64,000 nt of DNA from Bacteroidota bacterium. GTDB taxonomy: Bacteria > Bacteroidota > Bacteroidia > M30B66. Shown piece by piece: positions 1-64,000 of this stretch (position 1 is the first letter of the stretch; each line of letters begins with the position of its first letter). Under the pieces are notes generated by a model. That model was not told where the DNA came from. It worked only from the letters and a program-made list of their open reading frames with translations, and did not search any database. The position numbers and the translations under genes were made by a program. The stretch is from contig JAIXYK010000044.1 of NCBI GenBank assembly GCA_027490225.1, forward strand, positions 62,001 to 126,000, read 5' to 3'.

Positions 1-1
1 G

Positions 2-64
2 ATGACAATAGCAGCATTGATGCAAAATACATTTACTGCGTATTTAAAAAACATAGAAAATTAA
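2..64 (+). CDS. Possible C-terminal tail of an upstream gene (partial)
   Basis: A short open frame enters from the left edge and ends at a TAA at 62-64, one base before the queE ATG at 66. The visible residues end ...FTAYLKNIEN. Such tight spacing is typical of co-transcribed genes, so this is probably the last 20 residues of the preceding gene in an operon with queE. Too little is visible to assign a family. The other frames also stay open over so short a distance, so the reading is uncertain. Confidence 0.35.
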   Translation: MTIAALMQNTFTAYLKNIEN

Positions 65-65
65 A

Positions 66-707
66 ATGGCAGAATTAAGCGCCGAGCAGCAATCAGCCAT
101 AGATGCAGGAACACTTTTGCCATTGATGGAAGATTTTTATACCATCCAGGGTGAGGGATTTAATACTGGAAAGGCGGCCTATTTTATTCGTTTAGGCGGT
201 TGTGATGTGGGTTGCCATTGGTGTGATGTAAAGGAAAGTTGGGATGCATATTTACATCCACTTACGGAATCAAAAAAAATTGTAGAAAGAGCGGCATCTT
301 ACACTGCAAAGTCTATTGTTATTACAGGTGGAGAGCCTTTGATGTACAATTTAGATGTGTTGTGCGCTGAACTGCACCAAGAAAACTTAGAGATTTTTCT
401 GGAAACATCAGGAGCTTATCCACTGAGTGGAAATTTCGACTGGATTTGTTTATCGCCTAAGAAATTTAAGGCACCTCGAAAAGATATGTTGGCGGTGGCG
501 AATGAACTGAAAGTAATTGTGTTCAACAAATCTGATTTTGAATGGGCAAAAGAACATTCACAACATGTGAGTGCCGATTGTAAATTGTATTTGCAGCCCG
601 AATGGAGCAAGGCGGAAAAAATAATTCCGGAAATAATTGATTTTGTAAAAGAAAATCCAAACTGGCAGGTATCGTTGCAGACGCATAAATACATGCATAT
701 TCCATAA
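66..707 (+). CDS. queE: 7-carboxy-7-deazaguanine synthase (QueE), radical SAM
   Basis: QueE is a radical SAM enzyme that contracts 6-carboxytetrahydropterin to 7-carboxy-7-deazaguanine, the third step towards queuosine and other 7-deazaguanines. The 213-residue protein has the cluster-binding cysteines C46, C50 and C53 in a CX3CX2C arrangement, the family's substrate-loop sequence TIQGEG at 26-31, and TGGEP at 87-91, which binds SAM. Length matches the family. Start at ATG 66 sits one base after a possible upstream stop codon. queD and folE, which make its substrate, lie about 22 kb away in this window; queC is not seen. The next gene starts 9 bases downstream. Confidence 0.93.
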   Translation: MAELSAEQQSAIDAGTLLPLMEDFYTIQGEGFNTGKAAYFIRLGGCDVGCHWCDVKESWDAYLHPLTESKKIVERAASYTAKSIVITGGEPLMYNLDVLCAELHQENLEIFLETSGAYPLSGNFDWICLSPKKFKAPRKDMLAVANELKVIVFNKSDFEWAKEHSQHVSADCKLYLQPEWSKAEKIIPEIIDFVKENPNWQVSLQTHKYMHIP

Positions 708-716
708 ATAAATAGC

Positions 717-2672
717 ATGAAGCTCTCGGTAGTTATTGTTAATTATAATGTGATTCACTTTTTAGAGCAGTGCTTATTATCGGTTTTTCAGTCGATGAAA
801 GGCATTGAAGGTGAGGTATTTGTGGTTGATAATAATTCGGTGGATAATTCTGTGGAAATGGTAAAAACCAAGTTTCCGCAAGTAAAATTGATTGCCAATA
901 AGGATAATCCAGGTTTTTCGAAGGCAAATAACCAGGCTATTAAACTGGCAAAAGGAGAATACGTGCTTTTATTGAATCCTGATACAGTAGTAGAAGAAGA
1001 TACTTTTAGAACGTGTATTTCATTTATGGATACGCATGCAGATGCCGGAGCGATGGGCGTAAAACTGATAGATGGCAAAGGAAATTATTTACCTGAATCT
1101 AAAAGAGGCTTGCCCACTCCGGAAGTATCGTTTTACAAGATTTTTGGATTGTCTAAATTATTTCCAAAATCGAAGAGATTTGGGCGTTACCATTTAGGTT
1201 TTTTAAATGCGAATGAAACCAATAAGATTGATGTATTGTCAGGAGCGTTTATGTTTATAAGAAATGCAGCCTTACAAAAAGCTGGTTTGTTGGATGAGGC
1301 ATTTTTCATGTATGGCGAGGACATTGATTTAAGTTACAGAATTACAAAAGCTGGATATTCAATTTATTATCATCCAGAAACACGCATTATTCATTACCGG
1401 GGCGAAAGCACAAAAAAAGGCAGTGTGAATTATGTGAAAATATTCTACCAGGCGATGATAATTTTTGCTGAGAAGCATTATTCGCAGAAACACGCAGGAA
1501 TATTTAGATTATTAATAAAGTTAGCCGTTTACTTAAGGGCATTTGTTTCTATTGCAAAGCGTTTAATTTCGGCTGTTTGGTTGCCAATTGCTGAAACAGT
1601 ATTATTTGTAATTGGCATGTATTTTCTCAAAACTTATTGGGCAACAAAAAGCGGCGTATTTTACCCCTATTCGTTTATGTGGATAGCTGTGCCGTTGTAT
1701 TGCTTATGTTGGGTAATTTCTTCTTGGCTGAGTGGAGGTTATGACAAGCCTTTGCAGATTTCAAAAAGCATCAGGGGAATTGTTTTTGGAACGGTCATCA
1801 TATTAATTGTTTATGGCTTATTAGATGAAACTTATAGGTATTCTCGATTTCTTACGTTAGTTGGAGCTGGTTGGGCAGCAATTGCTGCAACTTTATTACG
1901 TTTAGGGCTTAATTTCATTAAATTCAAAACAATATTTCCTGAAAATAGCATATTAAAAAGGCTATTAATTGTTGGGGAAATTGAAGAAGCAAAAAGAATA
2001 AGTGCATTAATCAATCAGTCACCAATAAAGACTACATTTTTAGGAATAGTTCATCCAAATGCTCGAGAAATTGTATCTCCTGAATACACGGGTACAATTA
2101 ATCGGTTAAGAGAAATGGTGGAAATATTTAATATTAACGAGGTAATTTTTTGTGGAAAGGATATAAGTTCATCAGAAATTATGGATGAAATGATGAAAAT
2201 AAATCATCCTGAAATGGATTATAAAATTGCACCACCAGAAAGATTATTTATTATTGGTAGTAATTCAATCCAAACCAGCGGAGAGCTTTATACTGTGGGT
2301 TTAAACGCTATAGACAAACCAGAAAATAAGAGAAAAAAGAGAATGTTTGATGTTTTAATTTCAATTTTACTTTTGGTTTTTGTGCCTTTTTATTTATTAT
2401 TCTTAAAAAACAAGATGCAAGTAATAGTTAATATATTATTCGTATTAGCTGGCAAATTAACATGGATTGGATATGATTTAAGCAGCGAAACGAAAGCATT
2501 ACCCAAAATTAAAAAAGGGATTTTAAATCCTTTGGACCCTTATATACATTTAGAAACAGATGATTTAATGAAATCTCAAAGCAATCTATTGTACGCTAAA
2601 GACTACCAGAATGGGCATGACTTAACAATTTTGATGAGTGGTTTTAAACAAATTGGGCGTAAAATTTTATAA
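717..2672 (+). CDS. Family 2 glycosyltransferase fused to a degenerate sugar-phosphate transferase
   Basis: The first ~240 residues are a GT-A glycosyltransferase of the rhamnosyltransferase/WbbL type: VVIVNYN at the N-terminus, NPDT with a metal-binding Asp at 89, and a GEDIDLSYR motif near 200. Four hydrophobic segments follow (about 285-400), then a Rossmann-like region (LLIVGEIEEAKR) like the CoA-binding domain of polyprenyl glycosylphosphotransferases. The last ~110 residues resemble that family's transferase domain, with KRMFDVLIS, a GKLTWIGY stretch where GxMSLVGPRP is usual, and a tail like its DLKILL helix. The central catalytic part (FRQ/R-x-G and KFRSM region) is missing. The protein probably sits in the inner membrane and adds a sugar to a surface glycan; the C-terminal half is likely not catalytic. 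It may be co-transcribed with queE. Confidence 0.85.
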   Translation: MKLSVVIVNYNVIHFLEQCLLSVFQSMKGIEGEVFVVDNNSVDNSVEMVKTKFPQVKLIANKDNPGFSKANNQAIKLAKGEYVLLLNPDTVVEEDTFRTCISFMDTHADAGAMGVKLIDGKGNYLPESKRGLPTPEVSFYKIFGLSKLFPKSKRFGRYHLGFLNANETNKIDVLSGAFMFIRNAALQKAGLLDEAFFMYGEDIDLSYRITKAGYSIYYHPETRIIHYRGESTKKGSVNYVKIFYQAMIIFAEKHYSQKHAGIFRLLIKLAVYLRAFVSIAKRLISAVWLPIAETVLFVIGMYFLKTYWATKSGVFYPYSFMWIAVPLYCLCWVISSWLSGGYDKPLQISKSIRGIVFGTVIILIVYGLLDETYRYSRFLTLVGAGWAAIAATLLRLGLNFIKFKTIFPENSILKRLLIVGEIEEAKRISALINQSPIKTTFLGIVHPNAREIVSPEYTGTINRLREMVEIFNINEVIFCGKDISSSEIMDEMMKINHPEMDYKIAPPERLFIIGSNSIQTSGELYTVGLNAIDKPENKRKKRMFDVLISILLLVFVPFYLLFLKNKMQVIVNILFVLAGKLTWIGYDLSSETKALPKIKKGILNPLDPYIHLETDDLMKSQSNLLYAKDYQNGHDLTILMSGFKQIGRKIL

Positions 2673-3000
2673 TTTATTGTCACTTACTTATTAACTATAT
2701 ACACTTAATAAGAATTATTCTTATTTAGCACTTGTTGTAGTTGAAACCCTACTTTAGAGGCTGAAAGTAATTGCCAATATTCATTTTTTTGATTAATTAA
2801 ATGCAAGATATAGCAGATAATTTGCTCAATAAAGTCGTTAAAAAATTATTTGTTTGTATCGAAAATAAAATTGGGGAAAAAACGAGATTGAAACTTTTAT
2901 AAAAGAAACTAGGTAAAAGACTTGGAAAAATTGGAATATGTTTAAAATCATACATAACCACATTCGAAATTGCCAAAAAGACACACATAAGAAGAAAACT
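2673..3000 (+). other. Intergenic gap with a 19-base inverted repeat
   Basis: This 328-base A+T-rich stretch separates the fused glycosyltransferase from the large adhesin. It holds a perfect inverted repeat, AATAAGAAT-T-ATTCTTATT, at 2707-2725, about 35 bases after the stop codon. It has no T-run behind it, so it is not a standard terminator. No gene on either strand is convincing. The promoter of the adhesin must lie here, but I see no exact TAnnTTTG box. Confidence 0.4.
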
Positions 3001-6000
3001 ATGCGCTATTATTTACTAATTATTGCAATTTTTGCCGTTTGGGGTACGAATTTAAATGCACAAATTGACCAGGAGTTTTGGTTTGCGCCGCCTGATCTTA
3101 CACAAGGAACTCAAGGAGAGATTAATGGTGGTGCTTTAAGAGATAGACCAATTCAAGTTGTTGTTTCATCAATAAACGAACCCGCTCAGGTTACACTTTG
3201 GCAACCCGGCAATTTATCCTTTATTCCTATAACTGTGAATCTTGGTGTTGCGGCAACTCAAACCATTAACCTAACTCCTTGGATAAATCAAATTGAAACA
3301 CGCTTTGTGGATTCAGTAATGAATACCGGAATTTTAATACGCTCTACTGCGCCGATTACAGCTTATTATGAACTAGGAGCTGCAGCAAACAGAGATTTAA
3401 TTGCATTAAAAGGAAAAAATGCAAATGGTTTTAAATTTTATACTCCTTTTCAAACATTATGGGAAAATGATATAAGTTTAGGTGGAAGTCCATATATTCC
3501 TTCTCCAAGAGCAGGTTTTGCAATTGTAGCAACAGATGATTCTACATTTGTTACCATTACACCTACCATAGACATATTAAATCACCTGGCCAATATTCCA
3601 TTTACCATCTTTCTAAACAGGGGACAAACTTATTATTGTGAAGCAATAGATCAGGTTGGAATTAATAAACCAGCTGGAACTAAAATAGAATCAACCAAGT
3701 TAATTGCTGTTACAGTAAAAGACGACATGGTAGATTTAAATTTAAATACTGATGGAGGTGCAGACTTAGCTGCAGATCAATTAATCTCAGTTGCAAAATG
3801 TGGACTTCGTCATGTTTTAGTTAGAGGAGATTTAAGTACACCAGGAGATAAAGTTTATGTTTTGGCAACTGAGGACTCAACTTTCATTTTTGCAGATGGC
3901 AATCCGGTTGCCGTTGATACTTTAATGGAAGGTGAGCAATATATTTATTCATTTGCAAATGCTTCAGGATTTATCGAAGGAAGCAAACCAATTTATGTTT
4001 GGCATATTTCAGGAGTAACTGACCAAATAGCCGGAGCAATTATTCCGTCTTTAGAATGTACTGGTTCTAATCAAGTAGGTTTCACCAGAACAGGAAGTGC
4101 GAACTTTAAACTAAACCTTACTATAAAAGCAGGTTTTGAAAACAATTTTGTTTTAAACGGAAATCCAAATATAATTACAGCCGCAGATTTTGCGCCGGTT
4201 GACGGATCAAATGGGGAATATGTATTTTGCAGAAAAGCATTTACTACTGCAGAAATTCCAGTTGGACAAGGCTCTTTAATTACAAATTTTAGTGCCGAAT
4301 TGTTCCATATGGGTATTACATATCAACAAGGTGCAAGTTGTAACTACGGGTATTTCACTAACTTTAGTTTCTTAAACCTTGGAACTTCAAGCTCTGTGTG
4401 TCTTGGAGACTCTGCAGTTTTAGATGCTGGACCAGGTAAAACTTCTTACCTCTGGAGCACAGGAGATACAACCCAAAAACTGGTGGTTTTCGAACCTGGA
4501 ACATTTTGGGTAAGCGTAAATAGTGGGCAACAATGCACGGCAGCAGATACTGTAGTAGTAGATTTTTATGAACCTACTTTTAATTTGAATGTACCTCAAG
4601 ATACTATTTGCCAAGGTAGTGAACTACTCTTAAGTGTTGATGGAGTATTTACATACGAATGGCAAGATGGCAGTACAAATCCATTTTTAATTGTTTCTGA
4701 CAGTGGTCAATATTGGGTAGAAATAACAGATTTCCAAGGTTGTAAATCAAGAGATACAACTTACATCAATACTTTACCAACACCACCTGCGCCTATTGTT
4801 TCTTTTCTTAACATGGACCCTTTGCTTAATTCAGATACAATTTGTGAAGGCGAAAGTATCATTTTAAATATGAGTCCTCTAGCGGAGGCACAATATAATT
4901 GGACCGGACCAAATTCTTTGGAAACACTTGGTCAACAATTAGAATTAACCAACGTTATTCAATCTATGTCAGGTATATATAGCGCATACTATAGCCTAGG
5001 GGTTTGTAAAAGTGAAGTAGTAGACCTGTATTTAACAGTTGACACTAGACCTATTGTTGATTTAGGTATTACAGATACTTTATGCGATGCTTCCACTTTG
5101 TTGCTAGATCCATCTAATGGCCCTGGACTTACTTACAACTGGCAGGATTCTTCAAGTGATAGTACTTTTCTTGCAGCAGTTTCGGGTAATTATTTTGTTG
5201 AAGTTACTAATTCATTTGGCTGCATTGGCAGAGACTCTGTTGATTTATACTTCTCAGAAAGACCTGCAACTCCTTTATTGTTAACCGATGGAGTTAATGT
5301 TACAAGTCAAGAATTTTGCAAGGGTACAGATGTGTTTTTTAGCACAACTTCGCAAAGTGGAGTTACATATAACTGGATAACTCCTACAGATACCATAAGT
5401 TCAAACAATAGTTCTTACATACTAAATAGTAATTCCGGAACATTATCGGGCAATTATTCAATTTACCTATCTTTAAACGGATGTAATTCGTTTCTAGATA
5501 GTGTGAGTTTAACGTTCCTAGATGGTCCTGACTTTGAATTTAGCTTTACAGATTCAACACAATGCGGTGGCCAGGATATTACACTTACAACTGGAAATAT
5601 TCCTGATGTTACCATTTTCTGGTCAACTGGTCAAATTACTCCTAGTATAAACGTAAATACAAGTGGTTTATATACAGTAGCTATTACTGATGAAATCGGT
5701 TGTATAACCAGAGATTCTGTTTTAATAACAATTGCTTCACCAGCAGAAAACCCGACAATCTCAGGTGATGCTATTTTATGTCAAGGAGAATCATTGACAT
5801 TAAATTCAAATAATCAAAATGGTGTATCGTATACTTGGAATGGACCAAATGGGTTTAGTTCCTCTAATAACAGTATTACATTAAATAATCCAGCTGAAGG
5901 GGACTATTCTTTATCTGCATCTTTTAATGGTTGTGACGCTGAATTAAATGCATCTGTTACTGTAGTTATAAACCCGAATCCAAGCTTTAACTTAGACTCC

Positions 6001-6678
6001 AATATAAGCGTTTGCCCTGGAGGAACTGCCGAAGTAGAAGGCCCAGCTGGATTCCAATCTTATCAATGGAGCAATAATTCAACTTCTCAAAATACGCCCC
6101 TTGGTGAAGGTACATTTAATTTAATCGTTACAGATATTTTAGGTTGTATTGGTAGTGATACTATTACAATAAATGTTGTAAGTCCTGTTGCAGCATTCTC
6201 ATCTAATCCTGCAAGCGAAAGTATTACAGGTGAAAATGTGACTTTCACCGACCAATCTACTGGTCAAATTTCAAGTTGGAATTGGGCTTTCGAAAATAAC
6301 ATAACTTCATCAGCTCAAAATCCTGTGCATGCTTTTACCACACAAGGAGAAATTACTGTAATATTAACTGTAACAAATGCTAACGGCTGCGTTGATACTG
6401 CATCCCGCAAATATTCAGTAAATAACATTCTGGCTGTGCCAAATTCATTCACACCTAATGGCGATGGTTTCAATGATTTGTTCGTTGTGAAAGGATTATC
6501 AGCATTTCCTGACTCTAAATTAATGATTTTTAACCGTTGGGGAACTGAAATTTATAACACTGCAGATTACGCAAACGATTGGAATGGAGGAGATTATCCA
6601 GAAGCAGATTACTATTATGTTTTAGAAGTAAGCAATGGAGATAAACTAAAAGGTTTTGTTACCATAAAACGTAATTAG
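3001..6678 (+). CDS. Large secreted adhesin-like protein, IgGFc-binding-like N-domain, Ig/PKD repeats, T9SS type-B CTD
   Basis: The protein starts with a signal peptide (MRYYLLIIAIFAV..., cut after LNA). The first ~450 residues resemble the IgGFc-binding-protein N-terminal region found on many Bacteroidota surface proteins. About seven Ig-like repeats follow, each with a C-x-G or C-Q-G start and a Y-x-W core (for example LCQGESLTLNSN). A PKD domain comes near 1055-1140, and a gliding-associated type-B sorting domain ends the protein (SFTPNGDGFND, then IFNRWG). It is therefore probably exported by T9SS and fixed on or released from the cell surface as an adhesin. The frame is open upstream to 2938, but ATG 3001 begins a clean signal peptide, so I chose it. 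Ligand unknown. Confidence 0.85.
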   Translation: MRYYLLIIAIFAVWGTNLNAQIDQEFWFAPPDLTQGTQGEINGGALRDRPIQVVVSSINEPAQVTLWQPGNLSFIPITVNLGVAATQTINLTPWINQIETRFVDSVMNTGILIRSTAPITAYYELGAAANRDLIALKGKNANGFKFYTPFQTLWENDISLGGSPYIPSPRAGFAIVATDDSTFVTITPTIDILNHLANIPFTIFLNRGQTYYCEAIDQVGINKPAGTKIESTKLIAVTVKDDMVDLNLNTDGGADLAADQLISVAKCGLRHVLVRGDLSTPGDKVYVLATEDSTFIFADGNPVAVDTLMEGEQYIYSFANASGFIEGSKPIYVWHISGVTDQIAGAIIPSLECTGSNQVGFTRTGSANFKLNLTIKAGFENNFVLNGNPNIITAADFAPVDGSNGEYVFCRKAFTTAEIPVGQGSLITNFSAELFHMGITYQQGASCNYGYFTNFSFLNLGTSSSVCLGDSAVLDAGPGKTSYLWSTGDTTQKLVVFEPGTFWVSVNSGQQCTAADTVVVDFYEPTFNLNVPQDTICQGSELLLSVDGVFTYEWQDGSTNPFLIVSDSGQYWVEITDFQGCKSRDTTYINTLPTPPAPIVSFLNMDPLLNSDTICEGESIILNMSPLAEAQYNWTGPNSLETLGQQLELTNVIQSMSGIYSAYYSLGVCKSEVVDLYLTVDTRPIVDLGITDTLCDASTLLLDPSNGPGLTYNWQDSSSDSTFLAAVSGNYFVEVTNSFGCIGRDSVDLYFSERPATPLLLTDGVNVTSQEFCKGTDVFFSTTSQSGVTYNWITPTDTISSNNSSYILNSNSGTLSGNYSIYLSLNGCNSFLDSVSLTFLDGPDFEFSFTDSTQCGGQDITLTTGNIPDVTIFWSTGQITPSINVNTSGLYTVAITDEIGCITRDSVLITIASPAENPTISGDAILCQGESLTLNSNNQNGVSYTWNGPNGFSSSNNSITLNNPAEGDYSLSASFNGCDAELNASVTVVINPNPSFNLDSNISVCPGGTAEVEGPAGFQSYQWSNNSTSQNTPLGEGTFNLIVTDILGCIGSDTITINVVSPVAAFSSNPASESITGENVTFTDQSTGQISSWNWAFENNITSSAQNPVHAFTTQGEITVILTVTNANGCVDTASRKYSVNNILAVPNSFTPNGDGFNDLFVVKGLSAFPDSKLMIFNRWGTEIYNTADYANDWNGGDYPEADYYYVLEVSNGDKLKGFVTIKRN

Positions 6679-6700
6679 ATTGTAGAATAAAATTCTTTAA

Positions 6701-6736
6701 AACCCCGTTAGTAATAATAGCTAACGGGGTTTTTTA
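6701..6736 (+). terminator. Rho-independent terminator after the adhesin gene
   Basis: AACCCCGTTAG and CTAACGGGGTT form an 11-base stem around an 8-base loop, followed by a run of T. It lies 22 bases after the stop codon. Confidence 0.9.
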
Positions 6737-6765
6737 GTTAAATAAAAGATATTTACATTGTTCCG

Positions 6766-8718
6766 ATGAATTCGAATCTTCGTTTATTCCAAAAAATCAC
6801 CTACATTCTATCAATACTCATCTGTACAAGTGCTTATGCGCAACCTCAGAAATACAGCAGCACCAATAGAAAAGCCATAAATTGGTTTGAAGAAGCAAAG
6901 AGCAATTATGAATATAAAAAAGACGAAGACGCTTATAAAATTTTAAAAAAGGTAGTTGAAGAGGATCCTCAATTCTTTGAAGCTTGGATGCTTTTAGCCG
7001 ATGTAAGTGAAATATTAAAAAAACCGGAAGAATCTATTGATGCTTTCAAAAAAGCTATTGTGATTCAACCTCAGCGCTTCCCTCCCATTTATTACAATTT
7101 AGCTGGCGTTGAAATGCAATTAGACCAGTACGAAGATGCTATTTCAAACTTGGAAAAATTTCTTCTATTCCCCAAAATTAGCCCTGAAATGAGGAAAAAA
7201 GGAGAAAGAAGATTGGGTAATGCGAAATTTGCAATGGTAGCTATCAAAACCCCTGTGCCTTTTAATCCTATTAACATGGGTGAAATGATTAACTCTGTTC
7301 ATAGCGAATATCATCCTTCACTTACTGTAGATGAACAAACATTAATATTTACACGCATGCGTCCTGCTGATGCTGAAACCGAAAATGGCTCAAAAGTGGA
7401 AGAGGACTTTTATTTCAGTATAAAAGATAAAAACGACTGGAAGCCTGCTATTTCATTGGGGCCGCCAATAAACACACATAGCAATGAAGGTGCGCATAGC
7501 ATTTCTCCAGATGGCAGGTACTTTTTTTATACAGGCTGTGAGCGTAAAGAAGGTTATGGCTCTTGCGATTTGTATGTATCTGAAAAACAAGGGAACAAAT
7601 GGGCCGCTCCAGTTAACTTTGGTCCCATAGTTAATTCAGAAAAATGGGATGCACAACCAACCATTAGTGCAGATGGACAAACCCTAATTTTTGTTAGCGG
7701 ACGTCCCGGCGGAAAAGGTCTTGCAGATTTGTGGGTGAGTCAAAAAGCAGCAAATGGACAATGGCAAACTCCCCAAAACATAGGTGATTCTTTAAATACT
7801 GACCTTGATGAGTATGGTCCTTTTTTGCATCCCGATGGCAAAACATTGTATTTCACTTCTAGCGGACATCCCGGAATGGGCGGTAAAGATATTTTCTACA
7901 GTAAGAAAAAAGCCGATGGAAAATGGTCGAAACCTGTCAACATTGGTTATCCAATTAATACTAAAGCTGATGAAGTTCACATGGTAGTAAGTGCTGATGG
8001 AAAAAAAGGATACTTCAGCTCTGACAGAGAAGGAGGTTTCGGTAAAAGAGATTTATATTATTTTGATTTATACGAAGGCGCACAACCTCAACCAGTAACA
8101 TTCTTAAGGGGAAAAGTTAGGGATAAAAAAACAGCAGCTTTTATGCAAGCCGCATTCGAAATTATTGATTTATCTACTGGCGAAACAAGGGCGTTGAGTC
8201 GTTCGGATAAACAAAGTGGAGAATTCTTGGTGAGCCTACCCGCAGGTAGCAACTACGCTTTGAACGTAAGCGCACCCGGTTATTTGTTCTATTCAGAAAA
8301 TTACAAATTAGGTAAATCCTTAAAACCAACAGATGTTTTTGAGGTCGACATTCAATTAAATCCAATAGAAACGGGACAATCTATCGTTCTGAAAAATATT
8401 TTCTTCGAAACTGGCTCGTTCGGGTTGAAAAATGAATCTCAGGTTGAGTTGAATAAACTGGTTGAATTTCTAAGTAAAAACCCAACATTGGTAATAGAAA
8501 TCGGAGGACATACTGATAATGTAGGAAACGATCAAGCCAATATGTTACTATCTGAAAACAGGGCAAAATCTGTAGTTGATTTTCTTGTTGCCAAAGGAAT
8601 AGTTACAAATAGGTTGCAAGCAAAAGGATACGGTGAAACGATTCCTAAGGGTGATAATACAACAGAAAAAGGCAGGGAAGAAAACCGTAGAACAGAATTC
8701 CGTATTGTGAAAAAGTAA
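6766..8718 (+). CDS. PorE-like TPR / beta-propeller / OmpA-domain protein
   Basis: The domain order is signal peptide (1-25, ending AYAQ), TPR-like helices (about 40-155), WD40-like PD40 blades with repeated SPDGRYFFY / SADGQTLIF / HPDGKTLYF motifs (about 165-425), a carboxypeptidase-regulatory-like beta domain (about 440-535), and an OmpA C-terminal domain (545-650) with GGHTDNVG and LSENRAKSV, which bind peptidoglycan. This is the architecture of PorE of Porphyromonas gingivalis, which anchors the T9SS to peptidoglycan. PorE is a lipoprotein; here the signal peptide has ILIC but no clear lipobox, so this may be a relative rather than the orthologue. Its own transcription unit is likely, since a terminator precedes it. 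Several T9SS cargo genes lie in the window. Confidence 0.82.
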   Translation: MNSNLRLFQKITYILSILICTSAYAQPQKYSSTNRKAINWFEEAKSNYEYKKDEDAYKILKKVVEEDPQFFEAWMLLADVSEILKKPEESIDAFKKAIVIQPQRFPPIYYNLAGVEMQLDQYEDAISNLEKFLLFPKISPEMRKKGERRLGNAKFAMVAIKTPVPFNPINMGEMINSVHSEYHPSLTVDEQTLIFTRMRPADAETENGSKVEEDFYFSIKDKNDWKPAISLGPPINTHSNEGAHSISPDGRYFFYTGCERKEGYGSCDLYVSEKQGNKWAAPVNFGPIVNSEKWDAQPTISADGQTLIFVSGRPGGKGLADLWVSQKAANGQWQTPQNIGDSLNTDLDEYGPFLHPDGKTLYFTSSGHPGMGGKDIFYSKKKADGKWSKPVNIGYPINTKADEVHMVVSADGKKGYFSSDREGGFGKRDLYYFDLYEGAQPQPVTFLRGKVRDKKTAAFMQAAFEIIDLSTGETRALSRSDKQSGEFLVSLPAGSNYALNVSAPGYLFYSENYKLGKSLKPTDVFEVDIQLNPIETGQSIVLKNIFFETGSFGLKNESQVELNKLVEFLSKNPTLVIEIGGHTDNVGNDQANMLLSENRAKSVVDFLVAKGIVTNRLQAKGYGETIPKGDNTTEKGREENRRTEFRIVKK

Positions 8719-8730
8719 GGACAATAAAAC

Positions 8731-8738
8731 TATTTTTG
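8731..8738 (+). promoter_or_regulatory. Putative -7 promoter box of dapD
   Basis: TATTTTTG matches the Bacteroidota -7 consensus TAnnTTTG and lies 15 bases before the dapD ATG. A TTG at 8705-8707 is a weak -33 candidate with a slightly long spacer. Confidence 0.5.
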
Positions 8739-8753
8739 CAGAAATCACTTTAC

Positions 8754-9560
8754 ATGCAAACAATAATAGAAGAAGTTTGGAATAACCGTGAAATGCTTAA
8801 AGATGTAAGCATTCAAAAAACTATAAGACAAGTAATTGAAGAGTTAGATAAAGGACGCATTCGCGTGGCCGAAAAAGCAGGAGATACTTGGAAAGTAAAC
8901 GATTGGGTGAAAAAAGCTGTGATTCTTTATTTCCCCATTCAGCAAATGCGGGTAATTGAAGTTGGCCCATTTGAATACCACGATAAAATGTTATTAAAAA
9001 CTGGCTATCAGGCTTTAGGTGTTCGTGTTGTTCCAAATGCGGTTGCTCGTTATGGTAGTTTTATTGCGCCGGGAGTGATTTTAATGCCTTCTTATGTAAA
9101 TATTGGTGCTTATGTAGATGAAGGTACCATGGTTGATACCTGGGCCACAGTTGGTTCATGTGCGCAAATTGGTAAGAATGTTCATTTAAGTGGAGGTGTT
9201 GGAATTGGAGGCGTGTTAGAACCAGTGCAAGCCAGTCCTGTAATAATTGAAGACGGATGTTTTATTGGTTCACGCTGCATTGTGGTAGAAGGTGTGCATG
9301 TAGAAAAAGAAGCAGTTTTAGGGGCGAATGTAGTTTTGACCCAAAGCACTAAAATTATAGACGTAAGCGGTGCAGAGCCAGTTACATACGTTGGCAGAGT
9401 TCCAGAACGTTCTGTTGTAATTCCCGGTTCTTATACAAAAACATTTGCAGCTGGCGATTATCAAGTGCCATGTGCCTTGATAATAGGGAAACGCAAAGCA
9501 AGCACCGATTTAAAAACATCTTTGAATGATGCCTTGCGTGAACATCAAGTAGCTGTATAA
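8754..9560 (+). CDS. dapD: 2,3,4,5-tetrahydropyridine-2,6-dicarboxylate N-succinyltransferase
   Basis: DapD succinylates tetrahydrodipicolinate in the succinylase branch of lysine and diaminopimelate synthesis, so it feeds both protein and peptidoglycan. The 268-residue protein has the family's helical N-terminus and a left-handed beta-helix built from hexapeptide repeats (GVILMPSYVNIGAYVDEGTM region onwards), followed by the family-typical VPERSVVIPGS segment. Length agrees with the family (about 270). The frame opens at a TTG at 8736, but that codon overlaps the promoter box, so ATG 8754 is preferred. A glycosyltransferase gene begins 8 bases after its stop codon and is probably in the same operon. 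Confidence 0.95.
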   Translation: MQTIIEEVWNNREMLKDVSIQKTIRQVIEELDKGRIRVAEKAGDTWKVNDWVKKAVILYFPIQQMRVIEVGPFEYHDKMLLKTGYQALGVRVVPNAVARYGSFIAPGVILMPSYVNIGAYVDEGTMVDTWATVGSCAQIGKNVHLSGGVGIGGVLEPVQASPVIIEDGCFIGSRCIVVEGVHVEKEAVLGANVVLTQSTKIIDVSGAEPVTYVGRVPERSVVIPGSYTKTFAAGDYQVPCALIIGKRKASTDLKTSLNDALREHQVAV

Positions 9561-9567
9561 AACCAGC

Positions 9568-10527
9568 ATGGAAATTCAAAAAGTTTTAGTTATTCAAACC
9601 GCATTTATTGGAGATGTAATTCTTGCAACACCAATTATTGAGGCCATTCATCAGCATTCTTCCGCTATTCAAATTGATGTATTGGTTAGAAAGGGAAATG
9701 AATCACTTTTTGAAAATCATCCTTTTATTAATGAGGTAATAGTTTGGAATAAAAAAGAGAATAAATACCGAAACTTATTTGCTCTTTTACAAAAAATAAG
9801 AAAGACAAAATACAGCGCAGTTGTTAATTGTCAGCGTTTTGCAGCAGCGGGTTTGCTCACAATTCTTTCAAAAGCAAAAATTAAAATTGGTTTCGATAAA
9901 AATCCATTTTCGGCATTTTTCACTTTTAAATTGCCTCATCAAATTAACAATGGTTTGCATGAATGTGCGCGCAATTTGACGCTTTTACAGCCATTATCCA
10001 TTACGGGAAATATTCAACCTAAAATTTATCCTCCAAAACTAAATTTTGAACCTGCTCGGCCTTACATCTGCTTAGCGCCTGCATCGGTTTGGTTTACCAA
10101 GCAATGGCCAGCCGAAAAATGGGTAGAGTTGATCGCAATCATTTCAGAAAAACATACCATTTACTTAACAGGAGCGCCAACAGATAAAGCATTGTGCGAC
10201 GAAATAATCGAAAAGTCAAATAGGAAAAACACCATTAATCTTTGTGGGAAATTAAGTCTATTACAATCAGCAGCTTTATTTAAAACGGCTGAAATGAATT
10301 ACGTAAACGATTCGGCACCTATGCATTTATGTTCGGCAGTAAATGCGCCTGTAACGGCTATTTATTGCAGCACTATTCCTGAATTTGGTTTTGGTCCATT
10401 ATCAGACGATAGTCATATTATTCAGACAAAAGAAAAATTAAGCTGCCGACCTTGCGGATTACATGGATTTAAAGCTTGTCCAGAAAAACATTTTAAGTGT
10501 GCTTGGGAAATTGAGGTAATGAAATGA
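9568..10527 (+). CDS. Family 9 glycosyltransferase (LPS heptosyltransferase-like)
   Basis: The protein resembles ADP-heptose:LPS heptosyltransferases (GT9, GT-B fold) that build the inner core of lipopolysaccharide at the cytoplasmic face of the inner membrane. The N-terminus has the family's VIQTAFIGDVILATP motif (residues ~8-22). The C-terminal half has APASVWFTKQWP, an acceptor/donor-site stretch, and VNDSAPMHLCSAV, which corresponds to the conserved NDSGPMHLA donor motif. Length of 319 residues is normal. The acceptor sugar cannot be told from sequence, so I give no gene symbol. It follows dapD by 8 bases. Confidence 0.88.
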   Translation: MEIQKVLVIQTAFIGDVILATPIIEAIHQHSSAIQIDVLVRKGNESLFENHPFINEVIVWNKKENKYRNLFALLQKIRKTKYSAVVNCQRFAAAGLLTILSKAKIKIGFDKNPFSAFFTFKLPHQINNGLHECARNLTLLQPLSITGNIQPKIYPPKLNFEPARPYICLAPASVWFTKQWPAEKWVELIAIISEKHTIYLTGAPTDKALCDEIIEKSNRKNTINLCGKLSLLQSAALFKTAEMNYVNDSAPMHLCSAVNAPVTAIYCSTIPEFGFGPLSDDSHIIQTKEKLSCRPCGLHGFKACPEKHFKCAWEIEVMK

Positions 10528-10538
10528 AAAACCATTTT

Positions 10539-10570
10539 TAATAGCCCATGGTTTAAACCATGGGCTATTA
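10539..10570. repeat. Perfect 32-base palindrome (REP-like)
   Basis: TAATAGCCCATGGTTT is followed directly by its exact reverse complement, with no loop. It lies between two convergent genes (stops at 10527 and 10579). Neither side has a long T-run, so it is not a standard terminator, although a cruciform or hairpin here could still end transcription. The CCATGG...TTTAAA core is related to the tandem units at 24116-24183, which suggests a dispersed repeat family. Confidence 0.7.
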
Positions 10571-10578
10571 AAACAAAC

Positions 10579-11334
10579 TCAAATCACCTCCAAATCGGCC
10601 ATTAATATCCAGCCTTCGTTCCCATCAGGAATTTTAACTTTTACCCAATCGCCAACTTGGTCGGTAATGCTTACAAATGTGCCGGCATGCACCACAAAAA
10701 GGCTGGTGCCGCTCTCCGCAGGAGAACTTTTTACAGATACACTTCCTGAGAATACAATTGCTTCTTTTACTGTTTCTTGGTATTGTTTGGCCGACCAAGC
10801 CATTCCGAAGGTAAATAAAGATAAAAAGGACAAGATAAGACCCAGGTAAAATCCTGTCTTCTTAATTCCAACTGAGTTGCCTACAATATAAAATATCCAT
10901 CCTAAAGCACTGAATGTAAAAAACAATAAGAAAAATACTGCCCAAGTATCAGTAGATAGGGCATTTCTTAATTGCTTGGCCCATCTGAAATAAAACAATT
11001 CAGGAATAGGTTCAATTCTGTCTTGGATCTTGGCATTAGCTAAATTGAGGTTACTTTGAACGTCAGCATCATCGGGATTTAAACGCAATGCTCGGTGATA
11101 ATTAAGAATTGCATTAGGAAAATCTGTTAATTTAAAATATGAATTCCCAAGGTTGTAATACAATACCGCAGATTCTAGTTTGTTTTCTTTGAGCACTTGC
11201 TCATATAAGAGCACTGCTTTTTTAAAGTCATTTGATGTATAAGCTTTATTAGCATCAGCAAAAATTGCATCCGGAGAAAGCGCTTTTGCAAAAGGAGATA
11301 AGGCAACTAAAAGAATAAAAAAGATGGATTTCAT
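10579..11334 (-). CDS. batE: BatE, TPR and SH3-domain protein
   Basis: The last gene of the bat operon. It has a signal peptide (residues 1-19), three TPR-like helical pairs (about 25-110, for example SAVLYYNLGNSYFKL), two membrane segments (about 128-185) and a bacterial SH3 domain at the C-terminus (about 190-251, VGDWVKVKIPDGNEGWI). BatE proteins are thought to act in the periplasm or at the inner membrane with BatA-D; their exact task is not established, though the locus affects aerotolerance in Bacteroides. The start ATG overlaps the batD stop codon by four bases (ATGA), so the two are translationally coupled. Confidence 0.88.
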   Translation of the reverse strand: MKSIFFILLVALSPFAKALSPDAIFADANKAYTSNDFKKAVLLYEQVLKENKLESAVLYYNLGNSYFKLTDFPNAILNYHRALRLNPDDADVQSNLNLANAKIQDRIEPIPELFYFRWAKQLRNALSTDTWAVFFLLFFTFSALGWIFYIVGNSVGIKKTGFYLGLILSFLSLFTFGMAWSAKQYQETVKEAIVFSGSVSVKSSPAESGTSLFVVHAGTFVSITDQVGDWVKVKIPDGNEGWILMADLEVI

Positions 11335-13145
11335 GCCTTTAACTGTTGATCAATTTTATTTAAAACTTGTATTGTTTCAGTGTATAAATCTTCCATTTCC
11401 GAAGTTCCACCTGGTGCATATCTTGCAAATTCGCAACTGTCGATAATTTTCAAAAGCGACAGAACATTTTCTTCCGGAACTTGATGCTGGGTTAACTTTG
11501 CTTTTATTGCATCTTTTGATAATTCAGCAACTGGCATTTGAAGCTTATCGCTTAAATAACCATTTAAAGCCTTATAAACTTCTTCATAATACGCAAGTTT
11601 GTTATTTGCAACCAATAATTCTTTTGCTTTTTTAAGCCGTTTCTGCGCCATCGAACCTGCTTCTTTTTTTCGATACGTGCCAATATTATTCGTCCTTTCA
11701 GCAGATCTCCTTCTCACAATTAGTAAAACAATAAGCGCCAATGGTGGGAAAGACATCAAAGAATAAAATCCTGTTGAACCAAAGAAATGGTTGGTTTGAA
11801 TAGGTTTCAGTTCAGAATTGCCTGTATGAATAAAGCGAATATCAGAAGCCAATTTCTTAACACCAGTTTGCGAACCTCCTCTATTTACAACTATTTGATC
11901 TCCACTAGTTTTTTCAACTTCCAATTGTATTTTAGGAATTGTAATTGTTTGATAAACTTTTTTATTGGGATCAAAATAGGAAAAAGTAAATGGCCCAACG
12001 GCATAACTTCCACCAGCGCGAGGAATCATAAGGTATTCGAAAGTTCTTTTACCAGTCATTCCGCCTTCTGCGACATTTATTTCATCGTTAATCTGAGGAT
12101 CGTACACTTCAAATTCTGTAGGAAACTGAATAGGCAAATTTTCCAATAGTTTTAAATTACCTTTCCCACTCAATGTAATTTTATAATTTACTGCATCACC
12201 AGCTTTGAGCGCGGTTTTATCTGTTTTGGCAGAAATAGAAAAATAACCTACAGCACCATTAAAATCTGCAGGTTTACCAGAAGCTGGGTGAGGTAAAATT
12301 TCTAATTGTAATGACTTGCTTCTTACTTTAACTTCTGCATCTCTGTAACTTCCACCGAAAAACTGGTCAAAAATACTTTGAGATTGCACCTTTTCTCTCA
12401 CCAGGCAAGTAGCATCTAAAGATGGAACTTCTAGTTTTCCACTTTTCTGAGGAAACAATAGTGTTTTCTTTAGTTCAGCCGTGTAATAGTTGCTTCCATT
12501 ATAACTTTCGGTAACCAGCTTATCATTTTTAATCGACTTTATCTCCTCCGAATAATAACCATTAAACGTTGGGAATTTCAAATCAGAAAAACTGATTTGG
12601 TTATACTTTGAATAAATCTTGTAAGTAACTGTAATTTGCTCGCCTAAATAAGCTTTGCTTTTATCTACAATTGCCCTAATAAATAGGTTATCACCAGCAT
12701 TTACGGCTCCCCCTTTTGCGGAATTTCCTCCCTGGTTTCCTCCTTGTTGTTTATTTGCTGCATTTCCTTTTAAAACTTCAATTTCTACAGCATTACTTTT
12801 TACCCTTCCATTTCCAACAACAATTGAAGCTGCTCCAATTGTAAATTTACCTTCTTTTTTTGGAGCTAAAATAAAGGAGTATGTAAGCGCTTGCGCATAA
12901 TTTCCGTTTACTATTTGAATACTTGAACTTTGGTTAGGTCCAGAATATACATCAAAAGAAGATAAGTCTGGGCCTGAAAAACCAGAAGCTGAAGAATTAA
13001 TAGAATATTGCAATTGGAAACGTTCTCCAACAACTAACTGCCTTTTAGAAACATTTGCAGAAAATTTTATCTCCTGAGATTTCCCAGAAAAAACTATCAA
13101 AACAAATGAAATACAAAAAAGTATTTTTTTCATAATTGTGCTCAT
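11331..13145 (-). CDS. batD: BatD, membrane-anchored protein with oxygen-tolerance domain
   Basis: BatD proteins have a signal peptide, a long periplasmic beta-rich region and one membrane anchor. Here the signal peptide is MKKILFCISFVLIVFSGKSQ, the beta-rich region covers about 30-430 with repeated Ig-like stretches (GDAVNYKITLSGKGNLKLL), a transmembrane helix follows near 445-465, and a cytoplasmic helical tail ends the protein. I chose the ATG at 13145, which overlaps the batC stop codon as TAATG; a second ATG at 13133 begins the signal peptide directly and is also possible. The frame opens further upstream only at a TTG. The stop overlaps batE (ATGA). Confidence 0.88.
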   Translation of the reverse strand: MSTIMKKILFCISFVLIVFSGKSQEIKFSANVSKRQLVVGERFQLQYSINSSASGFSGPDLSSFDVYSGPNQSSSIQIVNGNYAQALTYSFILAPKKEGKFTIGAASIVVGNGRVKSNAVEIEVLKGNAANKQQGGNQGGNSAKGGAVNAGDNLFIRAIVDKSKAYLGEQITVTYKIYSKYNQISFSDLKFPTFNGYYSEEIKSIKNDKLVTESYNGSNYYTAELKKTLLFPQKSGKLEVPSLDATCLVREKVQSQSIFDQFFGGSYRDAEVKVRSKSLQLEILPHPASGKPADFNGAVGYFSISAKTDKTALKAGDAVNYKITLSGKGNLKLLENLPIQFPTEFEVYDPQINDEINVAEGGMTGKRTFEYLMIPRAGGSYAVGPFTFSYFDPNKKVYQTITIPKIQLEVEKTSGDQIVVNRGGSQTGVKKLASDIRFIHTGNSELKPIQTNHFFGSTGFYSLMSFPPLALIVLLIVRRRSAERTNNIGTYRKKEAGSMAQKRLKKAKELLVANNKLAYYEEVYKALNGYLSDKLQMPVAELSKDAIKAKLTQHQVPEENVLSLLKIIDSCEFARYAPGGTSEMEDLYTETIQVLNKIDQQLKA

Positions 13146-13810
13146 TACCAATCTTTTCCTGTTGCTGCTTGTCCAGCTTTTGTTGCTTTTTTATCTGTTT
13201 TCTTCCTTAACTCTTTCTCATCTCTGTTCAATGCATCTAGCATGCGTTCAGCATCCTCTTGATTAAGATTCTGTTTCTTTTCCTCTTTTTGCTGTTGGTC
13301 TTTTTGCTGTTGTTTTTGTTGGTCCTTTTTGTCTTGATCTTTATTCTGATTTTTCTGTTGTTGTTTTTGCTGCTGCTGCTGTTGTTGCTGTTGCAGTTTT
13401 TTTAAAGCATAAGACAAATTGTACCTGGTATCTTCTGCATCAGGTTTCAATTTTAAGGCTTTTTTGTAAGCTTCTGCACTTTCAGCGTATGCTTTATCCT
13501 GCAACAAAGAATTTCCTAAGTTATGATAGGCAGAAGCTTGTTGATTTGGGTCTTTAGATTTTTGAATCAAGCTGTCCATTATAACAGAAGATTCTTTATA
13601 TTTTTTCTGCTTATAAAGTGCGTTCGACAAGTTGTATTTCCCAACATAGGAATCAGGTTTCTTCTCTAAGCCTTTTCTGTATTCAATTTCAGCTTCATTA
13701 AATTTCCCTTTTTTATACAACTCATTTCCTTTGCGCAAATGCCCGCCATCTTGTTGGGAAAATGCAGCAAGCACCGGAAATAATAAGAGGAATAAAATTA
13801 ATTTTTTCAT
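13145..13810 (-). CDS. batC: BatC, TPR protein with a Gln/Lys-rich tail
   Basis: A 221-residue protein with a signal peptide (1-18), TPR repeats (about 24-125, such as ASAYHNLGNSLLQDKAYAES) and a highly biased C-terminal region. Residues ~127-180 are almost only Q, K, N and D, including nine consecutive Q residues coded by CAG/CAA codons. BatC is the TPR member of the Bat complex and is probably periplasmic. The Q-tract is the sort of sequence that changes length by slippage, and may be a flexible linker. It overlaps batB by four bases (ATGA) and batD by one base. Confidence 0.88.
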   Translation of the reverse strand: MKKLILFLLLFPVLAAFSQQDGGHLRKGNELYKKGKFNEAEIEYRKGLEKKPDSYVGKYNLSNALYKQKKYKESSVIMDSLIQKSKDPNQQASAYHNLGNSLLQDKAYAESAEAYKKALKLKPDAEDTRYNLSYALKKLQQQQQQQQQKQQQKNQNKDQDKKDQQKQQQKDQQQKEEKKQNLNQEDAERMLDALNRDEKELRKKTDKKATKAGQAATGKDW

Positions 13811-14856
13811 TTATTTCTTTTAGTAGTTCCAAATAAATTCACTTTTTTAGAAATGGCACTTCTGCGCTCATTCATCAAAAACTCAAGCAATAAAATTAAT
13901 AAACCAAATCCTAAAAACCATTGAAATCGGTCTTCATAATCTGTAAACGTTTTTGTACCAAAATCGGTCTTTTGCATGGCGTTAATTTGGGTGAATAATT
14001 CCTCCAAACCAATATCGCTTGTTGACGATTGCACAAATTTTCCACCTCCAGCAGCTGCTACTTCATTCAACATTTGTGGATTCATTCTGCTAATTACCGT
14101 TGTTCCATTCTCATCTTTCTTATAACCCAGCTTTTCGCCATTTTCATTGATATCTGGAATTGGAGCTCCACTTTCTGAACCTATTCCCAAAGTATGAACA
14201 AAAATTCCTAATTGCTTGGCACTTTTTGCTTCTTCAATGGCATCATCTTCATGATTTTCTCCGTCAGAAATTACAATAATAGCTTTATTCCTAACTCCGC
14301 CTTTTGGCAAGGCTTTCACGGCTGTATTAATTGCTGCACCAATAGCAGTTCCTTGAGTTTGAACGCTTCTATTGTCGACCGTTGCCAAAAACAATTTTGC
14401 TGCGGCATAATCAGATGTAAATGGCAATTGTAAATAGGCATCGCCTGCAAAAATTACTATTCCCAACCTATCGTCGTGTAAATTGTCTATTAACTTACTG
14501 ATTGCTTGTTTCGCACGGTCTAACCTATTAGGCCGAATATCTTCCGCCAACATACTATTAGAAACATCTAATGCAATTATCAAATCTACACCTTGGCGCT
14601 TTACTTCTTCATATTTACTTCCTATTTGAGGATTCGCCAGACCAACTATCAACAATATATAAGCAATAAAAAGCAAAACAAACTTCCAGGTAGTTCGTGC
14701 ATTCGATTTATCTGGCATGAGCAAGTCCATCAGCTTTTGCTCACCAAATCGTTGAATCGCTTTTTTCTTCCACGACATTCTAAATGCAAACAACATGGCG
14801 AAGAAAGGCAGCAAAGCTAATCCCCATAAAAATAATGGATAGGCGAATTTAAACAT
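13807..14856 (-). CDS. batB: BatB, membrane-anchored von Willebrand factor A protein
   Basis: The 349-residue protein has membrane helices near 8-28 and 58-78, a von Willebrand A domain (about 88-280) and a C-terminal membrane helix (about 312-330). The metal-ion site DxSxS is intact at D97, S99 and S101, and a later TDGEN-like ISDGENHEDD is present. It is a paralogue of BatA, with which it probably forms a complex at the inner membrane. Three bases separate it from the batA stop; the stop overlaps the batC start. Confidence 0.92.
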   Translation of the reverse strand: MFKFAYPLFLWGLALLPFFAMLFAFRMSWKKKAIQRFGEQKLMDLLMPDKSNARTTWKFVLLFIAYILLIVGLANPQIGSKYEEVKRQGVDLIIALDVSNSMLAEDIRPNRLDRAKQAISKLIDNLHDDRLGIVIFAGDAYLQLPFTSDYAAAKLFLATVDNRSVQTQGTAIGAAINTAVKALPKGGVRNKAIIVISDGENHEDDAIEEAKSAKQLGIFVHTLGIGSESGAPIPDINENGEKLGYKKDENGTTVISRMNPQMLNEVAAAGGGKFVQSSTSDIGLEELFTQINAMQKTDFGTKTFTDYEDRFQWFLGFGLLILLLEFLMNERRSAISKKVNLFGTTKRNK

Positions 14857-14859
14857 AGC

Positions 14860-15888
14860 TTAAGGGATTGAACGCATTAAAGTGTTTCTTAACAACCATT
14901 CTATGCACAATAGCAACGCAGCAAAAAAAGCAAAAGGCCAAAACTCTTCCTTTTTCTTTCTAAATTCAGTAACATCAAACTTGGTTTTTTCCATCAAGTC
15001 AATTTGCTTGTAAATATCAGCAAGTCCAGCATTATTCGTAGCCCTGAAATATTTCCCATTTGTCATTTTCGAAATTTCTTTCAATAACGGCTCATCAATT
15101 TTTACAGGCACGTAATCAAAAATAAATTCACCATTCGGCAATTTACTGTAAGGAGAATAAGCCATTCCTTTTGTTCCAACACCAATCGTATAAACCCTGA
15201 TTCCATATTTCTGAGCAATTTCCGCAGCAGTTAATGGAGAAATTGAACCAACATTATTTTCCCCATCTGTTATTAAAATTATCACTTTACTATTTGCCTT
15301 GCTTTCACGCAACCTGTTTACACCAGTTGCGAGGCCCATTCCTATAGCAGTTCCATCAGCCAAAAAATTTGGTTCTACAGAAGTCAGCAAATTCTTCAAA
15401 ACGCTGTGGTCTATCGTCAATGGACATTGTGTAAAAGCTTCTCCCGAAAACACTACCAAACCTATTCTATCTGTTTCTCTACCATCTATAAATTCTATGG
15501 CCACACTTTTTGCAGCTTCTAGTCTGTTGGGTTTTAAATCTTTTGCCAGCATACTAGGCGACAAGTCCATTGCTAAAACGATGTCAATACCTTCAGTACT
15601 CATGTCTTGCCAAGATAATTTTGTTTGAGGTCTTGCCAAGGCTACTATTAACAAAACTACAGTTAAACTTCTCAATATGATTGGCAAGTGCATCAATTTC
15701 ACCACAATTGATTCTTTTCTTTTGGCAAATCCTGCTAAGGAAGAAATGGTTAATTCAGGTTTTCCAAATCTGCCTTTCCAGAAATACCAGGCCACCATTA
15801 AAGGCACCAAAATCAAAAGAAAAAGTACCCATTTGTGTGCAAATGTTATTTCATCTAACGGAGGAAAACTGTAATTATCCCAATTCAT
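14860..15888 (-). CDS. batA: BatA, membrane-anchored von Willebrand factor A protein
   Basis: A 342-residue VWA protein with membrane segments near 20-38 and 66-86 and another at the C-terminus (about 315-335). The DxSxS metal site is D108, S110, S112, followed by the family's PNRLEAAK segment and LITDGENNVG. BatA is the core of the Bacteroides aerotolerance locus; its ligand is not known. The start ATG overlaps the previous gene's stop by four bases (ATGA). Confidence 0.92.
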   Translation of the reverse strand: MNWDNYSFPPLDEITFAHKWVLFLLILVPLMVAWYFWKGRFGKPELTISSLAGFAKRKESIVVKLMHLPIILRSLTVVLLIVALARPQTKLSWQDMSTEGIDIVLAMDLSPSMLAKDLKPNRLEAAKSVAIEFIDGRETDRIGLVVFSGEAFTQCPLTIDHSVLKNLLTSVEPNFLADGTAIGMGLATGVNRLRESKANSKVIILITDGENNVGSISPLTAAEIAQKYGIRVYTIGVGTKGMAYSPYSKLPNGEFIFDYVPVKIDEPLLKEISKMTNGKYFRATNNAGLADIYKQIDLMEKTKFDVTEFRKKKEEFWPFAFFAALLLCIEWLLRNTLMRSIP

Positions 15889-16844
15889 TGTTTACCAGCC
15901 TCCTTTCCACTTGTTGGCTTAACTTCCGCAGGCTTTGTTGTCATAATAAACTCTCTGGCCATGCGCATACTTCTTTCGTGATCAGCAGGCAATGCTTCTT
16001 GCTTTGCAAATTTTATTAAATCGGCTAATGTGAGCAATTGACGCATTTGTTGCTGCGCTTCTTGAGAAAAATCGTTGTTTCTTAGCAACATTAAAGTTTC
16101 TTCAGTAGTTGATTCCATTGCAGGTAATTTAAACTGTTCTTCAATGTATTTTCTAAGCGTATCAGTAATATCCGATTGGTATTGTTTCGATTTTCCTTCT
16201 TGCCAGACTTTCTCTTTTTCAATAACATCAAGCGCCGAAAGTGCCAATTGCCAGGCTGGAATTTTGGGAGCAGCAGGTTTAATTTCTGCTGCGGGCTTTT
16301 TCTTGTTTAACCATAAATAAATGCCAGCCACTAAAATCGCAACCAGCACCAATCCTCCGATAATCCAGGGAATGTATTCTCCAATTTCGAATGGCACATC
16401 CAAAACATCTCTTATGTCTTTAATGGCTTTTGTGGTGTCTACAGGAATAGTTAATACATCTATCAGCAAACCATCACTAATAATGGAATTGGTATCGCCT
16501 GTTGCCTTTATAAAATCGAAACTAAATACTGGCAAAGTATGTCGCCCACTATCGAATGATGTAATATTTATTTTCTGTATCAATCGCATTCCATTACCAG
16601 TGGAATCTGGAATGGTATCAATCGCACTTTCATTTACTATATCGAAATGAGTTCCCAATGAATCTTTAAAAATCGGCCAAATCAAACGTTCTCCTTTTGG
16701 AACATTTGCATTTAACTCAATTTGAGCCTGGTCACCAATTCTTATTTTATACTTATCGCTTTTAGCATATGCTTGTTGGGCTCTAAGTGTTAAATTAAAA
16801 CTTAGAAACAAAACCAACAAAAACAGATATTTTAATCGGTTCAT
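15885..16844 (-). CDS. BatD/DUF4381-like membrane protein of the bat operon
   Basis: This 319-residue protein has a signal peptide (1-22), a periplasmic beta-rich region (about 25-155, GERLIWPIFKDSLGTHFDIV), one membrane helix (about 160-182, YIPWIIGGLVLVAILVAG) and a cytoplasmic helical tail with many K, E and Q residues. The layout is that of a short BatD with a DUF4381-like tail, and such genes are common between DUF58 and batA in Bacteroidota. It is coupled by ATGA overlaps on both sides, so it almost surely acts with the Bat proteins. No catalytic motif is visible. Confidence 0.75.
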   Translation of the reverse strand: MNRLKYLFLLVLFLSFNLTLRAQQAYAKSDKYKIRIGDQAQIELNANVPKGERLIWPIFKDSLGTHFDIVNESAIDTIPDSTGNGMRLIQKINITSFDSGRHTLPVFSFDFIKATGDTNSIISDGLLIDVLTIPVDTTKAIKDIRDVLDVPFEIGEYIPWIIGGLVLVAILVAGIYLWLNKKKPAAEIKPAAPKIPAWQLALSALDVIEKEKVWQEGKSKQYQSDITDTLRKYIEEQFKLPAMESTTEETLMLLRNNDFSQEAQQQMRQLLTLADLIKFAKQEALPADHERSMRMAREFIMTTKPAEVKPTSGKEAGKQ

Positions 16845-17713
16845 CTTGTTCCTCTTCTTTTAAACAAATTACTTAATGGTTGAATATAACTTCTATTAGT
16901 ATGTAATACAGTCATATCAACACCGGCACGGGCAAAAGTTGAATTAATTATTTCTTCTTGTTTCTTATAATGCACTTCATATTGTTTCCGTACATTTCTA
17001 TCGGAAGTATCCACCCAAATAGACTTTCCAGTTTCTGCGTCTTTAAATCTTACCAAACCTGCATCTGGCAATGTTTCTTCTCTTGGGTCTAACACCCTCA
17101 GTGCAACTAAATCGTGTTTTTTTGCTGCAATTTTCAAAACAGCTTCATATCCGCTAGCCATAAAATCTGATAACAAAAATGCTGTACATCTTTTCTTGGC
17201 AATATTGGTTAAGAATCTCAACGCCTCGTTTATATCTGTTGCTTTATTCTCAGGTGTAAAATCAATCAATTCCCTAATAATTCTCAGGGTATGAGACTTC
17301 CCTTTTTTAGGTGGAATATACTTTTCAATCTTATCGCTAAAAAAAATCACGCCGATTTTATCGTTGTTTTGCATGGCCGAAAAAGCCAATACAGCACAAA
17401 CTTCTGTCACCAAATCCATTTTAAACTGCACCTGTGTTCCAAAATCTTTCGAACCACTCACATCCACCACCAACATAATGGTTAATTCTCTTTCCTCCTC
17501 ATACACCTTCACATACGGGTGATTCAAACGAGCCGATACATTCCAGTCTATCGTTCTAACATCGTCTCCAGCTTGGTATTCGCGCACCTCACTAAACGAC
17601 ATACCTCTCCCCTTAAAAGCACTATGATATTGTCCCGAAAACAATTGGGCCGAGAGCCCCCTGCTTTTAATTTCAAGCTTCCTTACCTTTTTTAATAATT
17701 CTTTGGTTTCCAA
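16841..17713 (-). CDS. DUF58 family protein, TTG start
   Basis: DUF58 proteins have a degenerate von Willebrand A fold and are regularly found beside MoxR ATPases. The protein shows the family's GxG-MSFSEVREYQAGDDVR region (about 35-53), IDWNVSARL, and a VWA-type DVSGS at 84-88. It appears soluble. The start is a TTG at 17713: the codon just upstream in frame is TAA, and the first internal Met is residue 38, inside the conserved core, so TTG is the only credible start. The N-terminal residues METKELLKKVRK are typical of the family. MoxR lies 12 bases upstream. Confidence 0.9.
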   Translation of the reverse strand: METKELLKKVRKLEIKSRGLSAQLFSGQYHSAFKGRGMSFSEVREYQAGDDVRTIDWNVSARLNHPYVKVYEEERELTIMLVVDVSGSKDFGTQVQFKMDLVTEVCAVLAFSAMQNNDKIGVIFFSDKIEKYIPPKKGKSHTLRIIRELIDFTPENKATDINEALRFLTNIAKKRCTAFLLSDFMASGYEAVLKIAAKKHDLVALRVLDPREETLPDAGLVRFKDAETGKSIWVDTSDRNVRKQYEVHYKKQEEIINSTFARAGVDMTVLHTNRSYIQPLSNLFKRRGTR

Positions 17714-17725
17714 TTATCTCAACAA

Positions 17726-18712
17726 TTATGGAACTTCAACGGTATTCAAAATTTCGTTTACAATTTGTTCTGTCGTAATATTCTCAGCTTCTGCTTCGTA
17801 AGTAAGACCAATTCTATGTCTTAACACATCCATACAAACCGCACGCACATCTTCAGGAATCACATAACCTCTGCGTTTTATAAATGCATAAGCTTTTGCT
17901 GCAATTGCCAAACTTATAGAAGCACGAGGAGATGCGCCAAAACTAATCAACGATTGGTATTTTGCCAATCCGTGGTCTTTTGGAAAACGGGTAGCAAACA
18001 CAATATCGATGATGTATTTCTCAATTTTTTCGTCCATGTAAACTTCGCGTACTATACTTCTTGCACGAATTATTTGGTCGGTGCTTACTACCTTGTTTGG
18101 TTTTGGAAATTCAGCAGCTAAATTCTCACGTACAATCTTACGTTCATCCTCTTTTGTAGGGTAACTAATTACCACTTTCATCATAAATCGGTCAACCTGC
18201 GCCTCAGGCAATGGGTAAGTTCCCTCCTGCTCTACCGGATTTTGCGTAGCCAATACCAAAAATGGCTCAGGTAATTTATGTGTTGTATCGCCTATGGTCA
18301 CATTTCTTTCTTGCATCGCTTCCAAGAGCGCACTTTGCACTTTTGCCGGCGCACGATTTATCTCATCGGCCAATATGAAATTCGCAAAAACAGGCCCTTT
18401 ACGAACTGAGAACTGCTCTTGTTTTTGACTATAAATCATTGTACCAATTAAATCCGCGGGTAACAAATCGGGAGTAAACTGAATTCTACTAAATTGTGCA
18501 TCAATTGCCTGCGCCAAAGTTTTAATAGCCAGCGTTTTTGCCAAACCTGGCACCCCTTCTAACAAAATATGCCCGTTTGCCAACAAGCCAATCAATAACC
18601 TATCGAGCATGTATCTTTGCCCAATAATCACTTTATCTAACTCTAAATTAAGTAGTTCTATAAATGCACTCTCCCGCTCAATCCTCTCATTTAGTTCACG
18701 AATGTCTGTCAT
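17726..18712 (-). CDS. MoxR-type AAA+ ATPase
   Basis: MoxR ATPases are chaperone-like AAA+ proteins that act with VWA-domain partners. The 328-residue protein has a Walker A (GVPGLAKT, 53-60), Walker B (FILADE, 112-117), a sensor-1 stretch ATQNPVEQEGTYP and an arginine-finger segment EAQVDRF. The frame opens at 18754, but the ATG at 18712 begins the normal N-terminus (MTDIRELNERIE). It heads the operon that runs to batE, with a likely promoter upstream. Confidence 0.94.
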   Translation of the reverse strand: MTDIRELNERIERESAFIELLNLELDKVIIGQRYMLDRLLIGLLANGHILLEGVPGLAKTLAIKTLAQAIDAQFSRIQFTPDLLPADLIGTMIYSQKQEQFSVRKGPVFANFILADEINRAPAKVQSALLEAMQERNVTIGDTTHKLPEPFLVLATQNPVEQEGTYPLPEAQVDRFMMKVVISYPTKEDERKIVRENLAAEFPKPNKVVSTDQIIRARSIVREVYMDEKIEKYIIDIVFATRFPKDHGLAKYQSLISFGASPRASISLAIAAKAYAFIKRRGYVIPEDVRAVCMDVLRHRIGLTYEAEAENITTEQIVNEILNTVEVP

Positions 18713-18736
18713 TGTTATTGTTTTAAAATTGCCGCG

Positions 18737-18744
18737 CAAAGTAA
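18737..18744 (-). promoter_or_regulatory. Weak -7 promoter candidate of the moxR-bat operon
   Basis: On the minus strand TTACTTTG resembles TAnnTTTG with one misplaced base. It lies about 25 bases before the moxR ATG, and a TTG stands about 21 bases further upstream. Confidence 0.3.
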
Positions 18745-18813
18745 ACGTAAACAATCCCTCATTTCAATACCCAAAAACTTAAAAAATGTTAACAAAATAC
18801 TTTTCATTTTTTG

Positions 18814-18940
18814 GGGCGCGCCCTGTATTTTTTACGAGCATTTTATAGACAATTTATGCATTTAGCAAAAACACAGGTCACGTGCTCGCCCATAGTCCAT
18901 TCGGGCGCTATTTGGCTCGCCCGTTCGCGCTGCAGCATAG
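18814..18940. repeat. GC-rich intergenic element beginning with GGGCGCGCCC
   Basis: It opens with the perfect 10-base palindrome GGGCGCGCCC (18814-18823). Inside are ACGAGCA (18834-18840) and its near reverse complement GTGCTCG (18882-18888), and the second half holds GGGCGCTATTTGGCTCGCCC and TTCGCGCTGCAGC. The base composition differs sharply from the A+T-rich flanks. Its GGGCGC and CGCGCT parts recur in the element at 23925-24012, which suggests a shared dispersed repeat. Whether it is transcribed is unknown. Confidence 0.5.
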
Positions 18941-19463
18941 GTTTAATATGATTTTTATCAAATAAGTTTTCATTCAATTTTATCCAACTATTTCTCATTT
19001 TTAGCTGCGTTATAAAACAAATTACTCATTTGTCTTTTTCTCATAAACATTTAAAAAACCTCACATTTTGTCTGCCTCCCAATTCCCAATGAAATTAAAT
19101 TCTTTTTTCCCTGCATTTCAATCTTAATATTTTCCTTAAAACCTTTGCTTCACACTTATCAACAACCCAAAAAACTACTATCCAAATATTCCAATTTTTA
19201 ACTTTTACAGGCTAGCCAAAACCTTCATTTTGTTTATAGTTTTCTTAACAATACTCTATTGTCGTGTTATTGAATTTGGTAGGTTGAAACCGGCGGAGGG
19301 AGGTTAGGGACACCCCATAAATATGTATAAACCTCAACTTTCCCGTCAACATGTCCTAAAATAAGAAAACTCATCAAATACATAAATTCTACTTTTCATT
19401 TATAGTAAAAATCCCAAGCTATAATCCAATTCCACCACTTAAGGATTTATTATCATTCTCAGT

Positions 19464-19471
19464 TATCTTTG
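19464..19471 (+). promoter_or_regulatory. Putative -7 promoter box of truA
   Basis: TATCTTTG is an exact TAnnTTTG match ending 7 bases before the GTG start codon, so the transcript would have almost no leader. Confidence 0.55.
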
Positions 19472-19478
19472 CCGCCCT

Positions 19479-20225
19479 GTGAGATACTTAATCCATTTAC
19501 AATACAACGGCACCGACTACCATGGTTGGCAATTTCAGCCCAACGCAATTACAGTGCAACAAGAAGTAGATAGGATACTTAGCTTACTTCTCAAACAAAA
19601 AATCTATACACTCGGTTGCGGTAGAACTGATGCCGGTGTGCATGCAGAACAGTTTTTTGCACATTTCGATTGCGAAGTACCAATTGAAGATTTACATGGT
19701 TTGGTGAAGAAGCTCGCTGCCGTAGACCTTCCCGGTATACACTTTCGAGATATTTTTCCAGTTTCAGATTCGTTCAATGCCCGCTTCGACGCCATTTCCC
19801 GAACCTACGAATACAGAATAACCACCGAAAGAAATCCTTTTCTACACAAACTTTCCTTGTATTGTCATCAAAAACTAGATGTAGAAGCCATGCAACATGC
19901 AGCAGATAAGCTACTTGGCCGGCAAGATTTTGGAGCCTTCTCAAAAAGCCATACCCAAGTTGACAATACGTTTTGCCACATTACCGAAGCCACATTTATT
20001 CAAACTCCGGGAATGATTACCTTTCGAATTTCGGCCAACCGTTTTTTAAGAAACATGGTAAGAGCCATCGTCGGAACCCTCATAGATGTTGGCAAAGGAA
20101 AAATGAATGAGGAACAATTTATCGACATCATCCAAAGTAAAAATCGCTGCAGAGCTGGCGTTAGCGCTGGTGCTTCCGGATTATTTTTGGTAAAAGTTGA
20201 ATATCCCAATTTAAAGGAGGCATGA
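19479..20225 (+). CDS. truA: tRNA pseudouridine(38-40) synthase
   Basis: TruA converts uridines 38-40 of the tRNA anticodon stem to pseudouridine. The 248-residue protein has the catalytic Asp at D51 within GCGRTDAGVHAEQF and the family's YEYRI and NRFLRNMVRAIVGTL segments in the C-terminal half. Start is GTG at 19479, which gives the usual short N-terminus MRYLIHLQYNGTDYHGWQ. The stop codon overlaps the next ATG by four bases (ATGA), so truA, the PAP2 gene and the following glycosyltransferase form one coupled operon. Confidence 0.95.
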   Translation: MRYLIHLQYNGTDYHGWQFQPNAITVQQEVDRILSLLLKQKIYTLGCGRTDAGVHAEQFFAHFDCEVPIEDLHGLVKKLAAVDLPGIHFRDIFPVSDSFNARFDAISRTYEYRITTERNPFLHKLSLYCHQKLDVEAMQHAADKLLGRQDFGAFSKSHTQVDNTFCHITEATFIQTPGMITFRISANRFLRNMVRAIVGTLIDVGKGKMNEEQFIDIIQSKNRCRAGVSAGASGLFLVKVEYPNLKEA

Positions 20226-20878
20226 TAAAATCCATTATCAAACCATTTTATTTTTGGGGAATCGTTGGCTTTGCTTCACTCTTACTGCTATTGCTTATTC
20301 TATCTTTCCCAAAACAGGAAAGTTTTCTACTCATTCAACTTCCTCGTAATAACTTTTACGATTTACTTTTTCGCGCTTTTACAATCTTAGGCGATGGCGT
20401 ATCTGCCATTTGTGTTGTACTACTTTTTGCTGTTTATCTATCGTATAGATACGCTATAATTTTACTCAGTTCCTACATTTCAGGTTCTTTGCTGGTTCAA
20501 CTTACAAAGCAAATTCTCATTCCTCACAATCCGCGACCAGTAAAATGGTTTGAAATCAATCAAATAAACCTACAACTTCCTGCCGATTTAAGTCCCTATC
20601 TCTGGTACAGTTTCCCTTCCGGACATTCCGCCTCTGCAGCCAGTCTTGCCTTTTGTTTGGTGCTTATTTTCCATAAAAAATGGCAACAGGTGTTAATTGC
20701 TGTAGTTCTAATTTGTGTAGGCTATTCGCGCATTTACCGTTACATGCACTTTCCTGAAGATGTGCTGGCAGGTTTTTCATTCGGTTTTGCAGCAGCTATT
20801 GCTTCTTTTTATTTCTTTACCCAATTATTTGCTTCCAAAAATATCACTTGGGCAGATAAACGCATTCTAAAAAAATGA
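20222..20878 (+). CDS. PAP2-family phosphatase, membrane protein
   Basis: An integral membrane phosphatase with about six helices. The three motifs of the PAP2/acid phosphatase superfamily are visible: K96...RP at 105-106 (8 residues between K and R rather than the usual 6), PSGH at 132-135, and S169-R170...H176...D180. H135 and H176 are the expected catalytic pair. The substrate may be undecaprenyl diphosphate or lipid A phosphate, but sequence alone does not tell. Its coupling with a lipid-linked-sugar type glycosyltransferase (ATGA overlap) hints at a role in lipid A or glycan-lipid modification. Confidence 0.88.
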   Translation: MIKSIIKPFYFWGIVGFASLLLLLLILSFPKQESFLLIQLPRNNFYDLLFRAFTILGDGVSAICVVLLFAVYLSYRYAIILLSSYISGSLLVQLTKQILIPHNPRPVKWFEINQINLQLPADLSPYLWYSFPSGHSASAASLAFCLVLIFHKKWQQVLIAVVLICVGYSRIYRYMHFPEDVLAGFSFGFAAAIASFYFFTQLFASKNITWADKRILKK

Positions 20879-22554
20879 AATTAAGCACCCATCAATACCG
20901 AATTTTACTTTTCATAATTAGCGCGCTTTGCTTCATTCCTTTTTTAGGAAATGCGCCATTGTTCGATTGGGACGAAATTAACTTTGCAGAATCTGCCCGC
21001 GAAATGATTGTTACAGGCGATTATGCGCGTGTGCAAATCAATTTTCAACCATTCTGGGAAAAACCTCCGCTGTTTTTCTGGTTGCAAGTTGCAAGCATGA
21101 AGTTATTTGGAATCAGCGAATTTGCTGCACGTTTCCCAAATGCCCTTTTCGGAATAATCACAGCACTCACGCTCTTCGAAATGGGCCGAAAGTTAAAAAG
21201 TAACCAACTCGGCTTCATTTGGGCATGTTGCATGATTTTTAGTTTTTTACCTTTTATCTATTTCAAATCAGGAATCATTGACCCTGTTTTTAACTATTTC
21301 ATCTTTGTAGGAACCTGGTTTTTATATTGCTGCACTAAAATTGAAAACAAATTAAAATCGAGAAATTACGCTTTTCTAACAGGTCTATTTCTAGGCCTTG
21401 CAGTACTCACGAAAGGTCCTGTTGCACTCTTACTCGCAGGTATCACATTTTTTGTTTACTGGGCCATTCAGAAGTTCAAACCTATCCTCAGTTTTCTAAA
21501 TGGCTGTTACATTCTGTTGGCCATCTTACTCACAACTTTTATTTGGTACGGCCCCGAAACCATTAAAAACGGAACCTGGTTTCTCGAGCAATTTGTTACC
21601 TACCAAATTAGGCTTTTTACCACGCCCGATGCAGGTCATGGACAACCATTTTACTACCATTTTATTGTAATTCTCATAGGTTGTTTTCCTATTTCCGTCA
21701 TTGCCTTAAAACAAGTCTTTTCAAAAACAAACAACCTGAATGTAAATGCCACTTTTTTACAATGGATATATATTCTATTTTCAGTGGTACTCATTATTTT
21801 CTCCATTACCACCACTAAAATTGTACACTATTCCTCGCTGTGCTATTTGCCATTAAGCGGTATTGCTGCGTTTGCCATTGATAAAGAAATCCAACAAAAG
21901 GTAAAATGGTCGCTGTTTGGTAAAATAAGCTACGCTTTTATTGGTGGACTTCTTGGCCTCATTTTATTGCTCATTCCATTGGTTGGAATGAATATCCAGC
22001 AGCTTGTTCCATTTATCAAAGACCCATTCGCCGTAGAGAATTTAAAAGCGGAAGTGAACTGGACTTATTTTGATTTAAGTTGCGGAATTATTTGGCTAAT
22101 TTCACTTACACTTTGCGTCATTTACCTCCATAAAAAACAACTTAAAAAAGCTCTTGTCATTCAGTTTGCAGGAATGGCCTTCTCAACATTAACACTCTTA
22201 ACTTCCTTTGTACCGCGCATTGCGGGCTATACGCAACAAGCTGCTGTAGATTTTTACATTTCAAAACAACATGAAAATGTATACATCGAAACCCTTCATT
22301 TTAAAAGTTTTGCGCAATACTTCTATAGTCAAAAAAAAGGCATTTCCAGCAACGAAATGTTGCATTCAAAAGACCCTCAAGGTTATTACAACATCGATAC
22401 TTTGCGCAATTGGTATTTAAATGGTGAAATAGATAAGCCTGTTTATTTCGTATTAAAATCCATACACTTAAAAGAATACGCCAACAATAAAGAGCTAAAA
22501 GTATTGGGTCAAAAAAATGGCTTTGTTTTTCTTCTCCGAAACCCTAAACAATAA
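20875..22554 (+). CDS. Family 39/ArnT-like membrane glycosyltransferase
   Basis: A 559-residue polytopic protein (about 11-12 helices) of the GT-C fold. The first periplasmic loop has the expected acidic pair in DWDEINFAESAREM (around residue 32), and further GPVALLLAG and KIVHYS motifs occur. Such enzymes use a polyprenyl-phosphate sugar to modify lipid A or surface proteins in the periplasm. Donor and acceptor are not identifiable. Overlap with the PAP2 gene by four bases. The C-terminal soluble tail (about 460-559) is typical of this group. Confidence 0.87.
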   Translation: MKLSTHQYRILLFIISALCFIPFLGNAPLFDWDEINFAESAREMIVTGDYARVQINFQPFWEKPPLFFWLQVASMKLFGISEFAARFPNALFGIITALTLFEMGRKLKSNQLGFIWACCMIFSFLPFIYFKSGIIDPVFNYFIFVGTWFLYCCTKIENKLKSRNYAFLTGLFLGLAVLTKGPVALLLAGITFFVYWAIQKFKPILSFLNGCYILLAILLTTFIWYGPETIKNGTWFLEQFVTYQIRLFTTPDAGHGQPFYYHFIVILIGCFPISVIALKQVFSKTNNLNVNATFLQWIYILFSVVLIIFSITTTKIVHYSSLCYLPLSGIAAFAIDKEIQQKVKWSLFGKISYAFIGGLLGLILLLIPLVGMNIQQLVPFIKDPFAVENLKAEVNWTYFDLSCGIIWLISLTLCVIYLHKKQLKKALVIQFAGMAFSTLTLLTSFVPRIAGYTQQAAVDFYISKQHENVYIETLHFKSFAQYFYSQKKGISSNEMLHSKDPQGYYNIDTLRNWYLNGEIDKPVYFVLKSIHLKEYANNKELKVLGQKNGFVFLLRNPKQ

Positions 22555-22565
22555 CTACGAACCAT

Positions 22566-22573
22566 TACCTTTG
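22566..22573 (+). promoter_or_regulatory. Putative -7 promoter box of queD-folE
   Basis: TACCTTTG matches TAnnTTTG and lies 15 bases before the queD ATG, at the same spacing as the dapD box. Confidence 0.5.
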
Positions 22574-22588
22574 CCGCAATATTGATTT

Positions 22589-23008
22589 ATGATTTACGTA
22601 ACGCGAAAAGAGCATTTTAACGCAGCACATAAGCTGGCTAGGCCCGAGTGGTCTGATGAAAAAAACGAGGAAGTTTTTGGTAAATGTGCAAATGCTAATT
22701 GGCATGGACATAATTTCAACCTTTATGTTACTGTTAAAGGCGAACCAAATGAGCTTACTGGTTTTGTAATCGATTTAAAAGTGCTGAGCAAAATTATTCG
22801 CGAAAAAGTCACCGACCAGTTAGACCACAAAAATTTGAATGTCGATGTACCTTTCATGCAAGGAATCATGCCTTCAACAGAAAATCTTTGCATTGCTATT
22901 TGGAAACAAATCGTAGAACCAATTGCCGCCCATGGTTGTTACTTGCATGCAATTAAACTTTACGAAACCGAAAACAACTTTGCAGAATATTTCGGTCCAG
23001 AGCATTAA
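22589..23008 (+). CDS. queD: 6-carboxytetrahydropterin synthase (QueD) / PTPS family
   Basis: The enzyme converts dihydroneopterin triphosphate to 6-carboxytetrahydropterin. Zinc ligands are H14, H39 and H41 (the last two in NWHGHNFN), and the catalytic Cys is probably C33 in [19 protein letters not shown] and PSTENLC are the family's other motifs. Length of 139 residues fits. folE, which makes its substrate, starts 4 bases downstream. Eukaryotic-type PTPS enzymes share the fold, so the exact product depends on context; queE elsewhere in the window supports QueD. Confidence 0.92.
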
Positions 23009-23012
23009 AAAC

Positions 23013-23633
23013 ATGGAAAACACTACAAACAGCAGCGGTAATTATAATAGAAAAGAACTTTTTAACGAGGAAATTACAGATTCTATCGCCAAAAAATATG
23101 CTATAATTTTAGAAGAATTAGGAGAAGATAACACAAGAGAAGGTTTACTGATGACGCCAAAACGGGTGGCTAAATCTTTACAGTTTCTCACCCAGGGCTA
23201 TAACATGCATCCGGCAGATATTCTAAAATCTGCCATGTTTTCTGAAGACTATAAACAAATGGTACTCGTAAAAGACATTGAGTTGTATTCTATGTGCGAA
23301 CACCACATGTTGCCTTTCTTCGGAAAAGTACATATTGCCTACATTCCAGATGGTAAAATTGTTGGTTTGAGCAAAATACCGCGCATTGTAGATGCTTTTT
23401 CTAGACGCTTGCAAGTGCAAGAACGATTAACCACCGAAATAAGAGATTGCATTCAAGAAACTTTGCAACCTATGGGCGTAGCTGTAGTAATAGAAGCGCA
23501 ACACCTCTGCATGCAAATGCGAGGCGTTCAAAAACAAAACTCCGTTACAACTACCTCAGCTTTTACTGGCGAATTTTTGAAAGATAAAACCCGAGCCGAA
23601 TTTATTAGTTTAATCTCTTCTCGTTTACATTAA
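23013..23633 (+). CDS. folE: GTP cyclohydrolase I
   Basis: FolE makes dihydroneopterin triphosphate from GTP, the entry point for both folate and 7-deazaguanine synthesis. The 206-residue protein has zinc ligands C95 and H98 ([10 protein letters not shown]) and a second Cys in HLCMQMRG, plus [12 protein letters not shown] and the RLQVQERLT segment. The frame is open upstream into queD; ATG 23013 just after the queD stop gives the family's normal variable N-terminus. queD and folE form a two-gene unit. Confidence 0.95.
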
Positions 23634-23924
23634 TCCGCCACAATACCCAGCCAACAGCTAATTGCCTCGAACCAGGTATAGGGCCGCTTCACGATTAATC
23701 ATCGATCCACAAGGTTTAATAAATAAGAATAATAAATAATAATAATTTGATGATTTAATAATTTAGTAATACTTAACCAACAATTCAAAAATCTATATTG
23801 ATAAGTTTGAAATCAAGTGGTAAAAGTGCTAAATTTAATTATTCAAAAGTACAATAAAGCACTACTCACAAAGAGTGATAAAGACATCCAATACGCACAT
23901 TTTCAACAGCTTGTATAGCAATTT

Positions 23925-24012
23925 TTTGGGCGCCATTTCGCGCTATCCGCATTAGTCCCATTTTGCGAAAAGCAAAAATGGGAGCTAATTTGCTCCTATC
24001 GCGGGCGCTGGC
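23925..24012. repeat. GC-rich structured intergenic element
   Basis: A run of T leads into GGGCGCC, then TTCGCGCTATCCGC, then a strong hairpin in which CCCATTTTGC and GCAAAAATGGG pair around GAAAA, extended by ATTAG and GCTAAT outside, and finally CTATCGCGGGCGC. The outer GGCGC elements can pair across the whole element. The order and motifs resemble GGGCGC-type repeats that I recall from other Bacteroidota genomes, and it shares short blocks with 18814-18940. Confidence 0.55.
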
Positions 24013-24115
24013 ATCAGTGTTTTGTGGACATTAATTGTGAATGATTTAAATTGAATCTTTGGTTAAAATCAAATGGCGTTATGGCAAATTTTGAAAATCT
24101 ATAGTTTGAAATCAT

Positions 24116-24183
24116 TTTACATGGGTTAAAACAATTTACCATGGGATAAAACCCTTTACCACGGGTTAAAACCCATGGCTATA
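24116..24183. repeat. Tandem 20-base REP-like units
   Basis: Three adjacent units, tttacatgggttaaaacaa (24116-24134), tttaccatgggataaaaccc (24135-24154) and tttaccacgggttaaaaccc (24155-24174), are followed by a partial one, atggctata. Each unit is itself nearly palindromic around gggttaaaaccc, so neighbouring units can pair. The ACCCATGGCTAT end is close to the right arm of the palindrome at 10539-10570. Confidence 0.7.
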
Positions 24184-24237
24184 CAGCCCACCTATCATCA
24201 CTGCCCTAATTATTCATTTTTAATTATTCATTATTCA

Positions 24238-24861
24238 TTACACCTTATAAATCCCATTTTTCACCGCATACAATACCAAACCCACACTGGTCTTACTTTT
24301 CGTTTTTTCAAGCAACGAGCACCTATATTTTTTTACACTCGAAGGACTTAAAAACAGTTCTTCAGCTATCTCATCGTTTGTTTTTTGATTGCAAATAGCC
24401 ACCAGCACTTCTGTTTCACGTTTTGAAAAATTTACCGCTGTAAGCTCTTTCAGCGATTTTTTGTTTGTCCACAAATGATAAAACATCGTTGAAACTTCTT
24501 GAGAAAAGAAATCTCTGCCTTCTGCAACTAATTGTATGCACTTAATCAATTCTTCGAACGGAGAAGTCTTTAGCACGATGCCATTTACTTCTTCTTCAAT
24601 TAGTTTCGCAATTGCGAGTTCTTCTAAATGAAGTAACAACACAATTATTTTTTGATGCGCATCATTGGCTCTTATTTCTTTAATCAATTCTGCCGATTTG
24701 AAATCGTTGCATACTATCACTATATCATAATTTTCTTCGGTATGCTCATAAGTTCCTATTTCTGCAATCTCAGTAAACCAGTTTAAATCGTTTAACATCT
24801 TTCTAAGTCCTTTTCGAGAAAGATTGTCTTCATCAATTATTAAAACAGAAATCTGAGACAT
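24238..24861 (-). CDS. LuxR/NarL-type regulator with a degenerate receiver domain
   Basis: The C-terminal ~65 residues are a normal GerE-type helix-turn-helix (SKRETEVLVAICNQKTNDEI, SPSSVKKYR), so this binds DNA. The first ~120 residues are a receiver-like fold with the acidic pair in IIDED (10-12) and the conserved Lys at 98 (GIVLKT). The strand that should end in the phosphorylated Asp reads YDIVIVC-ND, with Cys51 at that place, and the switch Thr/Ser also appears to be replaced (IVLLLH). It is likely not phosphorylated in the usual way. I start at ATG 24861 (MSQISVLIIDED); an in-frame ATG at 24894 would add 11 residues. No kinase is adjacent. Confidence 0.8.
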   Translation of the reverse strand: MSQISVLIIDEDNLSRKGLRKMLNDLNWFTEIAEIGTYEHTEENYDIVIVCNDFKSAELIKEIRANDAHQKIIVLLLHLEELAIAKLIEEEVNGIVLKTSPFEELIKCIQLVAEGRDFFSQEVSTMFYHLWTNKKSLKELTAVNFSKRETEVLVAICNQKTNDEIAEELFLSPSSVKKYRCSLLEKTKSKTSVGLVLYAVKNGIYKV

Positions 24862-25051
24862 TTCTAAAATTCTTCCATTTCCTTTTATTGGCATATTGAT
24901 ACACTTTAAAAGTTAATAACAGAATTATACAAATCAGCTGCATAAATCTAAAAGCACCAAGACTTAAAGACGCATTTGTGAAATATTATTTACAGAAAAT
25001 ACAATTAAAGTCAGGTAATTCAATATTAATAAATTATTACCAAATCAAAAA

Positions 25052-26248
25052 CTAATTATTATTTTCTTTAAAAGGATGCCTTTGCAACCATTTTTCCGGG
25101 GTATTCTTCTTTAAAATAAATGAAGCCAAATTATTTAACAAAGGATTGGTAAATTTTAGAAAAACATCCGCCTCCGAAGGAACAGCGCCCACTGTACTTT
25201 TAATTTCCATTGCCGTACGACCAAAATCTAAACAACTACAATTTGCTAAAATTGCTTCTTCAACAAGATCATACAACATATTCAAATACAATGAGTTTGT
25301 TTTATTAAACTCATAATTTAGTCCAATAAGGTGCGCTTCACATGTATTTTGACAAATCAAAATTGAATTAAAACCAATTAAAACATCATTTTTATAGTAC
25401 CCAAATACCTTAAATTTTTCTTTTAGGCACTTTTTTAATGCAATAAAATAAGAATCCTGCACTTGAAAAAGTCTAAAACGCGCCCTGGTGTAAACATTTC
25501 TATACAAAAACCCTATCTCCTCTTTACATGCAACTAAATCTTCAATAGTTAGTTCTCTTCTTACAATTCCATCAAATTTCTTCCGTGCACTATGCGCCCT
25601 GATTCTATATTTTGATGAAAATGCTTCATAGTAATCCTCAGTGGTTTTCCACGCATTGGGAATCTCCATATTCATAATGGGTAAAGCGCTAATTTCTTTG
25701 AACTTATTTGTTACTAGCGTCTTCTTTGTTATAGAATGGAGCTTATCTAAATCTTTAACTATCAATATATCTGGGCTTAAATCTGAATGTTCAATTTTTT
25801 GAACCAATGCTTCCCAAAATAATGCGCGTTCGGTCTCATTCAATTCTTCCTTAAACCACATTCCATAAGGTCCGCTTACCTGTGTATTACCCAACACCAA
25901 TAATTTAACCCCTTTTTTATTATTTAAAGAAGAAACAAAAGATTTTAACATTCCTTCCAGGCAAATAAGAATGGTTTTATCTGATGAAAATAACCTGCCA
26001 AATGAATGAATAGAGGCATAATCAATTCTAATTTCTTGCATGCTTCCGTAAGCTACTATTTCATCACCTCTATAAATTACAGGAAATAAAAGATTGCTTT
26101 TCCCTTCTAAACTTTCTTGAAAAGCTGTTAAATACTCCCTATTCAAATATATTGGAGCATCAACTTCAGGAATTACATCAATATCATTCCTAATTTCAAT
26201 CCTAATTGCATTTGAAACAACCTTATTTCTTGTCTTGCAAGCTTGCAT
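25052..26248 (-). CDS. GNAT/FemAB-like acyltransferase, function unknown
   Basis: The 398-residue protein looks like a GNAT-fold acyltransferase of the FemAB or Acetyltransf_6 type. The C-terminal half shows a typical pattern: YRNVYTRARFRLFQVQDSYF, then KVFGYYKNDVLIGFNSILI, then YLNMLYDLVEEAILANCSCLDFGRTA, where a family-typical strand-helix-strand ends in DFG(R/S). The N-terminal half is less clear and may be a second, duplicated GNAT-like lobe. Substrate unknown; related proteins modify peptidoglycan precursors or other small molecules. It is transcribed toward the regulator gene, with 190 bases between them. Confidence 0.6.
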   Translation of the reverse strand: MQACKTRNKVVSNAIRIEIRNDIDVIPEVDAPIYLNREYLTAFQESLEGKSNLLFPVIYRGDEIVAYGSMQEIRIDYASIHSFGRLFSSDKTILICLEGMLKSFVSSLNNKKGVKLLVLGNTQVSGPYGMWFKEELNETERALFWEALVQKIEHSDLSPDILIVKDLDKLHSITKKTLVTNKFKEISALPIMNMEIPNAWKTTEDYYEAFSSKYRIRAHSARKKFDGIVRRELTIEDLVACKEEIGFLYRNVYTRARFRLFQVQDSYFIALKKCLKEKFKVFGYYKNDVLIGFNSILICQNTCEAHLIGLNYEFNKTNSLYLNMLYDLVEEAILANCSCLDFGRTAMEIKSTVGAVPSEADVFLKFTNPLLNNLASFILKKNTPEKWLQRHPFKENNN

Positions 26249-26304
26249 TTACTAAATATAATATTTCTTGTGGCGTACAAAAGTACACTATTGATTGAGT
26301 TGAA

Positions 26305-26341
26305 TAAAAAAAGCGCTGGATGTTATAAACCCAGCGCTTCT
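26305..26341 (-). terminator. Rho-independent terminator of the SprB-repeat protein gene
   Basis: On the minus strand AAGCGCTGG and CCAGCGCTT pair around an 11-base loop and are followed by a run of seven T. It lies 19 bases after the stop codon at 26360. Confidence 0.9.
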
Positions 26342-26359
26342 CTGAATGTTCAAATAAAA

Positions 26360-29053
26360 CTATTTACCAGCAACTACCCAGCGTTTTGTTTTACTTAAAT
26401 TTTTTGTTTTTAAATTAACCATATAAATACCTTCACTCAAGTTCAGCTCGCTTTTATTCAATTGAATCTGATTTGAATTAGCTACTTTATTTGTAAAATA
26501 AACCTCACGACCACTTAAATCAGTAATGCTCATGCTCAACAAAGGTTCCATGGAATCAAACGTGAGCATCGAAGCATCTTTAGAAGGATTAGGATAAATA
26601 CTGAAAGCAATTGCTTCATTATCACTTGTTCCTACTGTTTCGTCCCACAATGTATTCAATGTTGTATTTGTTACAATCGGCAAATTGAAGTCAAAATAAA
26701 TATAAGCAGTATTGGTTATTTCTGTTCCTAATGGAATATCTAACTTTCTATCAATAAAATACTTCACATAACCATGACTCAATGGTTCATTTACGAAACT
26801 ATCTGGTAACAATATGTTATTGAATGTAAATGTAACTTCTCCTGCACCTGTAATTGTATATGTTAATGGGTGACTTGCTCCATCAAATCTAAATGTTGTA
26901 ACATCTAAATCCGAATCTAAAGTATCTCTAATCACAACCGTAAATGCTGTATCTGTTCCCGTATTTTGGAATCTTATTAAGTAATTTAAAGTTGTGTCTT
27001 GAGGTGTAATTTTCCCTTGTACACCAGTTCCTCTAGGAGTAACTGCTTTGTCATTCGGGTCATAAGAACCTGAAATTAAACGTGCATAATAATCAGAATT
27101 GTTAGCAGGTGTTGCATCATTCCCAACTAAAGTAGCAGTTGCAGTAGCACTTACAGAATCTCCTAAAACTGCATTCACAGGCATTTGGCTATACAAATAA
27201 AATAACCTGCTTGTTTGTGGTGGTATTGGTGATACATTCCAAGTTGCAGTTTGTGTTGCAGCATTGTATGAACTAACTGCAGGACTAGCTCCTGTGTAAG
27301 TTACCAAAGCATCATGCGTAAATGTTAGAACGGGTCCTACCGAAGTTGTACCGTTGTTTGTAACATATACATACCATGTCATTGGGAAACCTGGTCTTGC
27401 AGGTCCACTTCCTACATAAACACTTACATCATTGAATACTGAATCAGGTTCTAAGTAAAAATTGTTTCCATTATAAGCAGAACCTGGCGTTGATGCAGAA
27501 ACTGCAATTTCAGCTGGACTAGAAGGACAGATTTGATTCCAGTTATTAGGTGTGTAAACTGTTAGATTGTAATTTCCAGCATCGGCTTGAATACTATAAT
27601 TACCATTTGCATCAGAATATCCATAATGGTAACCCGGAGCAGCATTTACCAAAACATTTGGCAAACCAGCTTCACCACCATCTTGCACGCAATTACCATT
27701 TAAGTCATTAAATATTTTCCCGTTTATTAACACATCACAAGCAACAGGCTCATCCAAGAAATAATAATCAGCACCAGTACATCCATTTGCATCTTGTACT
27801 TGAACATAATAATATCCTATTGGTAAATTCTGAATATTGGCAGTTGTTGTAGCATTGCTCCAAACGTATGTATATGGCGCTGTGCCTCCTGTAACTTGTG
27901 CTTGTAGTTCACCATTTGCAATTCCGCAACTTGGTGCAGTTTCAGTAATATTCACCTCTAGTGGACTCGTATTTTGAACGTATTTGTAAGCCGTTAAAGA
28001 ACAACCAGCGTTATCTGTAATTATCACATTATAGCTACCAGCTGAAAGTCCAGTTACATCTTGCGTTGTAGCACCATTACTCCAAACATACGTATAAGGA
28101 GAAACCCCTCCAGTAACTGTTAAATTAACACCACCGTTTGAATTGGAACAAACTGCATTTGTAATTAGGCTTGTTGCTTGTAAATAGTTAGGACCAGCAG
28201 GAACATTTACCCATTGCTGGCGCGTACAACCAACAGCATCAGTAATGGTACAAGTGTAATAAGATGGACTCAAACCTGTAGCTGTTGCTCCAAATTGAGC
28301 AGGAATTGTATTCCAAACATAAGAATAAGGAGCGGTTCCATTTACAGCAATTACTGTGGCAGTTCCATCAAAACAATTTGATGCAGTGGCAGTTGATGTT
28401 GCAGTAATTGGAGAATTTGAATTTACATAAAAACCTTCTTGATTTGAAGTTCCTGCAGTTCCAATACCATCAACAAAACATCCGTTTCCATCTGTAACAG
28501 TAACAGAATAAACTCCTGCTACTATATTGGAAATAGAATCTTTGCCAACCGTTAAATTCAGGTGATTTTCTCCATTAGTCCATTCAAAACTATATGGCCC
28601 TGTTGCATCAGCTGAAGTGTCAACTACTGTTACAACTACTTTCCCATCAGCATTAGCGCAAGTTGCAGAAGTAATTTGTGGTGTCAAGTTGAAAGGGCCT
28701 TGAATCCAAACTGTAAAGTAACCCTGAATTGGAGTTGGTTGTGTTGAGTCGTAAATTCTTAAAAAATAATAGCCTGGAGCCAAACCAGATGCAGAAAGCC
28801 CTGTAGCAACAGTGTCCATATTATTGCCACCAACTGGGGAATTACCTCCGTATTGAATCCAATAAACATCATAAGGAGCAACACCTCCTGAAACAGAAAC
28901 GGTTGCAGAACCATCATTCTGACAAGAAGGTGTTTGAGACACCAGTGTTGTTAAAAGATTTGTTTGTGATTTAGATGATAATGAACAAAGAATGCTAAGA
29001 AAGAGAATTGGAATATATTTTCTAATTCTTTGATTTTGTAAAAGTTGAATCAT
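26360..29053 (-). CDS. Secreted SprB-repeat protein with T9SS type-A CTD
   Basis: The 897-residue protein has a signal peptide (1-30), then about five SprB-like repeats (about 35-430) with the pattern A-x-C-x-x-x-D/N-G...G-G-x-x-P-Y-x-Y-x-W-S/N-x-G, for example GGVSPYTYVWSNGATTQ. Next come a Cna-B/SdrD-like segment (FNDLNGNCVQDGGEAGLPNV) and a YDPNDK region (about 665-800), which is common in Bacteroidota secreted proteins. A type-A sorting domain ends the protein (IYPNPSKDAS, ...GIYMVNLKT). SprB repeats are found in the mobile gliding adhesin, but this protein is far smaller than SprB; adhesin is an inference. Its own terminator follows. Confidence 0.88.
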   Translation of the reverse strand: MIQLLQNQRIRKYIPILFLSILCSLSSKSQTNLLTTLVSQTPSCQNDGSATVSVSGGVAPYDVYWIQYGGNSPVGGNNMDTVATGLSASGLAPGYYFLRIYDSTQPTPIQGYFTVWIQGPFNLTPQITSATCANADGKVVVTVVDTSADATGPYSFEWTNGENHLNLTVGKDSISNIVAGVYSVTVTDGNGCFVDGIGTAGTSNQEGFYVNSNSPITATSTATASNCFDGTATVIAVNGTAPYSYVWNTIPAQFGATATGLSPSYYTCTITDAVGCTRQQWVNVPAGPNYLQATSLITNAVCSNSNGGVNLTVTGGVSPYTYVWSNGATTQDVTGLSAGSYNVIITDNAGCSLTAYKYVQNTSPLEVNITETAPSCGIANGELQAQVTGGTAPYTYVWSNATTTANIQNLPIGYYYVQVQDANGCTGADYYFLDEPVACDVLINGKIFNDLNGNCVQDGGEAGLPNVLVNAAPGYHYGYSDANGNYSIQADAGNYNLTVYTPNNWNQICPSSPAEIAVSASTPGSAYNGNNFYLEPDSVFNDVSVYVGSGPARPGFPMTWYVYVTNNGTTSVGPVLTFTHDALVTYTGASPAVSSYNAATQTATWNVSPIPPQTSRLFYLYSQMPVNAVLGDSVSATATATLVGNDATPANNSDYYARLISGSYDPNDKAVTPRGTGVQGKITPQDTTLNYLIRFQNTGTDTAFTVVIRDTLDSDLDVTTFRFDGASHPLTYTITGAGEVTFTFNNILLPDSFVNEPLSHGYVKYFIDRKLDIPLGTEITNTAYIYFDFNLPIVTNTTLNTLWDETVGTSDNEAIAFSIYPNPSKDASMLTFDSMEPLLSMSITDLSGREVYFTNKVANSNQIQLNKSELNLSEGIYMVNLKTKNLSKTKRWVVAGK

Positions 29054-29166
29054 GTTAAAGTAGGTTATGGTTGGTTTAAGTGGTGCAAATTACAATTAAA
29101 CAATTAGTTACTTGCACTAATGTAAGTTTCATTTAACTTTTAAAATAAAATAAGCAGTTTAGAAAA

Positions 29167-29193
29167 CAAAAAAGCCCCGAGTTACCGGGGCTT
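29167..29193 (-). terminator. Terminator of the tRNA-His gene
   Basis: On the minus strand AAGCCCCG and CGGGGCTT form an 8-base stem with a 6-base loop, immediately followed by a T-run. It starts two bases after the end of the tRNA. Confidence 0.9.
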
Positions 29194-29194
29194 G

Positions 29195-29269
29195 GGTGGA
29201 CAATGGGGATCGAACCCACGACCTCTAGAACCACAATCTAGCGCTCTAACCGACTGAGCTATGACCACC
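29195..29269 (-). tRNA. tRNA-His (anticodon GTG)
   Basis: The minus strand folds into a complete cloverleaf. The anticodon stem CTAGA/TCTAG encloses loop TTGTGGT with GTG, which reads CAC and CAT. An additional G at the 5' end pairs with C73, as in all tRNA-His genes, and the T-loop is TTCGATC. CCA is not encoded (CAA follows position 73). The acceptor stem has one T-T mismatch at 5:68. Confidence 0.95.
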
Positions 29270-29504
29270 GTTTTTTGAGACCGCAAATATATTAAATCTT
29301 ACAATTCATATTCATTGCGATATTTTTTTGTTAAATTATTTTTGATTTTATTGCCTTTTAGAATTGAATATCTGCAATAAAATACTTATTATCATAAAGT
29401 TACATAATTAATTAATTTTGCATTTATATGCTTAGTTTTGTGAATAAAGCAATAAATAAGTCTAATATCTATTCATTACTTTATATTATCTTTACGCCTT
29501 CGAA

Positions 29505-30815
29505 ATGATATCAGACGTACTTTTAACCTTATTACTAGTTTTATTAAATGGCTTTTTTGTTGCTGCAGAATTTGCACTAGTTAAGGTAAGACACTCACAA
29601 ATAGACTTGAAGGCTTCTCAAGGAAGCAATGTTGCAAGAATTTCTAAACAAATTGTAGAAAATCTGGATGGATACCTGAGCGCTTGTCAATTAGGAATTA
29701 CACTGGCAAGTTTAGCACTCGGTTGGATTGGCGAAAGAGTCGTTGCCAATATAGTAATTGCTCTTTTTGATTTTTTCCATAGTTCAATTGACACTTTAAC
29801 AGTTCACCAAATCTCAATTCCCATTGCGTTTACCCTTATTACGGTACTTCATATTGTTTTTGGCGAACAGGTACCCAAAACAGCCGCAATAAGGAAACCT
29901 CTACCTGTTACATTACTGATTGCCATACCTTTAAGGGTATTTTACATTGTTTTAAGGCCGTTTATTTGGACCTTAAATGGTTTATCAAACTTAACATTAA
30001 AATTATTTGGTTTAAAGTCGGGCGAACATTCTGAAATACATACAGAAGAAGAATTACGAATGATTTTGACTGAATCAGAAGAAGGAGGAGCAATTAAGCC
30101 ATCTGAACACGAGCTGATTCAAAATGTTTTTGAGTTCGACGACAGGGTTGTGAAACATATATATGTGCCAAGAACTCGTGTAGTGGCTTTGGATATTGAC
30201 GAAGAAGTAGAAATAATAATTGATAAAGTTATAGAAGAAGGTTACTCCAGACTCCCTGTTTATAAAGACTCAATCGATAATATAATTGGTATAATTCACG
30301 CAAAAGATTTAATAAGATCAATTAGAACCAAAAAAATTACCGATATAAATCCATTGTTAAGACCTGCTTATTATGTTCCTCTGAGCAAACAAGTAAACGA
30401 TTTGTTAAGAGAATTGCAGAGACAACATATTCAAATGGCCATTGTGACTAATGAGTTTGGAGGTACCGAAGGAATTGTAACAATGGAAGATATCATTGAA
30501 GAATTGGTAGGTGAAATTCAAGATGAATACGATGAAGAAAAACCTTCAGTTGAAAAGAAATCCGAAACAGAGTACATTGTAAATGCAACAGCATCCATTG
30601 GCGACGTAAATGACCTTCTGCCAATTGCTTTAGAAGAAAGTCCCGACTACGAGACAATTTCAGGACTTGTAAATAAAATATTTGGAGGTATTCCTGCAGT
30701 AAATGAAAAAGCAAGTTTTGGAGGATACGATATTACCATTATAAAGCGTCAAAAACACAGTGTTGAACAAGTCAAGCTAGTTATACCTGATAATGAACTA
30801 ATGAACTCTAATTGA
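29505..30815 (+). CDS. CorC/HlyC/TlyC-family (CNNM-CBS) membrane protein
   Basis: This 436-residue protein has the usual CNNM order: a DUF21 membrane domain with four helices (about 1-190; AEFALVKVRHSQ, ASLALGWIGE, HIVFGEQVPKTAA), a CBS pair (about 205-325, FEFDDRVVKHIYVPRTRV, GYSRLPVYKDS, TEGIVTMEDIIEEL) and a CorC_HlyC transporter-associated domain (about 345-430). Family members are linked to magnesium or cobalt transport; the haemolysin name is historical. An imperfect -7 box, TATCTTTA, lies at 29487-29494. Confidence 0.93.
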   Translation: MISDVLLTLLLVLLNGFFVAAEFALVKVRHSQIDLKASQGSNVARISKQIVENLDGYLSACQLGITLASLALGWIGERVVANIVIALFDFFHSSIDTLTVHQISIPIAFTLITVLHIVFGEQVPKTAAIRKPLPVTLLIAIPLRVFYIVLRPFIWTLNGLSNLTLKLFGLKSGEHSEIHTEEELRMILTESEEGGAIKPSEHELIQNVFEFDDRVVKHIYVPRTRVVALDIDEEVEIIIDKVIEEGYSRLPVYKDSIDNIIGIIHAKDLIRSIRTKKITDINPLLRPAYYVPLSKQVNDLLRELQRQHIQMAIVTNEFGGTEGIVTMEDIIEELVGEIQDEYDEEKPSVEKKSETEYIVNATASIGDVNDLLPIALEESPDYETISGLVNKIFGGIPAVNEKASFGGYDITIIKRQKHSVEQVKLVIPDNELMNSN

Positions 30816-30997
30816 TAATTTTAGAAACCATAAAGGAATTCACCTCGTAAGCCAAGTATAAATGTTCCGTTTGGAGTCTATTATACAAAAACAAACATTC
30901 AAATTAAGTAATCTAAATTATCTAAGAAATACTTAGACTTTTTTAGAATTTCGCTTTTCTGATGTTTTTTGAATAATAACATGTAAATTCATCGCCT

Positions 30998-32176
30998 GTG
31001 AACATTGTCCCTAAATATAATATTCTGATGCTATCTGCTTGGTATCCAACAGATAAGAATCCATTTCTAGGCATTTTTGTTAAACGACACGCCGAGGCAA
31101 TTGCCTTAAAACACAATGTTTACCTCTTGCACGTTACTGTTGATAACGAAATGAAAGAGAAAGAATTTAGAATTCAAAAAAAACAATCAGGACAGCTTAC
31201 AGAAATCATTATTTATTACGGAAAATCAAAACGTAAATCAAATCTATTTAATCAAATTAAAAATTACAACATTCTCAATAAACACTACACTTTCGGATTA
31301 AATAAATACCTTGAATCTGATGTAAAATTTGATTTAGTTCATCTAAATATTGCTTGGCCATTAGGCTTAATTGCTAAATCAATTTCTGATCAACTTAAAA
31401 TTCCTGCCATACTTTCAGAACATTGGACTGGTTATTTGCCAGAAGACGGAAGATATAAGGGCGCTTTTTTAAAATATGTAACTAAGAAAATTGTTAAAAG
31501 GGCTAAAGCCATTACAACTGTTTCTAATCATTTAGCGAATCAAATGATTTCCCATGGCCTAAAAGGAAATTACATCACAATTTCTAATGTGGTAGATACT
31601 GAATTATTCAGTTATAAAAAGAATGATGGAAATAAAGTAACATTGATACATGTGAGTTCATTAGATGATGCACAAAAAAATGTTACAGGTCTATTGAAAG
31701 CTTTTCAAAAAATCAAGAAAAAGCACAATGAATTAGAATTAATAATTGTAGGCGCTGGTCATAATGAACAAGTAATTAAAAGACTTTCAAACGAATTAGG
31801 TTTAACTACCAGAGGAGTGACTTTTGTAGGGCAAAAAACAGAAAATGAATTAGCTGACTATTTTCAGCAATCAGACGCTTTAATTTTGAATAGCTTATAT
31901 GAAAATCAACCTGTAGTTATGCTGGAAGCACTTTGCTGCGGAATTCCTGTAATTTCATCTGAAGTCGGCGGAATTAGTGAAAATATAAACCCCGAAAATG
32001 GAATACTTTTTAAACCCAATGACGAAAATGAGCTTGTACAAGCAATAGAAAATTACATTATTAAAAAAGACAGCTATAATTCTTTGCAAATACAAAAGTG
32101 GGCGATGGAGCGTTATAGCAAAAATATAATTGCAGATGAATTCGATAAACTCTTTCAGTCTGTAGTAAAGAAATGA
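30998..32176 (+). CDS. Family 4 (group 1) glycosyltransferase
   Basis: The 392-residue GT-B protein has an N-terminal acceptor domain (LMLSAWYPTDKNPFLGIFVKRH) and a C-terminal donor domain with the EX7E-type motif in ENQPVVMLEALCCGIPVISS. Start is GTG at 30998. It begins a four-gene polysaccharide block: the stop overlaps the flippase start by four bases. It probably adds a sugar to a lipid-linked repeat unit; donor and acceptor are not known. Confidence 0.9.
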   Translation: MNIVPKYNILMLSAWYPTDKNPFLGIFVKRHAEAIALKHNVYLLHVTVDNEMKEKEFRIQKKQSGQLTEIIIYYGKSKRKSNLFNQIKNYNILNKHYTFGLNKYLESDVKFDLVHLNIAWPLGLIAKSISDQLKIPAILSEHWTGYLPEDGRYKGAFLKYVTKKIVKRAKAITTVSNHLANQMISHGLKGNYITISNVVDTELFSYKKNDGNKVTLIHVSSLDDAQKNVTGLLKAFQKIKKKHNELELIIVGAGHNEQVIKRLSNELGLTTRGVTFVGQKTENELADYFQQSDALILNSLYENQPVVMLEALCCGIPVISSEVGGISENINPENGILFKPNDENELVQAIENYIIKKDSYNSLQIQKWAMERYSKNIIADEFDKLFQSVVKK

Positions 32177-33438
32177 TTCAACTTATAACAAAAACTTTTT
32201 TTAGTAGAATTCTTTCTGCAGTATTTAATTTCCTAACAATAATCTTACTTTCAAAAGGTCTCGGACCCGAAGGAAAAGGCATTAGTTCACAAATCATAGC
32301 TGTTATTGCTGTTATTCAAATTATCTGCGATTTAATGGGTGGAGCAGCGCTCGTTTTTCTTGGGGCAAGAAAATCAATCTTATCATTACTTATTCCCTCT
32401 TATACATTTTCCTTAATAATACTAATAACAGCCTATGTTTGGTTTCAATTTTTCCCAATATCGAATTTTAATTTCCCAATATTTCATATTATTATTCTAA
32501 GTTTTGTTTCAACTACTTTAAACCAACATTACCATTTATTAAATAGCAGAGAAAAATTTCAAATCGTAAACCTACTCAGCGTTGCTCAAGCTGCATTAAT
32601 CGTACTGTTTATCTACATTCTACCTTTAAAAACAGTAGGCATTTCTGTCTATTTATCAGCACTTTATATTGGCTGGTGTGTTCCTTGGCTAATAAGTTTA
32701 TACATTTTGTATTTACTTTCAAAAAATGACAAACCTTTCGAAAAAGAAACCTGGAAACAAATATTTAAATTCGGAAAACTCAATCAGTTAGGACATATTA
32801 TTCAATTCTCTACCCAAAGATTTGCATACATTTTCTTACCTGTTTACACTTTAGGTATTTATTCAAATGCAGTAACCATATCAGAATCAATTTGGATGTT
32901 TGCCGCTAGCATTGCAACCATTCAATATGGTAAAATAGCAAACATGAATGAGAAAGATGAAGCTGTAAAATTCTCCCTTTCTTTATTGAAATTAACACTC
33001 GTTATTACTACAATTATTGTTGTGTTTGTTGCCCTTTTACCTGATGAATTATATGTTTGGTTGTTTGGCCCCGAATTCAAAGGAGTCAAAGAAGCATTGT
33101 TACCTTTATTACCCGGCATAGTTGCAATTGGTGGTTACTTAATTATTGGTCACTTCTATTCAGGGATAGGGCAATTTTATAAAAACAATTATGCCATGCT
33201 TGCCGGTCTAATTTTCACTTGTAGTTCTTGGTTAATAATTAAGTATATGCTCAAATCTGAAATCAATTATACTACAGCAGCATATATCACATGTTTATCT
33301 AATGTTTGTACATTTATTTTTGTTATTTTGTTATTTAAAACCGAATTTAAAATTAGTTGGAAAATGCTGCTGCCTGGCAAACAAGAATATAACTTAACAA
33401 TGTCCTATTTAAAAATATTCAATGGGAAAAATAAATAA
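32173..33438 (+). CDS. Polysaccharide flippase-like membrane protein (Wzx/MOP family)
   Basis: A 421-residue protein with about 12 hydrophobic segments and a typical MOP/polysaccharide-synthesis start (FFSRILSAVFNFLTIILLSKGLGPEGKGISS). It most likely moves lipid-linked oligosaccharides across the inner membrane. It overlaps the GT4 gene by four bases and the methyltransferase gene by 17 bases, so the cluster is tightly coupled. No polymerase or ligase is visible nearby. Confidence 0.85.
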   Translation: MIQLITKTFFSRILSAVFNFLTIILLSKGLGPEGKGISSQIIAVIAVIQIICDLMGGAALVFLGARKSILSLLIPSYTFSLIILITAYVWFQFFPISNFNFPIFHIIILSFVSTTLNQHYHLLNSREKFQIVNLLSVAQAALIVLFIYILPLKTVGISVYLSALYIGWCVPWLISLYILYLLSKNDKPFEKETWKQIFKFGKLNQLGHIIQFSTQRFAYIFLPVYTLGIYSNAVTISESIWMFAASIATIQYGKIANMNEKDEAVKFSLSLLKLTLVITTIIVVFVALLPDELYVWLFGPEFKGVKEALLPLLPGIVAIGGYLIIGHFYSGIGQFYKNNYAMLAGLIFTCSSWLIIKYMLKSEINYTTAAYITCLSNVCTFIFVILLFKTEFKISWKMLLPGKQEYNLTMSYLKIFNGKNK

Positions 33439-34231
33439 ACTATTAAAAGGAATAAAAATGCTGGTTCAACAACCTGCATTAATCAATGAAATTATTGATA
33501 ACGAAGACTTTCATGAAAAAGAAGTCATTAAAAATTATGGATTAAATAGTGGATTAAAAGAAATTAGTTTTTTTGATTTATTGAATGATAATAAAGTATC
33601 CATTAATAATTTTGCATTCCTGGATGGAGGAAGTTTACCTACAGACTTGTCATTAATTCAACTGATTGCAAAAAAAATAAATGCAAAAAATTATTTTGAA
33701 ATTGGAACATGGAGAGGAGAAAGTGTAACAGCTGCAAGACAAGTAGTTGATAACTGTATCACATTCAACTTATCTAAAAAGCAAATGCAAGAAAGAAACT
33801 GGAATGAAAAATATATTGATTTGCATGGCTACTTTTCAAAGAAAGACAGTTCTATTATTCATTTAGAAGGTGACTCCCGAAATTTTGATTTTAATGATTT
33901 TTATAACAAACAAGACCTTGTGTTTATAGATGGTGACCATCATTTCGATAGCGTAGTAAATGATACCAAAATAGCATTTAAGCTTATTAAGAAAGAAACA
34001 GGCGCTATTATTTGGCACGATTACGCACACACGCCCGAAGATGTTCGTTGGAATGTATTAAACGCAATACTGGAAGGAACTCCAAACGATTACAAAAACA
34101 AGTTGGTAGCAGTTTCAAATACGATGTGTTGTGCTTTTTTGCCATTTGATTTACCTAAGCAAGAAAGAGAATTCCCTAAAACTCCAAATCAGTTTTTTAC
34201 TGTTGAAATTTTATCTAATAAACATCCCTAA
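33422..34231 (+). CDS. Class I SAM-dependent methyltransferase (Methyltransf_24-like)
   Basis: The 269-residue protein shows a SAM-binding glycine motif in YFEIGTWRGESV (about residue 93-104), an acidic DLVFIDGDHHFDS motif (about 160-172) and an IIWHDYAHT segment, which together mark class I enzymes of the Methyltransf_24 type, often involved in O-methylation of sugars. The first ~60 residues are not conserved. It overlaps the flippase gene and its stop TAA overlaps the asnB-like ATG by one base (TAATG). The target is probably a sugar of the exported glycan. Confidence 0.8.
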   Translation: MGKINKLLKGIKMLVQQPALINEIIDNEDFHEKEVIKNYGLNSGLKEISFFDLLNDNKVSINNFAFLDGGSLPTDLSLIQLIAKKINAKNYFEIGTWRGESVTAARQVVDNCITFNLSKKQMQERNWNEKYIDLHGYFSKKDSSIIHLEGDSRNFDFNDFYNKQDLVFIDGDHHFDSVVNDTKIAFKLIKKETGAIIWHDYAHTPEDVRWNVLNAILEGTPNDYKNKLVAVSNTMCCAFLPFDLPKQEREFPKTPNQFFTVEILSNKHP

Positions 34232-36198
34232 TGTGCGGAATAGCTGGACTATTTGGGAAAAATAAAATTGAAGTTGATGATCTTAAAAAGATGATCAATA
34301 AGTTAAAGCACCGCGGACCTGACGGTGATGGGCTTGTTTTATTTTCAGAAAAAAATTCTTTCCCGGTTGTAGGCGCAGAAACTGCTCATAATATTATAAA
34401 TACAAATTTTAATTATACCCCAAATTCAGAAAGAATATTTGATAGCAATATTGCTGACGGAGGTTTTGCTCACCGAAGACTCTCAATAATAGATCTGGAA
34501 GCCTCGGGACACCAGCCAATGTGCTCCATTGATAAAAGATATTGGATTACTTTTAATGGAGAATTATACAATTATACCGAAATTAAAAATAAACTCATTG
34601 ATTTAGGATATCCATTTGTTTCTAATTCAGATACAGAAGTTGTCCTTTATTCATTTGTACATTTTAAAGAAAAATGTCTTGATTTGTTTAATGGAATGTG
34701 GGCTTTTTCCATTTACGATACCCAAGAAAAAATAATATTTTCGGCAAGAGACAGATTTGGTGTCAAGCCCTTTTATTACTCATTAAACAGAGATTTTTTT
34801 GCATTTGCTTCCGAACAAAAGGCATTAAATGCAACTGACAAATTTGAAACTAGAATAAATGAAAATGCCGTTTTTGACTTTTTTGTATTTAATAAAATTG
34901 AAAATGAAGAAACCGGATTTTTTGAAAACATCCACGAGCTGTTTCCTGGCCATTATTTAACATTCAACATAAATTCTTGGGAAATAAAAACCAGAAAATG
35001 GTATGAATTGAAATTTTCTCAACTAAGAGAAAAATTTGATTTGAAGAAATATGAGCAAGCTGTATCCGAAGTAAATAGCCTTTTTGAAGATGCCATAAGA
35101 ATTAGACTTAGGTCTGACGTTCCTGTTGGCGCTTGCTTGAGCGGAGGAATAGACAGTTCTGCAATTGTTGGAATGATGCGAAAAATTCTTCCCCAGGAGA
35201 ATATAAATGTCTACACGGCTTCATTTCCAAATGAATCAATTGATGAAACTAGATTTGCTGAAATTGTTGCAAAACATAACAATGTAAATCAGTTTTTTAT
35301 ATATCCAAAAGCTGAAAATTTAATTAAAGAATTAGTTGATTTAACAGTATGTCAAGACATTCCTATTTGGTCTACAAGCACTTATGCCCAATATAGTGTT
35401 CTAAAAAAAGTAAAAGAAACTGGAATAAAAGTAGTACTAGACGGACAAGGAGGAGATGAAATATTTGGAGGTTATGCTCAGCACAACTCATTTTTCTGGA
35501 AAGGACTTAATTGGAGTGATTTTGCTGCGGCCATAAAGAAAAATGGAGGAAAATCAGCACTAACGTTTCATTTAAAACAACAATTAATTTATAACCACCA
35601 AAATAAATTGCCAGGTTCTGTAAAATCAATGGTTTATAAAAACTACTTCAAAGATTTATTGTTTTTAAATAACGATTTTTTCGAAAATAACATTTCCAGA
35701 TTCAATCATTCAAATAAAATTTCATCTAATTTAAATCAAAAATTAGCCGATGAAATGCAGAATACTTCGCTAAAATCATATTTAAAATGCGAAGATAGAT
35801 GCGCCATGTGGCATGGAATAGAAGCAAGAACTCCTTTTGCTGATGACCATAAATTAATTGAAGCTGTTTTTAATTTACCTGAAGTTTACAAAATAGGTTT
35901 TGGCAATAACAAACAATTACTTAGAGATGCGACCAAAAATATACTTCCTCCTGAAATCTTTAATAGGAAAGATAAATTAGGATACGCTACGCCAAACAAT
36001 AAATGGTTAAATGAAATTTCAAGTAGTTTCTTCGATAACTTTAATGAAGATATTAGTCCATACTTGAATGTTCAACTTCTAAAAAAGAATTATAAAAACT
36101 TCTTCTCACCGAAGAGCAACCATGATAACGGAAGAATTTTCAAGTATTTGAGTTTTGCCATTTGGATAAATGAGGTGAAGAAAAATAATATTAATTGA
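34231..36198 (+). CDS. Glutamine-hydrolysing asparagine synthase-like enzyme
   Basis: The N-terminal domain begins with C2 (MCGIAGLFG), the nucleophile of class II glutamine amidotransferases, and has HRRLSIID, HQPM and NGELYNY. The C-terminal synthetase domain has the ATP pyrophosphatase loop SGGIDSS at 304-310 and DGQGGDEIFGGY. Length of 655 residues is normal. In glycan clusters such proteins often amidate a sugar carboxylate instead of making asparagine; its place after GT4, flippase and methyltransferase favours that, so I withhold asnB as a symbol. Confidence 0.88.
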   Translation: MCGIAGLFGKNKIEVDDLKKMINKLKHRGPDGDGLVLFSEKNSFPVVGAETAHNIINTNFNYTPNSERIFDSNIADGGFAHRRLSIIDLEASGHQPMCSIDKRYWITFNGELYNYTEIKNKLIDLGYPFVSNSDTEVVLYSFVHFKEKCLDLFNGMWAFSIYDTQEKIIFSARDRFGVKPFYYSLNRDFFAFASEQKALNATDKFETRINENAVFDFFVFNKIENEETGFFENIHELFPGHYLTFNINSWEIKTRKWYELKFSQLREKFDLKKYEQAVSEVNSLFEDAIRIRLRSDVPVGACLSGGIDSSAIVGMMRKILPQENINVYTASFPNESIDETRFAEIVAKHNNVNQFFIYPKAENLIKELVDLTVCQDIPIWSTSTYAQYSVLKKVKETGIKVVLDGQGGDEIFGGYAQHNSFFWKGLNWSDFAAAIKKNGGKSALTFHLKQQLIYNHQNKLPGSVKSMVYKNYFKDLLFLNNDFFENNISRFNHSNKISSNLNQKLADEMQNTSLKSYLKCEDRCAMWHGIEARTPFADDHKLIEAVFNLPEVYKIGFGNNKQLLRDATKNILPPEIFNRKDKLGYATPNNKWLNEISSSFFDNFNEDISPYLNVQLLKKNYKNFFSPKSNHDNGRIFKYLSFAIWINEVKKNNIN

Positions 36199-36246
36199 AG
36201 ATATCATAAAAATTATCAAATTCATAATTTGAAATCCTTTTTTGAT

Positions 36247-36254
36247 TAAGTTTG
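36247..36254 (+). promoter_or_regulatory. Putative -7 promoter box of the BNR-repeat T9SS protein
   Basis: TAAGTTTG matches TAnnTTTG and lies 33 bases before the ATG at 36288. A TTTG at 36228-36231 is a weak -33 candidate with a short spacer. Confidence 0.45.
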
Positions 36255-36287
36255 CGTTTTTACACGCCTAAAATTTATATACTACTC

Positions 36288-38408
36288 ATGAAAAAAACTT
36301 TACTCACTGTGCTTTCTGCTGCATTGGTGCTTGTAGCATCGGATTCAGCTTTAGGGCAAGCAAACAAATTAACGCAGGCTAGCAAGACCATCCAATTTAA
36401 GAAAGAACTGCGCCCAAGATTCAATCACAATATTGCAACTGAATACCCAATTTTCCCTTTTGCAGAAGTTAATCCTTTAGTTACTGCAACTAATAATAGA
36501 GAAATCCCAACTGAAGTTATCATTGGTGCTACTTATTACGATTTACAAACTAATAACTCAATTCCTACCAGAATTTTAAATAATACTGATGGAACTATTT
36601 CAACTACTTGGACTACTAGTAATGAAAGTAATACTTCATGGTCAAATAGAGGAATGGGCTATCACCAAAGAATTGATGGAGTTTGGACAAAGTTACCAGG
36701 CTACACTGATGCAGGAAATGTTGAGCGCATTGAGCCAGTTAGAACTGGTTTTGGTTCAATTGGAAGAGTAAATGGAGTTGGAGACATTATTATTGCTCAC
36801 CAAACTGAAATTGATGCATTAGAAATTTCAAGAAATACTACTTTAGCTGGAGAAAATTGGATTTTCCAAGAAGAAACTGCTCAACCATTATTATGGCCTC
36901 GTTTAGCTGTAGGTGGCCAAGATGGTAAAACAGTACACTCTATTGCTGTTACAGTGCCAACAGGCGGAGCTTTTACTGGTTCTCCATACCAAGGTATGAA
37001 TGGCGCATTAATTTATAACCGCTCTACAAATGGCGGACAGACTTTCGATCAGGTTATGAGATTGCTTCCTGGAGTTGATTCTACTATTTTCGATGGTTTT
37101 GGTGGAGACTCCTATGCTATTGACGCGAAAGAAAACACGGTTGTTATTGTAGCTGGAAATACTAATTCAAGAGTTTCTATGTGGAAATCTATTGACAATG
37201 GTCAAAATTGGACAAATAGAATTGTTAACCCTTTCCCTGACGAGTACACACCTTGGGATGAGCAAATTACAGACCTAGATGGAGATGGAGATGTTGATTC
37301 TGTAGGAGTTACTTTCTCTTACGATACTACCATCATCATTAACTATGATACTACACTTGTAATTGACACTACTCAAATTTTTCCTCCAGCTCCAGACACA
37401 GTGGTTACAATTTCTTCAATCGATACAATTGTAACTTCAACTCCTTTAACATGGGAACTTGAAAGAGTTCAATCTAATGATGGTACTTTTTCAGTTTTAA
37501 TTGATAACAATGATGTTGCACATGTATGGTTCGGTAATATGTTTATGTCTAATGATGATGTTGCAGAAGGTTATAATTATTACCCAGGAACAAATGGTAT
37601 TATGTATTGGAATGAAAATTTTGGACCAGACGAATTACCAGTAAATATTGCAGGTGCGATGGATGATAATGGTTCAGGGGAATTAGAAGTAAATATTAGC
37701 TATACAAGTGTAACGCCAAATGTTACTCCTTACGGTTGTGGTTTGTCTAGCTTCGTATCTAGTGGTATTGATGCTGATGGTACAATTTACTTGTGTTATG
37801 TTGCTTCGAAAGAAGGTGATGCTTATGTTTATGCATCTAGTTCAGCAAACCCTAGCTTAAGACATATCTATGTAACAAAATCTACTGATGGTGGTACTAC
37901 TTGGGCAGAACCAGTTGATGTTGTTGGTAGAGAAGATTTATTTTTCGATCAATTTGCTGAATATTCTTTCCCTTCAATTGCAAGACGTGTTGATGATAAC
38001 ATTCACATGGTTTACCAACGTGACTTTATACCAGGAAGCGCTGTTACTATTGCAAATGCTAACGTTCATGAGTATGGTTCAAATGATATCGTTTATTACG
38101 GTTTGAGCAAAGGTTTAACAGATGTTGGCATTAACAAAGTTGAAAAAAATACATTAGCGCTTAACTTGGTTCCTAATCCAGCAAATGAAACAGTTTCTTT
38201 GACTTTCGAAGTTGCTTCTGCAGGAAATGTAAATGTTTCAGTTACAAATATCTTAGGACAAAATGTTTTAAATGTAGCTAACACAAATACATTACCAGGA
38301 AAACAAAGTATCTCAATAAATACTGCTGATTTAACTAATGGTATCTATATCGTTAACGTGATAAACGGAAATCAGAAATCAAGCAAAAAATTAGTTGTAA
38401 AACACTAA
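36288..38408 (+). CDS. Secreted BNR/Asp-box protein with T9SS type-A CTD
   Basis: The 706-residue protein has a signal peptide (MKKTLLTVLSAALVLVAS..., ending SALGQ). At least three Asp-box motifs are seen (STNGGQTFDQ, SIDNGQNWTN, STDGGTTWAE), which mark the sialidase-type six-bladed propeller fold; no sialidase arginine triad is assigned. The end has a type-A sorting domain (LNLVPNPANETVSLTFEV ... LTNGIYIVNVING). A glycan- or protein-binding role outside the cell is likely; enzymatic activity is unproven. The frame runs upstream to 36252, but ATG 36288 starts the clean signal peptide. It follows the glycan cluster and has its own promoter candidate. Confidence 0.87.
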   Translation: MKKTLLTVLSAALVLVASDSALGQANKLTQASKTIQFKKELRPRFNHNIATEYPIFPFAEVNPLVTATNNREIPTEVIIGATYYDLQTNNSIPTRILNNTDGTISTTWTTSNESNTSWSNRGMGYHQRIDGVWTKLPGYTDAGNVERIEPVRTGFGSIGRVNGVGDIIIAHQTEIDALEISRNTTLAGENWIFQEETAQPLLWPRLAVGGQDGKTVHSIAVTVPTGGAFTGSPYQGMNGALIYNRSTNGGQTFDQVMRLLPGVDSTIFDGFGGDSYAIDAKENTVVIVAGNTNSRVSMWKSIDNGQNWTNRIVNPFPDEYTPWDEQITDLDGDGDVDSVGVTFSYDTTIIINYDTTLVIDTTQIFPPAPDTVVTISSIDTIVTSTPLTWELERVQSNDGTFSVLIDNNDVAHVWFGNMFMSNDDVAEGYNYYPGTNGIMYWNENFGPDELPVNIAGAMDDNGSGELEVNISYTSVTPNVTPYGCGLSSFVSSGIDADGTIYLCYVASKEGDAYVYASSSANPSLRHIYVTKSTDGGTTWAEPVDVVGREDLFFDQFAEYSFPSIARRVDDNIHMVYQRDFIPGSAVTIANANVHEYGSNDIVYYGLSKGLTDVGINKVEKNTLALNLVPNPANETVSLTFEVASAGNVNVSVTNILGQNVLNVANTNTLPGKQSISINTADLTNGIYIVNVINGNQKSSKKLVVKH

Positions 38409-38424
38409 TCATAATTTACAAAAC

Positions 38425-38463
38425 AAAAAAGGGGGCATATAGAAATATAAGCCCCCTTTTTTT
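38425..38463. terminator. Bidirectional terminator between BNR protein and bshB1
   Basis: GGGGGC and GCCCCC pair around a 14-base loop that can itself pair (ATAT/ATAT). A-run before and T-run after let it serve both convergent genes. Confidence 0.88.
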
Positions 38464-38472
38464 ATTTATACA

Positions 38473-39183
38473 CTAAAATAAATTAGAAATTGATTTTACA
38501 CCAGGTGTTCTGATTACAAGCATGGGCTCTCCATAACGAAAACCTGCCTGCATGCCAAATTCTGATGCCCTTGCTATCAAGTTTTCTTTGAAATGCTGAG
38601 AAGATATTACTGTTTCAGGTTCATTTGATGCTGGGTCATAAAACTGAGAACGATGTGCAAGTACACATTCCAATTTTTGTTCTAATACATCAGATATATC
38701 GTAAATAAAATGAGGCTGGTGATGATAAAACTGAACATATTGGTAAACACCTCTTGGCCTCCATGCTTTCAGTTCACCATTATTTGATTTAATTTTCTCA
38801 AGTCCTGCTAAAAAACATGATTCAACAACTAACTGTGCAGCTCTACCATGGTCAGGATGCCGGTCTGATGGAGCATTTGTAATTACAATATCGGGCTGAT
38901 ATCGTCTAATCATTTCAATAATTGCCATCTTATTCTCATTCGAGATCTCAAACATGCCATCAGGAAACATTAAATTATGTCTTACTGATGCACCAATGAT
39001 TTCTGCAGCATTTTTTGCTTCAATATCTCTAATTTCTGGAGTTCCTCTTGTACCCATTTCTCCTCTTGTTAAATCAACAAGCCCCACTTTCTTACCTTGT
39101 AATACTTCTGATATAAGCATTCCTCCAACAGAGATTTCAATATCGTCGGGATGAGCCCCAAAAGCTAAAATGTCTAATTTCAT
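38473..39183 (-). CDS. bshB1: Bacillithiol biosynthesis deacetylase BshB1
   Basis: The LmbE-type zinc deacetylase removes acetyl from GlcNAc-malate in bacillithiol synthesis. The zinc motif AHPDD is at residues 10-14 and HPDH at 109-112. GEMGTRGT and FPDGMFE are typical of the BshB1 branch. Length is 236. The other bsh genes are not in the window. It reads away from ccmB. Confidence 0.9.
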   Translation of the reverse strand: MKLDILAFGAHPDDIEISVGGMLISEVLQGKKVGLVDLTRGEMGTRGTPEIRDIEAKNAAEIIGASVRHNLMFPDGMFEISNENKMAIIEMIRRYQPDIVITNAPSDRHPDHGRAAQLVVESCFLAGLEKIKSNNGELKAWRPRGVYQYVQFYHHQPHFIYDISDVLEQKLECVLAHRSQFYDPASNEPETVISSQHFKENLIARASEFGMQAGFRYGEPMLVIRTPGVKSISNLF

Positions 39184-39249
39184 AGTGCAAAGAAAATGAA
39201 ATATTTTAACTCAAAACGCTCATGCAATTTTCCATAACTTGCGCCTTGA

Positions 39250-39921
39250 ATGAAAAAGCATAATTTGTTTACCGAAATAGTACATCTTCTTAAGAGAGAT
39301 ATAGCGCTGGAATGGAAACAGAAATACGCTATTAACGGATTGATGCTCTATGTGATATCTACAATATTCGTATGCTACCTCTCATTCAAACAGGTTATAA
39401 ATGTTCCTACTTGGAATGCATTATTCTGGATAATCATTTTGTTTACTTCTGTTAATGCAACCTCAAAAAGTTTTACCACCGAAAGCAAAGGCAAATTATT
39501 GTATTACTATAGCTTGACATCAGCACATGCTGTTATCATTTCCAGAATTATTTATAACTCAATTCTTATGTTGTTGATTTCCCTGTTAGGCTACCTATTT
39601 TATAGTTTGCTTATAGGAAATCCTGTTCAGGACCATCTGTATTTTGTACTGGGAATTGTACTGGGAAGTATTGGTTTATCTAGCACATTAACCTTAGTTG
39701 CGGGCATTGCCTCAAAAACAAATCAAAATGCAACTTTAATGGCCATACTTAGCTTCCCGGTTATTTTGCCCATGCTTTTGATTCTAATTAGATTTTCTAA
39801 AAATGCAGCTGATGGGCTTGCTCATAGTGTTCAACAACCATATATACTCGCTTTGTTGAGTTTAAACATGGTAGTGTTTGTTTTATCGTTATTGCTTTTT
39901 CCATTTCTTTGGAAAGAATAA
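39250..39921 (+). CDS. ccmB: Heme exporter protein B, cytochrome c maturation ABC permease
   Basis: The 223-residue protein has six hydrophobic segments and a CcmB-type sequence (RDIALEWKQKYAINGLMLYVIST; SFPVILPMLLILIR). CcmB forms the membrane part of the CcmABCD transporter that delivers heme for cytochrome c. In Bacteroidota ccmB is usually followed by ccmC and ccmE; here it is followed by an unrelated secreted protease, so the maturation genes are split. Confidence 0.9.
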   Translation: MKKHNLFTEIVHLLKRDIALEWKQKYAINGLMLYVISTIFVCYLSFKQVINVPTWNALFWIIILFTSVNATSKSFTTESKGKLLYYYSLTSAHAVIISRIIYNSILMLLISLLGYLFYSLLIGNPVQDHLYFVLGIVLGSIGLSSTLTLVAGIASKTNQNATLMAILSFPVILPMLLILIRFSKNAADGLAHSVQQPYILALLSLNMVVFVLSLLLFPFLWKE

Positions 39922-40038
39922 AACTATTTGTAAGTTTAAACTAACATTTAAGCTAACCAAAATTTAGCTTTTGAGTTAATTAGTTGTGAAGATTGAACTT
40001 AACGCTTCTACAAACTAAAACAATTTAAATTGAGCACA

Positions 40039-43000
40039 ATGACAAATAAATACATTTTGTTTTCTGCATTTTTACTTATTTTCACTACTATCTCAAAAGC
40101 ACAGAGATACCTTATCCCTAAACATGTTCAGGTCTCTGACTATGTCCAAAATCAATTAATATTTAAAATTAAAGAAGACCAGAGAATTGCTTTTGAAAAC
40201 TCAACAGTAATTCATCCGTTAATTGCTGCTATAATTCAAGAAAGCGGAGGAGGAAACTTAGCTAAGAACTTTCCTGCTTCTAAAGCTCCACGTAAGAAAA
40301 CAAACGAATACGGTGAGGCATTGGCAGATTTAAGTCTCATTTATCAATTAAAAACAAACAATAATATTGATATGAGAAGAATTGAGGAAAGATTATTTAA
40401 ATCTGGAATCATAGAATGGGCGCAGCCGAGATACATAAACAAACCAATGTTTACTCCAAACGACCCACAAATTTCTCAGCAATACCATCATGCTTTAATT
40501 AAAACTTTTGAAGCCTGGGACATTGAACAAGGCGACACTAACGTATTTATTGGAATAACAGATGCAGGAATCCAATTCACACATGAAGATTTAGCAAATG
40601 TAAAATACAATTATGCCGACCCAATAAACGGAATAGACGACGATAACAATGGCTATATTGATGATTTTAGAGGATGGAATTCAGTTGTAAACTCTAACGA
40701 CCCAACAGCTACACTTTCTCCACACGGTATGTTTACTACAGGAATGTGCTCTGCAACAACAAACAATGCTTTAGGAATTGCCGGTAATGCATACAATTGT
40801 AAATTCATTCCGATTAGAATTGATGATGCAAATGGATTTAATTACGGATATGAAGGAATTACTTATGCGGCCGATAGAGGAGCACAAATAATTAATGCAA
40901 GTTGGGGTAATACTTTTTACACACCAATGGGTGAAGATGTAATTAGATATGCAACTATAAACCTAGGTGCTTTAGTTATTGCAGCAGCTGGTAATAGTGG
41001 TTTAAATGAATCATATTATCCGGCATCCTACCCTTTTGTATTTAATGTTGGGGCAACTGGCGCAACAGATGTAAAGTGGTCAGGTTCAACTTTTGGTCCT
41101 GACTTAGATATTGTAGCTCCCGGTGAATTGGTTCGCTCTTGCTGGCCTTTTAATGGATATCAGGAGAGTTCAGGAACTTCATTTTCATCTCCTTTAGTTG
41201 CAGGTGCAGCAGCATTAGTAAAAAGTCATTTCCCGCAGTACAATGCACTTCAAGTTGCCGAACGATTAAGAGTAACAGCTGACACAAGCATTTACCAATT
41301 GGCTGGAAATTCAGGATTTTACCATTATCTGGGTGCTGGCAGATTAAACATGCAAAGAGCGCTCAATGCACCTCAAACACCATCTGTCCACTTTGAAGAA
41401 GTATCTATTGAAGATAACGATGGAAACAATTTTGCAGAACCTGGAGATACTGTAAGTCTTCTTGGAAATTTCTTTAATTACTTGGCTCCAACAACTTCTG
41501 TAAACGCAATAATTACTTGTAATTCTCCATTTATTTCAATCACAAGTAACAACTTCAACGGAGGAAACATCAATACTTTATCTCAGGTTTCGAATACAAG
41601 CAATCCTTTTGTTTTTGAAATTTTGCCAGGCGCACCTGTAAATCTTACGCTCGTTTTTAAAATTACTTACACTGATGTTGCTTATTCGGCATTCGAATAC
41701 ATCACCTTAAAAGTAAACAAAGATTATATGGATTTAGCAATAAACAATATTGCTACCACAATAACTTCACATGGAAATATAGGCTACAACGCTGATTATG
41801 CTACAGATGGAATAGGAATCTCCTATAAAAATTCAAATACGCTGATGTATTCCATGAGCTTTATGATAGGCAGCAGTAGTTCTAAAACAGCTGACAATGC
41901 TTACGCTTCAGTTATTCCGGGTTATGATAACGATTTTGTTAGGGTAAGTAGTGTAAAAAATATCAATCCTGTAAACAGTAATTACGTTGAAATAAAATCT
42001 AAATATTATACAGATAGCGCTTCAGTGAATAGGCTGGAAATTACGGAGAAAGCTTGGGCATCTGCAGCTCCTCCGGATAGTAATTTTATTCTTTTTAATT
42101 ATACTGTTAAAAATACTGGAAATGCTGTTACTGAAAATTTATCTGCAGGATTATTCACAGATTGGGATATTGAAAATGCTGGCACGAATCAGTCTGTTTA
42201 TAATGATGCCGAAAAACTAAGCTATGCTTTTAATACCCAGAATAATGGTTTATACGCAGGTGTTAAATTAATTTCTGGCACAGTTGCAGGTCATTATTGT
42301 TTTAACAGTGATGGGATTTCTGGAAGCTCGAATTTATATGATGGATTTTCTCCAGTTGAAAAATTCAATGCTTTATCAGGTACTGTAACACGCGATGTTT
42401 CTCAAATTGGAGATATTTCAAATTTAATTTCTGCCAGTTTAAGCACAATTCAACCGGGTGATTCTGCAACTTTTACTGTTGCATTACTTGCAGGGGAGAA
42501 TTTAGACGCTTTAATTGCTGCTGGAGATAGAGCTGCCGCAGTTTCTAACTTTTCTAATGCTCAGATCTATGTTGAAAGTGTAAACGAATCTTGCAACGGT
42601 AATGATGGACTTATTTCTATACAATCTGGCAATCCACAAATTACTCATGTTGAGTTATTGAATAGTTCAAACATTGTTATTGAAAGTGGAACCGATATTA
42701 GCAATTTGAGTTTCGAAAATTTAATTCAAGGTGATTATCTTTTGAATTTTATCTTTGAAGACAGCACCAATTACGGAATTCCAGTAACAATAGAAAGTTC
42801 ACCAGCTGTTTCGGTATCTATTAGCGCTTCTTCAGAGTTTGTTTTGATAACTAATGCTTCAGTTGATTTCACTTCAACTTCTACAAATGCTGAAAGTTAT
42901 ATGTGGGATTTTGGTGATGGAAATAGTTCTACAGAACAAAACCCAACGCATACTTTTACAGAAGAAGGCACTTTTGATGTTTCTTGTATTGCATTCAATG

Positions 43001-43293
43001 CCAGTTGTTCAGATACTTCATATTTAACAATATTAGTAGATGGCACAGTTGGATTTAATATCAATCAAGAACAAACAATTAATTTGTTTCCCAATCCAAC
43101 ATCTGATTTCTTAAGCGTTGAGGGTTTAATTAAAGGAGAAATGAAAATTTACAATTCAATGGGGCAATTAGTATTTCAAAAAGAAATCAATGAAGGGACT
43201 CCTCTTTCACTGAATCAATTAAGTAAAGGTTTTTACATTGTTGAGATCAATTACGATCTAAAGAAAATAAACAAACGTTTACTGATAAAGTAA
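40039..43293 (+). CDS. Secreted S8 subtilase with PKD domain and T9SS type-A CTD
   Basis: The 1084-residue protein has a signal peptide (1-22, ending SKAQ), an inhibitor-like prodomain (about 25-140), and an S8 peptidase domain (about 150-450). The triad is D175 (ITDAGIQF), H229 (SPHGMFT) and S381 (SSGTSFSSP), with the oxyanion residue N319 in AAGNSG. Beta-rich segments, a PKD domain (WDFGDGNSSTEQNPTHTF, about 945-1000) and a sorting domain (LFPNPTSDFLSVEG ... FYIVEINYD) follow. It probably degrades proteins outside the cell. The frame opens at a TTG (40030); ATG 40039 starts the signal peptide. Confidence 0.92.
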   Translation: MTNKYILFSAFLLIFTTISKAQRYLIPKHVQVSDYVQNQLIFKIKEDQRIAFENSTVIHPLIAAIIQESGGGNLAKNFPASKAPRKKTNEYGEALADLSLIYQLKTNNNIDMRRIEERLFKSGIIEWAQPRYINKPMFTPNDPQISQQYHHALIKTFEAWDIEQGDTNVFIGITDAGIQFTHEDLANVKYNYADPINGIDDDNNGYIDDFRGWNSVVNSNDPTATLSPHGMFTTGMCSATTNNALGIAGNAYNCKFIPIRIDDANGFNYGYEGITYAADRGAQIINASWGNTFYTPMGEDVIRYATINLGALVIAAAGNSGLNESYYPASYPFVFNVGATGATDVKWSGSTFGPDLDIVAPGELVRSCWPFNGYQESSGTSFSSPLVAGAAALVKSHFPQYNALQVAERLRVTADTSIYQLAGNSGFYHYLGAGRLNMQRALNAPQTPSVHFEEVSIEDNDGNNFAEPGDTVSLLGNFFNYLAPTTSVNAIITCNSPFISITSNNFNGGNINTLSQVSNTSNPFVFEILPGAPVNLTLVFKITYTDVAYSAFEYITLKVNKDYMDLAINNIATTITSHGNIGYNADYATDGIGISYKNSNTLMYSMSFMIGSSSSKTADNAYASVIPGYDNDFVRVSSVKNINPVNSNYVEIKSKYYTDSASVNRLEITEKAWASAAPPDSNFILFNYTVKNTGNAVTENLSAGLFTDWDIENAGTNQSVYNDAEKLSYAFNTQNNGLYAGVKLISGTVAGHYCFNSDGISGSSNLYDGFSPVEKFNALSGTVTRDVSQIGDISNLISASLSTIQPGDSATFTVALLAGENLDALIAAGDRAAAVSNFSNAQIYVESVNESCNGNDGLISIQSGNPQITHVELLNSSNIVIESGTDISNLSFENLIQGDYLLNFIFEDSTNYGIPVTIESSPAVSVSISASSEFVLITNASVDFTSTSTNAESYMWDFGDGNSSTEQNPTHTFTEEGTFDVSCIAFNASCSDTSYLTILVDGTVGFNINQEQTINLFPNPTSDFLSVEGLIKGEMKIYNSMGQLVFQKEINEGTPLSLNQLSKGFYIVEINYDLKKINKRLLIK

Positions 43294-43302
43294 AAACAAA
43301 AT

Positions 43303-43342
43303 AAAAAAAGGGCTGCTATTATTAAATAGCAGCCCTTTTTTT
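43303..43342. terminator. Terminator between subtilase and kinase genes
   Basis: GGGCTGCTATT and AATAGCAGCCC form an 11-base stem around a 4-base loop, with a run of A before and T after. It can serve both convergent genes. Confidence 0.9.
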
Positions 43343-43403
43343 ATGACTTAAATCGAGAACTAATAAATTTTATTTATTCAGATTTTAAGATTAAATCAGA
43401 AAT

Positions 43404-45611
43404 CTAACCCATCGGTATATCAATTCTAAAAATACTTCCTCTGCCAAGGGATGAATCTAAATCAATTGTTCCTCTGAGTTTTTGTACAGTATCTTTTACA
43501 TTAGAAAGTCCAAGACCATTGCTTTCCGAATGATTGCCTATGGTAAAATATGGGTCAAAAATTCTTTGTTGATTCTCAATTGCAATTCCTATCCCGTTAT
43601 CTTCAACAATTATTTCTAATAACAATGGATGTTTAACAGCTCTAATTTTTATAAACTTAACTTTCTTAGCATCATCATGATATCGAATTGCATTAGAAAT
43701 CAAATTGCTTAAAATAATCCGAATTTTTATAGGATCTATATCAACTTGAATTGGACTCAAAATCTCGTTACTAACTTCAATTGAAGAGGTTATATCAGCA
43801 AATTTCAATTCTTCTATTACTTCGTCTACAAGTTTATTTAAATTGTAAGGTTCTACTTTAACAACAGACCTGTTTTTAAGTGAAGAAATAATGTCGTTTG
43901 TAAAAGTTTCCAACTTTTTAAGACTCTTTTCCATCATATTCAGGTAAGTATGAAACTCTTCTGGATTCTTTTCATCTTTTGCAAGCGTAATTAATCCATG
44001 AACAGAATTCATTGGAGCTCTTAAATCATGACTTAATATTTTTATCAATCTATCAAGTTCTTTATTGGTATTTTCAATTTCTAAATACTGACCTTGGAAC
44101 TTTTCATCGGCCAATTTTCTGGCTGAAACATCAATCATACTGATACAAACACCTAAAACATTTCCTGTATCATCGGAAACAGGAGAAAGACTCACACCAA
44201 ACCAAAAAACAGAAGAACTAGAAAATCTTAAACACATTTCCCATTGCACAGTTTCATTGATAAGTGCTTGTTGAAACTTTTCTAAAAATTGATCTTTAAC
44301 TTCTTCAGTCAAATAGTCTAGAAAGCTTCTATTTTCTTGCAATTCAAGCCCCATCAATTGGATACATTGTTTATTGGCAAAAACATTAAACGCCTTCACT
44401 CTATATTGCGAATCCAAAAGAACAATACTTTGAACTACATTATTAAAAATAGAGTTCAACATAGCAACAGATTCTTTCTGTTGTTCAGCAAATTTCACAC
44501 TTTGAGAAACATCCTTTACAACCCTAATAAAACCTATCGCTTCTCCATTTTCATTGCTCAAAAGTGAAGTTGTATTTTCAGACCAAATAATTCTGTCTTC
44601 TCTTGTAATCAGTCTAGATCTCCAATTAAATAAATTGCCACTAACAATTTCTTTTAATTCTCTGCCAAGTTTTGGCTTATCAATTTCTGGATAAAGAATA
44701 TCAAAATGTTTCCCAAGCATCTCGCTGCTTTTATATCCAAATGTTTGCTCTGCACCCTCATTCCAATAAGTAATTTTACCATTCGAATCTGTTACAAAAA
44801 TGGTATCTTTTACATTCTTAAGAATATTTGCTTGGAAAATGACTTCCTTTTGCGCTTTTCTTTTCTCTGTAAGGTCTTCTGCCAATATTAAAAAACAATC
44901 AACCTCATCAACTACAATTTCTTTAACTCGGCATTCAACAAAAACTATTTTTCCGTTTTTTTTGATGTGTTGAAATTCGTGTGGCTCAAAAAAATCATTT
45001 TTCGCAATTAATTCTTTCAAGTACGCATGTTCTTCTTTTGGATGTAAATCGAAAATTGTCATCCCTAAAAAGTCTTCCAAAGTATAGCCAAAATGTTGCA
45101 CACTGGAATTATTGGCTTTTATAATTTTATAAGAGTCTTTTTCTCTTATATACATTGGAATTGGATTATTTTCAAAGAGCAGCTTATATGTTTCCTGACT
45201 TTGTCTTAAAAGTTCAACACCAGCTTTGCGCTCAATGCTATATTGTATAGATTTTGAAAGTAATTTTTCTTCAAACTCACCTTTTACGAGATAATCCTGC
45301 GCTCCATTTTTAACTGCATCTTTAGCAAATGTCTTGTCATTCAAACCCGACAATATTAAAATCGGAGTTTGAGGAACAAATTCACTCAACTTCAAAAATG
45401 AGTCAATACCATAACTATCCGACAATGAAAGATCAAGTAAAATCACATCAATCTGATTTGCTTTTGTGGCTTCTATTGCAAGTTGAAGTGTATCAGCATG
45501 AATTATACTTTTTGAAAAGTCTTTTATTTCAAAAAGCATTTGCTGAATCAGCAAAAAGTCTCCTGCATTGTCTTCAACAACAAGTATGGTTAGGACGCTT
45601 GCTGTATTCAT
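43404..45611 (-). CDS. Multi-PAS sensor histidine kinase with N-terminal receiver
   Basis: Domains in order: receiver (1-125) with phosphorylation site D60 (VILLDLS); three PAS domains (about 135-255, 260-375, 385-505); HisKA with H528 in LSHDLRAP; and an HATPase (about 620-735; DNGIGIA, GLGLSNVK, GRGSIFRIDIP). No membrane helix is seen, so the protein is cytoplasmic and integrates an upstream phospho-signal with PAS ligands. It is divergent from a PAS/DHp/REC protein whose start is 481 bases away, and the two are natural partners. Target unknown. Confidence 0.88.
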   Translation of the reverse strand: MNTASVLTILVVEDNAGDFLLIQQMLFEIKDFSKSIIHADTLQLAIEATKANQIDVILLDLSLSDSYGIDSFLKLSEFVPQTPILILSGLNDKTFAKDAVKNGAQDYLVKGEFEEKLLSKSIQYSIERKAGVELLRQSQETYKLLFENNPIPMYIREKDSYKIIKANNSSVQHFGYTLEDFLGMTIFDLHPKEEHAYLKELIAKNDFFEPHEFQHIKKNGKIVFVECRVKEIVVDEVDCFLILAEDLTEKRKAQKEVIFQANILKNVKDTIFVTDSNGKITYWNEGAEQTFGYKSSEMLGKHFDILYPEIDKPKLGRELKEIVSGNLFNWRSRLITREDRIIWSENTTSLLSNENGEAIGFIRVVKDVSQSVKFAEQQKESVAMLNSIFNNVVQSIVLLDSQYRVKAFNVFANKQCIQLMGLELQENRSFLDYLTEEVKDQFLEKFQQALINETVQWEMCLRFSSSSVFWFGVSLSPVSDDTGNVLGVCISMIDVSARKLADEKFQGQYLEIENTNKELDRLIKILSHDLRAPMNSVHGLITLAKDEKNPEEFHTYLNMMEKSLKKLETFTNDIISSLKNRSVVKVEPYNLNKLVDEVIEELKFADITSSIEVSNEILSPIQVDIDPIKIRIILSNLISNAIRYHDDAKKVKFIKIRAVKHPLLLEIIVEDNGIGIAIENQQRIFDPYFTIGNHSESNGLGLSNVKDTVQKLRGTIDLDSSLGRGSIFRIDIPMG

Positions 45612-46092
45612 GTCTTAATTTTAGACAGCTTAAAGATAGAAATCTTACTCGAAATAACCATAATACTACCAACAAAAAACAAACTTTGCTTATTGTTGTG
45701 TGCACAAATTAAATCTTTGTAATTATTTGTCATCCAAATGCAATTTAACAATTCACTTACGCAATAAACTTCGATTTGTTTCATATAGTATTACTTCTGA
45801 GATTATTTGATTATTATTTAAGTAAGTATCTACTATTCATTGCAGTTTGATATTAGTGATGGATTAAGTATTCTCAAAAATAATTTATGATATTTACTAC
45901 AGTTAAGTATTGAGCGTTTGAAGTATAAAAACAAAAATTATTACAACTTAATTAAATACTCTAATTAACGCTCAACAACAAAGCTTTGAAACTAACGGCA
46001 ATTCACAAAAATTCTTTTAATTGATTTTTTATTAAAATATTATTTACATTTACAATGTTGGAAGTTGATTGTTGGAAATAAATTAGCTAAGT
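45612..46092. other. 481-base gap between divergent signalling genes
   Basis: A very A+T-rich stretch that must carry both promoters. It contains a 9-base perfect inverted repeat, TTGAGCGTT (45910-45918) and AACGCTCAA (45967-45975), which extends imperfectly inward with AGTAT/ATACT, so it may form a long stem-loop or be a paired operator. No gene is supported. Confidence 0.4.
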
Positions 46093-48261
46093 ATGGTTGG
46101 AATCTCTACAGAACTTTTTGAAAAAGTATTTGAGGAAGGTAAATTTGCAAAGTGTATTTGTAAATTGGATGGAGAGATACTGAATTTCAACAAATCATTT
46201 AAAGAGTTATTCCAAATTTCAGAATATGAAAATGTTCTTGGCAATCTTGTTAATCTCATAAATATATTTTCAAATACTCCTATTACCTTAGAAGATTTTA
46301 TTGCATCTAATTCCGAAAGAAAACAAGGCAGATTATTGATGCAAAATCCTTCAAAAGGAGAGTCAGTTATAGATTATGACTCAATTTGCTTTAATGCAAA
46401 TGGCATTTCTATATTCTTATTAACTTTAGAAGATGTAACTCAGAAAATACTTGAAAAAAAGGATCTTTTATTTTCACAACAAAGATTGCAACTTATAACA
46501 GATACCCTGGGCATGGGCGTTTGGGATTTTGATTTTGTTCATCATAGCTACTACCTAAGCGATAATGTTTATAGTATTTTTGACATTACAAAAAAAGAAT
46601 TCTTAAATGACCCAGCAATTTTCTCTAAAATTATCCATCCAGATAATCTTAAAGAATATAAAGAAAAGTGGCAAATCGGCAAAGATAACGGCGGCAGATA
46701 TGAATTGTACACAAGAATTATAACCAAAAATAACATCATAAAAAACATACATATTAACGGTTTGTTTTTGAACGAAAACAATCAAAAGCCTAATAGATTC
46801 ATTGGAAGTGTTATAGATGTTACGAAAACAAAAGAAAATGAAGCTGCTTTAATCATAGAAAGAAATACGTATAAAAATCTTTCATTTCAGTTTGAAGAAG
46901 CAAAAAGCAATTTACAATCATTATTAGACAATTTCAGCAACACCAGTATTTGGTCAATCGACAAAAACTATTGCCTCATTGCTGGCAACGATTTTTTTAG
47001 ATTAGAACACCACAAGTATTTTAACAGATGGATTTCAAAAGGAGATAACATATTTGACCCAAATTTTGCCCCTACAGAAATGGTTGAATATTGGAAACCA
47101 TTATATAACAGGGCTTTTAAGAATGAATCTTTCACCATAGAATATGAAATTTTGGGAAATGTATTTATTGTTTCCTTTAACCCAATTATAGTGAATGGCG
47201 AAGTTTTAGGTGTTTCAATTTTTGGACAAGACGTAACTGCAGAAAGAAAAGTAAATGAGGAATTAAAATTCAATGAAGAGAGGTGGAAGTTTGCATTAGA
47301 AGGAAATAATTATGGATTATGGGACTACAGTATTAAAGAAAATACTTTCTTCTTTTCCCCAATCTGTAATATGATTTTAGGTTATGATAGCGATGAGGTT
47401 ATTTTTCCTACAATTGAGCATTGGACTAAAAATATTCATCCTGATGATTTAAAAAATACAATTACTATTTACCATCAGTTGTTGAAAGGAGAAATCCAAT
47501 CGTTTGTATTAGAATTAAGAGTAAAAACAAAAGACGGGGCTTATAAGTGGATTTTAGATCGAGGGAAAGTTTTTGATTTCGATAACGATGGAAAAGCAAG
47601 CCGCATTATTGGTTTATTTATAGATATTTCTGCACGAAAAGAAGCGGAAAGTAAAGTAAATAATTACTTGGTAAGCCTCGAAAAATTTGCTCAAATTACT
47701 TCTCATAGTTTAAGACTTCCGGTTGCTAATATTATCGGAATAGCTAATCTTATTGAAGATGAAATAAGTTTTAATGAAATACAATCTTTAAATAAAAGTT
47801 TAAAAATTTCTGCATTACAATTAGATGAAGTTATTAAAGAAATGAATGAGGCAATAACTTTTGTTTATAATGGTAAAAAGAATTCAAAGCAAACTAAAGT
47901 ATCTACTGTTTGGTTTATAGATGATGATGAAATAAACAATATGTTGAGCGAAAGGATGATGAAAAAACATTTTCCAGACATTAAAGCATCTTCTTTTCTG
48001 TTTGCTAAGGATGCACTCAATTTGCTAAGCGAAAGAAAAGAAGAGCTCCCAGATGCTATTTTTCTGGATATAAATATGCCAGAAATGAACGGCTGGGATT
48101 TTTTGGAAGTCTTTGAAAAACAAGATTTTACAATTCCAATTTACATGCTCACTTCTTCAATCGATCCTAAGGACCAAGAAAAAGCTCATCAATTTTCTAC
48201 AGTAAAAGATTTTATTTCAAAACCACTAAAAGAGGATAGACTTAAAATTCTAATAAAATAA
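46093..48261 (+). CDS. PAS / DHp-like / receiver protein lacking an ATPase domain
   Basis: Three PAS-like domains are seen (about 125-245, 275-395, 400-520), preceded by another possible PAS at 1-115. A HisKA-like segment follows with H538 (QITSHSLRLPVANI), but the residue after the His is Ser instead of Asp or Glu. There is no HATPase; instead a receiver domain begins at about 605, with the acidic pair in FIDDDE and phosphorylation site D659 (IFLDINMPEMNG). The protein therefore cannot phosphorylate itself, but its His and receiver could take part in a relay, for example with the divergent REC-PAS kinase. No membrane helices. Confidence 0.82.
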   Translation: MVGISTELFEKVFEEGKFAKCICKLDGEILNFNKSFKELFQISEYENVLGNLVNLINIFSNTPITLEDFIASNSERKQGRLLMQNPSKGESVIDYDSICFNANGISIFLLTLEDVTQKILEKKDLLFSQQRLQLITDTLGMGVWDFDFVHHSYYLSDNVYSIFDITKKEFLNDPAIFSKIIHPDNLKEYKEKWQIGKDNGGRYELYTRIITKNNIIKNIHINGLFLNENNQKPNRFIGSVIDVTKTKENEAALIIERNTYKNLSFQFEEAKSNLQSLLDNFSNTSIWSIDKNYCLIAGNDFFRLEHHKYFNRWISKGDNIFDPNFAPTEMVEYWKPLYNRAFKNESFTIEYEILGNVFIVSFNPIIVNGEVLGVSIFGQDVTAERKVNEELKFNEERWKFALEGNNYGLWDYSIKENTFFFSPICNMILGYDSDEVIFPTIEHWTKNIHPDDLKNTITIYHQLLKGEIQSFVLELRVKTKDGAYKWILDRGKVFDFDNDGKASRIIGLFIDISARKEAESKVNNYLVSLEKFAQITSHSLRLPVANIIGIANLIEDEISFNEIQSLNKSLKISALQLDEVIKEMNEAITFVYNGKKNSKQTKVSTVWFIDDDEINNMLSERMMKKHFPDIKASSFLFAKDALNLLSERKEELPDAIFLDINMPEMNGWDFLEVFEKQDFTIPIYMLTSSIDPKDQEKAHQFSTVKDFISKPLKEDRLKILIK

Positions 48262-48265
48262 CTTA

Positions 48266-49555
48266 CTAGATTTTTTGAAGTCCTGCTTTCACTAAAACTC
48301 TTCTGATTGCCATTTTAGAAAAATAATTAAAGCCGACTTTAATTCCCCTGCTAGCTAATTGATCATATCTAAAAAAATTGTAAAACCTCGAATAATTGCC
48401 CTTTTTCGGCCTTTGGTACCTGCCATTAATTCCCAAAGTATCATTCCCCCAAGGGAATTTGAAATTAAACAATAAAGATTCAGATGATAATGAAGCATCG
48501 CATTCTTCAATGTTTAATTCAATATTTGAAAGCCCATTTTCTAATGAGAGTCGAAAGGCTTTGTTATAATCTGTAATCCAAATATTAGTTGGTGAAAGCA
48601 ACTTTGCCCAGATCTTGTAATTCCTATCTAAATTAACTACAAAATTCTTTGCTTGAATTTTTAATTCCTCTTCTGAAATAGATTGACCTTTTATAAGATC
48701 TTCACCTAACAATATCTTTTCGAAATCTACATTATATTTCTTTATTGATAATTCAGTATTGTGCTCTTTATTTGGCCAGTAAGATTCACCAGGATACAAT
48801 AAAACAGCCTTGGCTTTAGTTCGATGATTAATAAAATCTACAACTTTTTGAGGCCTGTTTACTTCGTCGTTCAAATAAAAATTTTCTTCGTGACAAAACC
48901 AAACAAAACTGGCTATTGGAATTACTATTTCAGGTTTAAAAATATCTACCTGAAATTTCAACCCTTCGAGTTTATCATCCGCAACTTTCCTCCTAAAATC
49001 TCTGTCTTCCTTATTACCGGCCCAATAAGCATAAGAAAATTGTGTAAGTAACAAGTCTATCTTACCTACTTGCTGTTGTATCTTGTCTGCTGCAAATTTA
49101 TCCCTGATTCCACAATCATTTGTATTAAAAATGGTGAAATCTTTCGATTTAATTAAAATCCAAGAATCTCCTTCTTGATATAACTCACACATCACTTTTA
49201 AATCTGGCGATAGCACCTCAAATGTATCTGGCTTTAATTCAATTACATGCTTAAAACCTATTTTCTTACAATAATTAATTACTCTTTTATCTTTTGTTTC
49301 CTGAAACAAAACAGTAATATTCTTGCGATGTGCTTCTGAAATTCTATTTAAATTAGGAGGAAAAAAATGGTCTGGATGCTCATGAGAAAACCAAATATGA
49401 GTCACTTTTTCAAAATCCTCAAATTTAAACTGGGTTTTGGAAATTAAATCCCAACCATTATTAAAAACACGTCCCTCTAGCCAAGGATCAATCATTAACA
49501 CAATGTTATCATGTTCAACAACAAAAGATGAATGATTAACAAATTGAATATTCAT
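48266..49555 (-). CDS. Metallo-beta-lactamase-fold hydrolase
   Basis: A 429-residue MBL-fold protein with the metal motif H58, H60, D62, H63 (SHEHPDH) and an N-terminal VLMIDPWLEG segment. Further conserved-looking His/Asp-bearing stretches are NTNDCGIRDKF (about 145). Such proteins hydrolyse esters, lactones, phosphodiesters or RNA; NAPE-PLD-like and sugar-related members of this size exist, so no reaction can be assigned. Its stop is only four bases from the convergent PAS/REC stop. Nine bases separate it from the GNAT gene upstream. Confidence 0.72.
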   Translation of the reverse strand: MNIQFVNHSSFVVEHDNIVLMIDPWLEGRVFNNGWDLISKTQFKFEDFEKVTHIWFSHEHPDHFFPPNLNRISEAHRKNITVLFQETKDKRVINYCKKIGFKHVIELKPDTFEVLSPDLKVMCELYQEGDSWILIKSKDFTIFNTNDCGIRDKFAADKIQQQVGKIDLLLTQFSYAYWAGNKEDRDFRRKVADDKLEGLKFQVDIFKPEIVIPIASFVWFCHEENFYLNDEVNRPQKVVDFINHRTKAKAVLLYPGESYWPNKEHNTELSIKKYNVDFEKILLGEDLIKGQSISEEELKIQAKNFVVNLDRNYKIWAKLLSPTNIWITDYNKAFRLSLENGLSNIELNIEECDASLSSESLLFNFKFPWGNDTLGINGRYQRPKKGNYSRFYNFFRYDQLASRGIKVGFNYFSKMAIRRVLVKAGLQKI

Positions 49556-49564
49556 AGGAAGAAT

Positions 49565-50101
49565 TTATGTATTTGATGGGAGTAAAAAATGCTGATTCTG
49601 GATTGCAAAAATATAACAGTCTTGGAATTGACCATTTTTTATAATAGCATTTTTTAAAATAGCTTCTTTTTCGAAACTACACTTCTCCAGAACCCTTACA
49701 GATGCAGAATTATCGGAGAAAACCTCAGCAAAAATTCTTTTCACTGGATGTGCTTTAAAAGCAAAATCAATCATTAATTTAACACTTTCTGTTGCAATTC
49801 CCTTTCCCCATTGGTCAGGAGTTATCCAATAACCTATCTCACCGTTATACTTAAAAACATCATCTTTCAATTCTAAACCGATTGCTCCAACAAGTTTATC
49901 TTTAAAAAATATAGCTTTTTGAATGTTAAATGCTGTATTCTTTTTTGACCTGTAAATGAAATCGGTTGCATTTTTAATTGAAAAGGGAAATGGGAAATTG
50001 TTTCTTAACATTGTCGCAATTTGATAATGGTTGGCTATTAAAGCCAGACTTCCAGCATCAGTAGCAAGCCAGTCTCTCAATATTACTTTTGATTGTGCCA
50101 A
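49565..50101 (-). CDS. RimJ/RimL-type GNAT N-acetyltransferase, TTG start
   Basis: The 178-residue protein has the typical start of an Acetyltransf_3 enzyme (VILRDWLATDA), GEIGYWITPDQWGKGIATESV (acetyl-CoA binding, about 90-110), and HPVKRIFAEVFSDNSASVRVLEKCSFEKE. Substrate is probably a protein N-terminus or a small molecule. The only usable start is TTG at 50101, directly after the TAG stop of the S4 gene in the same frame; the next Met (residue 31) would remove conserved residues. Confidence 0.8.
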   Translation of the reverse strand: MAQSKVILRDWLATDAGSLALIANHYQIATMLRNNFPFPFSIKNATDFIYRSKKNTAFNIQKAIFFKDKLVGAIGLELKDDVFKYNGEIGYWITPDQWGKGIATESVKLMIDFAFKAHPVKRIFAEVFSDNSASVRVLEKCSFEKEAILKNAIIKNGQFQDCYIFAIQNQHFLLPSNT

Positions 50102-50494
50102 CTAAACTGGTTGCTTTGTTTCTTTTCCCTCATCAAACCATTCATCAATATCTCTCCGGTCCTTTTTTGTTGGTCTACCAATTCCACGCGGCCTAAAAAC
50201 AAACCGGGTATTTTTCATGCGATCAACATTATTATATGCCTCTGCCGGTGTAAGGTCTTCTACAAAAGCGGATACTTCTTTTGCTGAAACTCTTCTTTCT
50301 AATAAGGCAACAACTTTAATTGTACGGAGCACATGCTCTTGCTGCACTGTATACGTTTCGCCAATTTTAACATCTTTGGCAGGCTTTACGTTTACGCCCT
50401 CAAATTTCACTTTGCCTCCACTAATAGCTGTTATTGCCATTGACCTGGTTTTAAACAACCTTATTGCCCACAAATACTTATCAATTCTTGCCAT
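50102..50494 (-). CDS. S4-domain RNA-binding protein (Hsp15-like)
   Basis: The 130-residue protein begins with an S4 domain (about 1-65: RIDKYLWAIRLFKTRSMA, GGKVKFEGV, VKIGE) and a basic C-terminus ending FRPRGIGRPTKKDRRDI. Hsp15/HslR of E. coli binds 50S subunits with peptidyl-tRNA during ribosome rescue, and this protein has the same length and layout. Orthology is likely but not certain, so no symbol is given. Its TAG stop is followed in the same frame by the GNAT start. Confidence 0.8.
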   Translation of the reverse strand: MARIDKYLWAIRLFKTRSMAITAISGGKVKFEGVNVKPAKDVKIGETYTVQQEHVLRTIKVVALLERRVSAKEVSAFVEDLTPAEAYNNVDRMKNTRFVFRPRGIGRPTKKDRRDIDEWFDEGKETKQPV

Positions 50495-50612
50495 TCAGCA
50501 CAAAGATAAATTTATTTATTCATCAAATAGTGTTAATAGAATGTAAGAATATCTCATAATTTAAAGCAACATTTTTATGTTATTGCAAGTAATATCCTAT
50601 AAATTTTTAGAC

Positions 50613-51428
50613 ATGATGCGCAAAATCCTCTCCCCAATACTCAGTATTTTCTTGTTTGCAACCAGTATGAGTGCAGCAGAAAGTATAGTCAAAGTTTCAC
50701 AAGCGGTGTCTCAGCAAAAGGCTTATTCTGGCGGAAACTTTATTGTTAAGATAAAAATCGAACGCCGAAATCTAGACAGTTATTTCCAAATAGAACAAAT
50801 ACTTCCAAAAGGAATGACAGCAGAGGGCATGGAAAGTCAAGGCGCTACCTTTTCTAATAAAGATGGAAAAGTAAAATTCTCTTGGTTGAGACTTCCAGCA
50901 AATGAAGAAATTTTAGTGATTTACAAGGTGAAAGTTCCTTTTGAAATGCGCGGTAAACAAACCATTGAAGGTTCTTATTACTACATTCAAAATGAAGAAA
51001 AAGAAGTTTTTAGCTTGGCAAAAACAAGCATAGATATTATTGAATATGTTGCGCCAAGTGATTCTCTTGCCGAGAAAGCGCTTTTAGGTGTAATCAATAA
51101 TGATGAGTTTAAACCAGCTTACATGAACGAAGAAAAAGATAATTTGGAATATAAAGTTCAAATTCTAAGTTCAACAAAACCCTTAGACAAAGACTCTCTA
51201 AGAAAAGAATATGCAGTAAAAGATAAAGTAAATGAAGAAAATTTTAATGGACTTTATAAATATACTGTTGGTTCTTTTAAGACTTATGAGAACGCACGCG
51301 ATTATAAAAATAAATTAGATTTTCAAAAATATATTCCTTTTGTAATTGCTTATAACCGTGGCGCACGCATCACTGTTGGAGAAGCCATGCAACTGGCAAG
51401 TAAAAAGAAAACTGTAGTAAAAGATTGA
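50613..51428 (+). CDS. Secreted Ig-like protein with SPOR-like C-terminal domain (paralogue 1)
   Basis: The protein has a signal peptide (starting MMRKILSPILSIFLFATS, cut near SAA), a beta-sandwich-like domain (about 25-145; LPKGMTAEGMESQGATFSN, WLRLPANEE), and a SPOR-like segment (about 180-260; VQILSSTKPLDKDSLRKEY, YKYTVGSFKTYENARDY). SPOR domains usually bind denuded peptidoglycan, so it may sit in the periplasm near division or remodelling sites. The frame opens at 50577; two adjacent ATGs at 50613 and 50616 are better starts. A close paralogue follows about 100 bases downstream, after a terminator. Confidence 0.65.
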   Translation: MMRKILSPILSIFLFATSMSAAESIVKVSQAVSQQKAYSGGNFIVKIKIERRNLDSYFQIEQILPKGMTAEGMESQGATFSNKDGKVKFSWLRLPANEEILVIYKVKVPFEMRGKQTIEGSYYYIQNEEKEVFSLAKTSIDIIEYVAPSDSLAEKALLGVINNDEFKPAYMNEEKDNLEYKVQILSSTKPLDKDSLRKEYAVKDKVNEENFNGLYKYTVGSFKTYENARDYKNKLDFQKYIPFVIAYNRGARITVGEAMQLASKKKTVVKD

Positions 51429-51443
51429 TATTTAAATATGTTG

Positions 51444-51480
51444 AAAAGTCCCGATGATTAATTTCTTCGGGACTTTTTTT
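51444..51480 (+). terminator. Rho-independent terminator between SPOR-like paralogues
   Basis: AAAGTCCCGA and TCGGGACTTT form a 10-base stem with a 12-base loop and a T-run, so the two paralogues are probably separate transcripts. Confidence 0.9.
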
Positions 51481-51528
51481 GTTTTATATGCTTTCTTCTT
51501 CCTTAATTCGCATTTATAATTTCCAATC

Positions 51529-52488
51529 ATGAAAAAACCACTTTTACTTCTATTATTCGTTTTTGTAAATTATTTTTCAATTGCACAAAATGTTAAAATT
51601 TCAACAGCAATTCCAAGCGATATTGAAAATAATAAACCAATTAAAATAGAAACTTCCATATCTAAAGGGAAAATTTCGGGAATAGCTAGAATGCAATTCG
51701 AATTACCAAAAGGACTTAAAGCTATTGAAGGAAACAATAAAGAAGCTATTTTTTCTTTCTCCAAACAAATAGTGCAAATATTATGGATTCAACTTCCTTT
51801 GGACTCAACCATTTCTTTCGATTTTATACTGCTTCCAGATTCTAATTATAGCGGTATTGCTGAAATTGGAGGACGTTTTTCATACATCGACAACAACAAA
51901 AAAGAAGAAGTTGCCATGACTCCTGTCCAATTCAAGATATCTGGACATGGGGAAAAATCATTTGAAAAATATAAAGCGCCAATTGTCAAAGCAAAACCTG
52001 TAAAACCAACCCAACCAGTAAAATCTAAAGAAGCAATTGCTGAAAGTAAACCTAAGCCTCCCCTAAAAACTGAAGCGATAAAACCTACAGAGACAAAGAA
52101 ATTACCAGCTCCAAAGAATGAAATAAAACAAGCCCCGATTGAAAATAAGGAGAAAAGTAAAACAGTTAGTAAAATACAAGAAAACCTTTCGGGTTCACCT
52201 AATACACCTGTTAAAAAAGAAAACATCACATTCAAAATACAATTGGCAGCGTCCGCCAGTATTTTAGATAAAACGCAACTTTCAAATCAGTTTAATTATA
52301 AAGTTGAAACGATAAATGAAGAGCTGAATAACAATATGTATAAATACACTACTGGAGATTTTTCGACATTCAAAGAAGCAAAAAAAGCCCTCACTTTGAA
52401 CGAAACGCTTAAGGGAAAGGCTTTTATTGTTGGTTATAAAGAAGGAAAACGAATTGATTTAGAAGAGGCAATTCAACTCAGTAAGTAG
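51529..52488 (+). CDS. Secreted Ig-like protein with SPOR-like C-terminal domain (paralogue 2)
   Basis: This 319-residue protein has a signal peptide (1-19), a beta-rich domain (about 20-140) with the same ELPKGLKAIEGNNKEAIFS and IQLPLDS pattern as paralogue 1, a long K/P/E-rich linker (about 145-235), and a SPOR-like domain (about 240-319; FKIQLAASASILDKTQLSN, YKYTTGDFSTFKEAKKAL). The tandem position, the same domain order and the shared motifs point to duplication, with the linker as the main difference. The linker may reach across the cell wall. Its TAG stop abuts the convergent CsgG-like gene. Confidence 0.65.
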   Translation: MKKPLLLLLFVFVNYFSIAQNVKISTAIPSDIENNKPIKIETSISKGKISGIARMQFELPKGLKAIEGNNKEAIFSFSKQIVQILWIQLPLDSTISFDFILLPDSNYSGIAEIGGRFSYIDNNKKEEVAMTPVQFKISGHGEKSFEKYKAPIVKAKPVKPTQPVKSKEAIAESKPKPPLKTEAIKPTETKKLPAPKNEIKQAPIENKEKSKTVSKIQENLSGSPNTPVKKENITFKIQLAASASILDKTQLSNQFNYKVETINEELNNNMYKYTTGDFSTFKEAKKALTLNETLKGKAFIVGYKEGKRIDLEEAIQLSK

Positions 52489-53643
52489 TTATTTTATTTT
52501 ACTTCCATTTAACGCATATCTATCTTTGGCGTTGAATCCAACAGAAAGTCCAATGCGCATTCCGTCTCTGTTTGGAATCAAATAACCATTTACAGGAATG
52601 TTTAATCTTCCTGATTTGAATGTCTTACCAAAAGCAAACACGAAACCTGGTTGGTAAGCTACTTCTCCCCTACTGTCTAATCTATCGAATACTGCCACAC
52701 CAGCAGGAGCTGCAATAGAATCATTTGCTAATGTCCATTTTCCGTTTTCTGGAGAATAAAATCCTCTTGCTTTAGAAACCAATGAAACCGTTGGACCAAA
52801 AGCAAACTCCCAACCATTTTTGTTGTTTCTTAAACCATTCATTAAGGTTAAACTTGGAATAAAAAGTCCTTGATCTAAACCTGTAATCATTGGAATAAAT
52901 TCGAACAATGCTTGAAAATTCCCCTCATTCAAATATTGTTTTTCGAATTGATACCCAAATTGAAACATTACAGGTTGAGCATCAAATCCGCCAGTTGCTT
53001 GGTTTTCTTTTAATCTTGAAGCCAGCGCTCCTTCAAAAACTGTGAAACCCATTCTTGGTCCATCAGAACGTAATTTTAATTGGTAAGGATTATTGATGGA
53101 ATTATCGAAATCGTTCTTTTTCGTAAGCTTTACTAGGAGTTCCTGTTCGTTGGGTATTGCAAAAAGGTCATTCAACGTGATTCGAATCATGCTCTTTACT
53201 TCTTCAGGAATATTTAAAAACTCATTCGATTTTGATTTTTCTATAATTCCAGATTTTACATTCAACACTTTAAAGGTTGTGTAAATATTTTTACCTACTG
53301 TTATTACGCTGCCCGTAAGCACGTAATCTACTTTTAATTGTTTTCCAATTTCGGTAAGACAAATTTTTGAGAAGCATCCAGAAATATTTACATCATCTTT
53401 TTGAGAAATGTAGTTCATATCATAGCGGTCCATTAATTCATAAGCTTCGATTCTTTCCATTTCAAGGCGGGCAATTTCTGAAAGACTGCGTTGGTTGCTT
53501 CCTGGGTACGTTTCATTTGCATCAATATCTGCAACTGCCATTGTTGGTCTTGATGAAGTAGATTGACCAATTAAAATGTTTACAGATGAAATTAAAACTA
53601 AAATGATGATGATTGATTTAGAGAAAGTTGAATTCGTTTTCAT
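52489..53643 (-). CDS. CsgG/LpoB-like periplasmic domain with beta-rich C-terminal half
   Basis: The 384-residue protein begins with a signal peptide (1-26). Residues ~30-165 resemble CsgG/TolB-N-like domains: an AVADID strand, RSLSEIARLEMERIEAYELMDRYD, then SGCFSKICLTEIGKQL and VDYVLTGSVITVG. The second half (about 190-384) is rich in alternating aromatic/polar strands, such as FEFIPMITGLDQGLFIPSL and FAFGPTVSLVSKARGF, compatible with an outer-membrane beta-barrel or beta-sheet domain. Such a fusion may sense or hold something at the outer membrane; no partner is known. It has no lipobox that I can see. Confidence 0.6.
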   Translation of the reverse strand: MKTNSTFSKSIIIILVLISSVNILIGQSTSSRPTMAVADIDANETYPGSNQRSLSEIARLEMERIEAYELMDRYDMNYISQKDDVNISGCFSKICLTEIGKQLKVDYVLTGSVITVGKNIYTTFKVLNVKSGIIEKSKSNEFLNIPEEVKSMIRITLNDLFAIPNEQELLVKLTKKNDFDNSINNPYQLKLRSDGPRMGFTVFEGALASRLKENQATGGFDAQPVMFQFGYQFEKQYLNEGNFQALFEFIPMITGLDQGLFIPSLTLMNGLRNNKNGWEFAFGPTVSLVSKARGFYSPENGKWTLANDSIAAPAGVAVFDRLDSRGEVAYQPGFVFAFGKTFKSGRLNIPVNGYLIPNRDGMRIGLSVGFNAKDRYALNGSKIK

Positions 53644-53882
53644 AGTATTTGATTTTTAGATGTTGTTATTGTTTGAATTTGATGGTACAAATATCCATCA
53701 GCAACCAAATACTATTTTACGGTTTTAATCTTATGGATTTACATATAAAGCTTAATTCAATAATTCATAAGTTACAAATCCATATAATTATCATATTTTA
53801 TCACAATTCAATAACACTATTTAATTTTTTACTATATTTCGCAATTAAATAAAGTTTAAATTATTATTAAGCGCAAATTAAA

Positions 53883-54887
53883 ATGAAAGAATTTCCAATG
53901 CAGGAACAGTTTTTCCTGATTCTAAAAAGAATGCAGAACGAAAATTTCAACATGGCACAAACTGTAAGCGATGTGCTCGCCATTGGAATTGACAGTGCTT
54001 ATAGAAGAATTCGCTCAGAAACACCACTTAGTTTGGATGAAACAGTAAAACTATGTTTGCAATTTCAGGTTCCATTGGAATCTTTAAACAATGAAATTCC
54101 AGATGTAGTAACATTTCAATTCAACAAATTAGCTCCTACAAAAGAAAGTTTCCGGGAATATATGAATCAACTTGTGGAGCAGTTAAAACGCATGCAGAAA
54201 GGCAAAAACACGCATATTGTTTATGCAGCTGAAGACATTCCATTGTTTCATCATTTTGGTTTTGAGCACCTGGCAAAATTCAAAACGCTTTACTGGTTGA
54301 AATCCATTTTAAACATTCCTGAACTAAACCAGCAAAAATTTCCTGTAGAAGAGGATAGCTTTTTCGAGGATTTCAATTTTAAAGAATTATACAATGCTTA
54401 CAGTAATATTGAAACCACAGAAGTTTGGACCAATGAAACCATTGAAAGCACATTACAACAAATTAGATTCTATTGGGAAGCAGGCTTCTTCAAGGATATT
54501 GATTCTTTTAGAAATGTTTGTAAGGATTTGATTTCACTTATTTCAAAGATTCAGAAACAAACTGAAATTAACCAGAAAATAAATGCAGATGGTGCGTCAA
54601 CCGGGGCAAACTTTACCTTCTATCAATGCGATTTAATGATTGGCAATAATACCGTTTTGGTAAAAAGCGAAGGATTCAAAACTACTTTTATTGGCTACAA
54701 TTCATTCAATTTTATGAATACTCAAAATTCATTTTTCAACGAACAAAACCAAACTTGGATGGATAACTTAATTAGCAAATCCATATTAATGAGCGGAGTT
54801 GCAGAGAAATTGAGAAATCAATTTTTTAAAGCACAAATGAAGAAAATTGATGCCTTACTGGAGGAAATTGAAAAGGAGGAAAACTAA
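53883..54887 (+). CDS. Probable HTH regulator (BetR-like N-terminus), function unknown
   Basis: The 334-residue protein has a short N-terminal helical segment that looks like a DNA-binding helix-turn-helix (MAQTVSDVLAIGIDSAYRRI, then LSLDETVKLCLQF), resembling the BetR-type or phage-CI-type repressors I know in Bacteroidota. The remaining ~270 residues are mainly helical with no recognised domain; repeated aromatic residues (FHHFGFEHLAKFKTLYWLK) may form a ligand or dimerisation domain. The downstream ABC transporter pair begins 210 bases later, so it may regulate that transporter. Assignment is tentative. Confidence 0.55.
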   Translation: MKEFPMQEQFFLILKRMQNENFNMAQTVSDVLAIGIDSAYRRIRSETPLSLDETVKLCLQFQVPLESLNNEIPDVVTFQFNKLAPTKESFREYMNQLVEQLKRMQKGKNTHIVYAAEDIPLFHHFGFEHLAKFKTLYWLKSILNIPELNQQKFPVEEDSFFEDFNFKELYNAYSNIETTEVWTNETIESTLQQIRFYWEAGFFKDIDSFRNVCKDLISLISKIQKQTEINQKINADGASTGANFTFYQCDLMIGNNTVLVKSEGFKTTFIGYNSFNFMNTQNSFFNEQNQTWMDNLISKSILMSGVAEKLRNQFFKAQMKKIDALLEEIEKEEN

Positions 54888-55096
54888 TTTTATCCATTTT
54901 CCACGATTGTGTTTTAACTTTTAATTAGCTGCTTCATAAAACTCAATTTTTGACAATTCCAATGAAATAGTTTTGCAATCAATGAAATAATAAAATATTT
55001 CCATTTGATTTTCATTTAATTACCTCATAATTGCAATTCCTAAGTAACTTTATTTTACTTCAACACACTTACCACTCGGTCTAAAAAAATTAAACT

Positions 55097-55984
55097 ATGA
55101 TTCTAGAAATTAAAAATCTCAGCAAAACTTATTCAAACGGAGTTAAAGCGCTTAATGATATTAACCTAAGCATCGGAACAGGAATGTTTGGATTATTAGG
55201 TCCAAATGGTGCTGGTAAATCAAGTTTGATGCGCACCATAGCAACGCTGCAAACCGCCGATTCTGGAACTATTACTTTTGATGGGATTGATGTGCAACAA
55301 AATCCTCAGGCTTTAAGAGAAGTATTGGGCTATTTGCCGCAAGAGTTTGGTGTTTATCCTAGAATTTCAGCTGAAATGTTACTAGATCATTTGGCAGCGC
55401 TAAAAGGAATCGACAATAAAAAAGAACGCAAAGAATTGGTTGAAGCAATGTTGCAACGCGTGAATTTATTTAAAGTGCGTAGCAAGTATTTGAGCACTTA
55501 TTCTGGTGGAATGAAACAACGTTTCGGTATTGCGCAAGCATTAATCGGAAATCCAAAACTGATTATTGTGGATGAACCAACTGCCGGCCTCGATCCAGCC
55601 GAAAGAAATAGGTTTTACAACTTACTTTCTGAGTTAGGTGAAAATACCGTTGTAATACTTTCTACGCACATTGTAGAAGATGTAAGCACTTTGTGCAGCG
55701 ATATGGCTGTAATTTGTTTAGGTGAGGTAATGGAACATGGGCATCCATTAGAAGTAGTCAAAAAAATGGAAGGAAAGGCATGGAGAAAAACAGTTTCTAG
55801 AAACGAGGTAGAACAGTATAGAAATGAATTTAGGGTAATTGCATCTCATCTGCGCGCGGGTAAAATTTTACTGCACATTTATGCAGAAACTGACCCTGGT
55901 AATGGTTTTGAACGCATCTCGCCAAACTTAGAAGATGCATATTTCTCTACCATTTCTTCAAAAGTTGATTTAGTTACTATTTAA
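55097..55984 (+). CDS. ABC transporter ATP-binding protein
   Basis: The 295-residue protein has Walker A GPNGAGKS (35-42), signature YSGGMKQR (135-142), and Walker B LIIVDE (155-160) with AGLDP after it. The C-terminal ~70 residues form an extension typical of ABC-2 systems. It pairs with the permease-peptidase gene, whose ATG follows 11 bases after its stop codon. Substrate unknown. Confidence 0.93.
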   Translation: MILEIKNLSKTYSNGVKALNDINLSIGTGMFGLLGPNGAGKSSLMRTIATLQTADSGTITFDGIDVQQNPQALREVLGYLPQEFGVYPRISAEMLLDHLAALKGIDNKKERKELVEAMLQRVNLFKVRSKYLSTYSGGMKQRFGIAQALIGNPKLIIVDEPTAGLDPAERNRFYNLLSELGENTVVILSTHIVEDVSTLCSDMAVICLGEVMEHGHPLEVVKKMEGKAWRKTVSRNEVEQYRNEFRVIASHLRAGKILLHIYAETDPGNGFERISPNLEDAYFSTISSKVDLVTI

Positions 55985-55994
55985 CCTGCTCGCC

Positions 55995-58900
55995 ATGTTT
56001 AAACAATTCTATCTATTCGAATTAAAATATAGGCTGCGTAGGCCTGCAACTTGGTTTTATGCACTGGTAATTTTTGCAATTGCATTTCTTCTTATTTCTA
56101 CAGGAAGCACTCCTGCAACTGAAAAAGTTCACCATAACTCTGCTATCATTTTGGCAGAAGCAATGATTATCTTGAGCATTTTTGGTTCTTTGATTAGTTC
56201 TGCAATAATGGGTGTGCCCGTATATCGGGATGTGGAACACAAAAGCCAGTATTTTCTTTTTGCTTACCCAGTAAATGAAAAGCAATATTTATTGGGAAGA
56301 TATTTTGGCTCACTTACCATATTACTAATTGTTCCCATTGCTGGAATGCTGGGCCTTTGGCTGGGAACATTGCTCGGTCCTGCGTTTGATTGGGCAGAAG
56401 CCAACCGCTATGGTGAAAATGTGTTGGGCAATTACTTTCTGCCGTTTCTTGTTTTCAGTGTGGTAAATTATGTTTTTACGGGAACATTGTTTTTCGCATT
56501 GGTAGCAATTACACGCAAAGCAATGTCAGCATATGTAGGAAGTATTTTATTCCTCATTGCTTATTTAATTTCTGGTGTCTTCATGCAAGACCTAGATACC
56601 AGAGAAATTGCCGCATTTTTCGACCCATTTGGGTTAAACGTAATTTCGTTGGAAACAAGGTATTTTACTCCTTTCGAAATAAATGCATCACCCTTACCAT
56701 TAACTAAAAATCTTTTATTTAACAGACTATTTTGGTTAGGATTAAGTGTAGTTTTTCTTGTTCTTACAGTATATAAATTCTCTTTCAAATCTTTCTTTGT
56801 CATTAACCAGAAAAAGGCTAAAAAAGCTGAACAAAATATTCCTCCAGACCTTTCAGTTCTTTCAAGGATATTAACTAAGAACTACAGTTTTTCAAACCGT
56901 TTTAGTACAACCATTCAATTGGCAAAAATTGAGTTTCTGTCGGTAATTCGTGACCGTTACTTTTTATCGATGATTTTAGGTGGTGGTATTTTTCTTTTTA
57001 TTGATGGTTGGTTTGGAAGTCAAGTTTACGGAGTGCCCGATTTACCTGCAACTTTCAATATGATCATGGTGAAAGATTTCAATTATACCATTTTTGTTTG
57101 GGTAATATTATTGTTCTACACGGGTGAAGTAGTTCACAGAAACAGGAGCTTAAACTTTGCAGGAATTTTTGATGCATTACCCGTTCCTAATTGGATGAAT
57201 TACATTTCTAAATTTCTGGGAATCGCTTTAGTTGCATTTTTACTTTGCGCGCTTGTAATTGTTTCTGGTGTGAGTGTTCAGCTACTGAAAGGCTTTACGG
57301 ACATTGATTTTGCCATGTATTTTACAGACTTGTTTTTGATAGAGTTTCCGGAATACTTGCAAATTGTAATGCTTGCATTTTTTGTCCACGTATTGGTAAA
57401 TAGCAAATTTACAGGACATTTCGTGGGTATAGGAATTTGGATTTTAATGTGGGGAATAAGGGCTTTTGGCGAAATTGATTACAACCTCTTTTTCTATGGG
57501 TACATGCCTGGCTACATTCTTTCGGACATGAATAGATTTGGGCATTTTTTTCAGCCTATTTTTTGGTTCAATGTGTATTGGCTTGCAATAGGAGCTTTGC
57601 TACTTTGTGTTGGTTATTTGTTTTGGATTAGAGGTGTGGAAGAAGGATTTAAAAAACGTGTTTCACAAGCTAAAGCGCAATTGAAGCCAATCATTGCAGG
57701 AGGAATGATAGTATTATTACTGGTGTCTATTGGCGCTGGTGGATACATATACTATAATATCAGCGTGTTGAATAAATATGTGTCCAGTAAAACAGCTGAA
57801 AAAATTGCTGCGAATTATGAAAAAGCATTCAAAAAATACGAAAAGAAATTACAGCCTAAATACACAGCTGTAAAACTATATACAGACATATTCCCGGAAG
57901 AACGTAAAATCATCTCGCAATTCATTACCCGTGTGCAAAACAAGCACAAGGTAGCCATTGATACTTTGTACTTTAATTTACCTAAAAAAGGAATGCGCAT
58001 TATTTGGAATGCAAAGCAATTGAAACCTTCATTTGTTGGCGATGAAATGTCATCCCCTAATGAAGCACACTTTACCAAAATGCCACTTCCGGATCCATTA
58101 CAACCTGGGAAATTCGCGTCTTTAATCATTTATGATACTACGCAGGTTAATGGTTTTGGAAACAGAGATATCAATCCGAGACTTACTTACAACGGTACAT
58201 TCATGGATTTAATTCCACCATCCTTTGGGTATGAGGTAAATAATGAATTAGAAAGCGATAACGATAGAAAAAAGCAAGGTCTTCCTCCTAAAGATTATGA
58301 TTTACCGGTGTATACAGACGAGGTTGGAAGGTCAACTTTTGTTTTCAATAAATCGGCGGAATTGGTAAGTTTTGAAGCAGTTGTAAGTACCTCAGCAGAG
58401 CAAATTGCAATTGCACCAGGATATTTACAAAAGCAATGGAAGAAAGGCGAAAGGGCTTATTTTCATTACAAAGTTGATGAGCCTATTGATTTATTTTACA
58501 GCGTAGTTTCAGCGAAATATGCCATTGCAAAAGACAAAGTAACCTTGCCTGATGGAAGAATTATTCCGATTGAAATTTATTACCATCCGCAACATAAATA
58601 CAACTTAAGCAGATTTATAAAAGGTACGCAAGATGCATTGGTATATAATTCAAAGAATTTTTCTCCTTACCAATTTAATCAAATTCGGGTTTTAGAATTT
58701 CCACGTTATTTAGGATTTGCACAATCGTTTCCCAATACAGTTCCTTATTCTGAAAGTTTTGCATGGTTAGGAGATTTTAGCAATCCCAACGATTACGATT
58801 ACGCTTATTACGTTACTGCTCATGAAATGGGACACCAATGGTGGGGACATCAATTGGTTCCTAACATGACGAGAGGAGCAAATTTGCTGAGCGAAAGTTT

Positions 58901-59621
58901 GGCCGAATACAGCGCCATAATGGTAGCTGAACACACTTATGGAAAAGACAATTTGCGTAAATTTTTAAAGGAAGATTTAGACAGGTACTTGCGTGGGCGG
59001 GCCATGGAAGCTAAAAAGGAGAATGTATTTATAGATTGCAACAGGCCTTACCAATGGTACCAAAAAGGCAGCTTGATTTTGTACGCCTTGCGCGATTATA
59101 TTGGCGAAGACACTTTAAATACTGCATTAAAGAAATTCATTACGGATTGGGGAAATAAATCAGTAGCGCCATATGCAGGCTCACATGATTTGTATGCATA
59201 CATTGAAGCCGCAACTCCCAAAGACCTCAAGTATTTTGTAGAAGAAACCTGGAAAAAAATTACCTTGTACGATAACAAAGTAATTACTGCAACTGCCAAA
59301 AAACTAGCCGACAATAAATTCGAAGTGGTTCTAAAACTCAACAGCCGTAAGTTTTATGCAGACTCTGCAGGAGCTGAAGTTGAAGGGAAATACTACAACG
59401 ACCAAATAGACATTGGTATTTTTGGAGAAGATAAAGTAGATGCTAAAGGACATAAAACAACGCATCCGCTCTATTTCAAAAAGCATGTTGTGAGTAAATC
59501 TGGTGAAATTGTTATTACCGCAGAAGTAAACGAACTGCCCAAAAAAGCAGGAATTGACCCTTATAATAAATTAATTGATAGGGTTTCTGATGATAATTTA
59601 CAGCCGGTAGTGACAGATTGA
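55995..59621 (+). CDS. ABC-2 permease fused to an M1-family metallopeptidase
   Basis: A 1208-residue fusion. Residues ~1-590 form an ABC-2-type permease region with about 12 hydrophobic helices (two six-helix blocks, with a linker at about 270-310). After a final helix near 570-595, the soluble C-terminal part (about 620-1208) is an M1 peptidase: zinc motif H943-E944-M-G-H947 (HEMGHQWW) and zinc ligand E967 (SESLAEY), 19 residues later instead of the usual 18. GAMEN, the aminopeptidase motif, is not seen; VPYSESFAW stands in that region. The peptidase part is probably periplasmic. It may process what the transporter exports. It follows the ATPase gene. Confidence 0.88.
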   Translation: MFKQFYLFELKYRLRRPATWFYALVIFAIAFLLISTGSTPATEKVHHNSAIILAEAMIILSIFGSLISSAIMGVPVYRDVEHKSQYFLFAYPVNEKQYLLGRYFGSLTILLIVPIAGMLGLWLGTLLGPAFDWAEANRYGENVLGNYFLPFLVFSVVNYVFTGTLFFALVAITRKAMSAYVGSILFLIAYLISGVFMQDLDTREIAAFFDPFGLNVISLETRYFTPFEINASPLPLTKNLLFNRLFWLGLSVVFLVLTVYKFSFKSFFVINQKKAKKAEQNIPPDLSVLSRILTKNYSFSNRFSTTIQLAKIEFLSVIRDRYFLSMILGGGIFLFIDGWFGSQVYGVPDLPATFNMIMVKDFNYTIFVWVILLFYTGEVVHRNRSLNFAGIFDALPVPNWMNYISKFLGIALVAFLLCALVIVSGVSVQLLKGFTDIDFAMYFTDLFLIEFPEYLQIVMLAFFVHVLVNSKFTGHFVGIGIWILMWGIRAFGEIDYNLFFYGYMPGYILSDMNRFGHFFQPIFWFNVYWLAIGALLLCVGYLFWIRGVEEGFKKRVSQAKAQLKPIIAGGMIVLLLVSIGAGGYIYYNISVLNKYVSSKTAEKIAANYEKAFKKYEKKLQPKYTAVKLYTDIFPEERKIISQFITRVQNKHKVAIDTLYFNLPKKGMRIIWNAKQLKPSFVGDEMSSPNEAHFTKMPLPDPLQPGKFASLIIYDTTQVNGFGNRDINPRLTYNGTFMDLIPPSFGYEVNNELESDNDRKKQGLPPKDYDLPVYTDEVGRSTFVFNKSAELVSFEAVVSTSAEQIAIAPGYLQKQWKKGERAYFHYKVDEPIDLFYSVVSAKYAIAKDKVTLPDGRIIPIEIYYHPQHKYNLSRFIKGTQDALVYNSKNFSPYQFNQIRVLEFPRYLGFAQSFPNTVPYSESFAWLGDFSNPNDYDYAYYVTAHEMGHQWWGHQLVPNMTRGANLLSESLAEYSAIMVAEHTYGKDNLRKFLKEDLDRYLRGRAMEAKKENVFIDCNRPYQWYQKGSLILYALRDYIGEDTLNTALKKFITDWGNKSVAPYAGSHDLYAYIEAATPKDLKYFVEETWKKITLYDNKVITATAKKLADNKFEVVLKLNSRKFYADSAGAEVEGKYYNDQIDIGIFGEDKVDAKGHKTTHPLYFKKHVVSKSGEIVITAEVNELPKKAGIDPYNKLIDRVSDDNLQPVVTD

Positions 59622-59641
59622 AGTTAAATTTCAATGATACT

Positions 59642-59679
59642 TGTTGGTGGCAAGATTACTCCCTTGCCACCAACATTTT
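59642..59679 (+). terminator. Rho-independent terminator of the ABC transporter operon
   Basis: TGTTGGTGGCAAG and CTTGCCACCAACA form a perfect 13-base stem with an 8-base loop, followed by TTTTC. It lies 20 bases after the stop codon and overlaps the end of the opposite-strand CTD remnant. Confidence 0.88.
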
Positions 59680-59859
59680 CTCTATTATCAACGTTTGTTG
59701 CTGTTCGTTGCTGATTTCTACGAAGTACAAACCTGAACTTACATTTTTGCTTTGCAAGTTGATGCTTGTATTACCCATTCCAACAGCTCTTTGTGTTATT
59801 AATTGGCCAAGTGAATTATAAATTTTTAATTGGTAATTGCCTTGTTGTAAGTGTTTCAT
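59656..59859 (-). pseudogene. Orphan T9SS sorting-domain fragment
   Basis: This 67-residue frame reads as the last two-thirds of a type-A CTD: YQLKIYNSLGQLI, then NVSSGLYFVEISN, and an end with basic residues. It lacks a signal peptide, a passenger domain and the usual YPNP start of the CTD. Upstream in frame a TAA lies at 59863-59865, two codons before the first Met. It therefore cannot be secreted and looks like the remnant of a lost T9SS cargo gene, cut at its 5' side where a repeat tract begins. The 3' end lies within the ABC-operon terminator. Confidence 0.75.
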
Positions 59860-59957
59860 CCATTAGGAAAAAGCGACTGAACTTTTTAAGCTTTGACTAA
59901 ATCGCTGACGACGAATGAATTTTTATTCTCAAAATTCGAGAGCTTCTGTAAGCGAAA

Positions 59958-60036
59958 AAGGCTGAGGGGGTCAAAAGTAAGCTGATAGGCTTTTAAGGTG
60001 GCTGAGGAGTTCGAAAGGTGGCTGAGGCACTCGAAG
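59958..60036. repeat. Tandem GGTGGCTGAGG units
   Basis: Two adjacent 20-base units, AAGGTGGCTGAGGAGTTCGA (59995-60014) and AAGGTGGCTGAGGCACTCGA (60015-60034), are 17/20 identical. A more degraded copy (AAGGCTGAGGGGGTCAAAAG) begins at 59958. I recall GTGGCTGAG-GGAGTCGA-type repeats in intergenic DNA of other Bacteroidota. They lie at the break point of the CTD fragment. Confidence 0.7.
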
Positions 60037-60045
60037 CCCCGTTTT

Positions 60046-61572
60046 TTATTTCACCCACTTAAAACTATTCACCCTTTTACCATCTTTTATTAGGTGCACA
60101 AAGTACATACCCGATGACCAGTTTTGGGCATTTACTTGAAATATAGCAGATGGTTTTAAGGCGAAACCGTGTTGTACCAAACGACCTTGCATATCTGTAA
60201 CTAGACAGGTATATTTGGCTTCGTAGCATTTGCCATTGGTTTGAATGTTTAAAACAGGGCCACCCGGGTTGGGGTAAATGTTAAGCAGACTTTCATCTTT
60301 TACTTCACTTATTGCATCTGCATACTCACAACCAGGCTCTAAGCAACCATAACTGTCTAATCGCAAAAGCCAACCGTTGTTAGTGGTAGAATCTAACGGA
60401 AGGTTTCTAAAGTTAATACTATAGCCCCCTGCAACAATATCTCCATTAGGTAGAAAATCAAAATCCCACAAAATGGATTCATTTTCTAATGTATCATTTA
60501 TAGGATAATATTCTCTTTTCCATAATAAATTACCCTCTGGACTAATTTTTATAACCAAGCCACCCATGTTATAAAAATTTACACTATCACCTTTTTGTAA
60601 AACTTTTCCTACTGCTACAATGTTGCCGTCTGAAGAAAATCTCATTTGATTAATAACATTTTTATCTGAATATTTAAATTTATACTCCCAAAGTTTGTTT
60701 TCCCAATTATTATCTAATCTACATATTATCAATTCCCAAGAAATATCTCCAAATCCGAAATCTTCAACTTTTTTTACTGTTGAATAAATTAAACCTCCTC
60801 CAACCAAATCTCTTAAATTTACAGCTTCATAAGTACTATCGTTCCCATCTGTCCATTCCCTAATAATGTTTAAGTTGGTATCAATTTCTACAATCCAAGT
60901 GTGCGACCAATCGCTACCTGTGGCTGGTTGGGGTTTTTGTTTACTGCTGCCAATAATAAATGTATTATGGTTAGTTGGCACCATACTATTAGCGCGATTC
61001 CAAACTCCAAGTTCACCTAGCTTTAAGGCATCCATTAAAACACCAGAAGTGTCGAATTTATAAATATTTACATCCATTTCATTCTCCGAATAATCAAACT
61101 GAGAAGTTTGAATATAATCTGTTGCTCCCTTTCGGTAAACTTTCATAAAAAAGTCTGAATCACCATTAGATACGTTAGGGTTTCTGAAAAGCGTCTTTTT
61201 TTTAATATTAAGACTGTTATCAAGAAGTAAAATTTCGGAACAGTTCAACGAATCTACTTTATTAATTACAGATACAATTTCGTTATTGTAAATCTTTGAA
61301 ATTGTTCTGTCAAAAGGTTGACTAAAAACATTTCCTACTGAATCTAATATTATACTTTTTTTTAGATTTCCTTCTAAATCGAATGTTGCAAAAAAAGTTT
61401 TATTTATGACCGAGTTAGCAGTTAAATTGGCAAATCCATTCATTATAATTGTAGAGTCTTGTATTACTAGACTTTCGCCCAAAAATCTAAATCTACCAAT
61501 GTTTGTGCGAATTGAATATTGCTGAGCCAATGAAATTTGGCTCAGCAATAAAAAGAATAAAAAAGCTCTCAT
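60046..61572 (-). CDS. Secreted beta-propeller-like protein with T9SS type-A CTD
   Basis: A 508-residue protein with a signal peptide (1-16, ending LAQ) and a large beta-rich domain (about 20-420) with repeats that read like a delta-60/WD40-like propeller: LDNSLNIKKKTLF, FDTSGVLMDALKLG, IDTNLNIIREW, SSDGNIVAVGKV, LPNGDIVAGGYS. The end is a type-A sorting domain (NIYPNPGGPVLNIQ ... SSGMYFVHLIKDG). It is probably a surface or released protein; ligand unknown. The ATG overlaps the preceding gene's stop by four bases, so the two are in one operon. Confidence 0.85.
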   Translation of the reverse strand: MRAFLFFLLLSQISLAQQYSIRTNIGRFRFLGESLVIQDSTIIMNGFANLTANSVINKTFFATFDLEGNLKKSIILDSVGNVFSQPFDRTISKIYNNEIVSVINKVDSLNCSEILLLDNSLNIKKKTLFRNPNVSNGDSDFFMKVYRKGATDYIQTSQFDYSENEMDVNIYKFDTSGVLMDALKLGELGVWNRANSMVPTNHNTFIIGSSKQKPQPATGSDWSHTWIVEIDTNLNIIREWTDGNDSTYEAVNLRDLVGGGLIYSTVKKVEDFGFGDISWELIICRLDNNWENKLWEYKFKYSDKNVINQMRFSSDGNIVAVGKVLQKGDSVNFYNMGGLVIKISPEGNLLWKREYYPINDTLENESILWDFDFLPNGDIVAGGYSINFRNLPLDSTTNNGWLLRLDSYGCLEPGCEYADAISEVKDESLLNIYPNPGGPVLNIQTNGKCYEAKYTCLVTDMQGRLVQHGFALKPSAIFQVNAQNWSSGMYFVHLIKDGKRVNSFKWVK

Positions 61573-64000
61573 TGTACAAGTAATTTTTCAGTGCCAATGA
61601 TATTTCCAGATGCAGAAATAATTCTTATAAAATAGATATTTTTTACCCAATTAGAGCAATCAATATTTGTTGTGTTTTTAAAACTTTGTTGAAACAGTTT
61701 ACTACCTTTTGTATCATATATTTCTACTGAGACCAATTCATTTAAATTGTTAGGAAGTAGAATTGTAAATTGGACGGAAGCGGGGTTCGGCTGTATAATG
61801 AAACTATTAGGTTTTATTATATTTTTAATTTCACCATTAGTTTGAGCTTTTTTTGCAGCTAATTGTGTGTATATTTTTTCGGGGGGATTATACTTGTAAA
61901 AATACCTTAAAATATTTTCTGCCCATTGTCCTCCAATACGTCCATTTTCGGCAATGGTTTTAAGGTTATTTTGCTCTTCTCGTGTAAGTTGGGCATAGTT
62001 TCGCTGGCTATCGTAAACCGGAGCAATTACATTTTTAAAGTCAGTATATGTTTGTTTATGGTTTTGAAGATTAAGAGACTTATCTAATTGAAACTCTTGT
62101 TCTAAACTGGCTAATATTTCAGCTTCCTGTGTATCAGAATTATTGGCTTGTTTATCCTGAGCTTGCTGCAAACGTACCATAAAATCCTTTTCTTTTTCCT
62201 GCCAAGTCGCTAACTGTATTTTATTAATACCTGTAGTATCGTATAAATAATGATGGGTAAATTCTTTTGCATTGTGCTGAGCAGCATCAGTATGGTATTC
62301 TGCAATTTTTTCTTGTATGCCTCTTACAGTAATTTCTGTTTCGGCATTTAATTTAATATTAGATATCATCCACTCAGGCAGTGCTTCTGGGCGATTGCGC
62401 AACATATCAATAAAACTTTCTGTATTAATGCCCTCTGGGTTTTGTAATAAAATGTTATACAATTGGGTAAGGGTAAGCAAATCGTTGCGTTCTACTAGTT
62501 TTTTTAGCACATCTTCGCTTAAATAAGGTGTTTTATTGTTTAGCTCCTGTGCCAAGGCCTCAGCATAGCTGGATGGAGTATAGATAATATTGTTCTGCAA
62601 ATCGGGAGTATTTCCATTGTCTATGGATTGTTTTAGGGCTAATGCATAGCCTTCTGCAAATTCTTTACTCTCCTCATAACTATTGGCTTTGGCTTGCAAA
62701 CTTGACATTTGCATTCTTTCTTTTTCAATTCTAGGAAAACGATCTAGGCAATCAGATGAGTTAGTTAAAAATGTTGTAACATTTATATTACATATAGGTT
62801 CTTCTCTGATTAGTTGTGAGTAATAATACCTAATACCAATATCAGTTAAGTTACTAATATTGGTGGCGCCAATAAGCTCACAATCTGGGGTGAATAAATT
62901 AGCGGCAGAATTAAAAGGGTTTGTTATTCCAACTCCTTGTATTCTTGAGATGCCTTGGTCTTCTTGTATACCGTAAGGGTCTTTTATCACCAAGATGTCT
63001 GTTGGGGAATTGTCTGCAAGGGTATTATCCATATCGTTGCAAAGGTATTTTAGTCCAGTAAGTGATGAACTATTGCCATATTGGTACTGCCTATTTTGGC
63101 CAATAGCGTAGTTCGCTATACTTAAATTTCTAAAAGTATTTCGGTAAATTTGGTTTGCATCGGGGCCAGATTCGTTAATAAGTGTTCCAATTTTAAATTT
63201 CTTAGACTTGTCGTTGCTGCTAAAGAAATTATTTTCTATAATATACTTACTGCTATAAATAGTCCTAATACCAATATCTTCTACATCATTATATTTACCT
63301 TGTAGAAATTTATTTTGGGTAATGAACGCATTATTTACAGCATCTAAGCGAATACCCTCCTTGTTACCATCAAATATGGTCCTGTTTACAGAAACCGAAT
63401 ATGGACTTCTTACATTCATAGCCCAAATGCCTTGTCTTAAACGTTCAAATTTACTGTCAAATTGGATTCCTAAACACTCTCCATTTGGCCCAATTTGGGA
63501 ACAAAATTTATCTACAAAATAACCTGCATCTAAAGAGAAGATTCCTTGACTATACTTAGTTGCATCTGTGGTTGCTGGGTTTAGGTTGTTTAAAAACTCG
63601 CATCCAGTAAATCTTATTCCATATACGTCCCACATACTTACCATATGTATAGGATAATGTGCATTACCCCAAAGTTTGTTGTTTTCAAATCTGCACATTT
63701 CAAACCAACTTAGGTTATTCATTTCGTCGCCATTACTATTAAAGTTATGGTAAGATGTAAATTCAATACTTCTTGCATTATTTATGAAGTTAGATTTAGA
63801 GGCTCTAACAATACCACCTGATTCCCAAGTTCTTGGATTCCAAAGCCTTATAGCTTCCTCTGCATTTTCTATTGTTGCTAATTTTAATCTACAATATCCT
63901 TGGTTATAGTAGCCATTGCCCAAATTTGTTTGCTTTTCACTAGTTATACCACTAACTATTATACCTTGCCAGGAAGAATTTGGGCAATTTTGTAAAGAAG
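61569..64000 (-). CDS. Large T9SS beta-helix protein (partial, cut by window edge)
   Basis: At least 809 residues are visible from the right edge to the stop at 61569. The frame has no stop codon from 63923 to 64000, where it continues with SSWQGIIVSGITSE, so the TTG at 63923 is not the true start; the gene begins outside the window. The first ~330 visible residues have repeats characteristic of a right-handed parallel beta-helix (RFENNKLWGNAHYP, FTGCEFLNNLNP, RTIFDGNKEGIRLDAV, AFITQNKFLQGK). A helical, Gln-rich region follows, then a type-A sorting domain (IIQPNPASVQFTILLP, ...NIYFIRIISASG). It may bind or degrade a polysaccharide, but no catalytic motif is assigned. Confidence 0.85.
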   Translation of the reverse strand, partial: SLQNCPNSSWQGIIVSGITSEKQTNLGNGYYNQGYCRLKLATIENAEEAIRLWNPRTWESGGIVRASKSNFINNARSIEFTSYHNFNSNGDEMNNLSWFEMCRFENNKLWGNAHYPIHMVSMWDVYGIRFTGCEFLNNLNPATTDATKYSQGIFSLDAGYFVDKFCSQIGPNGECLGIQFDSKFERLRQGIWAMNVRSPYSVSVNRTIFDGNKEGIRLDAVNNAFITQNKFLQGKYNDVEDIGIRTIYSSKYIIENNFFSSNDKSKKFKIGTLINESGPDANQIYRNTFRNLSIANYAIGQNRQYQYGNSSSLTGLKYLCNDMDNTLADNSPTDILVIKDPYGIQEDQGISRIQGVGITNPFNSAANLFTPDCELIGATNISNLTDIGIRYYYSQLIREEPICNINVTTFLTNSSDCLDRFPRIEKERMQMSSLQAKANSYEESKEFAEGYALALKQSIDNGNTPDLQNNIIYTPSSYAEALAQELNNKTPYLSEDVLKKLVERNDLLTLTQLYNILLQNPEGINTESFIDMLRNRPEALPEWMISNIKLNAETEITVRGIQEKIAEYHTDAAQHNAKEFTHHYLYDTTGINKIQLATWQEKEKDFMVRLQQAQDKQANNSDTQEAEILASLEQEFQLDKSLNLQNHKQTYTDFKNVIAPVYDSQRNYAQLTREEQNNLKTIAENGRIGGQWAENILRYFYKYNPPEKIYTQLAAKKAQTNGEIKNIIKPNSFIIQPNPASVQFTILLPNNLNELVSVEIYDTKGSKLFQQSFKNTTNIDCSNWVKNIYFIRIISASGNIIGTEKLLVQ

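Follow-up and report, generated by a model that had tools for sequence, protein, structure and literature searches.

A CA-less PAS-DHp-receiver protein encoded divergently from a complete sensor kinase in Bacteroidota: a candidate phosphotransferase from a wider family

Two divergently transcribed genes in the window, the whole 64,000-nucleotide stretch of Bacteroidota DNA that we analyzed, raise the question of what a signaling protein may do when it has both a predicted phospho-acceptor histidine and a receiver aspartate but no domain for using ATP (Table 1). The sequence-only reading had described gene A as encoding a full kinase on the opposite strand, with an N-terminal receiver (D60) and H528, and gene B as encoding a 722-residue protein that keeps H538, followed by Ser, and D659 and has no ATP-binding domain. 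Both descriptions held. For A, the coordinates, length, strand, residues, and Pfam domains were as claimed; for B, the coordinates, length, strand, and residues were likewise exact and Pfam detected no HATPase (CA) domain, the DHp ending at about aa 594 and the receiver starting at aa 607. With the CA missing, B is neither a sensor histidine kinase nor a hybrid histidine kinase by domain criteria. Judged by its sequence, B most likely resembles a passer of phosphate between signaling proteins, not a maker of its own, and it is a member of a wider CA-less family rather than a one-off truncation.

TABLE 1 Genes A and B, their domains and predicted phospho-acceptor residues, with positions in the window
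Feature	Position	Strand	Basis
Gene A, complete sensor kinase, 735 aa, REC-PAS(x3)-HisKA-HATPase	43404..45611	-	ORF, Pfam
A HATPase_c (CA); N, G1, G2 boxes intact (NLISNAIRYH, DNGIGI, GLGL)	43410..43736	-	Pfam 2.7e-21
A HisKA/DHp, H528 then Asp (LSHDLRAP)	43887..44057	-	Pfam HisKA 36.7 bits, 4e-9
A three PAS domains, approx. aa 130-505	44097..45224	-	Pfam PAS_4/PAS_9, 3 stretches
A N-terminal receiver, aa 9-119; acidic pair E13/D14, D60, S88, K110	45255..45587	-	Pfam Response_reg 2.1e-15
A receiver phospho-acceptor D60 (ILLDLSL)	45432..45434	-	Sequence
Intergenic region between A and B, 481 bp	45612..46092		ORF coordinates, sequence
Gene B, ATPase-less PAS-DHp-REC protein, 722 aa	46093..48261	+	ORF, Pfam
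B PAS domain 1 (weak)	46153..46443	+	Pfam PAS_9 4.6e-7 in whole protein, 7e-4 alone
B PAS domain 2	46552..46809	+	Pfam PAS_3 2.9e-11
B PAS-like segment, ending in linker motif GQDVTAERK	46885..47262	+	Sequence, inference; Pfam gives weak sCache_3_3 only
B PAS domain adjoining DHp	47350..47613	+	Pfam PAS_3 7e-18
B DHp, aa 515-594: His-bearing kinked helix 1 followed by helix 2	47635..47874	+	Alignments, AlphaFold2, profile match
B predicted phospho-acceptor H538 (TSHSLRLP; next residue Ser)	47704..47706	+	Sequence; 97 of 98 CA-less relatives keep this His
B C-terminal receiver, aa 607-721, without output domain	47911..48255	+	Pfam Response_reg 6.7e-16
B receiver phospho-acceptor D659 (IFLDINMP)	48067..48069	+	Invariant in alignment of fused set

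Orthologs of gene A were present in eight relatives (46 to 61% identity). The acidic ED pair, D60, and the Lys of its receiver are kept in 9/9 orthologs, including those from genomes without an adjacent B, and the N, G1, and G2 boxes are kept in all A orthologs. Gene B has orthologs in six relatives, and a truncation or pseudogene was ruled out by its intact frame and by a layout common to the orthologs. The active-site set of the B receiver is complete, comprising the acidic pair D611/D612, the phospho-acceptor Asp D659, T687, and K710, and these residues are invariant across the aligned set of fused (DHp-REC) proteins. The solved structure nearest to this receiver was that of a Cytophaga hutchinsonii response regulator, 3ilh (TM 0.81).

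That the segment around H538 is a DHp had also been claimed from the sequence, a coiled coil without kinase homology being named as the finding that would overturn it; this alternative was examined and ruled out. Pfam HisKA scored below its curated cut-off of 26.9 on B (16.8 bits for the whole protein and 21.6 bits for the isolated segment). A profile of the DHp relatives of B matched the DHps of solved HisKA kinases with a best E of 2e-9, and also ZraS and DivL. AlphaFold2 confidently predicts the segment as a kinked helical hairpin (pLDDT 92), and its best fold matches were histidine kinases, including DivL and HK853, with weak E-values. Furthermore, H538 in SHSLRLP fits the H-x-x-R-x-P signature, and the CA-less DHp-REC layout was found again in many genomes. 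By profile and predicted fold, the DHp of B is a genuine HisKA relative.

We classified 190 related DHp domains, 98 without and 91 with a CA domain, and built DHp trees on 86 columns. A single branch separated all 98 CA-less DHps from the CA-bearing ones (SH-aLRT 96; in a smaller tree 89/91, with 90% of bootstrap trees in agreement), indicating a coherent family rather than scattered truncations. Since the DHp of B groups within this clade, a recent CA deletion from an ordinary hybrid kinase was ruled out. Pfam found HATPase in none of the 98 members and HisKA in 75 of them at E <= 0.001; no CA remnants were found downstream of the CA-less DHp genes, a HATPase frame adjoining in 1/98. The His is kept in 97 members, Arg at +3 in all 98, and Pro at +5 in 95, at identities to B down to about 20%, and few positions of the DHp are conserved as well as these three. 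The family reaches up to 11 copies per genome. Its CA domain was apparently lost once, and the family is apparently old and overlooked in Bacteroidota; a search of largely open-access literature turned up an archaeal census and a P2CS category but no account of an ATPase-less DHp family in Bacteroidota.

A receiver was fused in 24 of the 98 members and lay directly downstream in another 15 (gaps of 4 bases or overlaps), and the receiver state (fused/downstream) switches 17 (11) times on the trees. This recurrent fusion or adjacency suggests that the CA-less DHp is tied functionally to receivers. No receiver was fused or directly downstream in 58/98 members, within the stretch examined. A scan of genome contigs returned mostly stand-alone receivers.

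Co-occurrence across genomes had been put forward as a check on the A/B pair, and it was borne out in part. Gene A is present in 9 of the 10 genomes of the host's family, and B divergently adjoins it in seven of these nine, spanning four genera (G000, G001, G002, G003, G006, G007, and G008); the B of G007 is an N-terminal fragment, 82% identical to that of G006. The two genes persist as divergent neighbors while the outer neighbors change, and B without A was never seen in the 10 genomes. A without an adjacent B occurs in G004 (a complete genome) and G009, which rules out an obligate pair. The pairing is thus real but not obligatory. In these two genomes A still keeps D60 and H528, so its receiver cannot depend on B alone.

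We propose, at a probability of roughly one in two, that B is a dimeric, sensor-controlled DHp phosphotransferase similar to Spo0B and ChpT, equipped with its own receiver and fed by another kinase, most likely A. Because B is unable to phosphorylate itself, its phosphate must come from another kinase, and the complete, divergently transcribed A would be the most likely donor. Phosphorylated A would pass its phosphate to D659, which would exchange it with H538, the fused receiver being a built-in exchange partner of the histidine. H538 would both accept phosphoryl groups and donate them to receivers, so that phosphate on H538/D659 could reach another receiver, such as the N-terminal D60 of A or a stand-alone one, with the PAS domains of B gating the exchange. 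We infer the movement of phosphate via H538 and D659, the direction of its flow, and the identity of A as donor; a closed A-B relay is possible. The sequence-only reading had left B as either a phosphotransfer or a dominant-negative partner. Family-wide retention of the His favors the former and speaks against a plain dominant-negative role, for which this residue would be dispensable, although the CA-less family could have retained it for structure. On a broader and more tentative view, somewhat short of even odds, Bacteroidota may have their own dimeric phosphotransferase class, which arose by a single ancient CA loss from a PAS histidine kinase, spread to many families, plays an HPt/Spo0B/ChpT role in phosphorelays, and repeatedly fused with and separated from receivers, B being a member with a built-in receiver and wired to kinase A.

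The strongest alternative, though an unlikely one, is that B works under sensor control as a phosphatase or a phosphate sink, its DHp dephosphorylating a receiver (its own, D60 of A, or a stand-alone one) and its receiver draining phosphate from A. CA-less HisKA-type domains have been proposed as response-regulator phosphatases for the archaeal "HisKA, no HATPase" proteins (PMC5847659), and B has no output domain. According to a passage in PMC5231405 that cites Willett and Kirby 2012, however, a HisKA phosphatase needs Thr or Asn at +4, one helical turn past the His, which is missing in 98/98 CA-less members, B having Leu; what the His itself contributes to phosphatase activity is a matter of dispute (PMC5231405). 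Only 7/91 CA-bearing relatives have Thr or Asn there, so its absence alone does not exclude phosphatase activity.

Less probable again is that B supplies the accepting half of a kinase that is split or heterodimeric, with the CA of A or of another kinase phosphorylating H538 in trans. Such trans-phosphorylation has reportedly been observed for the HK1/HK2 pair of mycobacteria and in Rhodobacter sphaeroides for CheA3/CheA4, and a complete kinase with intact N and G boxes is encoded right beside B. The partner would have to be a full kinase, since the genome had no clear candidate for a small CA-only partner devoted to B, its short HATPase-only frames being C42 (140 aa) and C23 (81 aa, at a contig end). 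Against this reading stands the position following the His, which is linked to autokinase activity: it is Asp, Glu, or Asn in 87/91 CA-bearing DHps but in only 28/98 CA-less ones (Fisher p 1.8e-23), 22 of which still have Glu. The Ser of B is no peculiarity of this protein, as the whole CA-less family leaves the +1 position unconstrained. The DHps of A and B are also little alike (35% over about 50 residues, E 0.03), which argues against their joining in one kinase.

Slightly less probable still is that the DHp is a mere dimerization or signal-transmission element between PAS and receiver, with a relic His and with B acting by binding, for example as a dominant negative on A: the family member L181 lost the His (NSTDLRSP) and retained DHp and receiver, and for archaeal proteins of a similar receiver-PAS-HisKA build Galperin et al. 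(PMC5847659) suggest dimerization and contacts between proteins, but a pure dimerizer would not need the His, Arg, and Pro that are conserved across such divergent sequences.

In annotations, B-type proteins probably pass for ordinary sensor kinases or PAS proteins despite being unable to use ATP. Should the His of the family carry phosphate, the family would form an overlooked phosphorelay layer in one phylum, and the A/B pair would offer a small, conserved system in which to test this; should its members prove to be phosphatases, the family would be the natural counterpart of the isolated EnvZ DHp. Under either reading, the function of CA-less DHps, so far a matter of speculation for archaea, becomes directly testable.

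Among known systems, hybrid histidine kinases (PAS-HisKA-HATPase-REC) share the PAS-DHp-REC order of B, which is missing their HATPase. The DHp of EnvZ, a phosphatase without its CA, is an isolated HisKA DHp like that of B, but natural EnvZ is a complete kinase, and the +4 Thr/Asn is absent from B and its whole family. "HisKA, no HATPase" proteins have been described in archaea, mainly Archaeoglobi and Methanomicrobia, as "nonenzymatic HK-like proteins" (P2CS "possible incomplete histidine kinase"); like B, they have N-terminal PAS/GAF sensors and a C-terminal HisKA-like domain with a conserved His and no HATPase, and some, such as AF_1472, also contain a receiver (PMC5847659). With sensors and a HisKA His but no HATPase, B falls into this P2CS category (PMC5847659). 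The likeness is one of description, and the family of B differs in being bacterial (Bacteroidota), in forming one clade, and in often having a C-terminal or downstream receiver. PhyT, with a degenerate ATPase domain, is a precedent for a kinase-derived phosphotransferase: PhyT/PhyP of Sphingomonas is a histidine-kinase relative that acts between the single-domain receiver SdrG and PhyR, but unlike B it has an HRxxN-type DHp, a degenerate ATPase domain that is still present, and a membrane anchor (PMC5898713). Spo0B and ChpT are kinase-derived phosphotransferases that bear a DHp (PMC5231405). Like B, Spo0B of Bacillus and ChpT of Caulobacter have a DHp-type helical hairpin with a phospho-acceptor His and do not use ATP. 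Both keep a degenerate CA-like domain and have neither PAS domains nor a receiver of their own, whereas in B no CA-like domain follows the DHp, the chain runs on into the receiver, and sensors and receiver are fused in one protein.

Genes A and B, divergent and 481 bp apart in a 3.77-Mb, 66-contig genome, match the earlier sequence-only reading. A, a sensor kinase, contains D60, H528, and intact N and G boxes. In B, the acceptor histidine of the His-bearing kinase domain (DHp) is H538 (SHSLRLP) and the receiver aspartate is D659 (LDINMP), and a Pfam search of B found no HATPase, confirming that it lacks an ATP-binding (CA) domain.

Features in the window and compared loci (L, fetched locus; C, contig; G, genome)
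Feature	Location	Strand	Description
A	43404-45611	minus	735 aa; Response_reg, three PAS stretches, HisKA, HATPase_c (Pfam)
B	46093-48261	plus	722 aa; PAS domains, sub-threshold HisKA segment, receiver (Pfam)
Protease	window 40030-43293	plus	secreted, subtilisin-like; PKD-like segment, C-terminal sorting-type tail; convergent to A
Lactamase_B_3 protein	window 48266-49555	minus	metallo-beta-lactamase fold; convergent to B
Third kinase	L162:8821-11643; also L165, L166, L167		large PAS-GAF-PAS kinase, SHDLQEP; convergent to B
Second CA-less PAS-DHp-receiver protein	L168:11638-12720		source genome, C30; 361 aa
Receiver-less CA-less DHps	C30:7969-8205; C43:112632-112868 (L043, L044)		source genome
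Relative of second protein, G004	L151:1471-2214	minus	receiver, no DHp segment
CA-less member without His	L181:6246-8837	minus	NSTDLRSP; receiver still fused

The kinase homology of the DHp segment, on which the sequence-only reading depended, is present: a profile built from 80 related segments matched solved HisKA DHp domains (best, 2.2e-9), including ZraS and DivL, and the segment is, judged by its sequence, a real HisKA-type domain. An AlphaFold2 model (80 sequences; mean pLDDT, 92) gave two helices joined by a loop: the first is kinked, with its break between segment residues 25 and 27, beside the His, and the second is long. A fold search with the DHp alone ranked the histidine kinases VC2136, DivL, and HK853 at the top; their E-values were weak, as a helical hairpin would lead one to expect. 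The DHp-plus-receiver model (12-sequence alignment; pLDDT, 81) had a regular receiver, whose closest solved structure was 3ilh, a Cytophaga hutchinsonii response regulator.

Searches with B as the query found the CA-less DHp-receiver layout repeated among relatives. We sorted 190 distinct DHp domains from the fetched loci by what comes next in-frame and directly downstream: 91 had a CA, 98 did not, and 1 was cut by a contig end; sampling began from CA-less seeds, and the counts are not frequencies. Among the 98, 58 ended within 30 aa past the DHp, 24 had a fused receiver, 15 had a receiver gene directly downstream (gap mostly -40 to +4 bases), and 1 fell elsewhere. In their C-terminal parts, Pfam detected HisKA in 75, Response_reg in 27, and HATPase in none of the 98. 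Lack of the ATPase characterises the family as a whole. The named contigs with CA-less homologues were from Bacteroidota, very probably the phylum of the window as well, and our search within the phylum placed the family beyond the class of the window; two genomes of one family of this phylum (G485 and G417, f87) hold 8 to 11 members each. The source genome encodes a second fused member and two PAS-DHp proteins (345 aa, C30; 433 aa, C43) that stop right after the DHp. The second fused member follows a class II tRNA-synthetase-like gene there and directly precedes an ABC transporter operon (ABC_sub_bind, BPD_transp_2, and ABC_tran), with counterparts of protein and operon across the family (L172-L176, L179); its relative in G004 seems to have lost the DHp naturally.

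In a 189-DHp tree, a single branch (SH-aLRT, 96) separated the CA-less set from the CA-bearing domains, while shuffled labels required ~64 changes; in a slower tree restricted to 90 rows of lower similarity, support for the branch was 89/91, with a single change in 90% of bootstrap trees. The receiver state (fused, adjacent, or absent) changed 17 and 11 times, respectively. These trees, of 86 columns and with some long branches, point to one origin, although CA-less domains outside the clade may exist given the seeds.

Aligned columns (98 CA-less versus 91 CA-bearing domains; offsets from the His) showed the His in 97 (exception, L181) versus 91, Arg at +3 in 98 versus 76, and Pro at +5 in 95 versus 76. 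At positions -4 and -2, CA-less domains preferred W/F and Q/T/N, respectively, against Y and V/A in the CA-bearing ones. The +1 residue is tied to autokinase; it was D/E/N in 28/98 versus 87/91 (Fisher, 1.8e-23, descriptive since the rows are related). The Ser after H538 is thus not diagnostic, this position being free in the family. The acceptor site is strongly conserved although its own ATPase cannot feed it. Thr/Asn at +4 occurred in 0/98 versus 7/91. Conserved His site, free +1, and missing phosphatase residue together form the pattern expected of a phosphotransferase, an indirect indication.

Nine of the 10 genomes in the family encode A (46-61% identity), with a single match outside it at E <= 1e-80 (36% identity). 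B lies divergently beside A in the source genome, G001, G002, G003, G006, and G008, and the pair was seen in four genera (g1 to g4); since its outer neighbours differ, the adjacency is conserved beyond general gene order. In G007 a contig end cuts B, leaving a fragment 82% identical to B of G006. No B adjoins A in G004 (100% complete) or G009 (84% complete), so A is core and B accessory: the co-occurrence named earlier as a check holds as conserved adjacency but is not obligatory. D60, H528, and the ATPase boxes of A were kept in 9/9, with or without an adjacent B.

A third kinase (PAS-GAF-PAS-HisKA-HATPase) is convergent to B in G001, G002, G003, and G008, at the place of the Lactamase_B_3 gene in the window; homologues occupy other sites in the source genome (C63), G006, G007, and G009. 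A protease homologue likewise adjoins A in G002.

Our preferred reading, with a probability of about 0.5, is that B is a dimeric phosphotransferase carrying a receiver of its own, with its sensor domains gating phosphotransfer through the DHp and another kinase supplying the phosphate. A would be the best candidate donor because the adjacency of A and B is conserved; a closed A-B relay is possible but unproven. That B is a phosphatase or sink seems rather unlikely: the phosphatase residue is missing. We consider it improbable that B is the acceptor half of a split kinase. A pure dimeriser or the dominant-negative partner proposed earlier is slightly less probable still, the latter fitting the conserved His poorly.

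We found no description of this Bacteroidota family in the open-licence papers searched. In P2CS, proteins with HisKA but no HATPase carry the label of possible incomplete kinases. DHp domains are borne by Spo0B and ChpT (PMC5231405), and PhyT is kinase derived with a degenerate ATPase domain (PMC5898713). Like the CA-less family, the archaeal "nonenzymatic HK-like proteins" of Galperin and co-workers combine PAS/GAF domains and a HisKA retaining its His with no HATPase; some carry a receiver, and phosphotransfer or phosphatase roles have been suggested for them (PMC5847659).
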